NCBI RefSeq assembly: GCF_000733935.1
Contig: NZ_JPON01000001.1
Span: 930,001 to 994,000, forward strand
DNA from: Methylomarinum vadi
Lineage (GTDB): Bacteria; Pseudomonadota; Gammaproteobacteria; Methylococcales; Methylomonadaceae
Direction: 5' to 3'
Length of the DNA stretch: 64,000 bases
Numbering within the stretch: the stretch's first letter is position 1; the number at the start of each line of letters is the position of its first letter. Positions 1 through 64,000 of this stretch are shown one piece after another. A program made the translations under genes and the position numbers. The notes below the pieces were generated by a model. It was not told the origin of the DNA. It made no database searches and saw only the letters and a list, made by a program, of their open reading frames with translations.

Positions 1-970
1 TGATGGGGGTTTTGGCCAGCATGCGTTCGGCGTATTTATCGCCGTTCGGCGTGCAATAGGATTGCTCCTGATTACTGACTTCCGGCAGTTTACGGCCCAA
101 CTGCAACATGGGCAATTGATTCGACATCATATAAATCGGTATTTCCTTGTTTTTCAGAGCCAATACCAAATCTTTATGGCGTTTACTGTTCTGATGGTCG
201 CCCAATAACGAAGCGATTCGCTGCATTCCGTCTATCGTGATGCGGCTGCCCAGGCTGTGGGAAACAAAGGCATAACTGTCCCGGTAAACCGATTCGATAT
301 TCTGGGATTCGCACGGCTGGTGCACGTCATCCGGTAAATCCTCCCAACTACCGGTCGTCATCCAGCAAAACGATTGCTCGAAAGCCAGTAAAATATCTTC
401 CCGGCTATCCCCCAGATAGATGATGGGGTCGGGACCGGTGTCATTGGAGAATTTTTTAAGCAAGTCGTTTACTTCGGCGCGCCGGAAGGAATATTCGCCG
501 GAATTATCGTATGATAAAACCTTTTTCTGGGTCGCGGTGATTTCCGACCACGTCAATTCGTAGAATAATAATTCCTGAGAATGATCTTTATTCAAGAAAC
601 GGTTAATCCGGAGGTTACCCAGTTTCTTCTCCGGATGTTCCGGATCGGTCAACGTGATGTTTTTATGCTTACTGGCGGTTACGGTCAAATCCAACTCCTT
701 CGCCAGTTTTTCGAAGAATTCGGTCGAATAACCCGGCAAATGATCGCCTACGCCATGCACCATCAAGACTTTCATCTTGCTGTTTTCCTGTTCGAGATGC
801 GGTTTCAAGCCTCTGAAAGCATGCCCCCGAATCTCGCACAAGCGGGTATCTTCCGATTCCTGTTTTTCCAGAATCGCTTCGGTGATGCCTTTACCCAGGC
901 TGGCGCAACCTCCGATCAACGACGCCAACATGACGAATACAACTTTTGCTATAACTTGTTTCATGATCAT
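1..970 (-). CDS. Alpha/beta-hydrolase-like lipoprotein (partial, 3' end outside window)
   Basis: The minus-strand frame is open from an ATG at 970 (alternative ATG at 964) to the left edge, so about 323 residues are seen and the C-terminus is missing. The N-terminus has a hydrophobic stretch ending in IGGC at residue 22, a lipobox, so the product should be an exported lipoprotein. Near residue 70 there is VHGVGDHLPGY, the His-Gly oxyanion region typical of alpha/beta hydrolases. Near residue 240 there is SHSLGSR, which fits the nucleophile elbow with serine at the centre. The substrate cannot be told; esterase or lipase-like activity is inferred from these two motifs. The gene is divergent from the TolC-type gene that follows. 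Confidence 0.75.
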   Translation of the reverse strand, partial: MIMKQVIAKVVFVMLASLIGGCASLGKGITEAILEKQESEDTRLCEIRGHAFRGLKPHLEQENSKMKVLMVHGVGDHLPGYSTEFFEKLAKELDLTVTASKHKNITLTDPEHPEKKLGNLRINRFLNKDHSQELLFYELTWSEITATQKKVLSYDNSGEYSFRRAEVNDLLKKFSNDTGPDPIIYLGDSREDILLAFEQSFCWMTTGSWEDLPDDVHQPCESQNIESVYRDSYAFVSHSLGSRITIDGMQRIASLLGDHQNSKRHKDLVLALKNKEIPIYMMSNQLPMLQLGRKLPEVSNQEQSYCTPNGDKYAERMLAKTPI

Positions 971-1156
971 ATTTTGTTTGGAAAAATTCAGCTCGACTTG
1001 CGTATAATTCTAACAGTCAAAGAGTTACCGTCCATACCTTTCTAATCATGATGACAAGCCGAGTGAAGAAATGCCGATGGATGGTTTTTGCGGAAACAAT
1101 TAGGTAACTTTATTGATTGATTGTCGCCATCTCGGCTTACAATGATCTTTTTAAAC

Positions 1157-2482
1157 ATGAGGATGCGTGTGTTCAAATTAAAATTGACGGCGGCTTTATT
1201 GATTGTTTGCGCCGTTCAACCGGGCGTCGCCCAGGATTTGATTGAAACTTATCGACTTGCCCTGGAAAACGATCCGGAAATCAAAAGCGCCTATTACAAT
1301 CAGTTTTCCACAGGAGAAATAAAATCGCAAAGCATTGCGCAAATGCTGCCGAACATTTCTTTACAGGCCGCCAGTTCCAGAAATCGCCTGTTCAATAAGA
1401 AAGTCACTTTCCAAGGCGCCGGTAAACAAGAATACTGGAACCAAATCCTCACTATTAACTTCAGACAACCGGTTTTCAATTGGGGCCATTGGATACAATT
1501 GAGCCAATCCGACAATCGGATCGCGCAAGCGGAAGCCGAATATCAGGCACAATACCTGGCGCTGATCGTCAAAACGACGGAAGCCTATTTCGACATTTTG
1601 GCGGCACAAGATAATCTGGAATTCACGATCGCCGAACAAAAAGCCATCGAAAAACAGCTGGAACAAGCCAAACAACGTTTCGAGGTCGGTTTGATCGCCA
1701 TTACCGACGTTTACGAAGCACAAGCGGCTTACGACCAGGCCCGGGCCAACGAAATCGACGCCGTCAACCAGCTCGATGACGCCAAAGAAAGCTTGCGCGA
1801 ACTGATCGGAGAAAACGAAGCCGATTTAAACCCTTTGCACAAAAAAATCATTTTGAATAAACCGGAACCTGCCGATATCGCTAGTTGGACGGAATCGGCC
1901 GCCAACAGCAATTTCACCATCGTCGCGCAATTGAATCAGGCCGAGGTTGCTAGGAAAGAAATTCAATTGCAGCAAAGCGGCCATTTACCCACACTAGACA
2001 TCGTTGCCAATTATAACGTACAGGACAACAATAGCCGTTTCGGTCTTCGCGGCGACTATCAGGCCGTCGGTTTGGAATTGAATCTGCCGCTGTTCGAGGG
2101 AGGCGGCACCTATTCCCGCGCCGAACAAGCGCATTACGATTACCAACGGGCCAAGGAAGACCTGATCAAAGTGAAAAGATCGGTCACCCGTCAAGTCAGA
2201 AACGCCTATCGCGGAGTACTGGCTAGTCTCAGCCGCGTCCACGCCTTGGCGGCGACCGTAAAGTCGTCGGAAAGCGCGCTCGAAGCCACCGAGGCCGGCT
2301 TCGAGGTCGGCACCCGGACTATGGTCGACGTGCTCGCCGAACAACGCAACCTTTACCGTTCCAAAAGGGATTACGCCCGCAGCCGCTATGATTATTTGAT
2401 CAATGGCATCAAACTAAAGGAAGCGGCAGGCAGTTTGAGCGAGGAAGACATCCAGCAAGTCAATCAATTTCTAACCCAATGA
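1157..2482 (+). CDS. TolC-family outer membrane efflux protein
   Basis: A 441-residue protein with a Sec signal peptide (charged MRMRVFK start, hydrophobic core, cleavage near GVAQ-D). It has two TolC-type repeats of long alpha-helical segments. The paired motifs FEVGLIAITDVYEAQ (about residue 188) and FEVGTRTMVDVLAEQ (about residue 390) are the duplicated helix-hairpin signature of TolC. TolC trimers form the outer membrane exit duct of RND, ABC or MFS pumps and type I secretion. I chose the ATG at 1157 because it starts the signal peptide; upstream TTG (1121) and ATG (1142) are in frame but add a non-signal extension. No pump genes adjoin it, so it may be the shared housekeeping TolC. Its last 19 bases overlap the convergent methyltransferase gene. 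Confidence 0.88.
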   Translation: MRMRVFKLKLTAALLIVCAVQPGVAQDLIETYRLALENDPEIKSAYYNQFSTGEIKSQSIAQMLPNISLQAASSRNRLFNKKVTFQGAGKQEYWNQILTINFRQPVFNWGHWIQLSQSDNRIAQAEAEYQAQYLALIVKTTEAYFDILAAQDNLEFTIAEQKAIEKQLEQAKQRFEVGLIAITDVYEAQAAYDQARANEIDAVNQLDDAKESLRELIGENEADLNPLHKKIILNKPEPADIASWTESAANSNFTIVAQLNQAEVARKEIQLQQSGHLPTLDIVANYNVQDNNSRFGLRGDYQAVGLELNLPLFEGGGTYSRAEQAHYDYQRAKEDLIKVKRSVTRQVRNAYRGVLASLSRVHALAATVKSSESALEATEAGFEVGTRTMVDVLAEQRNLYRSKRDYARSRYDYLINGIKLKEAAGSLSEEDIQQVNQFLTQ

Positions 2483-3216
2483 TCGCCGTTTTTATTAGCC
2501 GTCAACAAGGCGTTGACTTCCATGCGGTGAGACAATTCGATATCGTCGAAACCGGCTGCAGCCAACTGATTTAACGCAACGCTTTCGCGCATGACATGGT
2601 TTTCCGATTCGTCGCTGAGGATATGAATGACCCATTGTTCCAGCAGATCGACGCGTTGATGTTGCGTCAACACGTCGAAATAGCCAGCCACTTCGCGCTG
2701 GATTAACGCCGTATGCGCGGAAATGTCATCCAGCGCGTAACGGTCGCCATTGATAAACCTGCCGCCCGGTTTTAATACCCGAAAAATTTCATCGATCACT
2801 TGTTGCCGATAAGCCTGATCGGAATTATGCAGCGTATAGGCCGAGGCCATCAGATCGAAACTGTTGTTGTCCAGCCTCTTTAACGCCGTCAACGCATCCT
2901 CGGGAGAGAATTCCAACCGGCCCTGCTTCGCCCACTCACGAAGATGGGATTTCGCTTGGTTCTGCATGGTTGGCTCGCTGTCGACGCTGAGCACATTAAC
3001 GTTATCCGCAGCCGATAGAATAGACAACGTGGTAATGCCGGTTCCGCCCCCTAACTCCAACACCTGAACCGTGTCATAGGACTTACCGCAGCAATAATGC
3101 TTGACGGCTTCGCCAACCAGACGACTCATTTCCGGCGCTAACGGGCTGATCAATTTTAGCATTTCATAGTCCTGACCAATCACCCCGGCAAACATGGCAT
3201 CGTACTGTTTATCCAT
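2464..3216 (-). CDS. Class I SAM-dependent methyltransferase
   Basis: A 250-residue protein with the Rossmann methyltransferase motifs. Motif I is VLELGGGTGITT near residue 53, an acidic residue after the second strand (VLSVDSE) should bind the SAM ribose, and the post-III region is IFRVLKPGGRFINGD near residue 145. The substrate cannot be deduced. It starts two bases after the stop of the DUF1244 gene, with AGAGG as a ribosome binding site inside that gene's end, so the two are probably translated together. The 3' end overlaps the convergent TolC-type gene by 19 bases. Confidence 0.82.
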   Translation of the reverse strand: MDKQYDAMFAGVIGQDYEMLKLISPLAPEMSRLVGEAVKHYCCGKSYDTVQVLELGGGTGITTLSILSAADNVNVLSVDSEPTMQNQAKSHLREWAKQGRLEFSPEDALTALKRLDNNSFDLMASAYTLHNSDQAYRQQVIDEIFRVLKPGGRFINGDRYALDDISAHTALIQREVAGYFDVLTQHQRVDLLEQWVIHILSDESENHVMRESVALNQLAAAGFDDIELSHRMEVNALLTANKNGDHWVRN

Positions 3217-3218
3217 GC

Positions 3219-3524
3219 TTAAGAAGCCTCTTTTTGCTCCAGTTTACGCTGATAGGCGGCCAGTTGCTCGGGTGTGGCTTCGGCCTGAAATTTTTCTTTC
3301 CATTCACTATAAGGCATGCCGTAGACAATCTCCCTCGCTTGCTCGTAATCGATCGTTTCACCCTGCTCCGCTGCGGCGGCTACATACCACTTGGCCAGGC
3401 AATTGCGGCAAAAATCCGCCAATATCATCAAATCGATGTTCTGCACCTCGGAGTGCTGTTGCAAATGTTTGATTAATTGCCTGAAAACAGCGGCCTCGTA
3501 TTTGGTTTTGTCGTTTTCGTTCAT
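3219..3524 (-). CDS. DUF1244 family protein
   Basis: A 101-residue protein that matches my knowledge of the DUF1244 family along its length: a KYEAAVFRQL start, the conserved DFCRNCLAKWY segment with two cysteines near residue 45, and REIVYGMPYSEWK near residue 70. No function is established for the family. I start at the ATG at 3524 because GGAAG sits seven bases upstream; the in-frame TTG at 3536 would put that binding site inside the coding region. It forms a two-gene unit with the methyltransferase downstream. Confidence 0.85.
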   Translation of the reverse strand: MNENDKTKYEAAVFRQLIKHLQQHSEVQNIDLMILADFCRNCLAKWYVAAAAEQGETIDYEQAREIVYGMPYSEWKEKFQAEATPEQLAAYQRKLEQKEAS

Positions 3525-3634
3525 ATGTTCTTCCAAAAAAAAGCTATTCTATCAAAAATAGGATTTAGCTAATGTACAATAGCGACTAAAGATTTTACAA
3601 TTGACGATCAGGTTCTTAATCCTAATTCGTAGAC

Positions 3635-3967
3635 GTGCAAATACATAGTTCATCCCTGGTTTATAATCCTGTCCCGAATAGGCGCCCGGCTAGCGGACTT
3701 GACGTTAATACGCCGACAGCCGCCGACAAGGAACCTAATGAGGACAAACGCCTCCAACAGGGTATTAATAACAACACAGTAGATACTGCTGCTACATTTA
3801 AAGCCAGCGAAAGATCGCTACGTCACCCCAATACAACAACGCCTATGGCTCCTAGCCAAATCACCAACAGCCGGATACAAAAAGCCCTGAATTTCTACAC
3901 AGAGACTGTCAGACAACCCATGGCAGAGCAGCCTTCACAGCTCAGCGGCATTGATTATTTCGTCTGA
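3635..3967 (+). CDS. Hypothetical small protein
   Basis: A 110-residue frame with a GTG start and no recognised domain. It is rich in Asn, Thr, Pro and Gln, has no signal peptide or membrane segment, and is probably largely disordered apart from a possible short helix near residues 80-95. The C-terminus is hydrophobic (GIDYFV). It ends 19 bases before yciB and runs in the same direction, so it may be transcribed with it. There is no strong ribosome binding site. I do not recognise a family and the coding call rests on frame length and position only. Confidence 0.5.
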   Translation: MQIHSSSLVYNPVPNRRPASGLDVNTPTAADKEPNEDKRLQQGINNNTVDTAATFKASERSLRHPNTTTPMAPSQITNSRIQKALNFYTETVRQPMAEQPSQLSGIDYFV

Positions 3968-3986
3968 CACACATCACCTGACTACC

Positions 3987-4526
3987 ATGAAACAATTACT
4001 CGAATTCATTCCTATTATTCTGTTCTTTGTTTTTTATAAACTGTACGATATTTATGTCGCTACGGGCGTCGTCATTGTCGCGACGATTGTTCAAGTCGCC
4101 ATTACTTGGATCAAGTATCGCAAAGTCGAAAAGATGCAATGGATTACCTTGGCTTTGATCATCGTGATGGGCGGCGCGACAATCTACCTCCAGAATGAAA
4201 ACTTTATCAAATGGAAACTCACCATTATCGAGTGGTTATTCGGCTTTGCCTTTCTCGGCAGCCAGTTTGTCGGCCAAAAAACCTTCGTCGAACGCATGAT
4301 GGGAACCAATCTGGAATTACCTGCTACGATCTGGAAACGGCTCAACCTGATCTGGTCGTTTTTTTTCATCGGCGTCGGTTGCCTGAATCTATATGTGATG
4401 TATACGTTCAACACAGACGACTGGGTCACTTTCAAAACCTTTATCGTCCCCGGCCTGATGGTCGTTTTTATTATCCTGCAGATGATTTATTTATATAAGT
4501 ACCTACCCGAAACAGAGGAAAAATAG
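3987..4526 (+). CDS. yciB: Inner membrane-spanning protein YciB (septation protein A family)
   Basis: A 179-residue polytopic membrane protein with about five hydrophobic segments. It matches the YciB/IspZ family, including the starting [31 protein letters not shown] in the middle, and the WVTFKTF segment before the last helix. In Escherichia coli YciB is an inner membrane protein linked to envelope integrity and cell division. The ATG at 3987 is chosen because it begins the family-typical N-terminus. The stop TAG overlaps the GTG start of yciI by one base, so the genes form one operon with bolA and the parvulin gene. Confidence 0.9.
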
Positions 4527-4828
4527 TGTTATACGCCATTATCAGCGAAGATACCGAAGATAGCCTTCAAAAGCGCTTATCGGCTCGTCCGGCACACTTG
4601 CAACGTTTGCAACAATTACAGGACGAGGGGCGTCTGGTTCTCGCCGGGCCGCACCCGGCCATCGACAGCGACAATCCGGGAGACACCGGATTTAGCGGTA
4701 GTCTGGTCGTTGCCGAATTCGCCAGCCTTGGGGAAGCCCAGAGCTGGGCGGATACGGACCCTTACCAAGAAGCAGGCGTCTATTCCCGTGTTACCGTTAA
4801 ACCATTCAAACAGGTCTTTCCTCAATGA
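4526..4828 (+). CDS. yciI: YciI family protein
   Basis: A 100-residue protein with the ferredoxin-like YciI fold signature: [13 protein letters not shown] at the start, [19 protein letters not shown] in the middle and [14 protein letters not shown] near residue 75. The His-Asp pair typical of the family (GPHPAI and DTDPY) is present. The family's activity is not well defined. The GTG start overlaps the yciB stop, with GAGGAA seven bases upstream. The stop overlaps the bolA start as ATGA, indicating translational coupling. Confidence 0.9.
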
Positions 4829-5094
4829 CATCAGAAACCATCAGACAAAAACTGCATGACGCATTCAATCCCGATTTGCTCGAAATAATCGATGACAGCG
4901 CAGAACACGCCGGCCATATCGGCGCTCAAAACGGCGGCGGCCATTATTACGTCACCATCGTAGCCGATAGTTTCAGCGGAAAGTCGCTAGTCCAGCGCCA
5001 TCAGCTAATTTATCAGGCTCTAGGTGACATGATGAAAAATGAAATTCATGCACTGGGCATTAACGCTTTAACCCCTTCCGAACATAAAATCTAA
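4825..5094 (+). CDS. BolA/IbaG family protein
   Basis: An 89-residue BolA-like protein. The family pattern is clear: helix [10 protein letters not shown], then [13 protein letters not shown] with the His linked to Fe-S binding, the [13 protein letters not shown] strand region and the [13 protein letters not shown] helix. BolA proteins bind monothiol glutaredoxins and [2Fe-2S] clusters and affect morphology and stress responses. The start overlaps the yciI stop by four bases. The parvulin gene begins 12 bases after its stop. Confidence 0.88.
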
Positions 5095-5106
5095 GGAAAA
5101 CAATAA

Positions 5107-6096
5107 ATGAATAAAAAAATAATTCCCCTGCTTCTGGCCAGCACTACCCTCTTGCCCGGCTGTTTCGAACAAAAAACACAAGACTCTACGCAATCGGCCG
5201 CACCGACTGTCAGTAAAGAGGACGCGGTAGCCGTTGTTAATGGCACCTACATCAGTAAGCAAAGCCTGGAAAATCTGGAACAAGAAATACAACAACGCAG
5301 CCATGGCCAGACTTTCCCCAAGGAACAACTGCTGGAAGAATTGATCCAACGCGAATTATTGGTTCAGGATGCGCTGAAAAAACAATTGGACAAAACCCCG
5401 GATTTCATCGAACGCATGCAAACGGTTCGCAATTCATTGTTGTCCCAAGCCGATTTGAAAAATTTTATGGAATCCCATCCTATAACGGACGAAGAAATCA
5501 AGGCCGAATACGACAGTAAAATGGCTAATGCCGGCACCGAATACAAAGCCCGCCATATCCTGGTCAAAAGCGAAGATGAAGCCAAGAAATTGATCGAAGA
5601 ACTGAAAAAAGGCGCCGACTTTGCTGAATTGGCAAAATCAAAATCGACCGGCCCATCGGGACCACAGGGCGGGGATTTGGGATGGTTCACCGCGGACCGC
5701 ATGGTACCCCCTTTCTCTGAAGCCGTTATCGCCTTGGAAAATGGCAAGTTCAGCGAAGAACCGGTCGAAACTCAATTCGGCTGGCATGTTATTTTGAGAG
5801 AAGACTCCAGAGCGCAAACCCCGCCTCCGCTTGAAGCCGTCAAAGACCAAATTCGTCAGATGCTGCAGCGACAACAAATACAAAGCATGATGGAAAACCT
5901 GCGCAAACAGGCCAAAGTGGAAGTGCTGCTGACACAGGCCGAAGAAAAGAAAGCTCAGCCTGACCAAGAAACCGCTGGCGAAACCGAAGAAACGGCAACC
6001 GAACAACAAGAAAACGAAGCAGCGCCAGCCGAACAATCCGAGCAGCCAGCAGAAACACAAGAACAAGAAACGACTGACCCAAAAACAGCGGAATAA
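5107..6096 (+). CDS. Parvulin-type peptidylprolyl isomerase (putative lipoprotein)
   Basis: A 329-residue protein. A hydrophobic N-terminus ends with LLPGC at residue 19, an imperfect lipobox, so the protein is probably exported and perhaps lipid-anchored. Residues 45-130 resemble a SurA/PrsA N-terminal helical domain. Residues 140-235 are a rotamase domain with ARHILVKSEDEA, GGDLGWF and FGWHVILRED. The last 55 residues are a Glu/Gln/Ala/Thr-rich, probably disordered tail. It should assist folding of periplasmic or outer membrane proteins. AAGGA lies nine bases upstream of the ATG. It is last in the yciB-yciI-bolA unit and is followed by a hairpin. Confidence 0.88.
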   Translation: MNKKIIPLLLASTTLLPGCFEQKTQDSTQSAAPTVSKEDAVAVVNGTYISKQSLENLEQEIQQRSHGQTFPKEQLLEELIQRELLVQDALKKQLDKTPDFIERMQTVRNSLLSQADLKNFMESHPITDEEIKAEYDSKMANAGTEYKARHILVKSEDEAKKLIEELKKGADFAELAKSKSTGPSGPQGGDLGWFTADRMVPPFSEAVIALENGKFSEEPVETQFGWHVILREDSRAQTPPPLEAVKDQIRQMLQRQQIQSMMENLRKQAKVEVLLTQAEEKKAQPDQETAGETEETATEQQENEAAPAEQSEQPAETQEQETTDPKTAE

Positions 6097-6111
6097 AACT
6101 TGACCAACGGA

Positions 6112-6132
6112 AGTGCCGATTAAATCGGCACT
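6112..6132 (+). terminator. Terminator-like hairpin after the parvulin gene
   Basis: A perfect 9-bp stem (AGTGCCGAT / ATCGGCACT) with a three-base loop begins 15 bases after the parvulin stop. The following sequence is pyrimidine-rich (CTCTTACTCTT) rather than a pure T tract. It lies between convergent genes. Confidence 0.6.
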
Positions 6133-6242
6133 CTCTTACTCTTATTGAAATACATCGAAAAACCAATGACTGCTATTTAACCCCCCCCTCTACTCCAGCG
6201 GGCACGAATCTTCGCAGCAACCTGCTTTAGAATTTTCCAAAT

Positions 6243-8426
6243 TCAATCCGAGAATCTGATCATTCTCTTCTTGCGCTTGATCTTTTTGCCTTTCTTGCCA
6301 ACGGCTTTACAACGTTTTTTGGCCAAGTCAATCAACATTTCCTGGGCACCGATTCGCTGAGTGTCGTTCTTGGGCCGACGTTGAATGTAGCTCCCGTCCG
6401 ACTGCATCTCCCAAACACTGCGTTGATTGCCCAGTTGAACATCCAGTATTTCACGTAAATCGGCTTTCAGTTCGTCTTTTTGCACAGGGGTGACAACTTC
6501 GACCCGACTTTCCAGATTGCGTTTCATGCAATCGGCCGAGCCGATGAAATATTCTTCCTCGCCACCGTTTTGAAAATAAAAAATCCGGGTATGTTCGAGG
6601 AAACGTCCGACGATACTGATCACCTTGACATTATCGGATATTCCCGGAATTCCCGGCCGCAAGCGACAAGTATCACGAATGATCAAATCGACCTTGACGC
6701 CCGCTTGAGAGGCCCGGTATAGGGCGGCGGTAATATCGGCGTCTTCCAGCGCATTCATTTTGAACTGGATCAAACCGGGCTGTTCATTACTGTGCTTGCT
6801 GATTTCACGGTCGATTTTTTCCAACAAACTGGGCTTCAATACTTTCGGCGCAGTCAGCAGCCTTTGATAATTACGCTTGGGCACCAAGCCGGTCGTCAAG
6901 AAGTTGAATAACTCGGTCAATTCCTCACCGATATGGGGATCGCAGATTAGAATACCGAGGTCCGTATACAAGCGCGCAGTGCCGGCGTGATAATTGCCGG
7001 TACCGATATGGGCATAACGGCGGAGACCGTTATAATCCTGGCGTACGACATAGACCACCTTACAATGGGTTTTCAAGCCGACCACACCGTAGGTAACATG
7101 TATTCCCGCCTGCTCCATGCGCTGGGCCCATTTGATATTGGCCGATTCATCGAAACGCGCCTTTAATTCGACGACCACCGCCACCTGCTTGCCGTTCAAT
7201 GCGGCATCGATCAAATATTGAACGATCTTAGTTCCCGCCGAAGTACGGTATAAAGTCATTTTTATGGCTTGAACACTCGGGTCGCGACTGGCTTCCTTGA
7301 CAAACCGTTCCACCGACGTGACAAACGATTCGTAGGGATGCTGCAGCAAGATCTCACCTTGTTCCCTGATTGCATGAAAAATATTGGTTGCGCCGACCAG
7401 CTTGGGGTGGTCACAAGGGTGATGCGGCGGATCGAGCAAATCGGCCCGGGGAATTCCGGCGATTTGAAACAAATCCGACATCGCCAGGCGCTGGTCCACA
7501 ACAAAGACATCTTGTTCTTCATTCAAACCCAATTCGGCCGCCAGCATGCCGCTTTGTTGCTTACCCATCGTCGAAGCGACTTCCAGCCTCACAACCGACG
7601 CGAATTTACGTTCGCGCAATTCGGATTCGATCATCTGCAACAAATCATCGGCCTGCTCCTCGTCCTTTTCCGTAATGGCGTTGCGAGTGACGCGAAAAAT
7701 CTCGCAATAACCGATTTTCATGCCGGGAAACAATAAATCGAGGTTATTCGCAATCAAGTCGGCAAGATCGATATATAAAAGTTCCTCGCCAACCTGAATA
7801 AAGCGCGAAACACCGCCACTTACAGGCACCTTGATCCGTACCTGGGTCAGTTCCTCCGGTTTATTGACATAGACACCGGCCAACAGATTCAGGGACAAAT
7901 TGGAGATAAAGGGAAAAGGATGGGCCGGATCGATGGCTTGAGGCGTTACTAACGGAAAAATGTTTTGGATATAATGCTCCCGCATCAATTGCTGCTGTTT
8001 TACCGGCAATTTGGAATAAGGTACGATGGCAATGTCTTGTTGCTCCAACAATGCCATCACCTTAACCAATAACTGCTGTTTTTTGGCCTCCAGCTCTCGG
8101 ACCACGGCATAACATTCGTCAATTTGTCGTTGCGGACTACGGCCATCGACGCTCAATTCGCTGATACCCGCCCCAACCTGCTGTTTGAGGCCGCCTATAC
8201 GCTTCATGAAAAATTCGTCCAGATTGGAACTGACGATCGCCAGAAACTTGACCCGTTCCAACAGAGGCGTCCGCTCATCCTCGGCTTCGTGCAATACCCG
8301 CTTATTGAATTCCAACCACGTTAATTCCCGGTTGAGATACCATTGAGGATCGGCTGCTTCGAAATGGGGTTGGGCGGTAGTAGGGAGGCTTTCAGCTAAT
8401 TCATTGTTCGCGCTGGTAGAGGACAT
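6243..8426 (-). CDS. ppk1: Polyphosphate kinase 1
   Basis: A 727-residue protein, close to the usual PPK1 length. It reversibly makes polyphosphate from ATP. The N-terminal domain begins WYLNRELTWLEFNKRVLHEA and continues LAIVSSNLDEFFMKRIGG. The phospholipase D-like catalytic domains contain SVQAIKMTLYRTS, GLKTHCKVVYV and YAHIGTGNYHAGTARLYTD, the last carrying the histidine that is phosphorylated in this family. The C-terminal domain has FIGSADCMKRNL. The extreme C-terminus is a Lys/Arg-rich tail not typical of E. coli PPK. No ppx gene is adjacent. AAGGA is about 10 bases upstream of the ATG. Confidence 0.95.
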   Translation of the reverse strand: MSSTSANNELAESLPTTAQPHFEAADPQWYLNRELTWLEFNKRVLHEAEDERTPLLERVKFLAIVSSNLDEFFMKRIGGLKQQVGAGISELSVDGRSPQRQIDECYAVVRELEAKKQQLLVKVMALLEQQDIAIVPYSKLPVKQQQLMREHYIQNIFPLVTPQAIDPAHPFPFISNLSLNLLAGVYVNKPEELTQVRIKVPVSGGVSRFIQVGEELLYIDLADLIANNLDLLFPGMKIGYCEIFRVTRNAITEKDEEQADDLLQMIESELRERKFASVVRLEVASTMGKQQSGMLAAELGLNEEQDVFVVDQRLAMSDLFQIAGIPRADLLDPPHHPCDHPKLVGATNIFHAIREQGEILLQHPYESFVTSVERFVKEASRDPSVQAIKMTLYRTSAGTKIVQYLIDAALNGKQVAVVVELKARFDESANIKWAQRMEQAGIHVTYGVVGLKTHCKVVYVVRQDYNGLRRYAHIGTGNYHAGTARLYTDLGILICDPHIGEELTELFNFLTTGLVPKRNYQRLLTAPKVLKPSLLEKIDREISKHSNEQPGLIQFKMNALEDADITAALYRASQAGVKVDLIIRDTCRLRPGIPGISDNVKVISIVGRFLEHTRIFYFQNGGEEEYFIGSADCMKRNLESRVEVVTPVQKDELKADLREILDVQLGNQRSVWEMQSDGSYIQRRPKNDTQRIGAQEMLIDLAKKRCKAVGKKGKKIKRKKRMIRFSD

Positions 8427-8685
8427 GATTGTCTATCCTTGTCAGGAAAAATATAATGATGTGTTGAAGATGAAAAAACCATTGCCGATGCGTCATCGGA
8501 ATAATCAGGACTTGCCAAAATAAACTATTCCGCCCAAATTCTCAATCAACGTGTTAGCATACTTCTCGCCAAGAACCCAAACCTCGCCATCAGTAATTGG
8601 CCAAGATTGCGCTACTTTTGAAAGATTGCCTCTATTGAGAAGCATGGCGATAACGTGAAAAACTCACTAATGGAGGTTGCCATCG

Positions 8686-9630
8686 ATGATTGTATTCGGA
8701 CCCGTACCGTCGAGACGTCTGGGCCGCAGCCTGGGTATCAATAATATTCCTCCAAAACACTGCTCCTATTCCTGCCTGTATTGTCAGGTAGGTAGAACGT
8801 CCCATACTGAAATAAATCCTCGTAATTTCTATACGCCGGAACAAATCGTCTCGAGCATCAAACTTCGCCTAGCGACCCTGGAACGGGAACACGAGGCCGT
8901 TGATTATTTAACCTTCGTTCCCGATGGAGAACCGACGCTCGATAAAAACCTGGGTACATCCATCAAGCTATTACGCGACCAAGGAATCAAAATTGCCGTA
9001 ATCAGCAATGCCTCGCTAATCTGGCGTAAAGACGTCAGGGAAGCATTGCAGTTGGCCGACTGGGTTTCGCTGAAGGTCGACAGCGTCGATGAAACATGCT
9101 GGCAACATATCAATCGCCCCGATTCACATTTGGATCTGCAGTCCATTTTGTCATCCGTATTGTCTTTCGCCGGCGAATTCGACGGTTTTCTCGCCACCGA
9201 AACCATGTTACTACAAGGCATCAATACCGCAGATGAATGCATCGAAAGACTGGCCGACTATCTCGGCCGCTTGCAACCACATAAAGCTTATCTGGCCATT
9301 CCTACCCGTCCGACCGCCGAAACAGGAGTAGCCGCTCCTGATGCCGAGCGCCTCAATCATATTTATCAAACGGTTAAGCAACGCGTAGCCGCTGTCGAGT
9401 TACTCACCGGTTATGAAGGCGATGCCTTTGCCGCCAGCGGCGACCCGGCCAAAGACCTCCTTGAGATCACTTCGGTACACCCGATGCGTAAGGATGCCGT
9501 TATGGCTTTGTTGGCCAAGACCCGGACGGATTGGAGTCTCGTTGATGAATTGATCCAAAAAAATCAACTGCGGCAATTAGACTATCGCGGCCAAACCTAT
9601 TACCTCAGAGCCTATCGGCAACAAACCTAA
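8686..9630 (+). CDS. Radical SAM protein (COG0731-like)
   Basis: A 314-residue protein with the radical SAM cluster motif CSYSCLYC (CxxxCxxC) at residues 26-33, preceded by FGPVPSRRLGRSLGIN. This start and length match the stand-alone radical SAM family related to archaeal Fe-S oxidoreductases (COG0731). A glycine-rich SAM-binding segment (FVPDGEPTLD) and ISNASLIW follow. The substrate is unknown. I start at the ATG at 8686 because GGAGG at 8672-8676 is nine bases upstream; an upstream TTG at 8677 is too close to it. The gene stands alone. Confidence 0.85.
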   Translation: MIVFGPVPSRRLGRSLGINNIPPKHCSYSCLYCQVGRTSHTEINPRNFYTPEQIVSSIKLRLATLEREHEAVDYLTFVPDGEPTLDKNLGTSIKLLRDQGIKIAVISNASLIWRKDVREALQLADWVSLKVDSVDETCWQHINRPDSHLDLQSILSSVLSFAGEFDGFLATETMLLQGINTADECIERLADYLGRLQPHKAYLAIPTRPTAETGVAAPDAERLNHIYQTVKQRVAAVELLTGYEGDAFAASGDPAKDLLEITSVHPMRKDAVMALLAKTRTDWSLVDELIQKNQLRQLDYRGQTYYLRAYRQQT

Positions 9631-9767
9631 TCCTCAACCGCCAAGTCCATAACGCACTCTCGAATCTTACCAAAACGAAATGTCATAATGGTTAAACCTG
9701 ATGTTACGCTCAATCGTTTCAGAAAAAACATAGCAAGCGGTTTTACCCAATCTCGGCAGAGAATACA

Positions 9768-10637
9768 TTAACCCAGTGCTACATCGAGTATCATCATGAC
9801 GATGAAGCCCATAATTGCGCCCAGCGTCGCAATATCGGTATTGCCGCGGTCCCGCGACTCGGGAATCACCGCGTCGATGACGACATAGATCATCGCGCCG
9901 GCGGCGAAAGCCAAGGCATAAGGCATGATGGGCATGCAGGCTGTGACCGCGGCCGCGCCGATTACCGCAGCTATCGGCTCGACGATGGCGGAAAGCTGTC
10001 CATAATAAAAGCTGCGTAGCTGCGACCAGCCCGCTCGGCGTAATGGCAACGCCACCGCCGAACCTTCGGGAAAATTCTGGATACCGATGCCGATCGCTAA
10101 GGCGATCGCGGCTCCGAGGCTAGCCGTATCGTAACCGCAAGACAACGCGCCAAAAGCGACACCGACCGCCAAGCCTTCGGGAATATTGTGCAGCGTAATC
10201 GCGAAAACCAACAACAAGGTGCGTCGCCAAGTGGTGCTTTGCGATGTCTCTGTCCGCACCGACGCTCCAAGCTGAAAATGAGGCAACAACTTGTCGGACA
10301 GACTGAGTACGAACGCCCCCAGTCCGAAGCCGAGAGCCGCCGGAAACCAGGCAAAAGACTCGTATGCTTGTGACAAATCGATCGCCGGAGCCAATAATGA
10401 CCAATAACTGGCCGCCAGCATCACTCCGCCGGAAAATCCGAGCATCGCATCCAGCAGCTTCTGGTTGAAGCGTTTAGTGAAAAACACCAGCGCGGCACCC
10501 AACGCAGTCATTCCCCAGGTAAACAAGGCAGCCAACAATGCTTGCAGAATATGCGAACGCTCGGCGAACCAATGGGAGGCTACGTTAAAAATACTCGTGT
10601 CGAAGACGCTGAATAAGTTTGTCCAGTCAATGCTCAA
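9768..10637 (-). CDS. ZIP family metal transporter
   Basis: A 289-residue membrane protein with about eight hydrophobic segments. It has the ZIP metal-site motifs HNIPEGLAVGVAFGAL (about residue 150) and IQNFPEGSAVALPLR (about residue 187), the paired H/N-x-x-P-E-G signature of zinc/iron uptake carriers of the ZupT/GufA type. The substrate is probably Zn2+ or another divalent cation, inferred from family. The start is a TTG placed one base after the stop of the YkvA-like gene, so the two are likely co-transcribed. An ATG is absent near the start. Confidence 0.88.
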   Translation of the reverse strand: MSIDWTNLFSVFDTSIFNVASHWFAERSHILQALLAALFTWGMTALGAALVFFTKRFNQKLLDAMLGFSGGVMLAASYWSLLAPAIDLSQAYESFAWFPAALGFGLGAFVLSLSDKLLPHFQLGASVRTETSQSTTWRRTLLLVFAITLHNIPEGLAVGVAFGALSCGYDTASLGAAIALAIGIGIQNFPEGSAVALPLRRAGWSQLRSFYYGQLSAIVEPIAAVIGAAAVTACMPIMPYALAFAAGAMIYVVIDAVIPESRDRGNTDIATLGAIMGFIVMMILDVALG

Positions 10638-10638
10638 G

Positions 10639-11100
10639 TCAATTTCCGTTTTGATCGTGATTCAAAAGGCGTCCGAAAGCATCCTCATATTCCGAGCGTT
10701 TTTCTCGCCACTGTGCGTATTTATCGATTTCGACCTTCACTAGCCTCAAGATAGCCACCATCACGGCGACATCATCGAGATAGCCGACTACCGGAATAAC
10801 ATCGGGAATCAACTCCAGAGGATTGATCAGGTATAGCAGGCCAAACGCCACCGCTACAATGGCCCAAGTTTCTATGTTTCTATACGCCCCTGAGCGATAG
10901 TCCCTTATCAACTCGAGGCATAGCAGTACGTCCTTAATAACTTTATGCAGTGCCGGAATGCTTTTTGCTTTGCCCTCTATTTCATGCGCTTTATCGATAA
11001 TCCGGTCATAATGTCTAGAAGTTATTTTTTTGCCGTTGCGTTTAAAAAAGGCGCGATTCAAGGCGTCTTTGTCGCGCCGTTTTTTGTCATCAACATTCAT
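10639..11100 (-). CDS. YkvA family (DUF1232) protein
   Basis: A 153-residue protein whose C-terminal half contains the DUF1232 signature INPLELIPDVIPVVGYLDDVAVM within two hydrophobic segments, so it is probably membrane-associated. The N-terminal third is charged. No function is known for this family. The ATG at 11100 is chosen because GGAG stands six bases upstream; longer in-frame starts lack a binding site. It is the first gene of a pair with the ZIP transporter. Confidence 0.82.
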   Translation of the reverse strand: MNVDDKKRRDKDALNRAFFKRNGKKITSRHYDRIIDKAHEIEGKAKSIPALHKVIKDVLLCLELIRDYRSGAYRNIETWAIVAVAFGLLYLINPLELIPDVIPVVGYLDDVAVMVAILRLVKVEIDKYAQWREKRSEYEDAFGRLLNHDQNGN

Positions 11101-11522
11101 GTTGAACTCCGTCAAGCGACTTGCAAAAAAGTAAACAGTCGATTGCAATCGCTACCATGGCTTCAGGCATCAATTTTAAATCCTCGCGATGATGCGCTTA
11201 AAGACTGAATATCCCCCTGCTCAACCAGGGAAATCGGCTATTCTTTTAACATCTGATCTCAGCTCGTTCAGTAGTGGTCGATTTCAAATAAAATAGGGGT
11301 CTGCAATGATGCCTATGGTAAAAATACGGGCGGAAAACTCATCGTGCAGAAAGATAAAAACTCAGGAGTTCTAACGACTACAGAGTTAGCCATATTATGG
11401 GCGCAGATTACGCTTGTCAATGTTGATCAAAAATGCCAGTATTTTTCAGACAACGTTGTTGAACCTCATCCAATCTCGGATATTCAGATAAAACCATTAA
11501 TGCTCCCGGGGTAGTGTTCTGT
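11101..11522 (+). other. Intergenic region with a possible gene remnant
   Basis: This 420-base stretch separates divergent genes. From 11275 to 11516 the plus strand has a stop-free frame with plausible codon choice. It reads as about 80 residues, including a VLTTTELAILWAQ segment, but has no ATG; a GTG at 11344 would give 57 residues. I do not recognise it. It may be the tail of a decayed gene. No other feature was seen apart from the divergent promoter space. Confidence 0.25.
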
Positions 11523-12158
11523 ATGCCAAAAATTGCACCGTTCGAAGATCATCATCTACGCTATGAAGCGTGGTTTGAAAAACATGAAGCCGCCTATATT
11601 TCGGAACTTCTGGCGTTACGCCCTTTCATTCCCTGGCAAGGGTTGGGCCTCGAAATCGGTGTCGGCACCGCCCGTTTCGCCGCACCGCTAGGCATTCAAG
11701 TGGGAGTAGACCCTTCTCCGGCCATGCTGGCGCATGCGCGCGCCAGAGGAATCCAGGTCGTGCATGGGACGGCCGAGAACCTGCCCTTAGCGAGCGCCAG
11801 TTTCGATTATGCCCTAAACGTGACAACCATTTGTTTCGTCGATTCACCGATTCAGATGATGGCCGAGGCACGCCGAATACTCAAGCCCGGCGGACGTCTA
11901 GTGATCGGCTTCATCGACCGGACCAGCTCAATCGGTGAACATTATCTGGCGCATCAGCACGAAAGCGTTTTTTATCGGGAGGCCACGTTCTTTTCCGCCG
12001 ACGAAGTCGAGCAACTATTATTGGATAACGGCTTTACGATTGACGCATGGGGGCAGACGCTTTCCCACCCCCTTCCGGAGATACGGGAAATCGAAGCCTT
12101 ACGGCCAGGACGCGGCCAATGTTCGTTTGTCGCGGTTGCGGCAACGAAGGCAAACTAA
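11523..12158 (+). CDS. SAM-dependent methyltransferase (type 11)
   Basis: A 211-residue class I methyltransferase. Motif I is GLEIGVGTARFA near residue 40, the ribose-binding acid is in VGVDPSPAML, HGTAENLPLASASFDY is motif II, and RRILKPGGRLVIGF is the post-III motif. This order is typical of the UbiE/Methyltransf_11 group. The substrate is unknown. The ATG at 11523 is preferred over a GTG at 11514. It is followed after 71 bases by the split permease genes on the same strand, which may or may not share a transcript. Confidence 0.82.
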   Translation: MPKIAPFEDHHLRYEAWFEKHEAAYISELLALRPFIPWQGLGLEIGVGTARFAAPLGIQVGVDPSPAMLAHARARGIQVVHGTAENLPLASASFDYALNVTTICFVDSPIQMMAEARRILKPGGRLVIGFIDRTSSIGEHYLAHQHESVFYREATFFSADEVEQLLLDNGFTIDAWGQTLSHPLPEIREIEALRPGRGQCSFVAVAATKAN

Positions 12159-12229
12159 TGTCGTAGCCCTACCCAGCTTCGTGCTTGTGGCGCGAGCAAG
12201 GCGGCGTGACAGCGACTCTCTAACAAAAA

Positions 12230-12667
12230 ATGCAAAAAACACATTATTTCACAATTGCCCTCCAGAAAAGTTTGAGGACATTCATCAATGTACTGCCGAT
12301 TATCGTTGGTATGCTGTTGCTGACCAGTCTCGTTGTCACGCTGTTCCCGGCGCAGCTCCACGCCGGTGTGTTCGGAAACGGCGAAATTTTCGATAGTTTG
12401 CTGGCCGCCGCTGCCGGTAGCATAGCCGTCGGCCACCCCCTGGCCAGCTATCTGTTAGGCGGGGAAATGCTGAAAGTCGGCGTTAGCTTAACGGCCGTCA
12501 CCGCCCTGCTGGTTACCTGGGTCACGGTGGGAATCGTGCAGATACCGGCCGAAGCGATGATATTGGGGACGCGCTTTGCCGCCTATCGTAACCTGATCAG
12601 TTTCTTAGCTGCCATTGCGATCTCTTTTTTGACCCCCTTCACCCTGCGAATGCTGGGAGCGATCTGA
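12230..12667 (+). CDS. Half-size permease, N-terminal-type part (DUF318/ArsP-like)
   Basis: A 145-residue membrane protein with about four hydrophobic helices. The segment GSIAVGHPLASYLLGGEMLKVGVSL near residue 65 resembles the first conserved block of the DUF318 (ArsP_1, PF03773) permease family, in which a full-length protein has two such halves. The next gene supplies the other half-like block. Full-length relatives export organoarsenicals or are of unknown substrate; nothing here fixes the substrate. The stop codon is immediately followed by the ATG of the next gene, so the two products are probably made together and may form a heterodimer. Confidence 0.72.
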   Translation: MQKTHYFTIALQKSLRTFINVLPIIVGMLLLTSLVVTLFPAQLHAGVFGNGEIFDSLLAAAAGSIAVGHPLASYLLGGEMLKVGVSLTAVTALLVTWVTVGIVQIPAEAMILGTRFAAYRNLISFLAAIAISFLTPFTLRMLGAI

Positions 12668-13183
12668 ATGAGCGACGAACAACCCAAACCCCGTTTCCTG
12701 GGCTGGACATTTCTAGTCTTGGTGTTGAGCGCTTATGGCTTGATCGGCATTTTTAATCCGGAAAGGGCAACACAGGCTCTGACCTTATTCAAGCATTCAC
12801 TGAATCAATTGCTACCCGTATTGGGACTGGTTTTTTTCCTACTGATAATCGCCAACCTCGCGATCGATTCCAAACGGATCAGCAGTTACGTGGGAAAACA
12901 AAGCGGCCTCAAAGGTTGGGGAACGGCGGTAATCGGCGGCATCATCTCGATGGGGCCTGTGTACGCATGGTATGTCCTGCTGAGCGATCTTCGACGAAAA
13001 GAAATGAGAGTCGCGCTGATTGCCACGTTTCTAAACAGCCGCGCGATCAAACTGCCTTTGTTGCCACTGATGATTCATTATTTCGGAGCGGCCTATACCG
13101 CAGTACTGTGTTTTTACCTGATAGCCTTTGCCATCATCAATGGATGGCTGATTGAAAAATTTTCCTTGCGCCAACATCCATAA
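12668..13183 (+). CDS. Half-size permease, second part (DUF318/ArsP-like)
   Basis: A 171-residue membrane protein with about five hydrophobic helices. The block WGTAVIGGIISMGPVYAWYVLL, then LRRKEMRVALIATFLNSRAIKLPLLPLM, resembles the second conserved half of DUF318 permeases. The ATG directly abuts the stop of the preceding half. Together the two genes would encode about 316 residues, the size of one full permease. The IS1182 element begins about 120 bases after the stop. Confidence 0.72.
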   Translation: MSDEQPKPRFLGWTFLVLVLSAYGLIGIFNPERATQALTLFKHSLNQLLPVLGLVFFLLIIANLAIDSKRISSYVGKQSGLKGWGTAVIGGIISMGPVYAWYVLLSDLRRKEMRVALIATFLNSRAIKLPLLPLMIHYFGAAYTAVLCFYLIAFAIINGWLIEKFSLRQHP

Positions 13184-13295
13184 AGCGATACTAGTATTAA
13201 CCGTAATTGATACTTGCACATGACATGTCGGCGTCTGGTGCCACCGGCCAATGAATGCGTCAAGTGCCCGATCGCGCCTTCTTTCCGGCCCTCTC

Positions 13296-13302
13296 CCTAA
13301 GG
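13296..13302. repeat. Target site duplication, left copy (CCTAAGG)
   Basis: CCTAAGG here is repeated at 15045-15051, exactly flanking the inverted ends of the IS1182-type element. The sequence is nearly palindromic, as is usual for targets of this family. Confidence 0.75.
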
Positions 13303-15044
13303 AGGCTGTCGTAAAAGCCCCCCAACCAGCTACATACGGTAAAATAACCCTATCCAAACCTATTAGAAATAGATCAATGGCAGCCGAAGTAAACATTAGA
13401 CCCGTCAGGACATTGTATAGCGCCAAGCAATATTCGCTATTCGATGAATGCGAGGTTGAACCGTTACCTGAGTTGATCGCTCAATCGATCTCGAGCGAAC
13501 CGATGGCCCATTTTGAAGCGCCCGACCCGCGCGGCTTATCGATCAACGGTAAACCGCTCGGCGAACATCTGGAGCACGCCGGCTTAACCATCCCGTTGAA
13601 ATTGCGCCCCTTCCTGCAATCGCTATCCTTCGCCGAGTTCGAAGCCCGTTATCGGCCCGGCGGGCGTCCGCCGTATGCGCCACGTGCGATGGTGGGGATT
13701 ATTCTCTACGGCCTGTTACAAGGCATCAGCAGCCTGCGCGACTTGGAGCGTTTAGCTCGAGCCGATGTGGGGTGTTGGTGGCTAAGTGGCGGTATCATGC
13801 CGGATCACTCAGTCATTGGCCGTTTCGTCCATCAGCATGCCGAATCATTGACGACCGAATTTTTCGATCAACTGGCGCGTCGTACTTTGAAAGTCACAGG
13901 CTCAGGCACGACGACGTTGGCGGGCGACGGTACCGTGATCGAAGCCATGTCCTCCCGGTTTCAATTGATGAAGGAAGAAGCGCTCAAGCAAGCCTTGGCG
14001 CAAGCGCAGGAAGCCGCGCAAGCCAAACCCGACGATGCAGCGGCAAGCAAGCGGTTGAACCTATTGGAACAAGCCCAAGCCGAGCTAAAGTCTCGCCAGC
14101 AAAAACAAGCCGCCAAAGGCAAAGATCCGGCCAAGACCCAAGTACAAAGCAACGAGCCGGAGGCGGTATTACAGCCGCAAAAGAACTCCAAAGACTTTCG
14201 CGGCAGTTATAAACCGTCGGTATTGGCGAACGACAATCGAGTGATCGTGGCTTGCGACGTTCATCCTTCCAGCGAAACCGAGGTGGTGCCGGGCTTACTG
14301 GATCGCGCCCAAGCCATGGGAGGCGTCGAAACAGCTCTGTTCGATGCTGGCTATTTCAGCAATGGCGTCTTGGATACTGCTGAGCAACACAACATCGAAT
14401 TGCTTTGTCCGGAAGGCCAAAGTGAAGGAGACGATTGGAACAAACAATCCAACAAACAAATCCCCAAAAGCCGCTTTATTTATCAGGCCGACGACGACAC
14501 CTATCGCTGTCCGGGGCAACAACGCTTGACTCGCCGTCACACCTGCAAAGGCGGTAAAAGTGGCCGCGCTTATACCGTCTACGCCTGCGATGCCTGTTCA
14601 GACTGCCCGCTGAAATCCCAATGCACGCGTAGCGAGAGTGGTCGCACCCTCAAACGCTATGACAGCGATACACAAAAAGAAGCCCTGCGCCTGAAAATGG
14701 ACCAGCCCGAACCTCGGCAACGCTATCGACAGCGGCAGGCCATGGTGGAGCCCGTCTTCAGTCAGCTACGCGGTCGCCAAGGTTTGAATCGCTTTCGCCG
14801 TAAAGGTTTGGCGGGTGTCAAAGTAGAGTTCGCCTTGCACGCCATGGCTTACAATCTGAGCCGCGCCTTAGTGGCAGCTCTTTTTCGTGCTTTATATCAT
14901 TGGCTTAGCCGGTTTATGAGCTCGTTTGACCGAATGGTCGACATTTGGCTGAGTTACACTACTGACTTGCCAACTTCGCCGACCGTGGAAAATACGGCCG
15001 GTTTCCAGTGGTAAATCAAAGAAATTGGGGTTTTACGACGCCCT
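13303..15044 (+). mobile_element. IS1182-family insertion sequence, complete
   Basis: The element is 1,742 bases long. Its left end reads AGGCTGTCGTAAAAGCCCC and the reverse complement of its right end reads AGGGCGTCGTAAAACCCC, so the terminal inverted repeats match apart from three positions. Both ends are flanked by CCTAAGG. It carries a single transposase gene with no visible disruption. It lies between the split permease and the nitric oxide reductase gene, 65 bases upstream of the latter's probable original start. Confidence 0.88.
13377..15014 (+). CDS. IS1182-family transposase
   Basis: A 545-residue DDE transposase. The N-terminal domain has FEARYRPGGRPPYAPRAM and YGLLQGISSLRDLERL, typical of IS1182. 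TTLAGDGTVIEAMSSR holds the first catalytic Asp, and LFDAGYFSNG the second. A zinc-finger-like CDACSDCPLKSQC follows near residue 445, and AMVEPVFSQLRGRQGLNRFRRKG holds the catalytic Glu. A Gln/Lys/Ala-rich helical insert occupies about residues 200-275. I start at the ATG at 13377; an upstream in-frame ATG at 13251 lies outside the element's inverted repeat and cannot be native. The reading frame is intact, so the copy may be active. Confidence 0.92.
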   Translation: MAAEVNIRPVRTLYSAKQYSLFDECEVEPLPELIAQSISSEPMAHFEAPDPRGLSINGKPLGEHLEHAGLTIPLKLRPFLQSLSFAEFEARYRPGGRPPYAPRAMVGIILYGLLQGISSLRDLERLARADVGCWWLSGGIMPDHSVIGRFVHQHAESLTTEFFDQLARRTLKVTGSGTTTLAGDGTVIEAMSSRFQLMKEEALKQALAQAQEAAQAKPDDAAASKRLNLLEQAQAELKSRQQKQAAKGKDPAKTQVQSNEPEAVLQPQKNSKDFRGSYKPSVLANDNRVIVACDVHPSSETEVVPGLLDRAQAMGGVETALFDAGYFSNGVLDTAEQHNIELLCPEGQSEGDDWNKQSNKQIPKSRFIYQADDDTYRCPGQQRLTRRHTCKGGKSGRAYTVYACDACSDCPLKSQCTRSESGRTLKRYDSDTQKEALRLKMDQPEPRQRYRQRQAMVEPVFSQLRGRQGLNRFRRKGLAGVKVEFALHAMAYNLSRALVAALFRALYHWLSRFMSSFDRMVDIWLSYTTDLPTSPTVENTAGFQW

Positions 15045-15051
15045 CCTAAGG
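15045..15051. repeat. Target site duplication, right copy (CCTAAGG)
   Basis: Second copy of the CCTAAGG flanking the IS1182-type element; see the left copy at 13296-13302. Confidence 0.75.
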
Positions 15052-15108
15052 GCTAGGAAGGTTAAGATGTCGCTTCGCGACTTTCATAGTAATTCTTGGG
15101 AGAACCCC

Positions 15109-15175
15109 ATGAGTGTTGCCGCACAACCCTTAACTGCCGAGGATTCCGCTCTGTCCTTGGTGGCTGCGCACGGTG
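15109..15175 (+). other. Out-of-frame original N-terminus of the nitric oxide reductase
   Basis: An ATG at 15109 with GGGAGA seven bases upstream opens a frame that reads a plausible cytosolic N-terminus (MSVAAQPLTAEDSALS) but runs out of the reductase frame. Shifting by one base around 15155-15158 (TCCTTGG) joins it to WWLRT and then to the reductase's first membrane helix. The distance 15109-17401 is a multiple of three plus one, as expected for one extra base. In the reductase frame itself an in-frame stop lies at 15131. Confidence 0.7.
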
Positions 15176-17401
15176 CTGATCGTGATGGTTCTGGGCTTTG
15201 CCGTCCTAATCCTCATTACGTTTCTGGCCTACCGTCACGCGCCCCCAATTCCGTCCCAGGTTGTCGATGAACAAGGGAAACGCCTGTTTAGCGCTGAGGA
15301 CATCGGCAAAGGCCAGGAAGTCTTTCTCAAATACGGATTGATGGATAACGGCAGTGTCTGGGGCCATGGCGCCTATCTGGGCCCCGATTATTCGGCCGAA
15401 GCGTTACACCGTATCGGCGAGCATACCGCTGCGGTAATCGCTCAGCGGCAATATAGGAAACCATTGGTGGCGCTGACACCAGAAAAACAAGCCGCGGTCT
15501 ATGCGCAAACAGCCATCGAACTAAAAACCAATCGTTACGATGCCGCCAGTGGGACATTACATCTGACGCCGCCGGCAACCGCCGCTTACCGCCAGGAAGC
15601 CAACTACTGGCGCGAGTACTTCCTCGACCCCGCGAGCAATGGCGGGCTCGAGCGCGGACTGATCAACAATCCTGTCGAATTGCAGCAGTTTACCGCTTTC
15701 GTCACATGGACTGCTTGGGCTGCAGTGACCAATCGTCCCGGCGAAACCCATTCCTATACCAACAACTTTCCCTACGACCCCAGCGTAGGCAATAGGGTGA
15801 CGCCTGACGCCGTGTTATGGAGCGCGCTGAGTCTAATCATGCTGCTAGCCGGTATCGCTACGGTACTGTTGATATTCGGTAAATTCGATTATCTCGGTTG
15901 GATTAGCACAGAAAAACATGTGCATCCCCATTTGTTGCCCAATCAAGCGAGCGCCGGCCAGCTCGCCCTCGTAAAGTTCTTCGTCGTGGTAATGCTACTG
16001 TTCCTGATGCAAACATTGCTAGGCGGTGCGACAGCTCACTATCGGGCGGCCCCCGATAGTTTTTACGGCTTCCAACTTGAGCGGATATTTCCCAGCAATC
16101 TGACGCGCACATGGCATCTGCAGACGGCGGTTTTTTGGATTGCAACCGCCTATATTGCGGCCGCGTTATTTCTCGGCCGTTCGCTGCGAACTGACGAACC
16201 GCGCTGGCTCGCCGGGTCGGTCCATTTATTGTTCGGCGCTTTCGTCATTGTCATCGCCGGCAGCCTGTTCGGCGAGTGGGCGGGGATCTCACAGTTGTTG
16301 GATCAGTGGTGGTTCTGGCTAGGCAACCAAGGGTGGGAGTACATGGAGCTTGGCCGTCTATGGCAGTATCTGCTTATAGGCGGTCTGTTGGTCTGGTTTG
16401 CGATCTTGTTGAAACTGATGGAATCCTCGGAGTTAACCGATCCTGCCGTGAAACCTCTGACTAGGATGTTCTTGTTCGCTTCCCTGGCGATTCCAATGTT
16501 CTATCTTCCGGCGCTTTTCTTCGGGGCCAAAACCAATTTCACAGTCGTCGATACCTGGCGATTCTGGATCATTCATTTATGGGTCGAAGGATTCTTTGAA
16601 TTTTTCGTCACCACAATGGTTGCGCTGATGTTCTATCAACTGGGTCTTACTCAACGCAACGTTGCATTAAGGGTGGTCTACTTGGATGCCATTTTGTATT
16701 TCGCCGGCGGCTTGATCGGAACCGGCCATCACTGGTATTTTACCGGACAAACCAGCTTCAACATGGCGATGTCATCGATGTTCTCGACACTAGAGGTGGT
16801 GCCGCTAACATTGTTGACCTTGGATGCGTGGGCATTCATCCGCACCACACGCGCCGACTGCGACACCTGCGGCAAGCCGGTAGCCGTGCCGCATAAGTGG
16901 ACTTTTTACTTCTTGATGTCGGTAGGCTTTTGGAACTTTGTGGGCGCAGGCATCTGCGGCTTCTTGATCAACTTGCCGGTCATTAGCTATTTCGAAGTCG
17001 GCACGCAGCTTACCCCCAACCACGGCCATGCCGCTATGATGGGGGTCTTTGGAATGTTGGCGCTGGCGTTGATGATATTCGTGGTGCGCCAGACCAGCAG
17101 TGACCCCCACTGGGCTGGCATAGAAAAATATGCCAAGGTCGGATTTTGGGGATGTAATGCCGGCCTGGCGCTTATGCTAAGTATGAGTTTGTTTCCCGGT
17201 GGCGTGTTGCAGGTCTGGGATGTGGCGCAGCATGGATACTGGCATGCACGCAGCCTTGAGTATACGGGAAGCGCCCGGTCTCGCCTGATCGAATGGTTAC
17301 GGCTTCCCGGAGACATGGTGTTCATTATATTCGGCGTCATACCGTTAGTGATTGTAGCCGTCAAAGGCTGGCTCATTGCCAATAAACAGACGGCCGAATG
17401 A
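15173..17401 (+). CDS. norB: Quinol-dependent nitric oxide reductase (qNOR)
   Basis: A 742-residue membrane protein of the qNOR (NorZ) type, which reduces two NO to N2O with quinol electrons. The periplasmic cytochrome c-like segment of qNOR is present (VFLKYGLMDNGSVWGHGAYLGPD) without a heme c motif, as expected. The heme-copper oxidase core has HLWVEGFFEFFVTTMVA with Glu residues near the FeB site, GGLIGTGHHWYFTG with the paired His, and LTPNHGHAAMMGVFGM with the heme ligands. The listed start is a GTG at 15173, the first available in frame. The natural start was probably the ATG at 15109, separated by a one-base shift, so the chain lacks about 21 residues ahead of the first helix. The DUF488 start overlaps its stop by four bases. 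Confidence 0.88.
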   Translation: MLIVMVLGFAVLILITFLAYRHAPPIPSQVVDEQGKRLFSAEDIGKGQEVFLKYGLMDNGSVWGHGAYLGPDYSAEALHRIGEHTAAVIAQRQYRKPLVALTPEKQAAVYAQTAIELKTNRYDAASGTLHLTPPATAAYRQEANYWREYFLDPASNGGLERGLINNPVELQQFTAFVTWTAWAAVTNRPGETHSYTNNFPYDPSVGNRVTPDAVLWSALSLIMLLAGIATVLLIFGKFDYLGWISTEKHVHPHLLPNQASAGQLALVKFFVVVMLLFLMQTLLGGATAHYRAAPDSFYGFQLERIFPSNLTRTWHLQTAVFWIATAYIAAALFLGRSLRTDEPRWLAGSVHLLFGAFVIVIAGSLFGEWAGISQLLDQWWFWLGNQGWEYMELGRLWQYLLIGGLLVWFAILLKLMESSELTDPAVKPLTRMFLFASLAIPMFYLPALFFGAKTNFTVVDTWRFWIIHLWVEGFFEFFVTTMVALMFYQLGLTQRNVALRVVYLDAILYFAGGLIGTGHHWYFTGQTSFNMAMSSMFSTLEVVPLTLLTLDAWAFIRTTRADCDTCGKPVAVPHKWTFYFLMSVGFWNFVGAGICGFLINLPVISYFEVGTQLTPNHGHAAMMGVFGMLALALMIFVVRQTSSDPHWAGIEKYAKVGFWGCNAGLALMLSMSLFPGGVLQVWDVAQHGYWHARSLEYTGSARSRLIEWLRLPGDMVFIIFGVIPLVIVAVKGWLIANKQTAE

Positions 17402-17781
17402 CTTTTTTCCTAATGCAACACCCGGATCAATACAAACTCAAGATTAAAAGGGTCTATGAACCGCCGGACGAATATGACGGCCGGCGAATCCTCGTGGACA
17501 GACTCTGGCCGCGTGGGTTGACAAAGGAAAAAGCGAGTATCGATCTGTGGCTAAAAGATATCGCCCCTAACACGGAGCTCCGAAAATGGTTTGGCCACGA
17601 CCAGAGCAAATGGGAAGAGTTCAAGGAACGGTATCTCGCAGAACTCAAGAGCAACCACGAGCAAATCCAAACCTTAAAACAGGAGCTGGACAAGGGTGAC
17701 GTAACGCTGGTCTATGCGGCAAAGGACGCAGATCGTAATCATGCTATCGTGCTGCTTGAAAACAGTTGGCTTTTCCGCTAA
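17398..17781 (+). CDS. DUF488 family protein (YeaO-like)
   Basis: A 127-residue soluble protein. The family signature is clear: IKRVYEPPDEYDGRRILVDRLWPRGLTKEKA, then LRKWFGHDQSKWEEFKERY, and a C-terminal VTLVYAAKDADRNHAIVLLE. The function is not established, although such genes often sit beside heme or NO-related genes. Its ATG overlaps the qNOR stop as ATGA, so it is translationally coupled to norB. An internal ATG at 17413 is an alternative start. Confidence 0.85.
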   Translation: MTFFLMQHPDQYKLKIKRVYEPPDEYDGRRILVDRLWPRGLTKEKASIDLWLKDIAPNTELRKWFGHDQSKWEEFKERYLAELKSNHEQIQTLKQELDKGDVTLVYAAKDADRNHAIVLLENSWLFR

Positions 17782-18203
17782 CAGCGGAAGCATCCCACTC
17801 GAATACGGCAAAGTCCAACTCATCGTTTACGTCAGCAACGGACAAAATCAACCAAAGACGGTTCGATCTTATCTCTACTTTGTCATATTATCAACGACTG
17901 TTCGCACTTCAGAATTCGGTTCTTTTGACGCCCTCTTCTAACCTTATCCCGGAGGACGAAGGTATTAAGGCGCCGAATTTTGAAGGACTATGATATGTCT
18001 TCTTCACAGGCAAGCATACCGCTCCGGTTATCTCTTTTTAGATAACGAGTTTTAAACCATGCCGGACACACTAAGTCAAGAAACGCTGTTCGTTGTCCAA
18101 CAACTTGGGCAATAATCGAGAAAGTTTCGGAAATCCTAAAATTGTCGCGCTAGTGAAATAATTTACTTGTCGGGCATAAAAAAAACATGCCCGACCTACA
18201 GGT
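17782..18203. other. Intergenic region between converging genes, with a hairpin
   Basis: No convincing gene lies in this 420-base stretch between DUF488 and the PBP4-type gene. A short plus-strand frame at 17766-17993 overlaps DUF488 and has no binding site. At 18169-18195 a perfect 9-bp stem (GTCGGGCAT / ATGCCCGAC) encloses an A-rich loop. It lies nine bases beyond the stop of the minus-strand gene and may serve as its terminator, although the T run is in the loop and not after the stem. Confidence 0.4.
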
Positions 18204-19415
18204 CTAATCGAAAACGCCGGCAAGATTGGCGCTTTGCCGTCTCGAAAGCTCTCGGGCGATGCGGTTTCTCAAGCGATAAGGCACTCTTTCGTTCATGATG
18301 ATGGCAAAGGGCCGCCATTCGCTGCCTTTAACAAAATATCCCGCCAACGCGCTAACACCGTTTAACGTTCCCGATTTCGCATAGATGCCGGGTTCGATTT
18401 CCGGTAACAAGTGCTTCCAACGGCGAAAAGCCTGTAACAGCTCGGTCAATTGTTGCGGTGACAGGCGGTTACCGCGGGACAAGCCGGCGCCATCCGCCAA
18501 CGAGAAATTTTCCCAAGCAAAGCGGCGAAACAGCGCTTCTTCCATGTACCGTTGCACTTCGGCGCTGTTGGCCGGACGTTGAGACGTTTCCGCAACCAGC
18601 ATCAGGATTAATTGGTTGGCGATGAAATTCGTGGAATATTTTAGCATCGTGCGTACGATCTCGCCCAGCGTCTTGCCATTCACATGCGTATAAAAAACAG
18701 GCCGGTTAGGAACCTGGCCATACACGATTCGGGAACCTACTTGGACACCTTGCTTCCGTAAAAAAGCGGCCAGCAGCTCGGCAAAATATCGCTCGGCGTT
18801 GCGCGGATTCGGGCCGGTATTGACCCGCAATATCCCATTCCCCAGAGAGTCCGCTAAACGTTTCCCATACTCGGTCAAAGGCGTGTGGGCTTCGGCTGAC
18901 CTCACGCGGCCACCGACCTTTTTAAGGTTTAGCGTGTTGAAATTCGCGGCAACGGCACTGGGCACCGCATCGTAGGGATTGTTGGTCGCGCCGGTGCCCG
19001 GCAGCAGCAAATCCTGTTCGAATATCGCCGTATCCAGGCCGATGGCTTCGATTTGTTTCAAGCCTCTCTGCTTAAGTTTTCTCGCAATGATCTCCAGTTC
19101 TTCCGAAACCAAATAAGGATCGCCGCTGCCTTTGACCCATAGAGTTGTGCCCGCCTCGTCCAGATAAAAATGGGTACGAAAGCGATAATCTTCCCCCCAA
19201 TGTTTTAACGCCATCCAGGCAGTCGGAAGCTTGGTTGTCGAGGCCGGAATCAACGGCCTGTCGGCATGATCGGCAAGAACAGTCCGGCCACTGGAATCTA
19301 AAATGATCAAACCCGCATTATCAAGTCTGGAAAAAGCCGATAACGCCTCGCCGGCATTGCTCGAAACAGGTGAAAAAAGCGTCAATGCAATTACGCACAT
19401 CACTATAAATTTCAT
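18204..19415 (-). CDS. dacB: D-alanyl-D-alanine carboxypeptidase/endopeptidase (PBP4 type)
   Basis: A 403-residue peptidase S13 protein. After a signal peptide (cleavage near SNAGEA) the active-site SxxK is PASTTKLPTA (about residue 60). The SxN motif is in KYSTNFIANQL (about residue 265) and the KTG-like motif is AKSGTLNGVSALAGYF (about residue 355) with Ser in place of Thr, as is common in this family. Such enzymes trim or cleave peptidoglycan cross-links in the periplasm. It is somewhat shorter than E. coli PBP4 (477), mainly in the region between SxxK and SxN. The ATG at 19415 starts the signal peptide; an in-frame TTG at 19424 is also possible. It appears monocistronic. Confidence 0.88.
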   Translation of the reverse strand: MKFIVMCVIALTLFSPVSSNAGEALSAFSRLDNAGLIILDSSGRTVLADHADRPLIPASTTKLPTAWMALKHWGEDYRFRTHFYLDEAGTTLWVKGSGDPYLVSEELEIIARKLKQRGLKQIEAIGLDTAIFEQDLLLPGTGATNNPYDAVPSAVAANFNTLNLKKVGGRVRSAEAHTPLTEYGKRLADSLGNGILRVNTGPNPRNAERYFAELLAAFLRKQGVQVGSRIVYGQVPNRPVFYTHVNGKTLGEIVRTMLKYSTNFIANQLILMLVAETSQRPANSAEVQRYMEEALFRRFAWENFSLADGAGLSRGNRLSPQQLTELLQAFRRWKHLLPEIEPGIYAKSGTLNGVSALAGYFVKGSEWRPFAIIMNERVPYRLRNRIARELSRRQSANLAGVFD

Positions 19416-19656
19416 AATGTTCAATGTGGCCTTTTTGATATGTCAAACAATTAAAGTAACCTAATTTCGGCTAGCCTACAGAGGGTATTGACGGCGTCTT
19501 CCGGTGTCAATACCTGATGCTCTATGGCGTTCTTAAACCAAACTCAGGTTAAAGTACATACCCGAAACCTGGCAAGAAATCGTTAAACCGATTAGGTCCG
19601 GCATGAGATACAACCGGGAGTATTCAATAACAGAAACTTTATCGCTGCAACGGAGG

Positions 19657-20211
19657 TTATTTCGACAGGCTCCTGATGTAGAGTAGCAAATGCCAAATCT
19701 GCACCTCGCTCAAATGATTCTTGTGACCGTGCATGTAGGTGTAACGGGGGCGTCGGCCAGGCCGTTTCAACGTGTCCCGGCTGTGGCCGGGCGCCATCTC
19801 AAAAAATCCCCATCCATTTTGAATCACCCAAAACAAGCGGCCGTCGGGTAAAGTATCCATCAGTTCTTTACAGGTAAAATCGGTCGGCGGAGGCCGCAGG
19901 TATTTGCCGATCGGCCCTTGCCCGTCGCCTTCGATGCCATGACAATCCGCACATGAAGCAGGTAGCATATCGCGCTCATATAAGCGTTTTCCTAGTGCAA
20001 TGTTGTCGGCTGTCGCCGGAAATGGGTTATGCTTCTGGTAATAAGCGTGTGGGAGCTGCGGCGTTAAGCGTGGCGGCGGACATTCGGTACCGATGGCTTG
20101 TGCCTGCCGGAGCATTGCTTCCTCGTGCAGCGTAGAGTTGCAGCCGACGCCGAGCATCGCCGCTATCAAGGTCGAATGCGACCACCAACTTGCCCGCTTA
20201 GCGAATATCAT
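19657..20211 (-). CDS. Cytochrome c lipoprotein
   Basis: A 184-residue protein with a hydrophobic N-terminus ending AMLGVGC near residue 24, consistent with a lipoprotein signal. One heme attachment motif, SCADCH, occurs near residue 88, within an ALGKRLYERDMLPASCADCHGIEGDGQGP class I cytochrome c context. A Met in GFFEMAPGHS is the probable second ligand. It is exported and membrane-attached. It starts 15 bases after the OprB-type porin stop, so the two are one transcription unit. Its electron partner is unknown. Confidence 0.85.
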   Translation of the reverse strand: MIFAKRASWWSHSTLIAAMLGVGCNSTLHEEAMLRQAQAIGTECPPPRLTPQLPHAYYQKHNPFPATADNIALGKRLYERDMLPASCADCHGIEGDGQGPIGKYLRPPPTDFTCKELMDTLPDGRLFWVIQNGWGFFEMAPGHSRDTLKRPGRRPRYTYMHGHKNHLSEVQIWHLLLYIRSLSK

Positions 20212-20226
20212 GAAAACTCAGTCTCC

Positions 20227-21534
20227 TCAGAAATTTATGCTGTACCTGAAGCCGCCGACAAGACTGTCGTTCAAGGCGGGATTAGCGCCGGGATTAATAT
20301 AATACTGGAGAACCGGCTGAAAGCTGAACCATCGCATGAGCTGAGCCCTATACGTCAGTTCCAAGGCGATTTCCGCATCCCTGACCGCGACTCCGCCGCT
20401 TTGCCGAGCGCGTTTATATTTTTCGCCGTTGACGCCCACGGCGATGCCCAAACCCACTATATCGTCGTCGCGATTGGGGATCAGGCCGGTGTAGACCAAA
20501 CCGGCACCATAAAATCTTGCTATTTGATTGACGTCCTCGTCGGCTCCGCCCATGCGGAGAAAAGCGCTCAGCCCCTGGTCACGCGCCTCCGTTTCAGTGA
20601 AGATCACCCCTTCGACAAAGCCATAAACACCGTAAGTGCCATTTCGGCGCACAGGATCGCCATTAGCATAGGTGTCGAGCAGATCCTTAAACTCGGCGGT
20701 GTACAACCATGACCCCAATCCGAAGCGCAGGAAATCGAACTGTTCGGGTTGATAATTGATTTCGCTCATGATGAGCAGGCCATCGGCCCCTTTCAGACTG
20801 ATCTGTGTCCCGGAGGAGTCGTTTGGATCGCCCGGTACGCCGTCCAAAACGGCCACCCGCACCGTGACTTCCTGGCTGAGATTAGCGCGTACCCTGACGC
20901 CGAGAGAGGTCACCGGAAAAACCGAAGGACCGTTAATACCGGTTTCGGACAAATCCAGGCCCGTACCGAAGGCGCCGTTAAGAAAAACGTCGGCGGTTCC
21001 CTTGACATCGAATTCGGAATCGACGGCGTAAAGTCCTGCCAAGATACCGACCCTATCGTCAAACACGCTTTGTTCATACCAGGCTTCGAACAGCTTGAAG
21101 CCATCGGCGGCCGTCAGATTACTGGGCGCGCTAATGCTGCCGTTCGTCTCGGCCGAGTCTCCACCCAGGGAAGCGATGGCCATAATATAAAGCGTGCCGC
21201 CGGGCCACCCCGCTAACGTGTCGATATCGGCCGTGAAAGCGGTTTCCAACAGGTTAGCATAACGGATATCGGCTCTTACTCCACGCGAGTTGGCCAGTAA
21301 ATCGCCGGAGTTGGCAATATCGAAGCGGATTCCGTGTTGCAGCGCCGTCGTTCGAACACCGCTCCAATTTCCGGTCAATGCAGAGGCAAAAGAGTCTGGA
21401 TATTCCAACGCCTTCTTGGGTTTAAAGAATTCAAAAGGTTCCGCAAGCACCGGACTTTCAGAGCAAAGTTGAACGGTCAACAATACTGCGAGAAATGTTT
21501 TGTTTTTCCAGTCACAAACCTTTTTACTAAGCAT
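20227..21534 (-). CDS. Carbohydrate porin, OprB family
   Basis: A 435-residue outer membrane protein. The signal peptide ends near VLAEP. SFASALTGNWSGVRTTALQHGIRFDIANSGDLLANS (about residues 50-85) is the OprB start, followed by beta-strand-rich sequence with alternating hydrophobic residues, a SWLYTAEF segment, and a C-terminal strand ending in Phe (GGFRYSINF), as usual for outer membrane beta-barrels. OprB proteins pass sugars or other small solutes. It heads a two-gene unit with the cytochrome c lipoprotein, an uncommon partner that hints at a redox-linked role. Confidence 0.85.
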   Translation of the reverse strand: MLSKKVCDWKNKTFLAVLLTVQLCSESPVLAEPFEFFKPKKALEYPDSFASALTGNWSGVRTTALQHGIRFDIANSGDLLANSRGVRADIRYANLLETAFTADIDTLAGWPGGTLYIMAIASLGGDSAETNGSISAPSNLTAADGFKLFEAWYEQSVFDDRVGILAGLYAVDSEFDVKGTADVFLNGAFGTGLDLSETGINGPSVFPVTSLGVRVRANLSQEVTVRVAVLDGVPGDPNDSSGTQISLKGADGLLIMSEINYQPEQFDFLRFGLGSWLYTAEFKDLLDTYANGDPVRRNGTYGVYGFVEGVIFTETEARDQGLSAFLRMGGADEDVNQIARFYGAGLVYTGLIPNRDDDIVGLGIAVGVNGEKYKRARQSGGVAVRDAEIALELTYRAQLMRWFSFQPVLQYYINPGANPALNDSLVGGFRYSINF

Positions 21535-21717
21535 TCTTCACTCAGGAGAGCTAACGGGCATGATTGTAACGATATGTTGAGATAATATTAGGAATGTTCG
21601 ATTGAATAGTAATGGTACCTATATCGGCTGGCAACACTAAGAGGTACTGTTGTTTGCCAGTTTACCGGGAATTCCGCGTATGGACGCATCCTTGACTTTA
21701 TACTTGGAGGTTACGCT

Positions 21718-22182
21718 ATGACCGATTTATCGGAAACCGAAATCCACGCGCTGAACGAGGCCCTCGATGACGAATACCGCGCCTTCGCGACCTATAACCA
21801 GGTGATTGCCGACTTCGGTGAGGTGCCTCCGTTCAGCAATATCCGCGCTGCCGAGGGGCGACATATCGATGCCCTTTTCGTGCTGTTCACGCGCTATGGT
21901 CTGACCATACCCGAGAATTCCTGGCCGGGCAAGGTTCAGCGCTATACCAGTCTGCAACAAGCCTGCGAAGCCGGTATCGCCGCCGAAATCGCCAACGAAG
22001 ACATGTATCAGCGGCTGCTTCGTGCGACGGAGCACCCGGATATACTCAGAGTGTTCCGTAATCTCCAGGAAGCGTCACAGCAGCGCCACCTGCCGGCCTT
22101 TCAACGCTGCGCGCAGAGTTCCGCGACTGGCGGGCATGGACGCGGCGCGGGACGACATAGGGGACGCAAGGGACAAGCATGA
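21718..22182 (+). CDS. DUF2202 (ferritin-like) protein
   Basis: A 154-residue protein of the DUF2202 group, which has a ferritin-like fold. Acidic and His positions likely to bind di-iron are in LNEALDDEYRAFATYNQVI (start), IRAAEGRHIDALFVLF (middle) and AEIANEDMYQRLL (later). The C-terminus is the family's typical Gly/Arg/His-rich tail. GGAGG lies seven to eight bases upstream of the ATG. Its stop overlaps the feoA ATG as ATGA. A role in iron storage or redox with the downstream Feo transporter is inferred from this linkage. Confidence 0.82.
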   Translation: MTDLSETEIHALNEALDDEYRAFATYNQVIADFGEVPPFSNIRAAEGRHIDALFVLFTRYGLTIPENSWPGKVQRYTSLQQACEAGIAAEIANEDMYQRLLRATEHPDILRVFRNLQEASQQRHLPAFQRCAQSSATGGHGRGAGRHRGRKGQA

Positions 22183-22436
22183 ACGACCGCCAACTAATTC
22201 CTCTCGTCCAACTCGCAGCCGGCAAGCACGCGATCGTCCGGGATATCCAAGGCGGCTCGGATTTCTCCGGCCGCCTGGCGGGAATGGGACTGGCGAAGGG
22301 AACGGACATCGAGATACTGCAGAATTCAGAACGAGGCCCAATACTGGTGCGCACGCACGAAAGCCGTATTGCCTTAGGTCGGGGAGAGGCCTTGAAGATT
22401 CTGGTGCAGGAAACTGACGATGAACCGGCCAACTGA
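22179..22436 (+). CDS. feoA: Ferrous iron transport protein A
   Basis: An 85-residue FeoA protein with the SH3-like fold pattern: VQLAAGKHAIVRDIQGG, RLAGMGLAKGTDIEIL, GPILVRTHESRIALGRGEALKILV. FeoA supports FeoB in Fe2+ uptake at the inner membrane. It overlaps the preceding DUF2202 gene by four bases and the following feoB by 17 bases. Confidence 0.92.
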   Translation: MNDRQLIPLVQLAAGKHAIVRDIQGGSDFSGRLAGMGLAKGTDIEILQNSERGPILVRTHESRIALGRGEALKILVQETDDEPAN

Positions 22437-24438
22437 GCCCACGTCACACAAACAAACGCTGCTGGTAGGTCTGGCCGGGCAGCCCAACGTGGGCAAGTCC
22501 ACGGTCTTCAACCTGTTGACGGGGCTTTCCCAGCACGTCGGCAACTGGCCAGGCAAGACCGTGGAGCGTAAGGAAGGCTCACTGATTCACAATAACACAC
22601 GGCTGCGCCTGATCGATCTGCCGGGAACCTATAGCCTGACGGCGCACAGCCTTGAGGAACGCGTCGCGCGCGATTTCATCATCGAAGAGCGGCCCGACGT
22701 CATCGTGATGGTGGCCGACGCCTCGTCGCTGGAGCGCAACCTTTATCTGCTTGCCGAGTTGCTGAGCCTGCGGGCGTCGGTCGTGCTGGCGCTGAATATG
22801 CTGGATGTCGCCGAGGACCAGGGCATTAAGATCGAAGCGCATGTGCTGGAAGCCGCGCTGGGCTTGCCGGTTGTTCCCATCGTCGCGACCCGCAACCAAG
22901 GGATGACCGAACTCATCGCCGCCATCGAGCGACTGGCCAGCCATCCGGACAGCTTCCAACCGGCGCGTCCGCGGATTGCCGCTCCGCACCGTCAGGTATT
23001 CAAGCAATTGAAGACGATGGTCGCCGAACAGGTTCCGTCGCCGTTCGATCCGGATTGGGTCGCACTCAAGCTGCTGGAAGGCGATGCCGAAATCACTCAC
23101 AAAGCCAAAGACTGGAGCGGTCAACAACGCTGGCCTAAGATCGAAGCCCTGCTGCACGCGCATGAAGACGCGGTGCTCGACATAGCCAGCGGCCGCTACG
23201 CATGGATAGGCCGTATGGTGCGGGCCGCCGTGATCCGCCCGCGCCTCGGCCAAGTGAGTCTGACCGATAAACTGGACCGTATCGCGGTGCATCCGTTATG
23301 GGGCTTAGTCTTGCTCTTCAGTGTTTTCGCGGCCGTATTCTGGCTGACGTTCACGCTCGCGGTCCCGCTGCAGGAATGGCTGGACGTCACCGCGATCGGA
23401 CAGGCGCAGGCGACGGTGCGGCAGTTACTCGCCGACGCGCCTACCTGGCTCACAGCCCTCGTCGCCGAAGGCGTGTTAGGCGGCGCTGGCCTGGTCCTGA
23501 CGTTCCTGCCTGTACTTGCGCTGTTCTTCGCCCTCTTGGCACTGTTGGAAGACACCGGTTATCTCGCCCGCAGCGCCTATCTGATGGACCGCTTCATGCA
23601 CGCGCTCGGACTGCACGGCAAGAGTTTCCTGCCGCTGTTTCTCGGCTTCGGCTGCAACGTGCCGGCGGTCATGGGCGCGCGGGTGGTCGAATCGCGGAGC
23701 GGCCAATTGTTGACCATTCTGCTCGCGCCGTTGGTGCCATGCAGCGCTCGACTGGTCGTGCTCGCCTTTCTCGCTCCGGCTTTCTTCGGCACAGCGGCAC
23801 TACTAGTCGTACTCGCCCTGGTCATGTTGAACCTGGTGGTGCTGGCGCTGCTGGGCATCATGCTCAACCGTACGCTGTTTCGCGGCCAACACATGGCCTT
23901 CATCATGGAACTGCCGCTCTATCATATGCCAAACGCCCGCACCATCGCCGCCTTTGTCTGGCATAACACCTGGGCCTTCGCGCGCAAGGCCGGCAGCCTG
24001 ATCCTGATCGCGTCGGTGCTGATCTGGGCGTTGAGCTATTTCCCTAGCGGCGACCTCGAACAGAGTTATCTCGCCCGCCTCGGACAGGGAATCGCGCCGC
24101 TCGGCGACTTGATGGGCATGGACTGGCGCATGCTGGTGGCGCTGATCGCCGGTTTCGTCGCCAAGGAGAACGTCATTGTCACGCTCGGCATCCTCTACGG
24201 CCAAGGCGGAAGCGGCCTGATCCCCACGCTCGCCGCCCAGGTCGCTCCCGCCTCGGCGCTCGCCTTCATGACCGTGACGATGCTGTTCATCCCCTGCCTG
24301 GCCACCGTGGCGGTGATGCGCCAAGAAACCGGAAGTTGGCGTTGGACATTGTTCGGCGTAACGCTGCTGCTGGTGATCGCACTGGGCGCCGGCATCCTGG
24401 TCTATCAGGGGGCAAAATTCCTGGGGATGGGCGGCTAA
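22420..24438 (+). CDS. feoB: Ferrous iron transport protein B
   Basis: A 672-residue GTPase-permease. The G domain shows G1 GQPNVGKST, G2 GKTVERKEG, G3 LIDLPGTYSL and G4 NMLD. The membrane core follows from about residue 285 with paired Gate-like segments, including GFGCNVPAVMGARV and LLAPLVPCSARL, and AGFVAKENVIVTLGILYG. It imports Fe2+. It is about 100 residues shorter than E. coli FeoB, mostly at the C-terminal cytosolic end. The sequence is visibly more GC-rich than its flanks. FeoC is not seen. Confidence 0.94.
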   Translation: MNRPTEPTSHKQTLLVGLAGQPNVGKSTVFNLLTGLSQHVGNWPGKTVERKEGSLIHNNTRLRLIDLPGTYSLTAHSLEERVARDFIIEERPDVIVMVADASSLERNLYLLAELLSLRASVVLALNMLDVAEDQGIKIEAHVLEAALGLPVVPIVATRNQGMTELIAAIERLASHPDSFQPARPRIAAPHRQVFKQLKTMVAEQVPSPFDPDWVALKLLEGDAEITHKAKDWSGQQRWPKIEALLHAHEDAVLDIASGRYAWIGRMVRAAVIRPRLGQVSLTDKLDRIAVHPLWGLVLLFSVFAAVFWLTFTLAVPLQEWLDVTAIGQAQATVRQLLADAPTWLTALVAEGVLGGAGLVLTFLPVLALFFALLALLEDTGYLARSAYLMDRFMHALGLHGKSFLPLFLGFGCNVPAVMGARVVESRSGQLLTILLAPLVPCSARLVVLAFLAPAFFGTAALLVVLALVMLNLVVLALLGIMLNRTLFRGQHMAFIMELPLYHMPNARTIAAFVWHNTWAFARKAGSLILIASVLIWALSYFPSGDLEQSYLARLGQGIAPLGDLMGMDWRMLVALIAGFVAKENVIVTLGILYGQGGSGLIPTLAAQVAPASALAFMTVTMLFIPCLATVAVMRQETGSWRWTLFGVTLLLVIALGAGILVYQGAKFLGMGG

Positions 24439-24518
24439 TGCACGCCGAATTGGCGTCGCGATTATCTGCAGGCCAGAATCCTCACCGGCAAAGGCGCGGC
24501 ACGAATTAGAGAAACAGC

Positions 24519-24926
24519 ATGAAAGAACCGAACACCAATGAACTGCACCGTCGTACCCTCGTAAAATCGCTGCTCTGGCGCCTGATTGGCATCGTATGGA
24601 CCTGGATCGGAGCATACCTTATTCTCCTTTTTATTCCGCCCTCTCGCCAGTCGGCAGCCCTGATCGCCACTCTTATCGTCGTCTACCACCACTCCACGCG
24701 CATGATCATGTACTATGTGTACGAGCGCATCTGGGCCTCGATCGCTTGGGGCCGCAGCACTAGCCCATGTCCGATGACCAGAAAAGAGAAGGTTCTTTGG
24801 GCTTTTGGCACCGTCGCCGCCCTGACCCTGCTGTTCTTGCTGCTGCTGGAAATCCAGCCGAATATCGACGAAGAAAAGCGTTCCGCGCAGTTTTTCTCAC
24901 CCCAATCGACGACCTTGCCAACGTAA
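24519..24926 (+). CDS. DUF2061 family membrane protein
   Basis: A 135-residue protein with two to three hydrophobic segments. TLVKSLLWRLIGIVWTWIGAYLI and STRMIMYYVYERIWASIAWG match the DUF2061 pattern, whose function is unknown; the family often sits near sulfur or metal genes. A third helix and a polar tail follow. It is in the same direction as feoB, 80 bases downstream. Its last 30 bases overlap the convergent cusA. Confidence 0.78.
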   Translation: MKEPNTNELHRRTLVKSLLWRLIGIVWTWIGAYLILLFIPPSRQSAALIATLIVVYHHSTRMIMYYVYERIWASIAWGRSTSPCPMTRKEKVLWAFGTVAALTLLFLLLLEIQPNIDEEKRSAQFFSPQSTTLPT

Positions 24927-27900
24927 GTAAATCACAGGAATGATGAACAGCGACAGCAACGGCGCCGTGATCATGCCGCCGAGTATCGGCGTCGCGATCC
25001 GCTGCAGGACATCGGAACCCGCGCCATGTCCGTACATCATCGGCAGCAGGCCGAAAATAATGATCGCAACGGTCATTGCTTTCGGGCGCATGCGCTGTAC
25101 GGCGCCAGCCAGAATGGCTTGAGTTAAATCCTCGTGGTTGTTCAGTCGTCCTCGGGCCGAATAGTCCGCAATCGCCTTGTCCAGATAAAGCTGCATGATG
25201 ACGCCGAATTCGATCGCCATGCCGGCAAGGGCGATGAATCCGACCGCCGAGGCCACCGACAACCGATAATCCAATAAAAACATCAGCCAAAATCCGCCCA
25301 CCAACGCAAACGGCAAGGTCAGCAGCACGATCAATATTTGGCCGACATTAGCGAAAATGAAATACAGCAACACGACGATGCTCAGCAGCGTCAACGGAAT
25401 CAACCGGGCCAGTTTATCTGCGGCCCGTTCCATGGCTCGATATTGGCCATCCCAACTGACGGCGTAACCGGCCGGGATGTCCACCGTCGCTTGCAAGGCT
25501 TGATGCGCGGCCGCGATATAGCGGCCTAAATCGCCGTCGTCGGTATCGATAAAGACCCATCCCTGCAAGCGGGCGTTTTCGGTTTTATAAACCGGCGGGC
25601 CGCTGACGATTTTGATGTCGGCGACCTGCCCCAACGCGATCAGCTGACCGGTTGAAGTCAACAGCGTCATCTCTTTCAATTCCTCAATATCGTCTCTCAG
25701 CTCGCGGGGAAATCTGAGGTTCAGCGGATAACGCTGCGTACCTTCGACGACAAAAGAAACGTTGCTGCCACCGACAGCAGTCTGTATCAGCGCGTTGATG
25801 TCGGCGATATTCAGCCCGAGCAAACTCAATTGTTTCCGGTCCGGAATGATTTCGATGTAACGTCCGCCGCTGACGCGTTCGGCGATCACCGAACGGGTGC
25901 CGGCGACATTATTCAAGGCGTTTTCGATGTCGCGGCCGATATGCTCGATGACGTCCGGACTGTCACCGGAAATCTTTATGCCTAACGGCGTTTTGATGCC
26001 GGTCGCCATCATATCGATGCGGGTCTTGATCGGCATAACCCAGGCATTGCTCAACCCTGGCAAATAGACTAAGGCATCCAATTCGGCAATCAGTTTTTCT
26101 AGGGTCATGCCTTCTCGCCATTGTTGCCGGGACTTGAGCCGGATCAGCGTTTCGATCATATTCAGCGGGGCCGGATCGGTCGCGGTCTCGGCCCGCCCGA
26201 CTTTACCGAAGACGCGTTCGACCTCGGGCACACTGGCTATCAGGCGATTGGTCTGTTGCAACAGTTCTTGCGCCTTACCTATCGCAATGCCCGGCAAGGT
26301 CGTCGGCATATACATCAGGTCGCCTTCGAACAAAGGCGGCATGAACTCGGTGCCGATGCCTGTCGAGAGCCTCGCCAATCCAGGCACATGCCGAAAAGCC
26401 CGTTGCCAAAAACTCTCAAATTGGTGCTGCCAGGTATTCACTTGTTGCAGATACCGGTTGTCTTCAGGACTTTGAGTGATCAGCTCTACCGGCCATTTCA
26501 ACGGTGATAAAATGCTACTGAGTCCAAAAACCGGCAACCAAACACTGATCAGGATCAGCGTGGCCCATGTCAAGGTCTTGTTCGAACGTGCGATCATCCA
26601 CGCCAGCGCTTGCCGGTAACGCCGGTTCAGCCAGCGGTTGAGCGGATTGTCCGATTCATCCGGCAAATTGCCGCGAATCAGATAACCCAACAGCACCGGA
26701 ATTAACGTGACGGCCAAAATCGCGGCGGCCGCCATCGCATAAGTCTTCGTGAAGGCCAGCGGCGAAAACAGACGCCCCTCCTGGGCCTCCAACGTGAAAA
26801 CCGGAATGAAGCTGCAGGTGATGATCAGCAACGAAAAGAACAACGCCGGCCCGACTTCCTCGCAGGCCTGTTGGATCAATTGCCAATGCTCTGTCGATGT
26901 CGGCTGCCGACCCGGATGTTGTTGCCGCCAGCCTTGCAGATGTTTATGGGCGTTTTCGATCATGACGATCGCGGCGTCCGTCATCGTGCCGATCGCGATC
27001 GCGATGCCGCCCAGCGACATGATATTGGCGCTGACGCCTTGCCAGCGCATGACGATGAAGGCCGTTAACACGCCGACCGGCAGCGAGATCACCGCGATCA
27101 ACGCCGAGCGCAGATGAAACAGAAAGATGCCGCAAACCAAGGCGATGAACAAAAATTCCAGCATCAGTTTATCGCTCAGATTGGCGAGTGCGTTTTCAAT
27201 CAGTTCGGAACGGTCATAGGTCGTGACCAGCTCGACGCCTTCCGGCAAGCCTTGACGCAGCTGCGCCAATCTTTTTTTGACTGCCGTTATCGTAGACAAG
27301 GCATTCTCACCATGCCGCATCACGACAATGCCGCCGGCGACTTCGCCTGCGCCATCAAGATCGGTGGCGGCGCGCCGCATTTCGGGCCCGATCTGCACAG
27401 TCGCCAGATCGCGTAGCGTTATCACGCCGCCGTTTGCAAGCCGCCGTACCGGGATCATCTCAATGTCCCTGACAGACGTCAGATAACCCTGGGTATGAAT
27501 CATGTATTCGGCCTCGGCCTGTTCGATCACCGAGCCACCCGTTTCCTGATTATTCTTGCGGATCGCGTCGCTGACCTGAGTCAGCGTCAGCTGATGGGCG
27601 ATCAATTTGTCCGGATGCACGATCACTTGATACTGGCGGACCATGCCGCCTATCGACGCGACTTCGGCGACACCTGGCACGCTTTGCAACTCCAGTTTTA
27701 AAAAGCTGTCCTGCAGACTCCGCAATTGCGAAATATCGTGCCTACCGCTACGGTCGACCAGCGCGTAGGAATACACCCAGCCCACACCCGACGCATCGGG
27801 GCCCAGGCGCGGATAGGCATCGGCAGGCAAACTCGCCTGAATCTGATTCAAATATTCCAGCACGCGCGAGCGCGCCCAATAAAGATCGGTGCCGTCCTTA

Positions 27901-28190
27901 AAAATAATATAAAGGTAGGAATCGCCGAAAAACGAATAACCGCGCACGACCTCTGCGCCCGGTACCGCCTGCATCGCGGAGGCAATGGGATGGGTAACCT
28001 GGTCCTCGACGATTTTGGGCGATTGCCCCGGATAAGGGGTGCGGATGATGACTTGCACATCCGATAAATCCGGTATCGCATCCAGCGCCGTTTGTTGCGC
28101 CGAAATCCAGCCCCAAATGCTCAGCGCCAACGTCGCGATTAAGATCAATACGCGATGCTCGATCGCTTGGCGTATCAGTAGATTCAACAT
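24897..28190 (-). CDS. cusA: CusA/CzcA family RND heavy-metal efflux pump
   Basis: A 1,097-residue inner membrane RND transporter of the heavy-metal (HME) group. The start MLNLLIRQAIEHRVLILI and the ALDAIPDLSDVQVIIRTPYPGQSP segment are typical of CusA/SilA. Twelve membrane helices lie in two halves around large periplasmic loops. AIGTMTDAAIVMIENAHKHL (about residue 405) is the proton-relay helix of the family, and ATGIKTPLGIKISG occurs in the porter region. Met residues suited to Cu(I)/Ag(I) are present. The assignment to copper or silver is from family resemblance and the copper neighbours. It starts 10 bases after cusB. No cusC follows; a distant TolC may serve. Confidence 0.92.
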   Translation of the reverse strand: MLNLLIRQAIEHRVLILIATLALSIWGWISAQQTALDAIPDLSDVQVIIRTPYPGQSPKIVEDQVTHPIASAMQAVPGAEVVRGYSFFGDSYLYIIFKDGTDLYWARSRVLEYLNQIQASLPADAYPRLGPDASGVGWVYSYALVDRSGRHDISQLRSLQDSFLKLELQSVPGVAEVASIGGMVRQYQVIVHPDKLIAHQLTLTQVSDAIRKNNQETGGSVIEQAEAEYMIHTQGYLTSVRDIEMIPVRRLANGGVITLRDLATVQIGPEMRRAATDLDGAGEVAGGIVVMRHGENALSTITAVKKRLAQLRQGLPEGVELVTTYDRSELIENALANLSDKLMLEFLFIALVCGIFLFHLRSALIAVISLPVGVLTAFIVMRWQGVSANIMSLGGIAIAIGTMTDAAIVMIENAHKHLQGWRQQHPGRQPTSTEHWQLIQQACEEVGPALFFSLLIITCSFIPVFTLEAQEGRLFSPLAFTKTYAMAAAAILAVTLIPVLLGYLIRGNLPDESDNPLNRWLNRRYRQALAWMIARSNKTLTWATLILISVWLPVFGLSSILSPLKWPVELITQSPEDNRYLQQVNTWQHQFESFWQRAFRHVPGLARLSTGIGTEFMPPLFEGDLMYMPTTLPGIAIGKAQELLQQTNRLIASVPEVERVFGKVGRAETATDPAPLNMIETLIRLKSRQQWREGMTLEKLIAELDALVYLPGLSNAWVMPIKTRIDMMATGIKTPLGIKISGDSPDVIEHIGRDIENALNNVAGTRSVIAERVSGGRYIEIIPDRKQLSLLGLNIADINALIQTAVGGSNVSFVVEGTQRYPLNLRFPRELRDDIEELKEMTLLTSTGQLIALGQVADIKIVSGPPVYKTENARLQGWVFIDTDDGDLGRYIAAAHQALQATVDIPAGYAVSWDGQYRAMERAADKLARLIPLTLLSIVVLLYFIFANVGQILIVLLTLPFALVGGFWLMFLLDYRLSVASAVGFIALAGMAIEFGVIMQLYLDKAIADYSARGRLNNHEDLTQAILAGAVQRMRPKAMTVAIIIFGLLPMMYGHGAGSDVLQRIATPILGGMITAPLLSLFIIPVIYLRWQGRRLG

Positions 28191-28200
28191 GATAGCTCAA

Positions 28201-29472
28201 TCAATGCTGCGCGTAATCGGCGTTGATACGCTTAAAACTGGCTTGGAGATTGGCTTCCGAATCGAGCAGAAATTGTCCCGAGACCACGACTCTGTCGTTT
28301 TCGTTTAGGCCGGAAATAATCTGCACGTCACCGCCCTCGCGCAAACCCGAGACCACCTCGACCGGTCGAAACTTGCCATCGCCTAATGCTACAATCACGA
28401 CTTCCCGCTCCCCGCTCATAATCAACGCCTCGGACGGAATCTTAAGCACCTCGGCGTCGAACTGGCTGGCGATGCGCACATGGGCGAGCATATTCGGTTT
28501 TAATTCACCGGAAAAATTGGGCACCGACAAACGCACTTTGAGACTGCGGCTGCCGGCGTCTAATTCAGGATAGAGATAGTCCACCCGGCCGTCCCAGGAT
28601 TTTCCGGGAAAGGACGGAACTGTTATCGTGGCTTTCAGTCCTCGCCTGATCCACTGTAACTGATATTCCGGAACATCGACCACCACCCAGACCGTGGACA
28701 GGTCGGCGATCGTGAACATTAAAAAATCTTCTTCTAAAAACTGATGTTTATGGACGTTATGGCGGACAATAATGCCGAATTGCGGCGCATAGACCGGAAT
28801 CCGGTGCTTGATTTGGCCTGTTCGGGCGATTTCATTTAGCGAACTATCGGGAATTCCCAAATAACGCAGATAATCGCGTATCGGAACGCTTTCGGAACGC
28901 TGCGCATATTTTTTGGTGATGCCGGACTTGTCTTGCTTTTGGGCTTTTAAAAATTCCTGTTGCGCATCCAAATATTCCGGGGAATAGAGTTCCAGCAATA
29001 ACTGGCCGCGTTTGACTTGCAAGCCTTCGCTACGCACGCCTAGGTTTTCGACCCAGCCGTAGGTGCTGGTGCGGATTTCGGCGACATTTTTTTCATCGTA
29101 GGCGACCTGGCCCAACAGCCTGATGGTTTTTGCCATCCTTCCCTTTCGGACCGCTACGCTGCGCACTCCCAGTTTTTGGACCGTGCCGTGATCAAGCTCG
29201 ACGGTTGGATTTATCGAATCAATAGTTTGTTTTTTTTCGACCAGCTGCATACCGCAGATGGGGCAGTTCCCCGGACTGTCTTTAACGATTTGCGGGTGCA
29301 TCGGGCAAACATAGCTTGGATCCAGGTGCTTGCGGGCATGTTCCAGCGCCGTTTCGGTTTTGGCCGGCGCATCGGCATGATCGCAGGCAACGAATACCGA
29401 CAGCAGCGGCAACCATAACAGGATTCGACCCACACGCATGACGCTTTCGGCCACGTACTTTTCCATGATCAT
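28201..29472 (-). CDS. cusB: CusB-type membrane fusion protein with N-terminal metal-binding domain
   Basis: A 423-residue periplasmic adaptor. The N-terminus has a hydrophobic stretch ending SVFVACDH, a likely lipoprotein signal (which would start at the ATG at 29439). Then comes a heavy-metal-binding domain with [25 protein letters not shown] near residue 55, the CxxxHP...CPxCGM pattern that binds Cu(I) or Ag(I). The hairpin, lipoyl and beta-barrel domains of the adaptor follow ([25 protein letters not shown]). The ATG at 29472 overlaps the tatA stop as ATGA, which suggests coupling. ATGs at 29466 and 29439 are in the same frame. Confidence 0.9.
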
Positions 29473-29687
29473 GGATGAGTCTTATTAACCGAACCTTCTT
29501 CGACACTAATGTTGCTAGGCAGGGTCACTGCCTCTTTGTTTTCTAAGGCTTCGCCTTCCTTGAGCGCGGAACGAAACCCCTTGATCGCACCGCCGAGATC
29601 GGCGCCAACAGTGCGCAGTCGTTTCGTGCCAAATAAGACAATCACGATCGCCAAGACGATCGCGAGTTGCGTCACGCTGATACCCAT
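29469..29687 (-). CDS. tatA: Twin-arginine translocase subunit TatA/TatE
   Basis: A 72-residue protein. [46 protein letters not shown] is the TatA membrane helix, FGTKRLR hinge and amphipathic helix, followed by a short acidic tail. It forms the translocation channel with TatBC, which are not in the window. The ATG at 29687 has GGAG six bases upstream. Its stop overlaps the first cusB start. The twin-arginine multicopper oxidase lies upstream on the same strand, so this may be a copper-linked TatA paralogue. Confidence 0.9.
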
Positions 29688-29865
29688 GTGTTCTCCAAGT
29701 TTTGATGAGTTTGAGTGAGTGATAGTTATGAAGGTCGGATCAGGCACTAGCCGTAACTCGACCAAATAGGCTGGATGGATTTAATCGCTGTCTATAATCT
29801 ACTCAGTATACAGAAGGGGCTAAGGGACACTGGTTTTATCCCGTTATGCCGCGCCGAGCACCGGT

Positions 29866-30039
29866 GGTTTTGTCGAGAATAGCCCAACCGGGGAGCGGCA
29901 CGGAAGCCGCTCGTTTTCGGAGGGCTATGGACAGCCCTTCCGAAAACCCTCGGCAAAACCGCTGGAGCGCAGGATGTAAGCGGCATCCGGGGCGCCTTTT
30001 CTTTGGATACTTTCTTTTGGCGACGCAAAAGAAAGTATC
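29866..30039. repeat. Nested and tandem stem-loop cluster between tatA and the multicopper oxidase genes
   Basis: This part of a 490-base gene-free stretch (29688-30180) holds three strong inverted repeats. GGTTTTGTCGAG at 29866-29877 pairs with CTCGGCAAAACC at 29949-29960 with one mismatch. Nested within it, GTTTTCGGAGGGCT at 29913 pairs with AGCCCTTCCGAAAAC ending 29947 with one bulge. A separate hairpin at 30006-30039 has a perfect 14-bp stem (GATACTTTCTTTTG) and a six-base loop. No coding frame is convincing here. It may be a dispersed extragenic repeat or a strong attenuator within the minus-strand transcription unit. Confidence 0.7.
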
Positions 30040-30180
30040 GCGGCTGTTGGTCCGCGAACCGACATTCACACAACCGTCGCGATAGCGACACAACTCCTTC
30101 ATCTAGCACGCAAAGAGTTGTTGAAACAACGAAAGAAACAAAAGTTGGTAGATATCCATGCCTATAAGAAAACAGAGCAA

Positions 30181-31257
30181 TCATACAATCGTTATTTTTG
30201 TCCTTGCCGTCCCCCAGGTTTCACCGGTTACCCAATCATTGATATCCATCTCGATGATGTATTCACCCGGATCGGTCGCTTCGACGATCAAGTCATAACG
30301 CTCGCCGGAAATGCCTCTGAACGACTCGACCGGCACGGGGTTGGGCAACGGCCGACCGTCCGAGGCGATGATATTGGCGGTCAATCCGCCCAGGTGGATT
30401 TCCTGGGGATGATAGCCCGCGCAAATATAGCGAATCAGCAATGTTTGACCGACTTGCACCGTGGCAGCGATGCCGGGCGCCGTCAATGCAGACTGAGCCC
30501 CATCGACGCCGGTGATAATAAAATAATCCGGCTCCAGTAAATTCAGGCCGGCGTCGCCGCCGCAGGTTCCAGCAGCCCACGATTTACTGTGCCAACTGGA
30601 GTCGATCTCATCGACCGCCCAGATCACCTCGACATCGTAAATCGGGCCATTAGCGAATGGCCGCTTGGTGCCGGGAGGATCATTGGGATCAGGCAACGGG
30701 TCGACGATCAGCGCGCCATACATGCCCATTTCCGCATGCAACACGGTATTGGTATGACAATGATAAAAATAAGTGCCGGGATGCGCCGGCTTCCATTGAT
30801 AGGTATAGCTGCCGTCGACATCCCAGGTGATATGGCCGACGCCGTCATTCTCCATGCTCGGTTCGATGCCGTGATGATGGATCGTATGCAGCCACATCAT
30901 GCCGTTGACACTCAGGTTAGTATGGACGATTTGACCTTCGAAGACACGGATTGGCGGCGAAGGGAAATTGCCGTTTCCGCCCATCATGCCGTCGCCGCCC
31001 ATGCCGCCACCGCCCATGCCTCCGCCACCGTCGCTAAAGCCCCAGATGGTGATGCTGCGGCCGTCATCCATCGTGATCGAGCCATTCATATAAATTCCGC
31101 GGTTGTAGATCACGTCGGGCGTCGTTAAACCGGGCGTCGAAGGCGAGGCCGGATAAGTGTAGCAGGCGCTGCCCATCATGCCACCGCCTCCGCCGCCCAT
31201 GCCGCCACCGCCTCCACCTCGCATGCCCATCAACAGCGGTTCTTTAAGCTTAAACAT
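30181..31257 (-). CDS. Multicopper oxidase domain protein with Gly/Met-rich N-terminus
   Basis: A 358-residue protein. The first 100 residues are unusual: two Gly/Met-rich blocks (about residues 12-30 and 77-97) and no signal peptide. A cupredoxin domain follows with LHTIHHHG (residues 123-130) and GTYFYHCHTNTVLHAEMGMYG near residue 165, which supply His pairs plus a Cys and downstream His/Met suited to type 1 and trinuclear copper. A second cupredoxin-like part has CAGYHPQEIHLGG near residue 280. AAGGAGGAG lies about seven bases upstream. It starts 14 bases after the Tat-exported multicopper oxidase, so it may be carried out with it. Substrate unknown; Cu(I) oxidation is a guess from the neighbours. 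Confidence 0.82.
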   Translation of the reverse strand: MFKLKEPLLMGMRGGGGGGMGGGGGGMMGSACYTYPASPSTPGLTTPDVIYNRGIYMNGSITMDDGRSITIWGFSDGGGGMGGGGMGGDGMMGGNGNFPSPPIRVFEGQIVHTNLSVNGMMWLHTIHHHGIEPSMENDGVGHITWDVDGSYTYQWKPAHPGTYFYHCHTNTVLHAEMGMYGALIVDPLPDPNDPPGTKRPFANGPIYDVEVIWAVDEIDSSWHSKSWAAGTCGGDAGLNLLEPDYFIITGVDGAQSALTAPGIAATVQVGQTLLIRYICAGYHPQEIHLGGLTANIIASDGRPLPNPVPVESFRGISGERYDLIVEATDPGEYIIEMDINDWVTGETWGTARTKITIV

Positions 31258-31271
31258 CGTATTCTCCTCCT

Positions 31272-32273
31272 TTATTCAAAATAAATATCGGTCATCGCGC
31301 CGAACATATAGGAACCGCCGGCGGCCGTTTGTGACATCTCGGTATGCAGATGCATCGGAAACGCGCCGGTCGACACAGGCGGATAGGCATCGGGGGGTGT
31401 TTCGAACGGGAAGATGCTGTCTATGGATCCCATATCGCCTTCCAGATACAAACAATCCTTTTTCCAAACGTCGGGACGGATCACACCGTTTTCGGTAAGC
31501 CATTCCATATGGTTGGCGTGCGCATGGACGGACTGGTCCGCTTTGCCGACATTGAACATGCGGATCAACGTCCGGTCGCCAATATGGCCATGCAAGGCGG
31601 AACGAGGGTCGGTTAATGAACCGATATTCGGATCATGGGCGCCTGGCGCGCCGGGCGGCCTTCCGCTCAGACCGTTCAACGTGAAATAGCGCGGTATGTA
31701 TTGGGTGCTCGGCGTATAGCCTCTACGTATCCGATCATGCCAGACTGGATCAATATCATTAAAAATCCAGAAATACTGTTGCACGAATTGCGGGCTGCCG
31801 GCATACAACTCGTTGTTGCTTCCCTGAGGCATCACGGCAAAGCCGCCGTGCAGGCCGACCAAGCGGTTATAAGGGGCATTGAGTTTGTCATAGAATAGGA
31901 AAGATCCGACCTTATTGGCCGTGAAAGAGAGGTTGGCGCTCCTCCCTCCCCTGATCGTTCCGGAATCGACCAAGCCATCGATGACGAAACTATGCGAGGT
32001 CGACAGGGTATTGACGACGGTGATGTTGACCGTGTCGCCTTCCTGAACGATCAGCGACTCGCCCGGAACGTTCAAAGAGCCGCTGCTGTTGCTGAAGCCG
32101 CGAAAATAGACATCGGTCCCATCGGGCTGTTCGATATAACCGGCGGTGATATAGTAGGTCTTGTTGATCGTTGCGGCAGACGCGCGTGGCGTCCAGGACA
32201 GCAGGCCGGCGCCTCCCATTGCGGAGGCGGCGACCCCGGCCGCGCTGACCCGCAGAAAATCTCTTCTTTTCAT
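31272..32273 (-). CDS. Tat-exported multicopper oxidase domain protein
   Basis: A 333-residue protein. The N-terminus is a twin-arginine signal (KRRDFLRVSAAGVAASA, cleavage near ASAAT). Cupredoxin-like segments follow. At the place where a multicopper oxidase normally has HxH, this protein reads SHSFVIDG and LFYDKLNAPYN, so some ligands are missing. Near the C-terminus are VHAHANHMEW (about residue 240) and FPMHLHTEMSQ (about residue 310), where the Cys of the usual HCH motif is Leu. It therefore has His clusters but not an obvious type 1 copper Cys, which the downstream partner does have. The two genes lie 14 bases apart. Confidence 0.82.
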   Translation of the reverse strand: MKRRDFLRVSAAGVAASAMGGAGLLSWTPRASAATINKTYYITAGYIEQPDGTDVYFRGFSNSSGSLNVPGESLIVQEGDTVNITVVNTLSTSHSFVIDGLVDSGTIRGGRSANLSFTANKVGSFLFYDKLNAPYNRLVGLHGGFAVMPQGSNNELYAGSPQFVQQYFWIFNDIDPVWHDRIRRGYTPSTQYIPRYFTLNGLSGRPPGAPGAHDPNIGSLTDPRSALHGHIGDRTLIRMFNVGKADQSVHAHANHMEWLTENGVIRPDVWKKDCLYLEGDMGSIDSIFPFETPPDAYPPVSTGAFPMHLHTEMSQTAAGGSYMFGAMTDIYFE

Positions 32274-32367
32274 TTTTCATACCTGATAATAAAAATGGTT
32301 CTTATTCAAAGCAACAACCAGACCAAAACCATAATTACTAATGTAGTTAAACACTTACAGATATGTA

Positions 32368-32384
32368 GAATGCATATTGCATTC
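32368..32384. promoter_or_regulatory. Palindrome upstream of the multicopper oxidase genes (operator candidate)
   Basis: GAATGCA-TAT-TGCATTC is a perfect 7-bp inverted repeat with a three-base centre, about 95 bases upstream of the first multicopper oxidase start. Its size fits a dimeric regulator site. The regulator is unknown. Confidence 0.35.
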
Positions 32385-32396
32385 TTCCTTGCGTGA

Positions 32397-32977
32397 TTTG
32401 ACTAAACAACCACCCGCTCAAGCGGGTGGGTTCCAATAACGGACTGAAAGTCCGGATACGCGTCGACTAAACGACGCGTCTTAGTCGGGCTCCATCTTGA
32501 AATTATCGTTTGGATTAGGTTCAAAGTGATGCTCCAAATATTGCTTTATCATCTCATCAGTCATTTGCCCCACTGTGGCGCAAAAATAACCGCGGGCTCA
32601 AAAATGTCGACCCCAATATCGCTTTTTCAAGTGCGGGAACTCTTCGAACAGATAGCTCGAAGTTCGTCCCTTGATTCGCCTCATGATTTCGCTTGGGGCC
32701 ATAGTCGGCGGCGCACTCACCAAAATGTGCACATGATCTTTGCTCACGACACCTTTGATAATCCGTATCTCAAAGGCTTCGCATGTCTGCCGCACCAAGT
32801 CTCTCACTCGTTCGGCTATTTCATCCTTCAGCACTTTATAACGATACTTCGTAACCCAAACAAAATGATACTCAATTTGGTAAACCGTATGGCTGCCGTA
32901 TCTATAGTCCATCGCCACCTCCTTGGGCAAATTATCGCAGCTAAAGCTGACCGGCTAAAGCCGGTGGTTTAAACCTT
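32397..32977 (-). mobile_element. IS200/IS605-type element, inactive
   Basis: The element carries one Y1 transposase and subterminal hairpins typical of this family. At its left side are CCACCCGC-TCAA-GCGGGTGG (32410-32429), a GGACT...AGTCC hairpin and ACGCGTCG-ACTAAA-CGACGCGT (32458-32479). At its right side ACCGGC-TAAA-GCCGGT lies at 32950-32965. Ends are estimated from these hairpins. It sits about 125 bases upstream of the multicopper oxidase genes. Confidence 0.75.
32481..32912 (-). pseudogene. tnpA: IS200/IS605 transposase TnpA with premature stop
   Basis: The full frame would give 143 residues. It starts at the ATG at 32912, with AAGGAGGTG just upstream. FVWVTKYRYKVL and the HUH motif DHVHILVSAPP are present. 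After RYWGRHF a TGA (32598-32600) stands where the family has a Trp codon. The same frame then continues ARGYFCATVGQMTDEMIKQYLEHH to a TAA at 32481. The catalytic Tyr of Y1 transposases is in this last segment, so the truncated 104-residue product should be inactive. Confidence 0.82.
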
Positions 32978-33037
32978 ATGATGGATAATTAATGAAACGG
33001 GTTAAATAACATAGTTTATTATTTGCTATCGGTAAGA

Positions 33038-33160
33038 ATGAAGAAGGCCGCTGCCGTAATTTTAGTCAACGAAAACACCAGGTCGAAAGAAATCTGGCAT
33101 AAAAATGCCAAAAGGCCATCGCGGCAATTTACCGAACGCTGGCTTAAAGCAATTCGCTAA
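33038..33160 (+). CDS. Possible 40-residue peptide or gene remnant
   Basis: A short frame from ATG 33038 to TAA 33160 reads as a basic peptide of 40 residues without a recognised family or a clear ribosome binding site. It converges on, and overlaps by four bases, the YdcF-family gene. It could be the end of a gene broken by the neighbouring IS200 element. Weak call. Confidence 0.2.
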   Translation: MKKAAAVILVNENTRSKEIWHKNAKRPSRQFTERWLKAIR

Positions 33161-33903
33161 TAACGCAATTTGTACCAATACATTCCGAACCATTCATGAG
33201 CTAAGAGGAAACTATTTGTCAGCGCCTCTACCGAAGGGATGAAGCTGAAAACATCCCATTGCTCGTCGCTACCGATAAAATCGGTCGGCGCCGGTAATAC
33301 CTCAAGACCTTGCTTTTCGAATTGAACCAATGCCCTCGGCATATGGTAAGCCTGGGTTACCAACATAATGCGTCGAATGCCTTCCCGACTCAGAATTTTA
33401 TTGCTATAACGCGCATTTTCTGCGGTGTTCTTGCTTTCACCTTCCAGCCAACGGGCGGGGACGCCATAATCGTTGCGTAAACAATCCGCCATTAACTCTG
33501 CCTCGGAGAAATCAAATTCTTCTAGCCGCCCTCCTCCGGAAAGTAATAATGGTAATCCTGTGTCACGCGCCAAATTTGCCGCATAACGTAACCGCATTAA
33601 CGATCCGCTTTTCAATACGACTTCGTTGCCCGATTGCTTTAAGCCCCCTCCAAGAACCACGATTGCTTCGGGCTTTAATTGCAAAATTGACCGTTGAGGC
33701 AGCGGAGGAACCGTTTCCCACGATTTCGCCCACAAAGTGACGATTACAGGCAAGCTACAGGCTATCAACCCTAATAAACTGATTGTGATCAAGGTGTCAG
33801 CCAATCGTTGCGGCCGAACAAACAAACCCAATAACCCCAACAATATTAATCCGGCCGGCGGCAATAATAAGGCTTTAATAACCGCGATAATTTTTATATC
33901 CAT
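33157..33903 (-). CDS. YdcF/ElyC family (DUF218) membrane protein
   Basis: A 248-residue protein with two N-terminal hydrophobic segments followed by the DUF218 domain. That domain has AIVVLGGGLKQSGNEVVLKSGS (about residue 80), LPLLLSGGGRLEEF, then SKNTAENARYS and IMLVTQAYHMPRALVQFE. Members such as ElyC and SanA act on envelope integrity; the exact activity is unclear. The ATG at 33903 is chosen because AGGAA is nine bases upstream. It is divergent from the oxidase operon. Confidence 0.85.
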   Translation of the reverse strand: MDIKIIAVIKALLLPPAGLILLGLLGLFVRPQRLADTLITISLLGLIACSLPVIVTLWAKSWETVPPLPQRSILQLKPEAIVVLGGGLKQSGNEVVLKSGSLMRLRYAANLARDTGLPLLLSGGGRLEEFDFSEAELMADCLRNDYGVPARWLEGESKNTAENARYSNKILSREGIRRIMLVTQAYHMPRALVQFEKQGLEVLPAPTDFIGSDEQWDVFSFIPSVEALTNSFLLAHEWFGMYWYKLRY

Positions 33904-34133
33904 GCAATAGTTCCTAGTGTTTAAAACCCATTGCTCATTGAAGGTAAAAACCAAGTAGTAGCAACCAACTTGATGGCAAAAATCACTGACTTAATCCGAC
34001 AAAAAGAAATGTCTTGAACCATGAGCAAATGCTAACGGATTGAAAACAGAGTTCTATCCAGGCGTTGACAAACAAAGTCGTAAGGTCATCATCTTGTAAA
34101 ATTGAAGCTGTACAGTGATATATCTAATCTTCT

Positions 34134-34153
34134 TTATCAAATGTAAATGATAA
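34134..34153. promoter_or_regulatory. Inverted repeat upstream of the oxidase promoter (operator candidate)
   Basis: TTATCA and TGATAA flank an eight-base spacer, about 77 bases upstream of the -35 box of the oxidase promoter and within the 428-base divergent region (33904-34331). It could be a regulator site for either gene. The half-sites are AT-rich and could occur by chance. No gene is seen in the region. Confidence 0.25.
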
Positions 34154-34229
34154 TTGCTTGATTGAAAAACTTTTTTTCAATGCCATATTAACAGCGCGAG
34201 TAGTATCGCCTAAAAACCTTACACTTTAA

Positions 34230-34258
34230 TTGACAGGGTAAATTAGCCTAGGTATTAT
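34230..34258 (+). promoter_or_regulatory. Sigma-70 promoter of the oxidase operon
   Basis: TTGACA at 34230-34235 is a perfect -35 box. After exactly 17 bases comes TATTAT at 34253-34258, a five-of-six -10 box. Transcription would start near 34265 and give a leader of about 65 bases before the first gene at 34332. Confidence 0.7.
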
Positions 34259-34331
34259 CAGAGTTCGCTTATTCTTCAACCCCTAAGCCCGCACCTTTTC
34301 CAATAACAACAATAATCCCGGAGATTCTCCC

Positions 34332-34484
34332 ATGAAACAGATCAGCGATGAGGAACGGAAAAAGATTCTGGAAAGCCCCCCTATCGGAACCCTGGCATTA
34401 ATGCTGGTGGTTGGCGCGAGCATGGTTGCTGCTTGGTTATTTCTTTACTACGGGGTTTTCTCGCCTCGCGGCATTATCAACTAG
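34332..34484 (+). CDS. Small membrane subunit of the cytochrome oxidase
   Basis: A 50-residue protein. A charged N-terminus (MKQISDEERKKILESPP) precedes a single membrane helix and a short tail. Small single-helix subunits of this type (subunit IIa-like) accompany ba3-type oxidases, where they complete the membrane part of subunit II. GGAGA is nine bases upstream of the ATG. Subunit II starts 10 bases after the stop. It is the first gene after the strong promoter. Confidence 0.72.
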   Translation: MKQISDEERKKILESPPIGTLALMLVVGASMVAAWLFLYYGVFSPRGIIN

Positions 34485-34494
34485 GGGGCAAGAC

Positions 34495-35025
34495 ATGCAT
34501 ATCGATCCGTTAGAAAGTAAATGGATACAGACCGCCCTAGGCATCTGCGGTCTGTTTGTCGGCCTCATTCTGATTGATGCCTTTTTTCATAATATCCACA
34601 CGCCCAGCAACGTCGAAACCATCGACTCCGCCAGTCTGCATCTGAGCGAGGAATTCGCCGAGGACAATCTGGGCGTGCACCGTGATGAAAACGGCAATAT
34701 TATCGTGCGTATGGTCGCCGGACGTTATTCCTTTTTTCCCAAAGAAATCAGCGTCCCTGCTGAAACCAAATTGACCTTCCGTTGGGTCAGCATTGATGTC
34801 TTGCATGGCGTGCATATACCGATGACAAACATGAGCACGATGGTCGTACCCGGTTTCGTCGCCGAGTTGGAAACCACCTTTCCGAAACCCGGGGATTATC
34901 CCGTGTTATGCAATGAATATTGCGGGCTCGGCCATGATCACATGTGGAGCAAAATCAATGTCGTAGAAAGGGACCAATGGCACGCGACTCAACAACCTAG
35001 CAGCGGGGCGATCGACAATGAATAA
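34495..35025 (+). CDS. Cytochrome c oxidase subunit II (ba3-like, CuA)
   Basis: A 176-residue protein with one N-terminal helix (about residues 10-32) and a periplasmic cupredoxin domain. The CuA motif is complete: a His in SIDVLHGVHIPM and CNEYCGLGHDHM (CxxxCxxxHxxM) near residue 145. CuA means that it takes electrons from a cytochrome c or similar donor and not from quinol. The single helix and short size match ba3-type oxidases. It overlaps the subunit I start by eight bases. Confidence 0.9.
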   Translation: MHIDPLESKWIQTALGICGLFVGLILIDAFFHNIHTPSNVETIDSASLHLSEEFAEDNLGVHRDENGNIIVRMVAGRYSFFPKEISVPAETKLTFRWVSIDVLHGVHIPMTNMSTMVVPGFVAELETTFPKPGDYPVLCNEYCGLGHDHMWSKINVVERDQWHATQQPSSGAIDNE

Positions 35026-36643
35026 TGTTATTGAAAGAAAACTGGCGCTGAGCCATATGTCGGTAGCCTTCACGGCCTTTATCCTTGCCTGTTTCCTGGG
35101 CGAATATCAGGTCTTCGAACGTAGCGGCTTAATTGAGTCGTTGGGTTCGCCAACGGTATATTTCGCCTCGGTCAGTACCCACGGCGTATTGATGGCCTAT
35201 GTGTTGACCACCTTCTTCATCATGGGCTTCGGCTATTACACCGCCGCCACCTCGCTCGAAACCCCCGTTTGGAAGCCCGAGCTAGCCTGGACGGGCTTCG
35301 GATTATCCCTATTTGGTGTGTTGCTGGCCGCTTTGCCTTTACTATCAGGCAAAGCCTCGGTGCTCTACACCTTTTACCCGCCGGTCCAGGCGCATCACTT
35401 TTTTTATCTCGGCGCGACCCTGCTGATCGTCGGTTCATGGGTCTGGTGCGCGATCATGGTCGTGATGTTCTATCAATGGAAGAAGGCCAATCCCGAACAA
35501 CCGGTCCCGCTAGCGATGTTCGCAACGACGGCGAATGCGCTCCTTTGGCTGTGGACCAGCGCCGGCGTCGCGTTGGAAGCAGTGTTTTTATTGATACCCT
35601 GGTCGCTTGGCTGGACCGACACGGTCGACCCCGGCCTGGCCCGCACGCTGTTCGCCTGGACCTTACATCCGATCGTCTATTTCTGGCTGATTCCGGCCTA
35701 TACGGCCTATTATGTGTTCGTCCCCAAGCAAGCCGGCTCCTATCTGTTTAGCGACGAGGTCGCGCGCGCCGCCATCATCGTTTTAGTGGTATTCAGCCTC
35801 CCGATCGGTTTTCATCATCTCTATATGGACCCGGAACAGGCCAAGGGCTGGAAAATCCTGCACGGCATCGGCACCTTCATCGTCACGCTGCCGACCTTCG
35901 TCACCGGCTTCACCGTGATCGCCTCGCTGGAAATAGCCGGCCGCCTGCGCGGCGGTAAAGGGATGTTCGGCTGGATCGGCAGCCTGCCGTGGAACAATAC
36001 AATGGTGCTGGCGGTGATATTGTCGTTGCTGATGTTGATCTTCGGCGGCTTCGGCGGCATCGTCAACGCCAGTTATGCGATGAACGCGATGGTGCACAAC
36101 ACCGCTTGGGTGCCAGGCCATTTCCATCTGATTTTCGCCGGCACCTCGGTGATCATGTATTTCGCCATCGCCTATTATTTGTGGCCGATTCTGAGCAAAA
36201 AGCCGCTGTTTTCGAACAATCTGGCCTTGCTGCAACTATGGACCTGGTTCATCGGCATGACTATCCTGACCACGCCCTGGCATGTATTGGGATTGTTGGG
36301 GCAGCCGCGCCGCATTTCCAGCGTCGTTTATAACAACCTGCTGACCTTGTCCTGGAAACCCTATGAACTGGCGATGATCGCCGGCGGCCTGATCATGCTC
36401 AGTTCGGCCTGTCTGTTCGTTTACCTGCTGTACAAGACCCAGTTCGCCAAGTCGGAAGAAACCTACGCCGCCGAAGTCGAATATGCAGAACCCTTGCATG
36501 CGGTGAAATCGTTACCGGAGTACCTGAACGACTTCAAATTATGGAACAAGGTCATTGCCATCTACATGGCCGTCAGTTTCGGCATTCCTATCCTGCAATT
36601 CTTCTTTCTCGACACTTTCGATTCAAGCGCCTGGAGTTACTGA
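35018..36643 (+). CDS. Cytochrome c oxidase subunit I (b(o/a)3 type)
   Basis: A 541-residue heme-copper oxidase with about 13 hydrophobic helices. Heme and CuB ligands are visible: VSTHGVLMAYV (low-spin heme), LHPIVYFWLIPAYTAYY (CuB His plus the Tyr helix), GFHHLYMDP (two CuB His) and VPGHFHLIFAG (heme ligands). The HPIVY variant of HPEVY lacks the Glu of A-type enzymes, as in B-family (ba3) oxidases. It reduces O2 to water and pumps protons. It overlaps subunit II by eight bases; the diheme cytochrome starts two bases after its stop. No subunit III is present, usual for this class. Confidence 0.92.
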   Translation: MNNVIERKLALSHMSVAFTAFILACFLGEYQVFERSGLIESLGSPTVYFASVSTHGVLMAYVLTTFFIMGFGYYTAATSLETPVWKPELAWTGFGLSLFGVLLAALPLLSGKASVLYTFYPPVQAHHFFYLGATLLIVGSWVWCAIMVVMFYQWKKANPEQPVPLAMFATTANALLWLWTSAGVALEAVFLLIPWSLGWTDTVDPGLARTLFAWTLHPIVYFWLIPAYTAYYVFVPKQAGSYLFSDEVARAAIIVLVVFSLPIGFHHLYMDPEQAKGWKILHGIGTFIVTLPTFVTGFTVIASLEIAGRLRGGKGMFGWIGSLPWNNTMVLAVILSLLMLIFGGFGGIVNASYAMNAMVHNTAWVPGHFHLIFAGTSVIMYFAIAYYLWPILSKKPLFSNNLALLQLWTWFIGMTILTTPWHVLGLLGQPRRISSVVYNNLLTLSWKPYELAMIAGGLIMLSSACLFVYLLYKTQFAKSEETYAAEVEYAEPLHAVKSLPEYLNDFKLWNKVIAIYMAVSFGIPILQFFFLDTFDSSAWSY

Positions 36644-36645
36644 AC

Positions 36646-37293
36646 ATGAAACGCATAGTCGCTTTACTATTAGCAATCGTTCCCGCTCTAGCCGTCGCGG
36701 AACCCTCTTCCAATATTGCCTGGACGCCCGAATTGCTCGAGTTCGTCGGCAACGGAGATGCCGAAAACGGACAACAACTGGCGCAAACCTGCGCCGGCTG
36801 CCATGGCGACAAAGGCGTCAGCCCGATGGAGGGCTATCCTTCATTGGCCGGGCAATTGGCGACCTATACCTATAAACAACTGCGCGATTATGCCGACGGC
36901 AAGCGCAGCCACATGTTGATGAATTCGATTGCCCAAGGCTTGTCGGAAAAGGATTCCGCCGACATAGCGGCGTGGTTCGCGACCTTGCCGCCGGCCAAGG
37001 GCCAACGCAGTAAAGAACCGCTGAAAAAAGCCGAAGTGTTGGTCACTCGGGGCAACGGCAAGAAAATCATCCCCTCCTGTTTCGTCTGCCACGGCAGCAA
37101 CGGCCAAGGAGAAAAACAGGATATTCCGGCATTATCCGGTCAGCAGCCGGGTTATTTCATCAATACCCTGAACGAATACAAGACCGGTGTCCGCCATAAC
37201 GATATCTATAGTCGCATGCGGCTGATCGCGCAGCAATTGAGCGAAGAAGATATCAAGCAATTGGCGCAATATTATTATCAAATGAGGAGGTAA
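36646..37293 (+). CDS. Diheme cytochrome c (c4-like)
   Basis: A 215-residue periplasmic protein with a Sec signal (cleavage near AVAEP). It has two class I cytochrome domains with heme motifs CAGCHGDKG (about residue 49) and CFVCHGSNG (about residue 142), each followed by a Met-containing segment (YPSLAGQ...MLMNS, IPALSGQ...SRMRL). This matches cytochrome c4, a common donor to CuA oxidases. It is placed directly after subunit I. It most likely delivers electrons to the ba3-like oxidase, possibly from the seven-heme protein next to it. Confidence 0.88.
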   Translation: MKRIVALLLAIVPALAVAEPSSNIAWTPELLEFVGNGDAENGQQLAQTCAGCHGDKGVSPMEGYPSLAGQLATYTYKQLRDYADGKRSHMLMNSIAQGLSEKDSADIAAWFATLPPAKGQRSKEPLKKAEVLVTRGNGKKIIPSCFVCHGSNGQGEKQDIPALSGQQPGYFINTLNEYKTGVRHNDIYSRMRLIAQQLSEEDIKQLAQYYYQMRR

Positions 37294-37299
37294 CACCGC

Positions 37300-39732
37300 A
37301 TGAAGAACATTACCGTCCCGTTGCTGTTGATCGGCCTACTGGCCGGCCCGGCATTTGCCCGAATCATCCCCTATCAGGCGCCGACTGACGACCCGCTGAT
37401 CAGAAACAATCCGATCGAAAAACCCGTCGCCGATAATACCCGTAAACCGAAAAACGATTACAACATCACGATCAATTACGAGCTGGGCATGCACTGCACC
37501 GGCTTCGACTTTTCCTATTGTTGTATTTTGCCACCTTATAATTCGATACAGAGCCAAGTCGTCAAGACGGCCACCGCCCCTTACACCTTTCCGCAATTAT
37601 TGAAAGCCGACCCGAACGACCCCACCGTGCTGGTGGACGGCGATAAACGCATGAAGCTGGAATACGGCCACATCGACAATACCTTTTCCGAAGGCACGAA
37701 GCTGGCCTATTGGAATATTCCTTACGATGTCAACAAGGACGGCAAATACAGTAAGAACGAAAATGTCGGCAACGCCTATTTCACCCACCTCTACATCTAC
37801 AAGGATCTGAAAGGCAGCAACCCGAAAAACACCAGTAAGGACAGCGAGAAACTGCGCATCGGCATTGAGCTGCCGATTCCCCGCGACGCCGGCCCTTCCG
37901 GCCAGCCGCTAAAAAACGGCCATCTGCATTACACCGGTGATACCGGCACCATCGTCTACACCAAGTCTCCGGTATTGGACAACGTACCGATCGTGCTGAC
38001 CAATCCCGGCATCTGGGATGCCCTGGGCCTGCCGTTGACGCCGTTCTATGACGAGCTGATGAAGAAAAGCCCCCTGGAAATCGTCGAAAGCGATATCCGC
38101 CCTTATCAGGAGGCCTGGGTCGGCCTGGTAGACGCCGACAGCGGCAAGCCGGTGATCGACAGCCATAGCGGCAAGCCGGTCCGTTTCATCGGCACCAACC
38201 CGATCGACGTGCCCAACTGCGCCAACTGCCATGCCAACGAGAACGCCAACGGCGACAAATTCACTCTGTACAAACAAGAAAAAGCGTTCTGGAAAAGCCT
38301 CGGCGCTTCCGATTACATGGCCGATTTGAAAGCGACCTCGATCTCGATTCTGCAGATTCACGACGCCCGCCACGGTACGCAATTTCTGGCCAAATACGAC
38401 CCCAGCAGCCGAGCGACGCAAAACCGTTTGGGCAACGATCCGGTTTTGTGCCAGCAATGCCATGCCGACAACGTCATCGGCGTGTTGGAGTCGAAAGGCG
38501 TCGCCCAAGTTTTGAGCGGCAGCAAAACCCGCGAGTCCTGGGATACCCCGATCGTGGCCCTGTCTCAGGCACTGCACCGGGTCCATCAAACCATGCGACC
38601 GCTGCCCGATTCCGAAGGCCGTACCGGTACCTGTGCCGGCTGCCATCCCGCCCACCGTCAGGACGGCTCGATGGACGGTTATCCAATCACGCCTGACGGC
38701 AAGAACTTCTATGCCGAGGCCGATAACCGCGACAGCAAGGGCGGCTGCTTCGCCGGGCGCGACGTACATTCCAATCCGAATAAGGAAAACGATGGCGTCG
38801 GCACACCGGAACACCTCAATGCCGTCGGTCAATGGCTACAGGCCAATGTCTCGAAGATCGGCAACGACCAGGGCGGCAAAGGCATGTGGTGCACCAATTG
38901 TCATAACCAGCTGTCGCGGGAACTGTATCAACGCGACAATCTGGAAAATGCCTTCAAACAAACCGGCACGACGATCCGTAACCAGTCTCTGGACGAAATT
39001 GCCAAGGCCATCGGTGTCGATCGCAAGACGCTGGAGCAAAAATATCTTGACCCCAAAGTCATCGCCGATAAGGACGGCCATGATAGCCCCAATAAATCCG
39101 GGATTTTGTTGACCTGGTCCAAGGAGCGCATGGCACCCGATATCGGCGTGATCGCGATGCAAGAAGACAAGCCGTTGATCCGCAAAGACGAAGACGGCGA
39201 CGTCAACGTCGCGCTGTTGTCGGCCAATCCATCTACCAAGCTGGCATCACTGCAGCTGCCCGAAGGCGCCACTGGCGTGGCCGCGGTCTCGTATGACGCC
39301 GCCAGCCATGGTCGCGATTACTGGTTGGCGGCCGGCGAACCGCACTGCGCCGATTGTCATGCGCCACCTTATGTAGAAGGACAAGGCGGCGTCGCCTTCC
39401 CGATCAACCAGCCGGGTAAATATAGCCTGATGCGCTACTCGAAAGGTCACGCCGGCCTGGCATGCCAGGCCTGTCATGAGTCGATCCATGGGCTGTATCC
39501 GGTCAGGCCGATCGTCGACACCACCACCTATAAGCAGGCCACGCAATACAATCCGGACGGCAGTCACGGCCCGTTGTTGTGCGCATCCTGCCATGAAGTC
39601 AACGAATCCGGGGTGCCGATCGTCGCCGAAGGGCTGACGTGGGAAGGCAAGAAAATCAAGGATGACCTCGACGCGGCGATCAGCTGGATACACGGAAACG
39701 CGCATGATTTGGGAGGAAAAAATCGCAAATAA
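37300..39732 (+). CDS. Seven-heme c-type cytochrome
   Basis: An 810-residue exported protein (signal peptide ending near AFARI). Seven CxxCH motifs lie at about residues 307, 384, 445, 531, 683, 722 and 761 (CANCH, CQQCH, CAGCH, CTNCH, CADCH, CQACH, CASCH). The first 300 residues have no heme motif but have three Cys at 66, 74 and 75 in a conserved-looking GMHCTGFDFSYCC block. I know of no function for this architecture. Position six bases after the diheme cytochrome suggests one operon and that the protein passes electrons to the c4-like protein and oxidase. It could be an electron donor, an electron store or a catalytic oxidoreductase. Confidence 0.9.
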   Translation: MKNITVPLLLIGLLAGPAFARIIPYQAPTDDPLIRNNPIEKPVADNTRKPKNDYNITINYELGMHCTGFDFSYCCILPPYNSIQSQVVKTATAPYTFPQLLKADPNDPTVLVDGDKRMKLEYGHIDNTFSEGTKLAYWNIPYDVNKDGKYSKNENVGNAYFTHLYIYKDLKGSNPKNTSKDSEKLRIGIELPIPRDAGPSGQPLKNGHLHYTGDTGTIVYTKSPVLDNVPIVLTNPGIWDALGLPLTPFYDELMKKSPLEIVESDIRPYQEAWVGLVDADSGKPVIDSHSGKPVRFIGTNPIDVPNCANCHANENANGDKFTLYKQEKAFWKSLGASDYMADLKATSISILQIHDARHGTQFLAKYDPSSRATQNRLGNDPVLCQQCHADNVIGVLESKGVAQVLSGSKTRESWDTPIVALSQALHRVHQTMRPLPDSEGRTGTCAGCHPAHRQDGSMDGYPITPDGKNFYAEADNRDSKGGCFAGRDVHSNPNKENDGVGTPEHLNAVGQWLQANVSKIGNDQGGKGMWCTNCHNQLSRELYQRDNLENAFKQTGTTIRNQSLDEIAKAIGVDRKTLEQKYLDPKVIADKDGHDSPNKSGILLTWSKERMAPDIGVIAMQEDKPLIRKDEDGDVNVALLSANPSTKLASLQLPEGATGVAAVSYDAASHGRDYWLAAGEPHCADCHAPPYVEGQGGVAFPINQPGKYSLMRYSKGHAGLACQACHESIHGLYPVRPIVDTTTYKQATQYNPDGSHGPLLCASCHEVNESGVPIVAEGLTWEGKKIKDDLDAAISWIHGNAHDLGGKNRK

Positions 39733-39751
39733 CCCCACCTCCTTGCCGTAT

Positions 39752-39777
39752 CGTTCCCACGCTCCTGCGTGGGAACG
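39752..39777. repeat. Strong hairpin of a dispersed-repeat type after the seven-heme gene
   Basis: CGTTCCCACGC-TCCT-GCGTGGGAACG is a perfect 11-bp stem with a four-base loop, 19 bases after the stop. I recall similar sequences as common extragenic repeats in gammaproteobacteria. No T tract follows, so it is more likely a repeat or mRNA stabiliser than a classical terminator. Confidence 0.65.
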
Positions 39778-39858
39778 CAATCTGCATCCCCTCTTCGTGA
39801 GGCGACGCGAGCGGTGTGGCAACGATAATGAGATAACAATTGCTCACTTTATATCTTT

Positions 39859-41100
39859 ATGAAGAAACGTTTGTCTTACATACTGTTAAGCGCTTTTTTA
39901 CTACCTGCCCAAGCCAACCAGGTGCTAGTCACGATCGGTGATTCCGGCCGGGTTACCGAGCAAGAATTGGAAGCGGCAATGCTCGCGGCGCCTTTCGCCA
40001 CGCAGTTTCCAGCAATGGACGAGCAAGACCAGGCTTATTTACGCGGCGACATGCTGCTACGGCTTGCCCGTGCGGAAGCGTTGTATCAGGAAGCGATTGC
40101 TTCCGACATTCAACAAACCCCTCAGTTCAAACAGGAAATCGGCAATTTCTCCACAACCACCCTGGCCCAGCGTTATCTTTACCGATTGCGCCGGCAAATC
40201 ACGGTTCCCGACGATGTCGACCAACTATTCAAAGAGGAGTTTAGCGGCAACGGCGATGCGCTGACCGCTGCCCGCTCGGCCTACCTCGCCCGCCGTTTTT
40301 CCGAAGCCAAGCAAGTCGCCCTAAAAAGTTTACGCGAACAGGCGAATGTGCGAACCCATTTCGAGCGACTGAACGGCCAACCGTCAAAAGACAGTTTGTT
40401 GGCCGAGGGCGATGCTCTCTCGATACGCTATGGCGATTTATTCGCAAATAATGACCGCGAAATCGAGCTCGACGCCATTGAGGACGAAGTCAATGAATGG
40501 ATCGATCTGATGCTGATGGCCCGGACGGCCCAGCAACAGGGAGAAAACATCGCTGCGCAATTGGCCGAATACGGCCACGATCTGGCGATACGCCTCCTGC
40601 TGGCGCAGCAAGAACAAAACTGGATTCCGGATGAACAAACTCTGTTCGACTATTTTCAACGCCATCCCGATATCGGCTATATTCCGGAACGTAGGCAAAT
40701 CGGTCAGATCGTAGTCGCTACTAAGCAACAGGCCGAACAACTCCGCGCCCGCATCGTCGCCGGCGAAAGCTTGTTCGAGCTGGCCGGCAGTTACAGCATC
40801 GACCCTTACGGCCGCCAACGCCTGGGCGACATGGGTTGGTTAAGCGCGGGCAGCGCCGCGCCGGAAATCGAACAAGCCATCGACGGTCTGCCCAACGATC
40901 GAGTCAGCGAACCGATTCAAACCGAAAAAGGCTGGCACTTGGTCATGATCGTCGATCGCAAACCGTCTGTGCGCAAAAATTTCGCCGCGATCAAGGACCG
41001 GGTCAGGCAAAAATTTGTCGCGGAAAAAATGAGCGAGTATTTACGCGAGGTGACAAAAAAATATCCGTTGAAATGGCAGATCGCCGAGCGGGATGAATGA
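39859..41100 (+). CDS. SurA-like peptidylprolyl isomerase
   Basis: A 413-residue exported protein (signal ending near AQANQ). The N-terminal 200 residues are helical and SurA/PpiD-like. Residues 280-375 are a parvulin domain with RRQIGQIVVATKQQAEQL, DPYGRQRLGDMGWL and PIQTEKGWHLVMIVDRK. The canonical HIL start of the domain is GQIVV here, so activity is uncertain. It follows the seven-heme gene after a hairpin and may be a dedicated folding factor for those cytochromes. It is 126 bases downstream on the same strand. Confidence 0.82.
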   Translation: MKKRLSYILLSAFLLPAQANQVLVTIGDSGRVTEQELEAAMLAAPFATQFPAMDEQDQAYLRGDMLLRLARAEALYQEAIASDIQQTPQFKQEIGNFSTTTLAQRYLYRLRRQITVPDDVDQLFKEEFSGNGDALTAARSAYLARRFSEAKQVALKSLREQANVRTHFERLNGQPSKDSLLAEGDALSIRYGDLFANNDREIELDAIEDEVNEWIDLMLMARTAQQQGENIAAQLAEYGHDLAIRLLLAQQEQNWIPDEQTLFDYFQRHPDIGYIPERRQIGQIVVATKQQAEQLRARIVAGESLFELAGSYSIDPYGRQRLGDMGWLSAGSAAPEIEQAIDGLPNDRVSEPIQTEKGWHLVMIVDRKPSVRKNFAAIKDRVRQKFVAEKMSEYLREVTKKYPLKWQIAERDE

Positions 41101-41127
41101 ACATCGATTTAAAAAATTGTAGAGGCC

Positions 41128-41202
41128 GTAGGATGTGCTGACGACAGGAAGCGCATCAACCCATATAAACCGATGCGCTTCACGTTGTTCAGCACATCCT
41201 AC
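41128..41202. repeat. Large double inverted repeat between converging genes
   Basis: The outer arms GTAGGATGTGCTGA (41128-41141) and TCAGCACATCCTAC (41189-41202) are perfect 14-bp complements. Inside them GAAGCGCATC (41148-41157) and GATGCGCTTC (41172-41181) form a perfect 10-bp stem. The sequence after it is T-rich (ATTTTTCTTG). It resembles miniature extragenic repeats and could also end transcription from both sides. Confidence 0.75.
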
Positions 41203-41221
41203 ATTTTTCTTGTCTGGAAAC

Positions 41222-41758
41222 CTACCGCAACAACGGCTCTACGATAGTGGCGAACGCTTCCTTGCGGAAGATGCCCTGCTGCATGTACACAAGATGGCCG
41301 TCGCGGCCGATGACCACGGTGAACGGCAAGACGCCGAAGGAATTGCCCCACTGTTTCAGCAATTCGTATTGCGATTCGGGATCGGCCTGCAAGATCGGAT
41401 AATTGATGCCGACCGTGCGGACAAAATTGCGCAGCTTACGAGTTTCGTCGAGACCGACACCGATGACCAGCAACCCTTGGTCCGCGTAACGGGCCTGGTA
41501 ATCGATAAAGTCCGGAATTTCAAGTTGACAGGGACCGCACCAGGTGGCCCAGAAGTTAAGAAGAATAACCTGACCATGCCAGTCGTACAGGTTATGTCTT
41601 TGACCATCGAGATCATCAAGAATCAAGGGCGGCAATTCCCAGGCATTGCTGATGCGTTTTCCGTGGCGGGAATTGTCGGTTGCCAGGGCCATTGCGCTCG
41701 CTAACCAGAGCAACGCAACTATAATCAGTCGATAGGTGATTTTAAACGGCTTGTTCAT
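41222..41758 (-). CDS. TlpA-family thiol:disulfide oxidoreductase
   Basis: A 178-residue exported thioredoxin-like protein. The signal peptide ends near AMALA. The active site is FWATWCGPCQLEIP near residue 75, and the cis-Pro segment is FGVLPFTVVIGRDGH near residue 145. TlpA/ResA-type proteins act in the periplasm on cytochrome c or CuA maturation, which suits the cytochrome-rich neighbourhood; this link is inferred. The ATG at 41758 begins the signal; a longer in-frame start at 41815 adds unrelated residues. It is divergent from the TolC-type efflux operon. Confidence 0.87.
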   Translation of the reverse strand: MNKPFKITYRLIIVALLWLASAMALATDNSRHGKRISNAWELPPLILDDLDGQRHNLYDWHGQVILLNFWATWCGPCQLEIPDFIDYQARYADQGLLVIGVGLDETRKLRNFVRTVGINYPILQADPESQYELLKQWGNSFGVLPFTVVIGRDGHLVYMQQGIFRKEAFATIVEPLLR

Positions 41759-41845
41759 AGGATTTTTGCTTACTGTCGTTAAACACGGATTGAAATTAGT
41801 ATACAATATTAACATTCTCTAAAATACCAGGACCGGCTAGCTCCC

Positions 41846-43183
41846 ATGCATACACTTCGAAAAACTCTGACATTTCTCGGCGCTGCATTCTGGCTGAATA
41901 GCGGCGTCCTTAATGCGGAAAGTTTTACATTGCCGCAAGCGGTGGACTACGCGCTGCAAAACAACCCCGACCTGCAAATCATGCAGGAACGCATCGGTCA
42001 GGCCGAAGCGCAATTGGGCGAAGCGTTGGCCGCTTTTTATCCGCAAATCAAGACCGGCCTTTACTACGAACACAGCGACAACCCATCGCGGGCCTTCGCC
42101 ATGGTCATTTCGCAACGGCGCTTGGATTTTTCCATAGGCGACCAGGGCTTTAACCATCCCGGTGGGGTCGACAATTACCGCCCGGAAGTCTCGGCGAGTT
42201 ATTCGTTGTTCCGAGGCGGCCAGGACTACCAGCGCAGCAAGGCCGCCGAACTGGGTGTGGAAGCCGCAGCGCTGAACCGTTCGGCGTTGCGTAACCGATT
42301 GATTCAGGCCGTACATTCGGCTTATTACGGCTACCTTGCCGCTGTCGAAGCGCACAAGGTCACCCAACGCTCGATCACCGCCGTCACCAGCGAATTGAAA
42401 CAAAGCCGTACTCGTTACGAAGCCGGCACCGCCTTGAAGTCCGATGTCTTATCGCTGGAAGTACAACTGGCGCAGGCGCAGGACGATGAAATCCAGGCCG
42501 CCAATGCCATCGAATTGGCCCGTACCGGTTTGAAAACACTACTGGGACTCAACGCCGAGAAAAGTTTGGAGATCGAATCCGGCGCCGATTGGGCATTACC
42601 CGAAGCCGATAACGGCTTCGCCGAACTGCTTAGCCAGGCGATGGCACAACGCCCGGAAATCCTCGCGGCCAACAAGCAATTAGCCATCGCGCAACGCCAG
42701 CTCAGTGCCGCCCAAGGTACCCACCTGCCTCGCGCCGATGCCTATGTCAGTTACGGTTCGGACAGTAAGAATCTAGACTTTAGCACCAACCGCGACAACG
42801 TGACAGCCGGCGTCAAGGTGGAAATGGATATTTTTTCCGGTTTCGCCACCCAGGAAAAAATCAACGAAGCCAGGCACCAGTTGACCGCTGCTGAGAAAAC
42901 CGTTACCCGCACCCGGCTGAATATCGAAAAAGAGGTCAAATCGGCCCATTTAAAATTGCAAGAGGCCTTAGCCCGGTTGAAAGTCACGACTGCTTCGGTA
43001 GCGGCTGCGGAAGAGGCCTTACGCATGGTCAACGAACAACGCAATGCCGGCGTTGTTACCGTCACGCGCTATATAGAAGCCGAAGTCGCCCGCGACCGAG
43101 CTTTGTCGCGCAGAATTGCGGCCCGTTTCGACGCCCTAATCGCCGACGCTCAACTGAACCAGGCCATCGGACGCTGGCGCTAA
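41846..43183 (+). CDS. TolC-family outer membrane protein of an RND system
   Basis: A 445-residue outer membrane efflux protein with signal peptide (cleavage near LNAES). Duplicate TolC motifs are visible: SRTRYEAGTALKSDVLSLEVQLA (about residue 192) and VNEQRNAGVVTVTRYIEAEV (about residue 395). The adaptor and RND genes follow in the same direction with 70 and minus four bases between them, so this is the exit duct of a tripartite pump. The start region has no strong ribosome binding site. Confidence 0.88.
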   Translation: MHTLRKTLTFLGAAFWLNSGVLNAESFTLPQAVDYALQNNPDLQIMQERIGQAEAQLGEALAAFYPQIKTGLYYEHSDNPSRAFAMVISQRRLDFSIGDQGFNHPGGVDNYRPEVSASYSLFRGGQDYQRSKAAELGVEAAALNRSALRNRLIQAVHSAYYGYLAAVEAHKVTQRSITAVTSELKQSRTRYEAGTALKSDVLSLEVQLAQAQDDEIQAANAIELARTGLKTLLGLNAEKSLEIESGADWALPEADNGFAELLSQAMAQRPEILAANKQLAIAQRQLSAAQGTHLPRADAYVSYGSDSKNLDFSTNRDNVTAGVKVEMDIFSGFATQEKINEARHQLTAAEKTVTRTRLNIEKEVKSAHLKLQEALARLKVTTASVAAAEEALRMVNEQRNAGVVTVTRYIEAEVARDRALSRRIAARFDALIADAQLNQAIGRWR

Positions 43184-43253
43184 AGGATAAACAAAAACAA
43201 TTTTGCGTCTTTCGCCCTGTACTTGAACCTTTTACTTTGCACATCTAAAAACC

Positions 43254-44348
43254 ATGACTGACATTTCCTCCTTGCAAAAATCGAAATGGTTGATTCCGTC
43301 GCTGTCGATACTGGCATTGATTCTGGTGATTTTGTTCGCGCTGGGCGTCATCGGCGGCGGTGAAAAAGTGGAGCCGGGCACCACCGTGCATAAACTGACG
43401 CCGCTACCGGCCGGCGCCAAGACCCTGACCGTCGGCAAGGAGTTGTCCGACAACCTCATGTCCTGGCCGGGTACGATACGCTCGCGCAGTATCGCCAAGA
43501 TCGCGCCGAAACTGAATGCCCGCATTCTCGAAGTCACCGTCAATGCCGGCGATGCCGTCAAGAAGGGCGAAGTCATCGCCCGCCTTGACGAACAAGCCTT
43601 GCGCGCTTCCTACCAGGAGGCGCTGGCCGTGCTGAATGCGGCTCAGGCGCAAGCCGATCAGGCGATCGCCGACGAAAAAAGAATCAAGGAATTGTACAGC
43701 AAGGAGGCGGCCACCCGGCAAAATTACGACGCGGTCGTGGCCAGGGCCAATACCGCCCGCGCCACGGTCAAACAGGCCCGCAGCGCGGTCAAACAAATCA
43801 AGGTCAATCTGGGCGAGAATGTGCTGCTGGCGCCGTTCGACGGCATCATCAGCGAACGGTTGAAAGAACCGGGCGACATGGGCCTGCCCAACGATCCGAT
43901 CGTGATCCTGCAAAAACCGGATGATCTGCGCATGGAAGCGGCGATCCCGACCAGCTGCGCGAAACGCATCACGCTGGGCATGCCGGTCGATATCCGTATC
44001 GATACGTTGAATAAGAAAATCACCGGCAGGATCGACGAAATCGTGCCGGAAATCGATCCCCTGACCCGCACCCAATTGGTCAAGGCCGCCCTGCCCTCAT
44101 CCGAAGGTTTGATCCCGGGCCTGTTCGCCTGGCTGGAACAAAGCTGCGAGGAACACCAGAATGTGTTGCTGATTCCAGTTTCCGCGGTGCTGCATTACGG
44201 CCAGCTGGAAGCGGTAAAGATCGTCGAGAACAAACAGGTCTATACCCGTCATATCCGCACCGGCAAACAGCGCGGCGATAAAGTCGAGGTACTTTCCGGC
44301 CTGCGCGAAGGCGAAACCATCCTGATCAATAGTGGATTGCAGCAATGA
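43254..44348 (+). CDS. RND efflux periplasmic adaptor (HlyD/AcrA family)
   Basis: A 364-residue membrane fusion protein with an N-terminal helix (about residues 12-34). The lipoyl half-motifs ILEVTVNAGDAVKKGEVIARLDE and VLLAPFDGIISERLKEPGDM flank a short coiled-coil hairpin (AQAQADQAIADEKR). A beta-barrel and membrane-proximal domain follow. It links the upstream TolC protein to the RND pump. Its stop overlaps the pump's start as ATGA. Confidence 0.9.
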   Translation: MTDISSLQKSKWLIPSLSILALILVILFALGVIGGGEKVEPGTTVHKLTPLPAGAKTLTVGKELSDNLMSWPGTIRSRSIAKIAPKLNARILEVTVNAGDAVKKGEVIARLDEQALRASYQEALAVLNAAQAQADQAIADEKRIKELYSKEAATRQNYDAVVARANTARATVKQARSAVKQIKVNLGENVLLAPFDGIISERLKEPGDMGLPNDPIVILQKPDDLRMEAAIPTSCAKRITLGMPVDIRIDTLNKKITGRIDEIVPEIDPLTRTQLVKAALPSSEGLIPGLFAWLEQSCEEHQNVLLIPVSAVLHYGQLEAVKIVENKQVYTRHIRTGKQRGDKVEVLSGLREGETILINSGLQQ

Positions 44349-47300
44349 GCGAAAGCCAGGAAAAGCAAAAAGACAGCATAACCGTCAGTATCGTCCGGCT
44401 GTTCACGACCTCGCAACTGTCGCTGTTGTTTCTGATCATCTCGCTGCTGGCCGGCGCCGCCGCACTGGTATTGACGCCGCGCGAGGAAGACCCGCAAATC
44501 ATCGTGCCGGTCATGGACGTCTTCGTCGACTATCCCGGCGCCTCCAGCGAGGAAATCGAGATGCTGGTGACGACGCCGCTGGAGGCTTTGCTCAGCCAGA
44601 TCGACGGCGTCGAATATGTTTATTCGGCCTCGAGTCCCGGACAATCGGTGGTGACGGTACGCTATTATGTAGGCGAAGACTTGGAGCAAAGCCTGATCAA
44701 GACCCGCGACAAATTGTTGGCCAATCAGGACATCATTCCGCCAGGCGTCACCAACTGGCTGGTCAAGCCGGTCGAGATCGACGACGTGCCGACCGTGTTG
44801 ATTACGCTGTCCCCGCAGAACGAAGTCTACGATTCGATGGCGATCCGCCGTATCGCCGACGAGCTGATCGAGCGCCTGCGCGTCGTGGAAAACGTCGGTA
44901 AGAGCTGGGTGGTCGGCGGCACGGCAAGACGTATCACGGTCTATCCGGACCCGGTCAAGCTGGCCGCCCGCGAAACGACATTATTGGAAGTCAAGAAGGC
45001 CCTGGCCAACAGCAACGTCAACATGCAGGCCGGCAGCTTCGACAGCCACGACAAGGAGATTCTGCTGGAAGCCGGCCCACACTTCAAAACGCCCGAGCAA
45101 GTCGCCGCGACCGTGATCAAGAGCGTTAACGGCCGCCTGGTCTATCTGCGCGATGTCGCTCAAATCATAGACGGACCGCTCGACCCACGCCATTACACCC
45201 GTATCGGCTTCGGCCCGGCGGTCGAGGAGATGCGCACGATCGGCAAGGCGGTCGGTAACCATCCGGAGGCTGGCGAGGAACGCGAAGCGGTGACGCTGGC
45301 GATCGCCAAGCGCAAGGGCAGCAATGCGGTCAGCGTCGCCGAGGACGTATTGGCCTTGGCCGAGGAGTTGCGCGGCACCCTGGTTCCCGACGACGTGTTG
45401 ATGACGGTCAGCCGCAATTACGGGGAAACCGCCGATCACAAGGTCAACGAATTGGTCAAACACTTGGGGATAGCGATCCTGACGATCATCGTCCTGCTGG
45501 CGTTGGCCCTGGGGCTGAAGGAATCCTTCATTGTCTCGATCGCGGTGCCGATGACCTTCGCCGTGACCTTGTTGTTCGACTTGATCTTCGGCTACACGAT
45601 CAACCGGGTCACCTTGTTCGCGCTGATCCTGTCGCTCGGCCTGCTGGTCGACGACCCGATCGTCGACGTCGAGAATATCCACCGCCATTACAAAATGCGC
45701 AAGGAGCCGCCGTTGCGCGCCTTGCTGACGGCCGTCGATGAAGTGCGGCCGCCGACCATCCTGGCGACATTCGCGGTGATCGTGTCGTTTCTGCCGATGT
45801 TCTTCATCACCGGCATGATGGGACCGTACATGGCGCCGATGGCCTTCAACGTGCCGATCGCGATGCTGTTGTCATTGCTGATCGCTTTCACTGTGACCCC
45901 CTGGGCCAGTTACCGTCTGCTGAGAAAAGACTACGGCAAGGGCCACGGCAAGCCGTTCGAATTGAAAAACACCTTCGGTTTTCGCATCTACAAAGCGATT
46001 CTGGCACCTTTGATCGCCACCCCGGCCCGTTCGCGCTGGTTCTTATTGGCTATCTTCGTCGCCTTCGTCGCCTCGTCCATGCTGGCGGTGACCCGTGTCG
46101 TGCCGTTGAAGCTATTGCCTTTCGACAACAAAACCGAGTTGCAACTGGTCATCGACATGCCGCGCGGCACGACATTGGAGGAAACCGACGCCGTCGCCAC
46201 GGCGCTGGGCCGCTATCTGGCCACGGTCAACGAAGTCACCGATTACGAAACCTATGTTGGCCTGGCCTCGCCGATGGATTTCAACGGCATGGTGCGTCAC
46301 TATTATTTGCGCAAAGGCAGTCATGTCGGCGAGATTCGCATCAATCTGCTGCATAAGGAAAAACGCGAGCAGCAATCCCATGAGATCGCGTTGCGCATCC
46401 GTCCCGACATCGATCGCATCGAACGCCAATACGGCGCCAACATCAAGATCGTCGAATTGCCGCCCGGCCCGCCGGTACTGTCGACCGTCGTCGCCGAAGT
46501 CTACGGCCCGCCGGAAGCCAGTTATGACGACATCATCGCGGTCTCCGACCGGGTCAAGGCCGCGCTGAAACAAACCGAGGGCGTGGTCGATGTCGACGAC
46601 ATGGTCGATGCCGAACACGAACAGATTCATTTCCTGCTGAACCGCCCCAAAGCCGCGCTGAACGGCGTCACGACCGAACAGGTCGCCAATACGCTGAAAC
46701 TAGCACTGGCCGGAGAGAATGTCGGCACCGTGCATATCGTCAGCGAACGCCAGCCCTTGCTGATTCATCTGCAACTACCTAGGCCGCTGCGCTCCTCGGC
46801 CGCCGATCTGCTGGCACTCCGGGTCAAGACCGACGACGACAAGCTAATTTCGCTCGGCGAAATCGGCACGATAATCGAGGAAAACGCCAGCCGTACGATT
46901 TATCATAAAAATCTGCAGCGGCTGTCCTACGTCACCGCGGAAATGGCCGGCCGTAGCCCGGTCGAGGCGGTATTGGATATGTATGACTGGCTGGATAACA
47001 ATCCGCTGCCGGCAGGCTATCATGCCGAACTCGCCGGCGAAGGGGAATGGAAGATCACCGTCGACGTGTTCCGCGACCTCGGCCTGGCCTTTGGCGCGGC
47101 GATGGTGATGATTTATGTGCTGTTGGTCGGCCAGACTGGTTCGCTCGGCATTCCGTTGATCATGATGATCGCGATTCCGTTGACCGTGATCGGCATCATG
47201 CCGGGCTTCTGGTTCATCAACCTGTTCACGGAGCCGGTCGGAGACTACGCCAATCCGGTCTACTTCACCGCGACGGCGATGATCGGCATGATCGCCTTGG

Positions 47301-47617
47301 CCGGTATCGTCGTGCGTAACTCGATTATCCTGATCGATTTCATCGAGCGCGCCTACAACCGAGATCGCGAGACAACCCTGGCCGATGCGCTGATCGAGGC
47401 CGGCGCGACCCGGCTGACGCCGATCTTCCTTACCGCCGCTGCCGCGGTGTTCGGCTCGGCCATCATCGTACTTGACCCGATCTTTTCCGGCCTGGCCTGG
47501 AGCTTCATTTTCGGCATCATCGCCTCGACGCTGTTCTCGCTGGTCGTGATCCCAGTAGTGTATTACCTGATCATGCGCAACAAGCCGAAGCAGATGGATG
47601 TCGAGGAAGAATTGTAA
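44345..47617 (+). CDS. RND efflux permease (AcrB-like, hydrophobe/amphiphile type)
   Basis: A 1,090-residue inner membrane pump with twelve membrane helices in two halves. PREEDPQIIVPVMDVFVDYPGASSEEIEMLV near the N-terminus and LSLGLLVDDPIVDVENIHRH around residue 440 (family VDDAIVVVEN) mark the RND fold; the substitution DDPIVD retains the two Asp of the proton relay. The second half ends GLAWSFIFGIIASTLFSLVVIPVVYYL. It resembles a subgroup whose substrates are unknown, distant from metal pumps such as CusA. The operon order TolC-adaptor-pump is complete. Confidence 0.9.
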   Translation: MSESQEKQKDSITVSIVRLFTTSQLSLLFLIISLLAGAAALVLTPREEDPQIIVPVMDVFVDYPGASSEEIEMLVTTPLEALLSQIDGVEYVYSASSPGQSVVTVRYYVGEDLEQSLIKTRDKLLANQDIIPPGVTNWLVKPVEIDDVPTVLITLSPQNEVYDSMAIRRIADELIERLRVVENVGKSWVVGGTARRITVYPDPVKLAARETTLLEVKKALANSNVNMQAGSFDSHDKEILLEAGPHFKTPEQVAATVIKSVNGRLVYLRDVAQIIDGPLDPRHYTRIGFGPAVEEMRTIGKAVGNHPEAGEEREAVTLAIAKRKGSNAVSVAEDVLALAEELRGTLVPDDVLMTVSRNYGETADHKVNELVKHLGIAILTIIVLLALALGLKESFIVSIAVPMTFAVTLLFDLIFGYTINRVTLFALILSLGLLVDDPIVDVENIHRHYKMRKEPPLRALLTAVDEVRPPTILATFAVIVSFLPMFFITGMMGPYMAPMAFNVPIAMLLSLLIAFTVTPWASYRLLRKDYGKGHGKPFELKNTFGFRIYKAILAPLIATPARSRWFLLAIFVAFVASSMLAVTRVVPLKLLPFDNKTELQLVIDMPRGTTLEETDAVATALGRYLATVNEVTDYETYVGLASPMDFNGMVRHYYLRKGSHVGEIRINLLHKEKREQQSHEIALRIRPDIDRIERQYGANIKIVELPPGPPVLSTVVAEVYGPPEASYDDIIAVSDRVKAALKQTEGVVDVDDMVDAEHEQIHFLLNRPKAALNGVTTEQVANTLKLALAGENVGTVHIVSERQPLLIHLQLPRPLRSSAADLLALRVKTDDDKLISLGEIGTIIEENASRTIYHKNLQRLSYVTAEMAGRSPVEAVLDMYDWLDNNPLPAGYHAELAGEGEWKITVDVFRDLGLAFGAAMVMIYVLLVGQTGSLGIPLIMMIAIPLTVIGIMPGFWFINLFTEPVGDYANPVYFTATAMIGMIALAGIVVRNSIILIDFIERAYNRDRETTLADALIEAGATRLTPIFLTAAAAVFGSAIIVLDPIFSGLAWSFIFGIIASTLFSLVVIPVVYYLIMRNKPKQMDVEEEL

Positions 47618-48046
47618 GGCGCTCTATGCGTTAATGCCGATAACGTAAGTAGTTATCTCGGCAGGAAGTGCCGAGTTTAAATAACAGGGATGTTACACAA
47701 GCCTTCCGGTCTTGCTCAGGATTTGGCTAAAAACCGCCGGAAACGTATTTTCAACCTATAGGGAATCCTTGGAGGTAATAGCCCGATATGCGGTTTAGTA
47801 TGCATTTCCACGCAGAGTGCGGGAATGATTGGGGTAACCCTGAACAAAGTTGATTACGACCATATTCTTATCATAGTCCGTCCCCAATTCTCCGCTGGAA
47901 GAAGCGCAGAGACGAGACCTTTGCCGCAACGCATTCCGTGCGCCTGTCAACATAATTATTTGACTTCAAAGTAGTTTCTGTGTCTATATCTCAGTTCCAC
48001 ATGACATAACGTGGACCAACAATAATTATAAAAGAGAGGTATTGCT
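47618..48046 (+). other. Gene-free stretch between the RND operon and the PuuD-like gene
   Basis: No convincing gene is seen in these 429 bases. A hairpin CTCGGCA-GGAAG-TGCCGAG at 47657-47675, followed by TTTAAAT, may end the RND transcript. TTGACT at 47960-47965 is a possible -35 box for the next gene, with TATATC 19 bases further on as a poor -10 box. Confidence 0.45.
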
Positions 48047-48745
48047 ATGGATTTATTTACGACCAAAATCGGTATTGAAATGCTGTTGCGTTGGGGGCAT
48101 TTCCTGGCTGGCGTCACCTGGATAGGATTGCTTTATTATTTTAATTTTGTCCAAACCGAATATTTCAAAGAAGCCGAAGCGGCCGCCAAAGCGGATGCCG
48201 TACAGAAACTGGTGCCGCGCGCTTTATGGTGGTTCCGCTGGGGGGCGCTTTTCACCTTATTGACGGGGCTGGGTATTTTCGCGGTGCGTGGCGGCGGCAT
48301 GTCGATGGACATTTACGTTGGCGCCCTGCTTGGGCTGTTCATGTTCTTGAATGTCTGGCTCATCATCTGGCCGAAGCAGAAAATCGTCATTGCTTCGGCC
48401 AAACAAGTCGCGGAAGGAGGCAGTGCATTGCCGGAAGCGACCGATGCGTTAGCGACCGCAGGCTTGGCATCGAGAACGAATACCCTGTTTTCAATTCCGA
48501 TGCTGTTTTTCATGGGCGCCTCCGCCCACTATCCGCATAGTTTCAGCCTGCCTGCCCTGATTGTCGCCATCGCAATTATTCTGGTGCTGGAATACAACGG
48601 CGCCTATCCGGCCATCAAGCAATTCGCTCCGCTCAATAAACTGCCCGCAGGCGGCAAAATAAAGCTGATTGCCAGCGTCAACGGCGTCATCCATATCGGT
48701 TTAGGTCTGACGATTATCTTGTTCTTCGTTCTCGATATGTTGTAA
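48047..48745 (+). CDS. PuuD-type membrane protein (urate oxidase N-terminal domain, PF06181-like)
   Basis: A 232-residue membrane protein with about seven helices. WGHFLAGVTWIGLLYYFNFVQTEYF near residue 17 and ALWWFRWGALFTLLTGL near residue 60 match the membrane part of PuuD, a urate hydroxylase in Rhizobiales and relatives. The PuuD C-terminal cytochrome c domain is missing, so this is the membrane domain alone. No purine genes are nearby, and a role in urate degradation is therefore uncertain. GAGAGG is about seven bases upstream of the ATG. A good terminator follows. Confidence 0.78.
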   Translation: MDLFTTKIGIEMLLRWGHFLAGVTWIGLLYYFNFVQTEYFKEAEAAAKADAVQKLVPRALWWFRWGALFTLLTGLGIFAVRGGGMSMDIYVGALLGLFMFLNVWLIIWPKQKIVIASAKQVAEGGSALPEATDALATAGLASRTNTLFSIPMLFFMGASAHYPHSFSLPALIVAIAIILVLEYNGAYPAIKQFAPLNKLPAGGKIKLIASVNGVIHIGLGLTIILFFVLDML

Positions 48746-48801
48746 CGAGATGCGGCGAAACATTTGTTCCGTTGCCTTCGAGCGATAGCGAATCAAGCAA
48801 T

Positions 48802-48832
48802 AAGCCGACCGGGAAAATCCCGGCGGCTTTTT
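48802..48832 (+). terminator. Rho-independent terminator after the PuuD-like gene
   Basis: AAGCCG-A-CCGGGA / TCCCGG-CGGCTT forms a 12-bp stem with one bulge, followed by TTT and T-rich sequence. It is 57 bases after the stop and lies between converging genes. Confidence 0.75.
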
Positions 48833-48868
48833 AGCCGGCATTCACTCTAATTCCTACCGCGCAAGCCA

Positions 48869-50053
48869 TTAGAGCTCCTTATCACTCGAAAAAGATTCCA
48901 CTTTATTGGCGGAAATGATGTGACTGATCATCTGTTCTACCCCCTCCAACTCATGCTCAAAGATGTCGGTGCGATAAGCTTCGGTAGCGGTATTCACCCG
49001 GGAATCGAGCATGGCCTGTCCTGTTCCTTCGACGTTGATTCGGGTCAATGTCGACAGTCCCGGTTGCAGCGGCCGTTGCTTTAGTTCTTCCGGATCGAGG
49101 CCGATACGCACCGGCACTCGTTCGGCGATATGGATAAAATTGCCGCTGGCATTGTCGGTCGGCAACAAGGCGAAGGCGCTGCCGGTGCCGGGATTGATAC
49201 CTTCCACCACGCCGTGGTAAATGCGTTCGTCGCCGTAGGAGTCGACCTTGATCTCGGCCGTTTGGCCCGGTCTGACTCGGGCGATTTTGGTCTCCAGCAG
49301 GTTAGCCTCCACCCACAGATCCTGCAGCGGTACGATCACCAACAATGGCGTGCCTGCCTCGACGCGATCGCCGATTTGGGCGCGGCGTTTGGCGACGAAG
49401 CCGGAAACAGGCGCGATGACATCGCGGCGATGATATTCCAGATAGGCTCGTCTCAACCGGCTTGTCGCCTTTTCGACAGAGGGATGTGTTTCCAGGTTTT
49501 CAACAAGCACCTGAGCTTCGATGCCCATTTTCTCGGCGCGGATCGCGGCGATTTCGGCCTTCAATTGACGTATTTGATCTTCGGCGTTCTGTACTTTCTG
49601 ATCGGATACGGCGCCTTCCTTCGCCGCCGCCTGAAACCGGCGCAGGTCATGTCGGACCCGTTTCAAAGCCGCCTGGCGCGCGGTGACGCGCTGCACTAGG
49701 GTTTCGATGTTGGCCTGCAAGGCGACGATATCGCGCACTGTCTCGCCCAGTTCGGCCCGGGCTTGTTGCAAGGCGATTTTCGCCCGGGTGCCATCCAGCT
49801 TGACCAAGGTCTGCCCCCTTTTAACCTGTTGGGTATCTTCCGCCAGGATCTCGACAATGGTACCGTCGGTTTGTGTCTTAACGGTAATTAAATGGCCAGT
49901 CACGAAGGCATCGTCGGTCGTCACCCAGTCCCTGTTCGAATACCACCAATAGCCGAAATAAGCCATGCACGCCGCTATTATAAACGCCGTTACCGCGAGC
50001 AAGCGACGGTTACGTTGGCGCATGATTTCCTTGGGTCGGATGGTTTTCTGCAT
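48869..50053 (-). CDS. emrA: EmrA-type membrane fusion protein
   Basis: A 394-residue HlyD-family adaptor with one N-terminal helix. YSNRDWVTTDDAFVTGHLITVKTQTDGTIVEI (about residue 38) is the EmrA start, followed by a long coiled coil and the second lipoyl half RRDVIAPVSGFVAKRRAQIGDRVEAGTPLL. The C-terminal LSTLTRINVEG is typical. It links the EmrB-type pump to the outer membrane lipoprotein. The ATG at 50053 lies eight bases after the OprM-type stop. It is last in the five-gene operon. Confidence 0.88.
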   Translation of the reverse strand: MQKTIRPKEIMRQRNRRLLAVTAFIIAACMAYFGYWWYSNRDWVTTDDAFVTGHLITVKTQTDGTIVEILAEDTQQVKRGQTLVKLDGTRAKIALQQARAELGETVRDIVALQANIETLVQRVTARQAALKRVRHDLRRFQAAAKEGAVSDQKVQNAEDQIRQLKAEIAAIRAEKMGIEAQVLVENLETHPSVEKATSRLRRAYLEYHRRDVIAPVSGFVAKRRAQIGDRVEAGTPLLVIVPLQDLWVEANLLETKIARVRPGQTAEIKVDSYGDERIYHGVVEGINPGTGSAFALLPTDNASGNFIHIAERVPVRIGLDPEELKQRPLQPGLSTLTRINVEGTGQAMLDSRVNTATEAYRTDIFEHELEGVEQMISHIISANKVESFSSDKEL

Positions 50054-50060
50054 ACTCTGT

Positions 50061-51485
50061 TTAGTCGGGTGTCTTCGTGTCAAAACCGCCGCCCAGCGCT
50101 TTCAATAACCCGGTGGCGGCTTGCAAATGCCGGTTTTCCAAAGAGGCCAAGCGCAAATGTTCGCGGTATTCGGCGTTGCGTGCCTGCAATAATTGTGTTC
50201 TGTCATGCAAACCTTGGCGATAAAGCACTTCCGCCAGTCTGCGCGTTTCCGACATCGCATTTATGGTTCGGCGTTGTTCATTCAGGCGCGCTTCGCTTTC
50301 TTGCCATCGAACCAGGGCATCGGCTACTTCTTGCACTGCCCTGAGCACTTGACCGTTATAACGTTCGACAGCTTCATCGTAGAATGCTTCGCGGTAATAG
50401 AGTCGGGCCCGCAACCGGCCGCCCTCGAACAACGGAAACTGGATCGATGGTCCCACCGCATAGGCCAGACTGGAGCCTTCCAACAGCACGTCGGACAGGC
50501 TGACGCTGTGCAACCCGGCAAAGGACACCAAATTGACATCGGGATAAAACGCAGTTTCGGCCACCTTGATTTCCTCCGCTGCCGCTTCGACCCACAAGCG
50601 CGTCGCCATCACATCCGGCCGATGGGCCAATAAATGCAGCGGTAAATCCGCCGGCAATTCCGGCGCCGCTAACGACAACTCTTCGGCAATAACGATCTCG
50701 TCGCCCCAATCGGGCCCTTTACCGGCCAACGCGGCCAAGCGATGTCGGTGCACTGCCGACTCGGCGTTTATCGCCATTTCATGCTGCCGAGCCTGATTCA
50801 ACGCCCGCTCGGCATCGAGCACCGGGCCGGTGGCAACCAGACCTTGCTGCAGCCGGACTTGGCTCAAGTGCAATAATTGCTCCTGACAAACCACTATTTT
50901 GTTTATGCTAAGTCGTTTCTTCTCCGCCGCCAATAAATCGAAATACACCTTCGCCACCGCGACCGACAACAACAACCGGGCATCGGCCAGTTCCGTTTCA
51001 CTGGCCATCGCTTCGCCGACGGCGGCCTGCAGCGCGGCCTTATCCCTTCCCCACAAATCCAGGTGATAGCGCAGCACCAATGGGTTGATCAGCACTTGGC
51101 GAAAATGCTCGCCGGCCAATTTAGCCTGGGTACTGTTGGCCGAGAAACGTTGCGCACTGAAGCTGACATTGGCCTGCACGGTCGGATACAATTCGGCCGC
51201 TTGCACGTCGACCACGGCCTCGGATTGTCTTAAACGGGCCGCAACCGATTTCAAGTCGGGATTGTTGCGTAAAGCCGTGGTAATCAAATCGTCCAGTTCG
51301 GGAGAGCGGAATTGCCGCCACCACTTCCGTTCCGGCCAATGGCCATGCCGATTCAATTCGCTGGCGGCTAAAGTCTTATCCAACCGGGGAGCCTCAATCA
51401 TTGTGGCCCGCTCGCTCGGTTCCGGCCGTAACGCGCAACCGGTCAATAACAAACATATCAGGCTGATGCGGAGGCAAGCGTGCAA
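50061..51485 (-). CDS. OprM/NodT-family outer membrane efflux lipoprotein
   Basis: A 474-residue outer membrane factor. The lipobox is LLLTGC at residue 17, then the NodT/OprM features WWRQFRSPELDDLITTALRNNPDL (about residue 60) and HLLAHRPDVMATRLWVEAAAEEI (about residue 290) with YPDVNLVSFAGL follow. I start at the TTG at 51485, which has GGGAGG six bases upstream inside the end of emrB and begins the signal peptide. The frame is open far upstream, but that extension has no signal and overlaps emrB. Four bases separate the emrB stop and this start. Confidence 0.87.
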   Translation of the reverse strand: MHACLRISLICLLLTGCALRPEPSERATMIEAPRLDKTLAASELNRHGHWPERKWWRQFRSPELDDLITTALRNNPDLKSVAARLRQSEAVVDVQAAELYPTVQANVSFSAQRFSANSTQAKLAGEHFRQVLINPLVLRYHLDLWGRDKAALQAAVGEAMASETELADARLLLSVAVAKVYFDLLAAEKKRLSINKIVVCQEQLLHLSQVRLQQGLVATGPVLDAERALNQARQHEMAINAESAVHRHRLAALAGKGPDWGDEIVIAEELSLAAPELPADLPLHLLAHRPDVMATRLWVEAAAEEIKVAETAFYPDVNLVSFAGLHSVSLSDVLLEGSSLAYAVGPSIQFPLFEGGRLRARLYYREAFYDEAVERYNGQVLRAVQEVADALVRWQESEARLNEQRRTINAMSETRRLAEVLYRQGLHDRTQLLQARNAEYREHLRLASLENRHLQAATGLLKALGGGFDTKTPD

Positions 51486-51487
51486 CT

Positions 51488-53068
51488 TTAAACCTCCCGC
51501 ACCAACAAAGCCAAAGCCCGACGCCGCATGCGTTGCGCCAGCGTGCCCTTGGCGGGCTGACGGGTCGGATGGGCCAACCAAACCAACAACGACAAGGCAA
51601 TGAACACGCAACCGGCAAGCCAAAAGGCATCGTTGATCGCCCGGATCGCCGCCTGCTCGCGCCCCATCCCGGCGAATTGAATCAGCGCGGTGGAACCGGA
51701 AAACCCTGAGTCTGTGAGTAATTCGATGGATTCGCTGAAACGCTGGTCGAACGGCGTATGGGTTTCGGCAAAATGGGTCTGATGCAGCGGCGTGAGAAAA
51801 TAGAAAACGATGCCTTGGAAGGAAATGCCGATGGCGCCGGCCGCGATGCGTAGCGACGTGGCTAATTCCACGGCCCGCCATTGCCGATCCGGCGGCAAAC
51901 CATGCAGCAGCAACGCCGTCAGCGGCGCGAAGAAACTGCCCAGGCAGATCCCTTCCAACAACTTGGGCCAGAACAACTGCTGGTAGGCATCGAAATGTTC
52001 GAACCGGCTCAACCAGAAATACGTGCCGGCGAAGCCGAGAAGATTGAGCGAAGCCAGCAGGCGGGCGTCGACATGTTTGACGATTTGATGGAAACCGCCG
52101 GCCACCGGCTTGGCGAAAATCGCCATCGGCAAAAAGACCAGGCCGGCCAGAAACGACGAATAACCCATGGTCAATTGCAACTGCACGACCAGCAGCGACA
52201 ACAAGCCTTGAAAGAACATAAAGCCGAAGAACAACACTAGCGTACCGATGGCGAAATTTCGTTGCGCGAACAAACGTATATCCAGAAACGGATGGCGCAC
52301 GCTCAATTCCCAGACCACCCAATAACTTAGTGCCATCAAGCAAAACCCCAACAATCCCATCAGATAAAGAGAATTATTCCAATCCCAATCGTTGCCTTGA
52401 TTCAGCAAGGTCTGAAAGGAAGCCAACGCTGCCAGTAATAATAGAAAGCCGACCAGGTCGAAACGGCGGCGGATCAATTTGGCTCCGCGTCGGTATAAAA
52501 GCGCACCGACGATGCCGGCGATCGCTAATGCTAGCGGAACATTGATGATAAACAACCAGCGCCAGCCCAGGTTGTCGGCGATCCAGCCGCCGCACGGCGG
52601 ACCGAACGTGAACGGCGTCAAGGTGAACAAGGTCCAGACGCCGATACCGATATTCTTGCGCCGCTGCGGGTATTCCTTCATCAACATCGACTGTCCCAAC
52701 GGCAAGGTCATGCCGCCGGAAAATCCCAACACGATACGCGCTGCCAAGAACTCATACAACGAGCTGCTGTAGGCACAGACGGTCGATGCCAGGGCGAACA
52801 CGATAAAGGCCCAAACCAAGGGGCGGTATTCGCCCAAGCGCCGCGACATCCATATCCCCACCGGCAAGGCCAAGGCCAGACCCAACATATAGTCGGTTTG
52901 AGTCCAGGTCGCAAAGCTGGGCGGTATCGACAAACCGCCGACAACACGTGGCAACATGGCGATATAGGCGCCGGCATTGAACAGGACGACGGCATGACCG
53001 AGTCCCAAGCAAAGATTGAATAGAACGAAACGCCAACCGCGCAGCTTTTTGGGGAAGACCTCGGACAT
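51488..53068 (-). CDS. emrB: EmrB-type MFS drug efflux transporter (DHA2, 14 helices)
   Basis: A 526-residue major facilitator with about 14 hydrophobic helices. ATWTQTDYMLGLALALPVGIWMSRRLGE (about residue 53) corresponds to motif A of the DHA2 group, and ARIVLGFSGGMTLPLGQSMLM to motif C-like sequence. The GPPCGGWIADNLGWRWLFIINVP segment is diagnostic of EmrB. With EmrA and the OprM-type protein it can form a pump across both membranes. Substrate unknown; probably hydrophobic compounds or acids. It starts seven bases after the small membrane protein. Confidence 0.9.
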   Translation of the reverse strand: MSEVFPKKLRGWRFVLFNLCLGLGHAVVLFNAGAYIAMLPRVVGGLSIPPSFATWTQTDYMLGLALALPVGIWMSRRLGEYRPLVWAFIVFALASTVCAYSSSLYEFLAARIVLGFSGGMTLPLGQSMLMKEYPQRRKNIGIGVWTLFTLTPFTFGPPCGGWIADNLGWRWLFIINVPLALAIAGIVGALLYRRGAKLIRRRFDLVGFLLLLAALASFQTLLNQGNDWDWNNSLYLMGLLGFCLMALSYWVVWELSVRHPFLDIRLFAQRNFAIGTLVLFFGFMFFQGLLSLLVVQLQLTMGYSSFLAGLVFLPMAIFAKPVAGGFHQIVKHVDARLLASLNLLGFAGTYFWLSRFEHFDAYQQLFWPKLLEGICLGSFFAPLTALLLHGLPPDRQWRAVELATSLRIAAGAIGISFQGIVFYFLTPLHQTHFAETHTPFDQRFSESIELLTDSGFSGSTALIQFAGMGREQAAIRAINDAFWLAGCVFIALSLLVWLAHPTRQPAKGTLAQRMRRRALALLVREV

Positions 53069-53074
53069 CGTTCT

Positions 53075-53506
53075 TCAGCTAAACCAAGCCAACATCATCA
53101 GACCGAAACCCAGCGATACGCCCACATACAGTTGCGTCTTGATCAAGAGTGACGACCGGCGCCAATAGGCGTAGAACGCATGAACAAAACGGTTCCTAGA
53201 AGCGATAAACTGACGCTTGCAGATGGCAAGCCAGCTAGCAATACGGCCTACTAACCGGTAGAGGAAAACAGCTCCTATCGACAGCATCAAATAAAAAACG
53301 ATGATCTGCGTGGTATGGCGGCCGGTATGAAAAAGATGTTCGACTAACAGATCCAAGCTGAATTCGAGCAGCTCGAAGGCACCGTGCAAGAACTCGAATA
53401 GCAAATCGGGCTGCATCAGTCCCCCGGTCAACAGCGTTCCGGCGACCCATTTAAACTTAATCGATAACAGGGCTTTCAAATAAATATTTCCTAACAATAC
53501 CGGCAT
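53075..53506 (-). CDS. Small membrane protein of the EmrAB operon (unknown)
   Basis: A 143-residue protein with an amphipathic N-terminus, a hydrophobic segment near residues 70-90 (TTQIIVFYLMLSIGAVFLYRLVG) and one near the C-terminus (LYVGVSLGFGLMML). The middle has an acidic, Leu/Phe-rich stretch. I do not recognise a family. The ATG at 53506 has GGAGG six bases upstream, which fixes the start. It starts 10 bases after the lipoprotein stop and ends seven bases before emrB, so it is part of the pump operon. Confidence 0.72.
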   Translation of the reverse strand: MPVLLGNIYLKALLSIKFKWVAGTLLTGGLMQPDLLFEFLHGAFELLEFSLDLLVEHLFHTGRHTTQIIVFYLMLSIGAVFLYRLVGRIASWLAICKRQFIASRNRFVHAFYAYWRRSSLLIKTQLYVGVSLGFGLMMLAWFS

Positions 53507-53516
53507 GCCAAGCCTC

Positions 53517-54368
53517 CTATTTCGTCGCCGTGAGTCCCATATCATGAAATCCCTGGGCAAGCAGAGGCGCGACCCGTTGGCGCAGTATCGCCTTGAACTT
53601 TGCCCCATCGCGCGCCAACAGCGTCTCGACCGGCGCTTCATACGCCGTTGTTTTTTCGGCGGTCCGTGCAATGACCTTGCCCGATTTCGGATCGATTAAC
53701 TTGAGCAACACCTGCAACGAAAGTTGTCCGGCGAAGATTCTGTATTGGCCTATTCCCACCTCCAGAATGGCATCGGCCGAATCCGCTGCGGGCTTATTGC
53801 TTTCGTTGCCGATCCCACTCTGTTCATACCATCGCTCGACCGCATCATGCCAGCGAACTACATCCGCACCAAGCTCGCTGTCTGCCATCGGCAACCGCCC
53901 TAAGCGACGATCGACTGTCGTTTGCATTCGCGCCTTGTTGAGTTGAGTGGCCGCTTCATGCGACAACACGAGCGATGGCAGCCAGTCGGAAGACTGTGGC
54001 TCAACTAGGGCAATATCCGATGGCTCAACCAATTCAACGCTATCCCCCTCGCCGACAAGGCCTGCAACCAGCAAATCGCCCGGCAAACGGTAAAGCATGG
54101 TTTCGGCAACCACCGGCAAAACCATGTTGTCGTAATGCGCGTAAACCGGCATGCGTGTGTCCAGCAAATCCGGCATGATTTCCAGCGGCGGCGCTTCCAT
54201 TGCGACCACCCTCAGCGTCTTAATCTGCGTTCTTGCCGAATCCGGCAATTTAAGCGGAGCCGACATGCAGCCGGGCAATAATAACGCCAGCACGCAAGAA
54301 ACCGTGACTTTGGCGTTAAACCGATTGTTGTTAGGTTGATTTAGCCAGTTTGAAAACAGCTGAAACAT
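53517..54368 (-). CDS. Lipoprotein of unknown function heading the EmrAB operon
   Basis: A 283-residue protein. After a polar lead of about 20 residues comes a signal segment ending ALLLPGC near residue 34, a likely lipobox. The rest is soluble, with mixed alpha/beta pattern and a repeat of Leu/Val-rich strands (ILEVGIGQYRIFAGQLSLQVLLKLID). GAGGAGGG is nine bases upstream of the ATG. The region from about residue 215, where strands alternate with polar residues, could be a beta-sandwich. No family is recognised. It is the first gene of the pump operon and faces the divergent LysR gene. Confidence 0.65.
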   Translation of the reverse strand: MFQLFSNWLNQPNNNRFNAKVTVSCVLALLLPGCMSAPLKLPDSARTQIKTLRVVAMEAPPLEIMPDLLDTRMPVYAHYDNMVLPVVAETMLYRLPGDLLVAGLVGEGDSVELVEPSDIALVEPQSSDWLPSLVLSHEAATQLNKARMQTTVDRRLGRLPMADSELGADVVRWHDAVERWYEQSGIGNESNKPAADSADAILEVGIGQYRIFAGQLSLQVLLKLIDPKSGKVIARTAEKTTAYEAPVETLLARDGAKFKAILRQRVAPLLAQGFHDMGLTATK

Positions 54369-54511
54369 TTTAATACCCTCCTCTATACACCTATCACTGC
54401 AAGCCTTTACAACAAAACCGCTAGGCTTGACGACTACTATAAAATCCGATGATGAAATAGGACAAACGATTTTTATTGGACTTTAATATCGAAAATATCG
54501 ATACTAAAAAA

Positions 54512-55381
54512 ATGGACATCGAACAAATCAGAACTTTTTTAAGTGTCGCCGCCAATGGCAGCTTTCAAGAAGCCGCCAACAGGCTGTACGTCACGCAATC
54601 GACAGTCAGTACGCGCATCCAGCGCCTGGAAGCTTATCTCCGCGTACCGTTGTTCGTGCGCAACCGTTCCGGCGCTCATCTGACGCAACAAGGGCGGCGT
54701 TTCTTGCGTCATGCCAAATCGCTGCTGTTGACCTTGGAACAGGCGCGCCACGATATCGGCCTGCCCAGTCGCTTTCAAGGCAGCATCACGGTCGGCGCGC
54801 GGATCGCGCTGTGGGAGGAATTGTTGCCGCGTTGGATAGGTAAAATTCGGGAGAAATCGCCCGATGTCTCGATCCGCTGCGATATCGGCTTCGAAGAGGA
54901 CTTGATGCGCCGCTTGATCGAAGGAACGTTGGATATCGGCTTGATGTATACGCCGCAATACAGTCCGGGCCTCACGGTCGAACACCTGTTCGACGAAACC
55001 CTGGTGCTGTTGACGACCACGCCGAACAAGCCCTGGCCGGACGACGATTATGTTCATGTCGATTGGGGTCCGGCCTTTTATGCCCAACACCGCAACAGCT
55101 ACCCGACCCTGGAACGGCCGGCGCAAGTGGTCAATATCGGCTGGCTGGGCATACAATTGGTCCTGAATAATGGCGGTTCCTGCTACTTACCGATTCGTAT
55201 GGCGGAACCGTTTATCAAATCGCGACAATTGCACTTGGTCAGTGATAGCCCGCAATTCAAATTGCCGGCTTACATGGTGTTTCCGCAGGACAGCGATTGC
55301 ACGGTGATACAGCAGGTGCTGGACAAGCTTAGGGCCTTGGCCAAGTTCGAACAGCAAAAACGTTACCCGGGAATCGCTTAA
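54512..55381 (+). CDS. LysR-type transcriptional regulator
   Basis: A 289-residue protein with an N-terminal helix-turn-helix (IEQIRTFLSVAANGSFQEAANRLYVTQSTVSTRIQRLEAYL) and a periplasmic-binding-like effector domain (GSITVGARIALWEELLPRWIGKI onward). It faces the pump operon across about 140 bases, so it probably controls that operon and its own gene. The effector is unknown. The ATG at 54512 starts the typical HTH; an in-frame TTG at 54476 adds residues. No strong binding site is seen. Confidence 0.87.
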   Translation: MDIEQIRTFLSVAANGSFQEAANRLYVTQSTVSTRIQRLEAYLRVPLFVRNRSGAHLTQQGRRFLRHAKSLLLTLEQARHDIGLPSRFQGSITVGARIALWEELLPRWIGKIREKSPDVSIRCDIGFEEDLMRRLIEGTLDIGLMYTPQYSPGLTVEHLFDETLVLLTTTPNKPWPDDDYVHVDWGPAFYAQHRNSYPTLERPAQVVNIGWLGIQLVLNNGGSCYLPIRMAEPFIKSRQLHLVSDSPQFKLPAYMVFPQDSDCTVIQQVLDKLRALAKFEQQKRYPGIA

Positions 55382-55452
55382 ACCTATCGGTTATATGTTT
55401 CTATAAATAATGTATAACAACATCGTAGAGACTATTTATAAAGCCTTGAAGC

Positions 55453-55470
55453 CCGCATGAAACCATGCGG
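55453..55470. repeat. Hairpin between the LysR gene and psd
   Basis: CCGCATG-AAAC-CATGCGG is a perfect 7-bp stem. It is followed by GGATTCCGCAACGCGGCATCC-type sequence that looks like a degenerate extragenic repeat. It lies between converging genes, so it may also end transcription. Confidence 0.5.
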
Positions 55471-55550
55471 AATGCGGGACTTCGGAGCCACGCCATTCCC
55501 GGATTCCGCAACGCGGCATCCAGGCTACGAAGTATTTATAATGTAGATTA

Positions 55551-56427
55551 TTAAGTTAATATCTTGCCGATTAACTGCCCCACCTTTACCAGGGCCCCTT
55601 CCACAAAATCGCTTTCCCAACCGACCTTGTCGCCGGCAAACAGCAAGATCACGGTCGATCCCATATTGAAGCGCCCCATTTCTTCCCCTTTTTTTCCGCG
55701 GGGGGGGGTTATAAGGATAATTCCAATGCCGAATATCGCCGTGCGTCGGCGGCGTGATCACGCCGTCCCACACCGTCTCGATGCTGGCGGAAAAAATCGA
55801 TCCCACCATTACCAAGGCCATGGGGCCGGCCTCGCTGTCGAAAAAGCTGACGACGCGTTCATTCTTGGTATAGAGGCCGGGCATCAATTTTTGGGTAAGC
55901 GGATTAACACTGAATAAACGCCCCGGCACATGCACCGTTTCCAGCAACGTGGCGTTGAATGGCATATGCACCCGGTGATAGTCGCCCGGCGACAGCACGA
56001 TCGTCGCGTAAACGCCTTTTTCATAGGCTTCGGCATGCGGGCTTTCCCCGCCCAATAACGCCGAAACGGAAAATGTGCTGCCCTTGGCCTGTATGATCTC
56101 TCCTGAACTAATCCGGCCAGCCTGACTGACGATTCCATCGGCGGGACAGGCGATTCCGTTTTCCAATTTGGTAATAGGTCTCACCCCCTGCTTCAAGGCG
56201 CGGGTATAAAATGCGTTTAAGTTCGGGTAACGGTTCAGATTGCGCGAGACGGCCTCTTTGGTGTCGGTCTGATAGCGTTTGCCGAAGCGGCGAATCAATC
56301 GATTCTTGACGGCTTCGTTCTCGTATCGAGAAAGCCAACCCACTAGCCGGGATGCCAAGTGATGGGGATAAAGATACTGTGGCGCAATTCTAATCAATTC
56401 TTTAAAAGACAATTTTTTATTCAACAT
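55551..56427 (-). pseudogene. psd: Phosphatidylserine decarboxylase, frameshifted before the catalytic motif
   Basis: The first 245 residues match Psd (YLYPHHLASRLVGWLSRYEN, CPADGIVSQAGRI, SPGDYHRVHMPF, LFSVNPLTQKLMPGLYTKNERVV). A run of nine G at 55700-55708 then moves the frame. As written it continues to 55525 with unrelated sequence (300 residues). If one base of the run is removed, the frame reads KKGEEMGRFNMGSTVILLFAGDKVGW and ends at TAA 55551, giving 291 residues. MGST is the form of the LGST cleavage motif that makes the pyruvoyl cofactor. Psd makes phosphatidylethanolamine and is normally essential. Confidence 0.85.
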
Positions 56428-56595
56428 GATCCGTCCTCAACAACCCTGCTAAGAAATTGAAGAGATATTCTGGCATGGATAGGACGAAAATTATTGACGC
56501 TATGTCACAATCATGGGGTTTGATAAATCGCCAGCCGGATTTCGAAAGTTACAGATTAAAAACAATTATTATATTTTAAAATCAATTAATTATAT

Positions 56596-56614
56596 AACTT
56601 ACTTAAAGTAAGTT
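56596..56614. promoter_or_regulatory. Palindrome in the psd-recJ gap (operator candidate)
   Basis: AACTTACTT-A-AAGTAAGTT is a perfect 9-bp inverted repeat, in an AT-rich part of the 393-base gap (56428-56820) between two genes on the minus strand. Apart from a 13-codon frame near 56646 and a weak CCGAT/ATCGG stem, nothing else is seen in the gap. It lies upstream of psd (168 bases) and downstream of recJ. Confidence 0.35.
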
Positions 56615-56820
56615 ACAACGCATTGTTAATGTCGGATAAAGTAATGTATGAGGAGTTTCCCGTGAAACAAACTGCGGCATGTTGAACGGAAAACAGCGTG
56701 AATCCCGATAAAAATCGGTCAAAAATAAAGTCGCTCGAAATAGGAAAAAACTCCCTAAGACAGGATTGAGTCGGACATGCCGTCACATTGACCGGCCTGC
56801 CCGTAATTTTAAAAAATCGA

Positions 56821-58566
56821 TCACTCGACTCTTTCGAAGTACTTCAGCATCAATTGAATCGACCGGCTGCCCCGGTATTCATTGATGTCCAAGGCATAAG
56901 CTGCATTGATCTTGCGGCAACCCAGCCAACTCTCCGGTTTTTCAGTGAAAAAAGCGATGGCATCGATCAACAAAGAATTGAACGGCAGGCGCAGCACGAA
57001 TTTCAGGTGTTGTTGCCCGACAATCCGGCATTGGATGACATCGAACAAACCGTGAAACACCGGTTCGGGAAATTCCTGGCCCCAGGTCGCCGATTGTTGC
57101 AGTTGTTCGGCGAAATTCAGATTCAAATAGTTTTCATCCAACTCACCATCGGAATAAACTTTCTGTTCTAAATCAATATGTTCCAGCTTATTCCTAACAA
57201 CTTCATCAAAAGCCAACGCGAACGGCGGATAATCATGCATCTGTAAACTCAACCCCGCCGCCATCGCGTGGCCGCCGAACTTGTTCAACAGCTTCGGATG
57301 TTTGGCCGCGATCTCGCTCAAGACGTCGCGAATATGGATGCCGGCGATGGAGCGCGCCGAGCCCTTGATTTCGCCATTGTCGGCGGGCGCGAACGCCACC
57401 ACCGGACGGTGCAGCCGGTCCTTGATACGGGAGGCCAGTATGCCGATGACGCCTTGGTGCCAATCGCGATTGAACAGACAAACGCCGGCGGGCAAATGTT
57501 TTTCGTCCAAGGCTTTCATCTCCGACAGCAATTGCATGGCCTCGTGCTTCATCTGCCCTTCGATGTCCTTGCGATCCTGATTTAGCTCATCCAGTTGCCG
57601 CGCGGCGTTTTTGCAATAGTCGGCATCGTCGCTGAGCAGGCATTGAATACCCAAGGACATGTCGTCCATGCGTCCGGCGGCGTTCAAGCGAGGACCGATC
57701 GCAAAGCCGAGGTCGGCGGCGTTCAATCTGTTATATTGCCGCCCGGCCACTTCGATCAATGCCAGAATACCGGGATGGCATTGGCCGGAACGAATGCGCA
57801 ACAGCCCTTGATGGACCAGAATGCGATTGACCTGATCCAGCGCGACGACGTCCGCCACCGTGCCCAAGGCCACCAGATCGAGCAATTGCGCCAGATTCGG
57901 CTGTTCCAGGCCGCGCCGTTCGAACCAATGGCTATCCCGCAGCCGGCTGCGCAATGCCATCAGCACATAGAAAATGACGCCGACGCCGGCGATATTGCCG
58001 CTGGGAAACTCGTCATCCGGCAAGTTTGGATTGACGATGACATCGGCCTCGGGCAGGTTGTCGCCCGGCAGGTGATGGTCGGTCACCAACACCTTGATGC
58101 CTTGTTCCCTGGCGGCGGCGACGCCGGCGATGCTGGAAATGCCATTATCGACAGTGATGATGATCTCGGCTTGTTGCTGCTTGACCAGCTCGACGATTTC
58201 CGGGGTGAGCCCGTAGCCGTATTCGAAGCGGTTGGGAACGACGAAGGAAACCTGTTCGGCGCCCAACAGGCGCAGTCCGCGCACGCCGACGGCGCAGCTG
58301 GTCGCGCCGTCGGCGTCGAAATCGGCGACGATGCAGATTTTTCGCCCCGATTCGATGGCATTAGTCAACTGCTCCACCATCGCTTCCATGCCGGTCAACA
58401 ACCACGGCGACGGCAGCCTGTTCAGGGTGCGTTCCAATTGTTCCGGTTGGCTGATGCCGCGGCTACTGAAGATGCGCTGTAACAACGGGTCCATGCCCTC
58501 CACCTGCAGCTTCTTCTTGCCTTCCGGACGCAGTACGATTTGTTTTTTTACACCCTGATAATACAT
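56821..58566 (-). CDS. recJ: Single-stranded-DNA-specific exonuclease RecJ
   Basis: A 581-residue nuclease that degrades single-stranded DNA 5' to 3' in recombination and mismatch repair. DHH-family motifs are clear: VADFDADGATSC (about residue 80), TVDNGISS, VTDHHLPG (about residue 163), and the DHHA1 element FGGHAMAAGLSL (about residue 437). FAIGPRLNAAGRM lies in the core. The length is typical. The gene is separated from thrC by a terminator, so it may have its own promoter. Confidence 0.94.
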   Translation of the reverse strand: MYYQGVKKQIVLRPEGKKKLQVEGMDPLLQRIFSSRGISQPEQLERTLNRLPSPWLLTGMEAMVEQLTNAIESGRKICIVADFDADGATSCAVGVRGLRLLGAEQVSFVVPNRFEYGYGLTPEIVELVKQQQAEIIITVDNGISSIAGVAAAREQGIKVLVTDHHLPGDNLPEADVIVNPNLPDDEFPSGNIAGVGVIFYVLMALRSRLRDSHWFERRGLEQPNLAQLLDLVALGTVADVVALDQVNRILVHQGLLRIRSGQCHPGILALIEVAGRQYNRLNAADLGFAIGPRLNAAGRMDDMSLGIQCLLSDDADYCKNAARQLDELNQDRKDIEGQMKHEAMQLLSEMKALDEKHLPAGVCLFNRDWHQGVIGILASRIKDRLHRPVVAFAPADNGEIKGSARSIAGIHIRDVLSEIAAKHPKLLNKFGGHAMAAGLSLQMHDYPPFALAFDEVVRNKLEHIDLEQKVYSDGELDENYLNLNFAEQLQQSATWGQEFPEPVFHGLFDVIQCRIVGQQHLKFVLRLPFNSLLIDAIAFFTEKPESWLGCRKINAAYALDINEYRGSRSIQLMLKYFERVE

Positions 58567-58577
58567 GCTAGACGATT

Positions 58578-58600
58578 AAAAAAGCCGGCATCAGCCGGCT
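58578..58600 (-). terminator. Rho-independent terminator after thrC
   Basis: AGCCGGC-TGAT-GCCGGCT forms a 7-bp stem on the minus strand and is followed by six T. It lies between the thrC stop (58623) and the recJ start (58566), so it probably ends the hom-thrC transcript. Confidence 0.8.
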
Positions 58601-58622
58601 CTTGTTGCATAATGGTCGAAAC

Positions 58623-59717
58623 TTACATGCGGTCCAGTATCGCTCTCTTGACCGCGTCGAGCGTCGCATCGATCGTCACCGGATGCGTGTCCTTGCATTG
58701 GCTGATGGCCGTGTCCGGGTCCTTCAAGCCGTTGCCGGTCAGCGTACAAACGATGCTGCTGCCTTCCGGTATCTTGCCCGCACCGATATCCTGCAGGGCG
58801 CCGGCCAACGAAGTCGCCGAGGCCGGTTCGCAAAAAATGCCTTCAAATTGCGACAGCATTTTCTGGGCGGCGAGAATTTGTTCGTCGGTCATCGCATCGA
58901 ACCAGCCGCCGGACTCCTTCTGCGCATTCCAGGCTTTGTCCCAGGATTGCGGATGGCCGATGCGGATCGCCGTGGCGATGGTTTCGGGATGATCAATCAT
59001 CTTACCGGAAATGAACGGCGCCGCGCCCGCCGCCTGATATCCGCACATGACCGGACGCTTATCGGTCACGGCCTTGAGATTCTCGCTAGCGCGGGCGTAT
59101 TCCGAGTAACCTTTCCAGTAGGCCGAAATATTGCCGGCATTGCCGACCGGCAAGCAATGAAAATCGGGCGCCGTGCCCAGTTCATCGACGATTTCGAAGG
59201 CAGCCGTCTTCTGCCCTTCGAGCCGATACGGATTGATCGAGTTGACGATCGTGACCGGCGCATGGTCGGCCAATTGCTTGACCAAGGCCATGCCGACATC
59301 GAAATTGCCGTTGATTTGAATGATTTCGGCGCCATACATCAGCGTCTGCGCCAATTTACCCAGCGCGATCTTGCCTTCAGGGATCAACACGAAGGCCTTG
59401 ATGCCGGCACGTACCGCGTAAGCCGCAGCCGATGCGGACGTGTTGCCGGTCGAAGCGCAAAGAATAGCCTGGCTGCCCTCTTCCACGGCCTTGGTCACGG
59501 CCATGGTCATGCCGCGGTCCTTGAATGAACCGGTCGGATTGAGCCCCTCGAATTTGACGTAGATATCGACATCCTTGCCGATCAGGCGCGGAATGTTTTG
59601 CAGTTGAATCAGCGGCGTATTGCCTTCGCCGATACTGATGATGCGCGTGCTTTCACTGACCGGCAAGCGGTCGCGGTAGGTTTCGATCAAACCTGTATAA
59701 CGTTTACGAATTGACAT
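58623..59717 (-). CDS. thrC: Threonine synthase
   Basis: A 364-residue PLP enzyme that converts O-phosphohomoserine to threonine. PLP-binding Lys is in [12 protein letters not shown] (about residue 65), with phosphate-binding SGTGN-type [14 protein letters not shown] and the C-terminal [11 protein letters not shown]. It is the short (non-E. coli-like) type of threonine synthase. Its ATG lies six bases after the hom stop, so hom-thrC is one operon. A terminator follows. Confidence 0.94.
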
Positions 59718-59723
59718 AATAAA

Positions 59724-61034
59724 TTATTTCAGGGATTCCAGACGGATGCGGCAGACTTTGCCGGTAACGGTGGACAATGCCTCGATTTCGACGATCGCGG
59801 CATTCATTTCTTTTTCCAGGGTCAACTGGGTCAGCATGATGACGGGCAAAGTCGACTCGCCTTCACAGGGCTCTTTTTGAATGATCGCCTCGATGCTGAT
59901 TTGATGATTGGCGAGAATGCGGGTGATATCGGCCAGCACGCCGGGCTTGTCCTCGGCGGTCAGGCGCAGGTAGTAAGAGGTGTTGATTTCCTCGTCGGAC
60001 AACACCGGAATATCGACGATCGCCTCCGGCTGGAAGGCCAGGTGCGGCACCCGGTTTTCCGGATCGCTGGTCAACGCGCGGACCACATCGACGACATCGG
60101 CCACCACGGCGGACGCGGTCGCCTCGGCGCCGGCCCCGGCGCCGTAATAGAGGGTTGGCCCAACCGCATCGCCTTTGACCAATACCGCATTCATGACGCC
60201 GTTGACATTGGCGATCAAGCGGCGTTCGGGTATCAGGGTCGGGTGAACCCGGAGTTCGATTCCCTTTGACGTTTTACGGGCAATGCCGAGATGCTTGATG
60301 CGATAGCCCAGTTGCTCGGCATATTCGACATCCTCACGGGTAATTTTAGTAATCCCCTCGGTAAAGGCCTTGTCGAACTGCAGCGGAATACCGAAGGCGA
60401 TCGACGCCAGAATGGTCAGTTTATGGGCCGCGTCGATGCCTTCCACGTCGAAGGTCGGGTCAGCCTCGGCATAACCCAAGGCCTGGGCCTCGGCCAGCAC
60501 ATCGGCGAATTCGCGGCCCTTGTCGCGCATCTCGGTCAGGATGAAGTTGCCGGTGCCGTTGATAATGCCGGCCAGCCATTCGATCTGATTGCCGGCCAAA
60601 CCTTCGCGGATCGCCTTGATGATCGGAATGCCGCCGGCGACAGCCGCCTCGAACAACACCATCACGCCCTTGGCGCTGGCCCGCTTGAAGATTTCGTTGC
60701 CGTGCAATGCGATCAAAGCCTTGTTGGCGGTGACCACGTGTTTGCCGTTTTCGATCGCCTGTAACACCAGCTCCTTGGCCAGCGTATCGCCGCCGATCAG
60801 TTCCAGCACGACATCGATTTCCGGGTCATTGACGATTTCGAACGGATCGGTGGTCAAAGCTATGTCTTGAGTGTCGCAAATTCGTTCGCGATCCAGATTC
60901 CTGGCCGAAGCGCGGGTCACGATGATGTCGCGCCCGGCCCTACGGGCAATTTCCTTTGCGTTTCGTTTCAGCACATTGACGGTGCCGCCGCCAACCGTAC
61001 CCAATCCCAACAAACCAATTTTTACCGGTTTCAA
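59724..61034 (-). CDS. hom: Homoserine dehydrogenase
   Basis: A 436-residue monofunctional enzyme. The NAD(P) site is GLLGLGTVGGGTVNVL at the N-terminus. ASVAGGIPIIK-type EAAVAGGIPIIKAIREGL (about residue 132) and EADPTFDVEGIDAAHKL (about residue 195) hold catalytic residues. A C-terminal ACT domain (YYLRLTAEDKPGVLADITRIL, about residue 350) suggests feedback control by threonine. It reduces aspartate semialdehyde to homoserine. It is transcribed with thrC. Confidence 0.95.
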   Translation of the reverse strand: MKPVKIGLLGLGTVGGGTVNVLKRNAKEIARRAGRDIIVTRASARNLDRERICDTQDIALTTDPFEIVNDPEIDVVLELIGGDTLAKELVLQAIENGKHVVTANKALIALHGNEIFKRASAKGVMVLFEAAVAGGIPIIKAIREGLAGNQIEWLAGIINGTGNFILTEMRDKGREFADVLAEAQALGYAEADPTFDVEGIDAAHKLTILASIAFGIPLQFDKAFTEGITKITREDVEYAEQLGYRIKHLGIARKTSKGIELRVHPTLIPERRLIANVNGVMNAVLVKGDAVGPTLYYGAGAGAEATASAVVADVVDVVRALTSDPENRVPHLAFQPEAIVDIPVLSDEEINTSYYLRLTAEDKPGVLADITRILANHQISIEAIIQKEPCEGESTLPVIMLTQLTLEKEMNAAIVEIEALSTVTGKVCRIRLESLK

Positions 61035-61173
61035 ATGTCACTCCCAAACTTTAACTTCTTTAGACTTCAGTTCCGCAATCATTTCCCTTCTCGACTAGAG
61101 CAGCAGATATAGGACAACGTTGGTTCCGTTGCAGACAACCAACCCCTCGGCGCGAACACGATAACAACCGGAC

Positions 61174-61202
61174 ATTATACTACGTTGTCTTTCTTCAGCA
61201 TA
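61174..61202 (-). promoter_or_regulatory. Possible promoter upstream of hom
   Basis: On the minus strand TATAAT occurs at 61174-61179, at the very end of alaC and about 140 bases upstream of hom. The -35 region 17 bases further upstream is poor (TATGCT). Weak call. Confidence 0.3.
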
Positions 61203-62359
61203 TTGCGAATACCCCGCAAAGCCTGGCGCGTGCGGTGCTCGTTTTCGATCAAGCTGAAACGAACATGGTCGTCGCCATGCTGGCCAAAGCCGATCCCCGG
61301 AGAAACCGCGACTTTGGCATCGATAATCATTTTCTTGCTGAATTCGAGTGACCCCATCGCCTTATAGGGTTCAGGAATTGGCGCCCAGACAAACATCGTC
61401 GCCTTGGGTTTTTCCACCTTCCACCCCATTGCATTCAAGCCGTCGCACAACACATCGCGTCGGCTTTTATACATGGTGCAAATTTCCTGGACACAATCCT
61501 GCGGGCCTTCCAATGCCGTAATCGCGGCCACCTGTATCGGCGTGAAGGTACCGTAATCCATATAAGATTTGATTCGCGTCAATGCCGCAACCAGCTTCTG
61601 GTTTCCGCACATGAACCCCACCCGCCAACCGGGCATGTTGTAACTTTTCGACAAGGAAAAGAACTCGACGGCAACGTCTTTGCCCCCTTCGACTTGTAAA
61701 ACCGACGGTGCTTTGTAACCGTCGAACACGATATCGGCATAGGCGATGTCATGGACGATCCAAATATCATGGCGCTTGGCCATCGCCACGATCTTTTCGA
61801 AGAAATCGAGCTCGATGCACTGGGTGGTCGGATTGCCGGGAAAATTGAGAATCAACATTTTCGGCTTGGGCCAGCAATCCTCGATCGCCCTTTCCAATTC
61901 CTCGAAAAAATTGATACCGGGGACCAGCGGCACATGGCGCAAGTCGGCGCCGGCAATGACCACGCCGTAAGGATGAATCGGATAGGCGGGACTAGGCACC
62001 AAAACGATATCGCCAGGCCCTAAGGTCGCCAAGGCCAAATGGGCGAGACCTTCCTTGGAGCCGATAGTGACGATCGCCTCGGTTTCCGGGTCCAAGTCGA
62101 CATCGAAACGGGTTTTATACCAATTACAAATGGCTCGCCGTAGCCGAGGAATACCTTTGGAAACGGAATAACGATGCGTGTCGCCGCGAATGGTCGCCTC
62201 GACCATTTTATCGACAATATGCTTGGGCGTCGGCTGGTCGGGATTTCCCATCCCAAAATCTATAATATCCTCACCCGCGGCACGAGCCTTGGCCTTTAAT
62301 TCGTTGACGATATTAAAAACATAAGGCGGGAGGCGGCTGATGCGATGAAATTCTTCCAT
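61175..62359 (-). CDS. alaC: Alanine transaminase (AlaC-like class I aminotransferase)
   Basis: A 394-residue PLP aminotransferase. [18 protein letters not shown] and [20 protein letters not shown] are class I/II motifs, [14 protein letters not shown] (about residue 170) binds PLP, and the Lys is in [20 protein letters not shown] (about residue 232). The C-terminal [17 protein letters not shown] carries the carboxylate-binding Arg. It matches AlaC, which makes alanine from pyruvate and glutamate. It lies upstream of hom on the same strand but 140 bases apart. Confidence 0.9.
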
Positions 62360-62596
62360 TAAAGACTCTAAGACCCTAAAAATAAATTGATGGATGAACG
62401 GTTCGGCTGCTAACTCTCTTTTAGTTCACAACCGCATTTTCCTAGAACACGACAAACATTCTAAATTAGTGTTTTTACAAATTTTTGTCAATTAGCAGTG
62501 ATGATAATTCGGGGATTTTTTTACACCCCGGAGATTTGCTGTAAATGGCTTTCAATCGTTCTTGAAGCGATACGGCATTCGGCCTCTTCAGAATGC

Positions 62597-63364
62597 TTAA
62601 TTACCCGCTAAAATTGCACCAACGCGGTGCAAATCCTCTTCGGTATCGACACCCGCTTCCGGGGTTTTGGCGACCGTCTTGACCAGAATTTTTTCGCCAT
62701 GCCATAACACGCGCAATTGTTCCAAGCATTCTACGGCTTCGAGCGGCGACGGTCGCCAACTGCAATACCGCTGCAGAAAAGACACCCGATAGGCGTACAT
62801 GCCGATATGGCGCAAAAACGGCAAGGCCTCGTTTGCCATATTCGCCCTATCGGGAAAGCCCCCCCGCTCCCAGGGAATCGGCGCCCTACTGAAATAGAGT
62901 GCGTAACCGGACTTATCCAGCACCACCTTGACCGCGTTGGGATTGAAGATTTCGGCCTGATCCTCGATGCGCGCCGCCAGCGTCGCCATGCCGGCCCGGC
63001 CCTGACCGGACAGAGCGGTCGCCACATCATTGATGTAGGAAGGCGGAATCAACGGCTCATCCCCCTGCAGATTGACGATGACATCTTCTGCCTGCCAGTT
63101 TAATTGCCTGGCGACTTCGGCGATGCGTTCGGTACCGGATTGATGACCGGGATCGGTCATGACGACCTGCAGCCCTAAGCGTTCGACCTCGGCAAAAATC
63201 CGCTCATCGTCGGTGGCGACCACTACCTGCTCCGCACTGGCTTCCAGGGCGCGTTCGCAGACATGCGCAATCATCGGTTTACCGGCGATTTCCAGCAACG
63301 GTTTGCCCGGCAGGCGGCTGGAACCGTACCTGGCGGGAATGACGACTTTGAATCCGTCGCTCAT
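62597..63364 (-). CDS. kdsB: 3-deoxy-manno-octulosonate cytidylyltransferase
   Basis: A 255-residue nucleotidyltransferase that activates Kdo with CTP for lipopolysaccharide synthesis. [22 protein letters not shown] is the nucleotide-binding N-terminus, with [25 protein letters not shown] and [12 protein letters not shown] following. [25 protein letters not shown] is the conserved C-terminal part. It overlaps trm112 by four bases, as the last gene of lpxK-trm112-kdsB. Confidence 0.95.
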
Positions 63365-63552
63365 ATGTTCAAGGCGTCTATTTCTTCATCGGTCAATTCG
63401 CGCGCCTCGTCCTCCAACATAACCGGAATGTCGTCGCGGATCGGGAATGCCAAGCGATCGGCCTTACAGATCAATTCCTGATTATTTTTGTCGTAGACCA
63501 AGGAGCTTTTGCAAATCGGACATGCCAGAATATCGAGTAATTTTTTATCCAT
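63361..63552 (-). CDS. Trm112 family protein
   Basis: A 63-residue protein. [23 protein letters not shown] (from residue 7) has two Cys pairs, though the second is a single Cys here, and [21 protein letters not shown] is the conserved end. It is usually found between lpxK and kdsB in proteobacteria; its function there is not established. It overlaps both neighbours (lpxK by eight bases, kdsB by four). Confidence 0.9.
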
Positions 63553-64000
63553 GAGTTTTCTCTTTTAATAACGTTAATAATTGTTCGCTAAAATCCGCCT
63601 GCGGTTCCGCCCGGATAGGCACATGCCAATGGCTTTCATCGGCGAACGCCTGGCATTTAACCGCATCTTTTTCGGTCATCAAGGCCGGCTTGCCGTCTTG
63701 GAAACGAATATCGGCGGCGGCAAACTGGAAGTGATCGGGAAAAACGTGCTCCTGGAATTTCAAGCCGGCTGCCGTCAATAGTTTGAAAAAACGTTGGGGA
63801 TTACCGATTCCGGCAAGGGCATGGCAAGGCGTATCCTTGAACTGCCGCAATTCCTTTTCTTCCCCGGTTTTTAGATTCACGGCGCGATCGCCAATGAAGC
63901 GCATCGCATATTCCCCCTCCTCTTCCGCTTCGCCATTGACGATCACCAGATCCACTTCACGCAGTCGCTCGATCGGCTCCCGCAAAGGTCCGGCCGGCAA
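63545..64000 (-). CDS. lpxK: Tetraacyldisaccharide 4'-kinase (partial, 5' end outside window)
   Basis: The last 151 residues of LpxK, the lipid A kinase. [13 protein letters not shown] at the window edge is the segment after the catalytic domain. [29 protein letters not shown] and [14 protein letters not shown], then MTEKDAVKC, are typical of the C-terminal half. The edge codon TTG reads Leu in the full gene and is not its start. It leads the lpxK-trm112-kdsB operon. Confidence 0.92.

Follow-up and report, generated by a model that had tools for sequence, protein, structure and literature searches.

A heptaheme cytochrome behind a ba3-type oxidase operon of a methanotroph is co-inherited with a PPIase and a TlpA-like thioredoxin and may act in sulfur oxidation

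The 64,000-nucleotide stretch of methanotroph DNA analyzed here (the window) contains a compact plus-strand operon that begins with the genes of a terminal oxidase and runs on into a multiheme cytochrome. Specifically, a 50-residue, CoxIIa-like small subunit (34332..34484) is followed after a 10-base gap by oxidase subunit II (34495..35025), in which a CuA domain is recognized by Pfam COX2 (30.8 bits, cut-off 22) and the CuA motif C-x3-C-x3-H-x2-M can be read directly. Subunit I (35018..36643; Pfam COX1, E 4e-88) overlaps subunit II by 8 bases and is of the ba3 type (B-family), its best PDB match being the T. thermophilus ba3 oxidase (E 2.3e-110), with A-family oxidases scoring much lower. The small subunit falls under the Pfam CoxIIa cut-off (13.5 bits against 20.7; E 0.067), and a relative occupies the same place in all 30 oxidase loci fetched, the window's own included. 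Two bases beyond subunit I lies the gene for a diheme cytochrome c4 (36646..37293; two CxxCH; PDB cytochrome c4, E 1.9e-29), and 6 bases farther on that for an 810-residue, seven-heme cytochrome that we call MHC7 (37300..39732). This gene order, together with a spacing that ranges from an 8-base overlap to 10 bases, had been proposed in a first-pass annotation and is confirmed by the reading frames. A peptidyl-prolyl isomerase (PPIase) gene of the PpiC/SurA type (39859..41100, plus strand; Pfam Rotamase, E 7.9e-17), covered by that annotation and left unnamed in it, follows MHC7 after 126 bases; convergent with it on the minus strand is the gene for a TlpA/ResA-like thioredoxin (41222..41815; Pfam AhpC-TSA, E 5.2e-20).

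With respect to transcription, a promoter-like site, TTGACA-17-TATTAT, lies ahead of the operon on the plus strand (34230..34258), and 12 promoter-like sites were counted in the scanned region against 6.5 (sd 2.6) in shuffles. The earlier proposal that a near-consensus promoter drives the operon holds as far as the consensus goes (11/12 matches); the position of the best upstream site varies across 26 other loci, however, so that an operon promoter here is plausible only, and we rejected the site as a conserved element.

A motif count of MHC7 gives exactly seven CxxCH, at residues 307, 384, 445, 531, 683, 722 and 761, and a mass of 88.6 kDa before processing; it is the sole frame of the window longer than 80 residues with more than two such motifs. 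The N-terminal domain carries an LGMHC...LPPYN motif, and the CxxCH domain comes after it. Residues 1–306 are without CxxCH and hold three of the four remaining cysteines (66, 74 and 75; the fourth is at 483), in agreement with the heme-free N-terminus of some 300 residues and the Cys cluster described at first pass. C66, C74 and C483 are invariant across 82 full-length MHC7 sequences, obtained from a collection of 84 by dropping two short ones. In the Cys-ligated sulfur cytochromes TsdA, SoxA and DsrJ, a cysteine serves as distal heme ligand. Searches of Pfam, NCBIfam and the PDB returned only generic multiheme domains or chance matches and no PDB sequence relative of MHC7. Membership in a known enzyme family was accordingly rejected, and no family with an established partner other than this oxidase, which would have spoken against the first-pass reading, emerged. 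No relatives were found among viral contigs and plasmids. The family is very conserved and uncharacterized.

In terms of distribution, a genome scan (best 80 of 161 relatives kept) places MHC7 in methanotrophs, in other Gammaproteobacteria (many of them named as sulfur oxidizers), in Gallionellaceae, which are iron oxidizers, and in Nitrospinota. At order level it is present in 15/61 genomes, counting as positive one copy that ends at a contig end (G007) and two split over two frames (G023 and G058). The PPIase accompanies MHC7 most regularly, as does the TlpA-like protein outside Nitrospinota. Among the 70 loci whose downstream sequence extends to 600 bases or more, the PPIase gene lies directly behind MHC7 in 62 and was not found in 6, including two with an oxidase or Cu-ATPase arrangement (L108 and L127). 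PPIase orthologs occur in 13/15 MHC7 genomes and 0/46 others (Fisher 1.6e-11), TlpA orthologs in 14/15 and 0/46, one of the latter with a remnant (Fisher 6.7e-13), both values being uncorrected for descent. A tree built from 30 oxidase sequences requires at least four changes in MHC7 presence; of the 4 independent pairs, TlpA follows MHC7 in an average of 3.8, a sample too small for significance. Moreover, in a genome of the same genus (G002), MHC7 and the PPIase are missing between c4 and a TlpA remnant, and two paralog clusters (L046 and L047) retain both a PPIase and a TlpA-like gene; the Nitrospinota loci yielded no TlpA close to MHC7. Taken together, these observations establish that the genes for the PPIase and the TlpA-like thioredoxin are inherited together with MHC7. 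A full-text literature search found no publications on an MHC7–PPIase module.

The oxidase and c4 form an independent unit that is separable from MHC7. Strong oxidase matches were obtained in 36 of the 61 order-level genomes, and in all 30 of the loci fetched from these, which supplied the oxidase tree, c4 lies behind subunit I. The first-pass annotation had placed MHC7 in line with its own terminal oxidase and suggested a dedicated electron route. The route from MHC7 through c4 to ba3 is backed by conserved gene order, by co-occurrence and by linkage outside Methylococcales. Specifically, the order subunit I–c4–MHC7 is found in 8/61 genomes (own included), in a ninth where insertions break it (G005) and in four named records (L084, L086, L088 and L090), and the oxidase accompanies MHC7 in 15/15 genomes (broken in G005, a fragment in G038) against 23/46 others (Fisher 2e-4). 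A second linkage occurs in Gammaproteobacteria outside Methylococcales (L108, L131, L146 and L128), the first three with the order subunit I–c4–Cu-ATPase–MHC7; DsrA is present in all three of these genomes examined (L108, L146 and L128). The word "own" does not stand, because 23 of the 46 genomes without MHC7 carry the oxidase. In addition, MHC7 in the five f6 genomes is unlinked to the oxidase (G041, G047 and G055) or lies on the opposite strand at a distance of about 4 kb (G052 and G058), and strict dependence on a neighboring oxidase was rejected on the three unlinked cases. Overall, the oxidase is found at 11 of 52 MHC7 loci; two of 13 raw matches (L091 and L099) were left out because they were not borne out at oxidase loci, the fused query having probably matched through its c4 portion. 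On a tree of 50 chosen MHC7 sequences, which also make up family alignment A2, the label "ba3-linked" needs three changes.

These counts bear on the reading that MHC7, PPIase and TlpA are the real module and that the oxidase is an incidental neighbor, the cassette having landed behind c4 in Methylococcaceae, where it would use the operon's promoter. Oxidases that lack MHC7, the constancy of c4 behind the oxidase, the f6 arrangements and the site without cassette in G002 all fit this reading; the Cu-ATPase order outside methanotrophs and the oxidase in every MHC7 genome, one broken and one fragmentary, do not, and we consider it improbable.

The substrate was left open at first pass, and MHC7 matches no characterized enzyme; the strongest candidate at present is sulfur. 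Of 10 Nitrospinota genomes with MHC7, 7 have dsr genes within about 10 kb of it, and three (G426, G442 and G444) show the full order dsrA-B-L-C-M-K-J-O-P-x-MHC7-PPIase, with DsrC, K and O called over NCBIfam cut-offs, J and P under them and M by position. Among 369 genomes at class level, DsrA is present in 12/15 with MHC7 and 106/354 without (Fisher 1.3e-4); the 15 positives include G407, where a longer frame matches in part, and G255, whose copy has one internal stop. In 14 hand-picked genomes, DsrA was over the cut-off in 10, partial in L158, weak in L144 and L088 and without a match in L161. SoxB shows a weak association (10/15 against 141/354, p 0.037), and FCSD is found in 7/15 MHC7 genomes against 9/46 others (p 0.045), with none in the five f6 genomes. 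The window's genome has FCSD and, at the thresholds used, no match to DsrA or SoxB. This last result was counted against a sulfur reading, as were the SoxB and FCSD figures, the Gallionellaceae among the members, the absence of MHC7 from 106 of the 118 class-level genomes with DsrA and the lack of separation by DsrA in Nitrospinota (9/10 MHC7 genomes, 10/14 others). Sections of a survey (PMC10839748) state that most Nitrospinota DsrAB cluster with the oxidative type, and warn that DsrAB phylogeny alone may not reveal direction. In addition, sections of a study of M. fumariolicum SolV (PMC10205796) report that, under H2S, no gene was induced more strongly (15.7-fold) than that of an 89-kDa heptaheme protein of unknown function, and that the ba3 operon rose about 5-fold.

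Other electron carriers also adjoin MHC7. A NapC-type tetraheme is encoded at 18 of the 52 loci whose downstream sequence reaches 2.5 kb or more, and an octaheme protein with weak similarity to hydrazine dehydrogenase is nearby in L128, L135 and L147. NapC-type proteins usually feed periplasmic reductases, and these neighbors would suit a reductase or detoxification enzyme that takes electrons from c4 or NapC and passes them to sulfur, nitrogen or oxygen species, protecting the oxidase or the methane monooxygenase; the same partners would in fact suit flow in either direction. Nonetheless, flow towards oxygen is simpler because MHC7 lies directly behind the oxidase and its likely donor c4, and the oxidative affiliation of most Nitrospinota DsrAB likewise weighs against a reductase, which we regard as quite unlikely.

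NapC also adjoins MHC7 in Sideroxydans and Gallionellaceae members (L121 and L122), and this suits a different role in extracellular electron transfer or in the oxidation of metals (Fe(II)): as a conduit in the outer membrane, MHC7 would take up electrons from minerals or metals and deliver them either to c4 and on to the oxidase or, by way of NapC, to quinone. Such a role would agree with the match of MHC7 to Pfam MtrC/MtrF domains II/IV (32.1 bits, cut-off 30), with surface multiheme cytochromes described for M. capsulatus in parts of one report (PMC4831470) and with lipobox-like N-termini, which a regular expression picks out in 23/82 MHC7, some of them doubtful. Methanotroph MHC7, however, has a plain signal peptide without a lipobox, its CxxCH number seven and not ten, and no porin is among the identified neighbor clusters, many neighbors being without identification. 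The linkage to dsr genes and the induction of the SolV heptaheme by sulfide point to sulfur, and a conduit seems unlikely.

Building from the anatomy, family and linkages of MHC7 and from its three-gene co-inheritance, we favor, at a probability of roughly one half, a role for MHC7 in the oxidation of reduced sulfur, as a carrier or enzyme of the periplasm or outer membrane that works with the PPIase and TlpA module and feeds c4 and ba3. Its position beside sulfur-oxidation genes in some other bacteria suggests that it may link reduced sulfur to oxygen as an electron carrier. In this scheme the three proteins would make up one module: MHC7 would be exported, in many relatives outside methanotrophs probably as a lipoprotein, to act at the periplasmic face or the outer membrane, and the PPIase and thioredoxin would most likely help it to fold, to acquire its hemes and to keep the right disulfide state. 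The electron donor of MHC7 would be reduced sulfur, with sulfide, polysulfide and the periplasmic end of the Dsr system as the likeliest sources. The acceptor would depend on the lineage: these methanotrophs would use c4 with the ba3 oxidase, other Gammaproteobacteria a NapC-type tetraheme together with c4-like cytochromes, and Nitrospinota DsrMKJOP. For the window's organism this would mean that electrons from sulfide oxidation could reach oxygen while bypassing sulfide-sensitive steps.

More tentatively, and with the odds against it, MHC7 might be a plug-in oxidoreductase of the periplasm or outer membrane that acts on sulfide or sulfane sulfur, brings its own folding helpers and serves at least two phyla through varied outlets: DsrMKJOP, of whose periplasmic side it would be an unrecognized redox partner, NapC and quinone, or c4 with a sulfide-tolerant ba3 oxidase, the last giving methanotrophs a direct line from sulfide to oxygen. 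If so, methanotrophs would keep oxidizing methane in sulfidic water. The locus connects a conserved heptaheme family both to the question of methanotroph sulfide tolerance and to that of the periplasmic partners of the Dsr and ba3 systems, and it points to two helper genes whose presence tracks that of MHC7. G002 offers a natural deletion, and Methylobacter marinus A45 a named strain for testing the sulfur idea.

Compared with known systems, the window's oxidase is an ordinary B-family oxidase of the ba3 type with cytochrome c4, and differs in that the MHC7 module comes next. Likeness to the outer-membrane cytochromes MtrC, MtrF and OmcA consists of a generic multiheme domain match (PF22113); MtrC and OmcA have ten hemes and a porin–cytochrome partner, whereas MHC7 has its seven motifs, no identified porin, another N-terminal domain and no sequence relative in the PDB. 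The SolV heptaheme, MFUM_v2_1950, has in common with MHC7 seven hemes, a similar mass (89 against 88.6 kDa) and a methanotroph host, a likeness of heme count and mass only; in sections of the SolV study it is induced with the ba3-type oxidase under sulfide and proposed as an electron shuttle towards ba3 (PMC10205796). By the locus numbers given there (1950 against 1257–1261), it is not in one operon with the ba3 genes, unlike the arrangement in the window. By this analogy, MHC7 may be the gammaproteobacterial counterpart of the sulfide-induced verrucomicrobial protein.

MHC7 is also homologous in part to nine-CxxCH, LGMHC-motif cytochromes of Methylococcales, perhaps the cytochrome c553o group. 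These differ in having nine CxxCH where complete, and no PPIase or TlpA relatives were found at four of their loci (L048–L051) at E 1e-12. Their N-terminal domain and first three hemes are homologous to those of MHC7 (hhalign of A2 against their alignment, A3: probability 99.9, E 4.8e-32), and the six compared share six of the seven MHC7 heme sites together with H65, C66 and C483. By hhalign and a column check, MHC7 fits a group for which LGMHC multiheme superfamily is our working name, in which an LGMHC...LPP domain is followed by a CxxCH domain.

Reading frames and CxxCH counts bear out every gene that the first-pass annotation had placed in the operon, in a host genome that is complete at 4.34 Mb and has its kin in the Methylococcales. 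Specifically, the PDB matches of subunit I make it a B-family (ba3) oxidase, subunit II carries the CuA motif, and the protein following subunit I is a cytochrome c4. Behind these lies MHC7 (37300–39732, plus strand), an 810-residue protein with seven CxxCH motifs (the heme number is a motif count rather than a measurement), four additional cysteines at positions 66, 74, 75 and 483, and a computed mass of 88.6 kDa before processing. Pfam assigns the next two genes to a PpiC/SurA-type PPIase (39859–41100) and, convergent with it, a TlpA/ResA-like thioredoxin (41222–41815).

The gap between MHC7 and the PPIase gene also holds a palindromic element (39752–39777), present once in the window and resembling a dispersed repeat. 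Upstream of the operon, the minus strand encodes two cupredoxin or multicopper-type proteins (30184–32273), one of which has a TAT-like signal and weakly resembles nitrosocyanin. A short frame close upstream of the operon (32598–32930) is presumably transposase-like; farther away are a DDE transposase identified by Pfam (13251–15011) and a NorB-like nitric oxide reductase that includes a cytochrome c-like domain (15173–17398).

With respect to the identity of MHC7, the profile search proposed in the first-pass annotation matched no known enzyme family in Pfam, NCBIfam or the PDB. Pfam returned multiheme fragments only, slightly above cut-off (MtrC/MtrF II/IV, 32.1 bits; Cytochrome_C7, 30.4; Cytochrom_CIII, 26.4), no NCBIfam match approached a cut-off, and in the PDB no convincing relative was found with either the sequence or a profile of 50 sequences. 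Judged by sequence, MHC7 thus stands outside known enzymes. Its own family is highly conserved, with a mean column identity of 66% in an alignment of 50 relatives; the 82 full-length sequences share, without exception, the seven heme motifs, the cysteines C66, C74 and C483, and nine further histidines (65, 354, 426, 429, 452, 490, 682, 717 and 730). Methanotroph members have a plain signal peptide and many others have lipoprotein-like starts, for which a regular expression gave 23 of 82, some doubtful and others missed. A role for MHC7 in extracellular electron transfer is conceivable, and we regard it as unlikely.

A scan of 84,980 species, at one genome per species, yielded 161 stretches encoding relatives, and the following holds for the best 80. 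The closest named sequences belong to Methylococcaceae MAGs, and methanotrophs such as Methylobacter marinus A45 are included. Other gammaproteobacterial sources are Sedimenticola, Chromatiaceae, Thiotrichaceae and tubeworm symbionts, which, from their names, we take to be sulfur oxidisers or near them; further sources are Gallionellaceae, Sideroxydans, Rhodocyclaceae, Nitrospinota and a few other MAGs.

The association of MHC7 with its two downstream neighbors extends well beyond the window. Where 600 bases or more are available behind MHC7 (70 loci), the PPIase lies directly downstream in 62 and somewhere in the locus in 64, the six in which none was found being L108, L126, L127, L153, L154 and L161. 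In the 52 loci that extend 2.5 kb or more, a TlpA-like gene lies within 6 kb in 38, a NapC-type tetraheme protein is encoded in 18 and the ba3 oxidase in 11; the Nitrospinota loci showed no TlpA gene in the vicinity of MHC7. MHC7 occurs in 15 of 61 genomes comprising the host and 60 relatives. PPIase orthologs accompany it in 13 of these (in the two misses, G007 and G023, MHC7 runs off a contig end or lies close to one), and in 14 there is a TlpA ortholog with 55% identity or more (all except G007). The 46 genomes lacking MHC7 contain neither; their best TlpA match has 44% identity, and for the PPIase they give three SurA-like matches near 1e-16. TlpA is apart from MHC7 in G003, G004, G005, G023 and G038, and behind the oxidase c4 in the five-genome group f6. 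A tree of 30 oxidase sequences requires at least four changes in MHC7 presence, and TlpA follows their direction in a mean of 3.8 of four independent pairs, too few for significance. On this tree the sister of the host is G002. Its locus is bordered as in the host, by the run from small subunit to c4 and, at the far side, by TolC-MFP-RND; MHC7 and PPIase are missing, and the TlpA match is limited to 64 residues. From the families of these helpers, PPIase and TlpA probably fold MHC7 and maintain the proper redox state of its additional cysteines and its heme sites. We found no published description of the MHC7-PPIase-TlpA module in open-licence PubMed Central.

In terms of the oxidase, the small subunit, subunits II and I, and c4 form one unit in all 30 fetched loci, the host's included, with or without MHC7. 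c4 immediately precedes MHC7 in eight genomes, the host's included (G000, G001, G003, G004, G007, G011, G023 and G033, the last from the host's family); insertions interrupt this order in G005, a genome of the host's own genus, and G038 has a piece of c4 ahead of MHC7 at a contig end. Oxidase sequence is present in 15/15 genomes with MHC7 (broken in G005, a fragment in G038) versus 23/46 without. Within f6, MHC7 lies about 4 kb from the oxidase on the opposite strand in G052 and G058 and is unlinked in G041, G047 and G055. Outside methanotrophs, the order II-I-c4-copper ATPase-MHC7 recurs in loci L108 and L146, L131 reads I-c4-copper ATPase-MHC7 from its contig start, and L128 holds both units on opposite strands; on an MHC7 tree without L131 and L146, the label "ba3-linked" changes three times. 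Taken together, these findings make it likely that MHC7, c4 and ba3 are functionally tied, though not obligately. In the Gigantopelta aegis symbiont (L035, L087) the entire operon appears decayed: c4 is split, the MHC7 start is missing, and subunit I is fragmented; a different clustered frame, which by eye may be a transposase, lies within it and before MHC7.

MHC7 is most likely a heptaheme protein of reduced-sulfur oxidation, periplasmic or outer-membrane. It occurs in 10 of 24 Nitrospinota genomes, and seven of these ten carry dsr genes no more than about 10 kb away from it. In three of these (G426, G442, G444) MHC7 and PPIase end a full cluster, dsrA-B-L-C-M-K-J-O-P-x-MHC7-PPIase; the others are G427, G441, G443 and G445. 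Of the remaining three, G446 has DsrE2, G450 has dsrA 31 kb off and the contig ends in G452. NCBIfam places DsrC, DsrK and DsrO above cut-offs and DsrJ and DsrP below; DsrM and DsrL are our presumed assignments from position. Between dsrP and MHC7, several Nitrospinota encode a conserved protein roughly 300 residues long (L149:8769–9761 and relatives); for the member in L153, Pfam gave no match at E 0.01. Within this phylum DsrA (9/10 MHC7 genomes versus 10/14 others) does not separate the two groups. Across 369 class-wide genomes DsrA occurs in 12/15 with MHC7 versus 106/354 others, and SoxB in 10/15 versus 141/354, counts that ignore kinship. The host genome gave no match to DsrA or SoxB at the thresholds applied; it encodes a flavocytochrome c sulfide dehydrogenase flavoprotein (L175). 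L144 and L137 encode, close to MHC7, a flavoprotein of the sulfide-dehydrogenase/SQR type; the one in L144 matches NCBIfam type III SQR far below cut-off. Three Gammaproteobacteria also encode an octaheme protein near MHC7 (L128, 544–1983; L135; L147), that of L128 with weak hydrazine dehydrogenase similarity (81.9 bits in NCBIfam, far below cut-off).

A 2024 survey places Nitrospinota DsrAB mostly with the oxidative type, cautions that direction may not be readable from phylogeny alone, and does not contain the word "multiheme" (PMC10839748). That MHC7 might itself be a reductase is likewise conceivable, and we regard it as unlikely. As a protein of reduced-sulfur oxidation, MHC7 would pass electrons to an acceptor that depends on lineage: c4 with ba3, NapC, or the membrane complex of the Dsr system. 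In M. fumariolicum SolV an 89-kDa heptahaem, close to MHC7 in mass, showed the strongest induction of any gene under H2S (15.7-fold), alongside a roughly 5-fold rise of the ba3 operon; the authors propose that it shuttles electrons to this ba3 oxidase and that the oxidase is sulfide-insensitive (PMC10205796).

Two genomes carry a distant paralog cluster (L046:7209–15734 in G004; L047:6408–14451 in G047) that again contains PPIase and TlpA-like genes, together with a 7-CxxCH paralog (with a lipobox match in L047) and a nine-CxxCH protein of 1180–1250 residues, whose long N-terminus is acidic in L047 and seemingly repeated in L046. The host encodes one nine-CxxCH protein of MHC7's LGMHC superfamily, at about 2.94 Mb (L051:5368–9495); its neighbor is a diheme protein of 646 residues that has a RoxA-like cytochrome domain. 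In MHC7, homology to such nine-CxxCH proteins of Methylococcales covers the N-terminal domain that lacks hemes and the first three hemes; the six compared share with it H65, C66 and C483, along with six of its seven heme sites.
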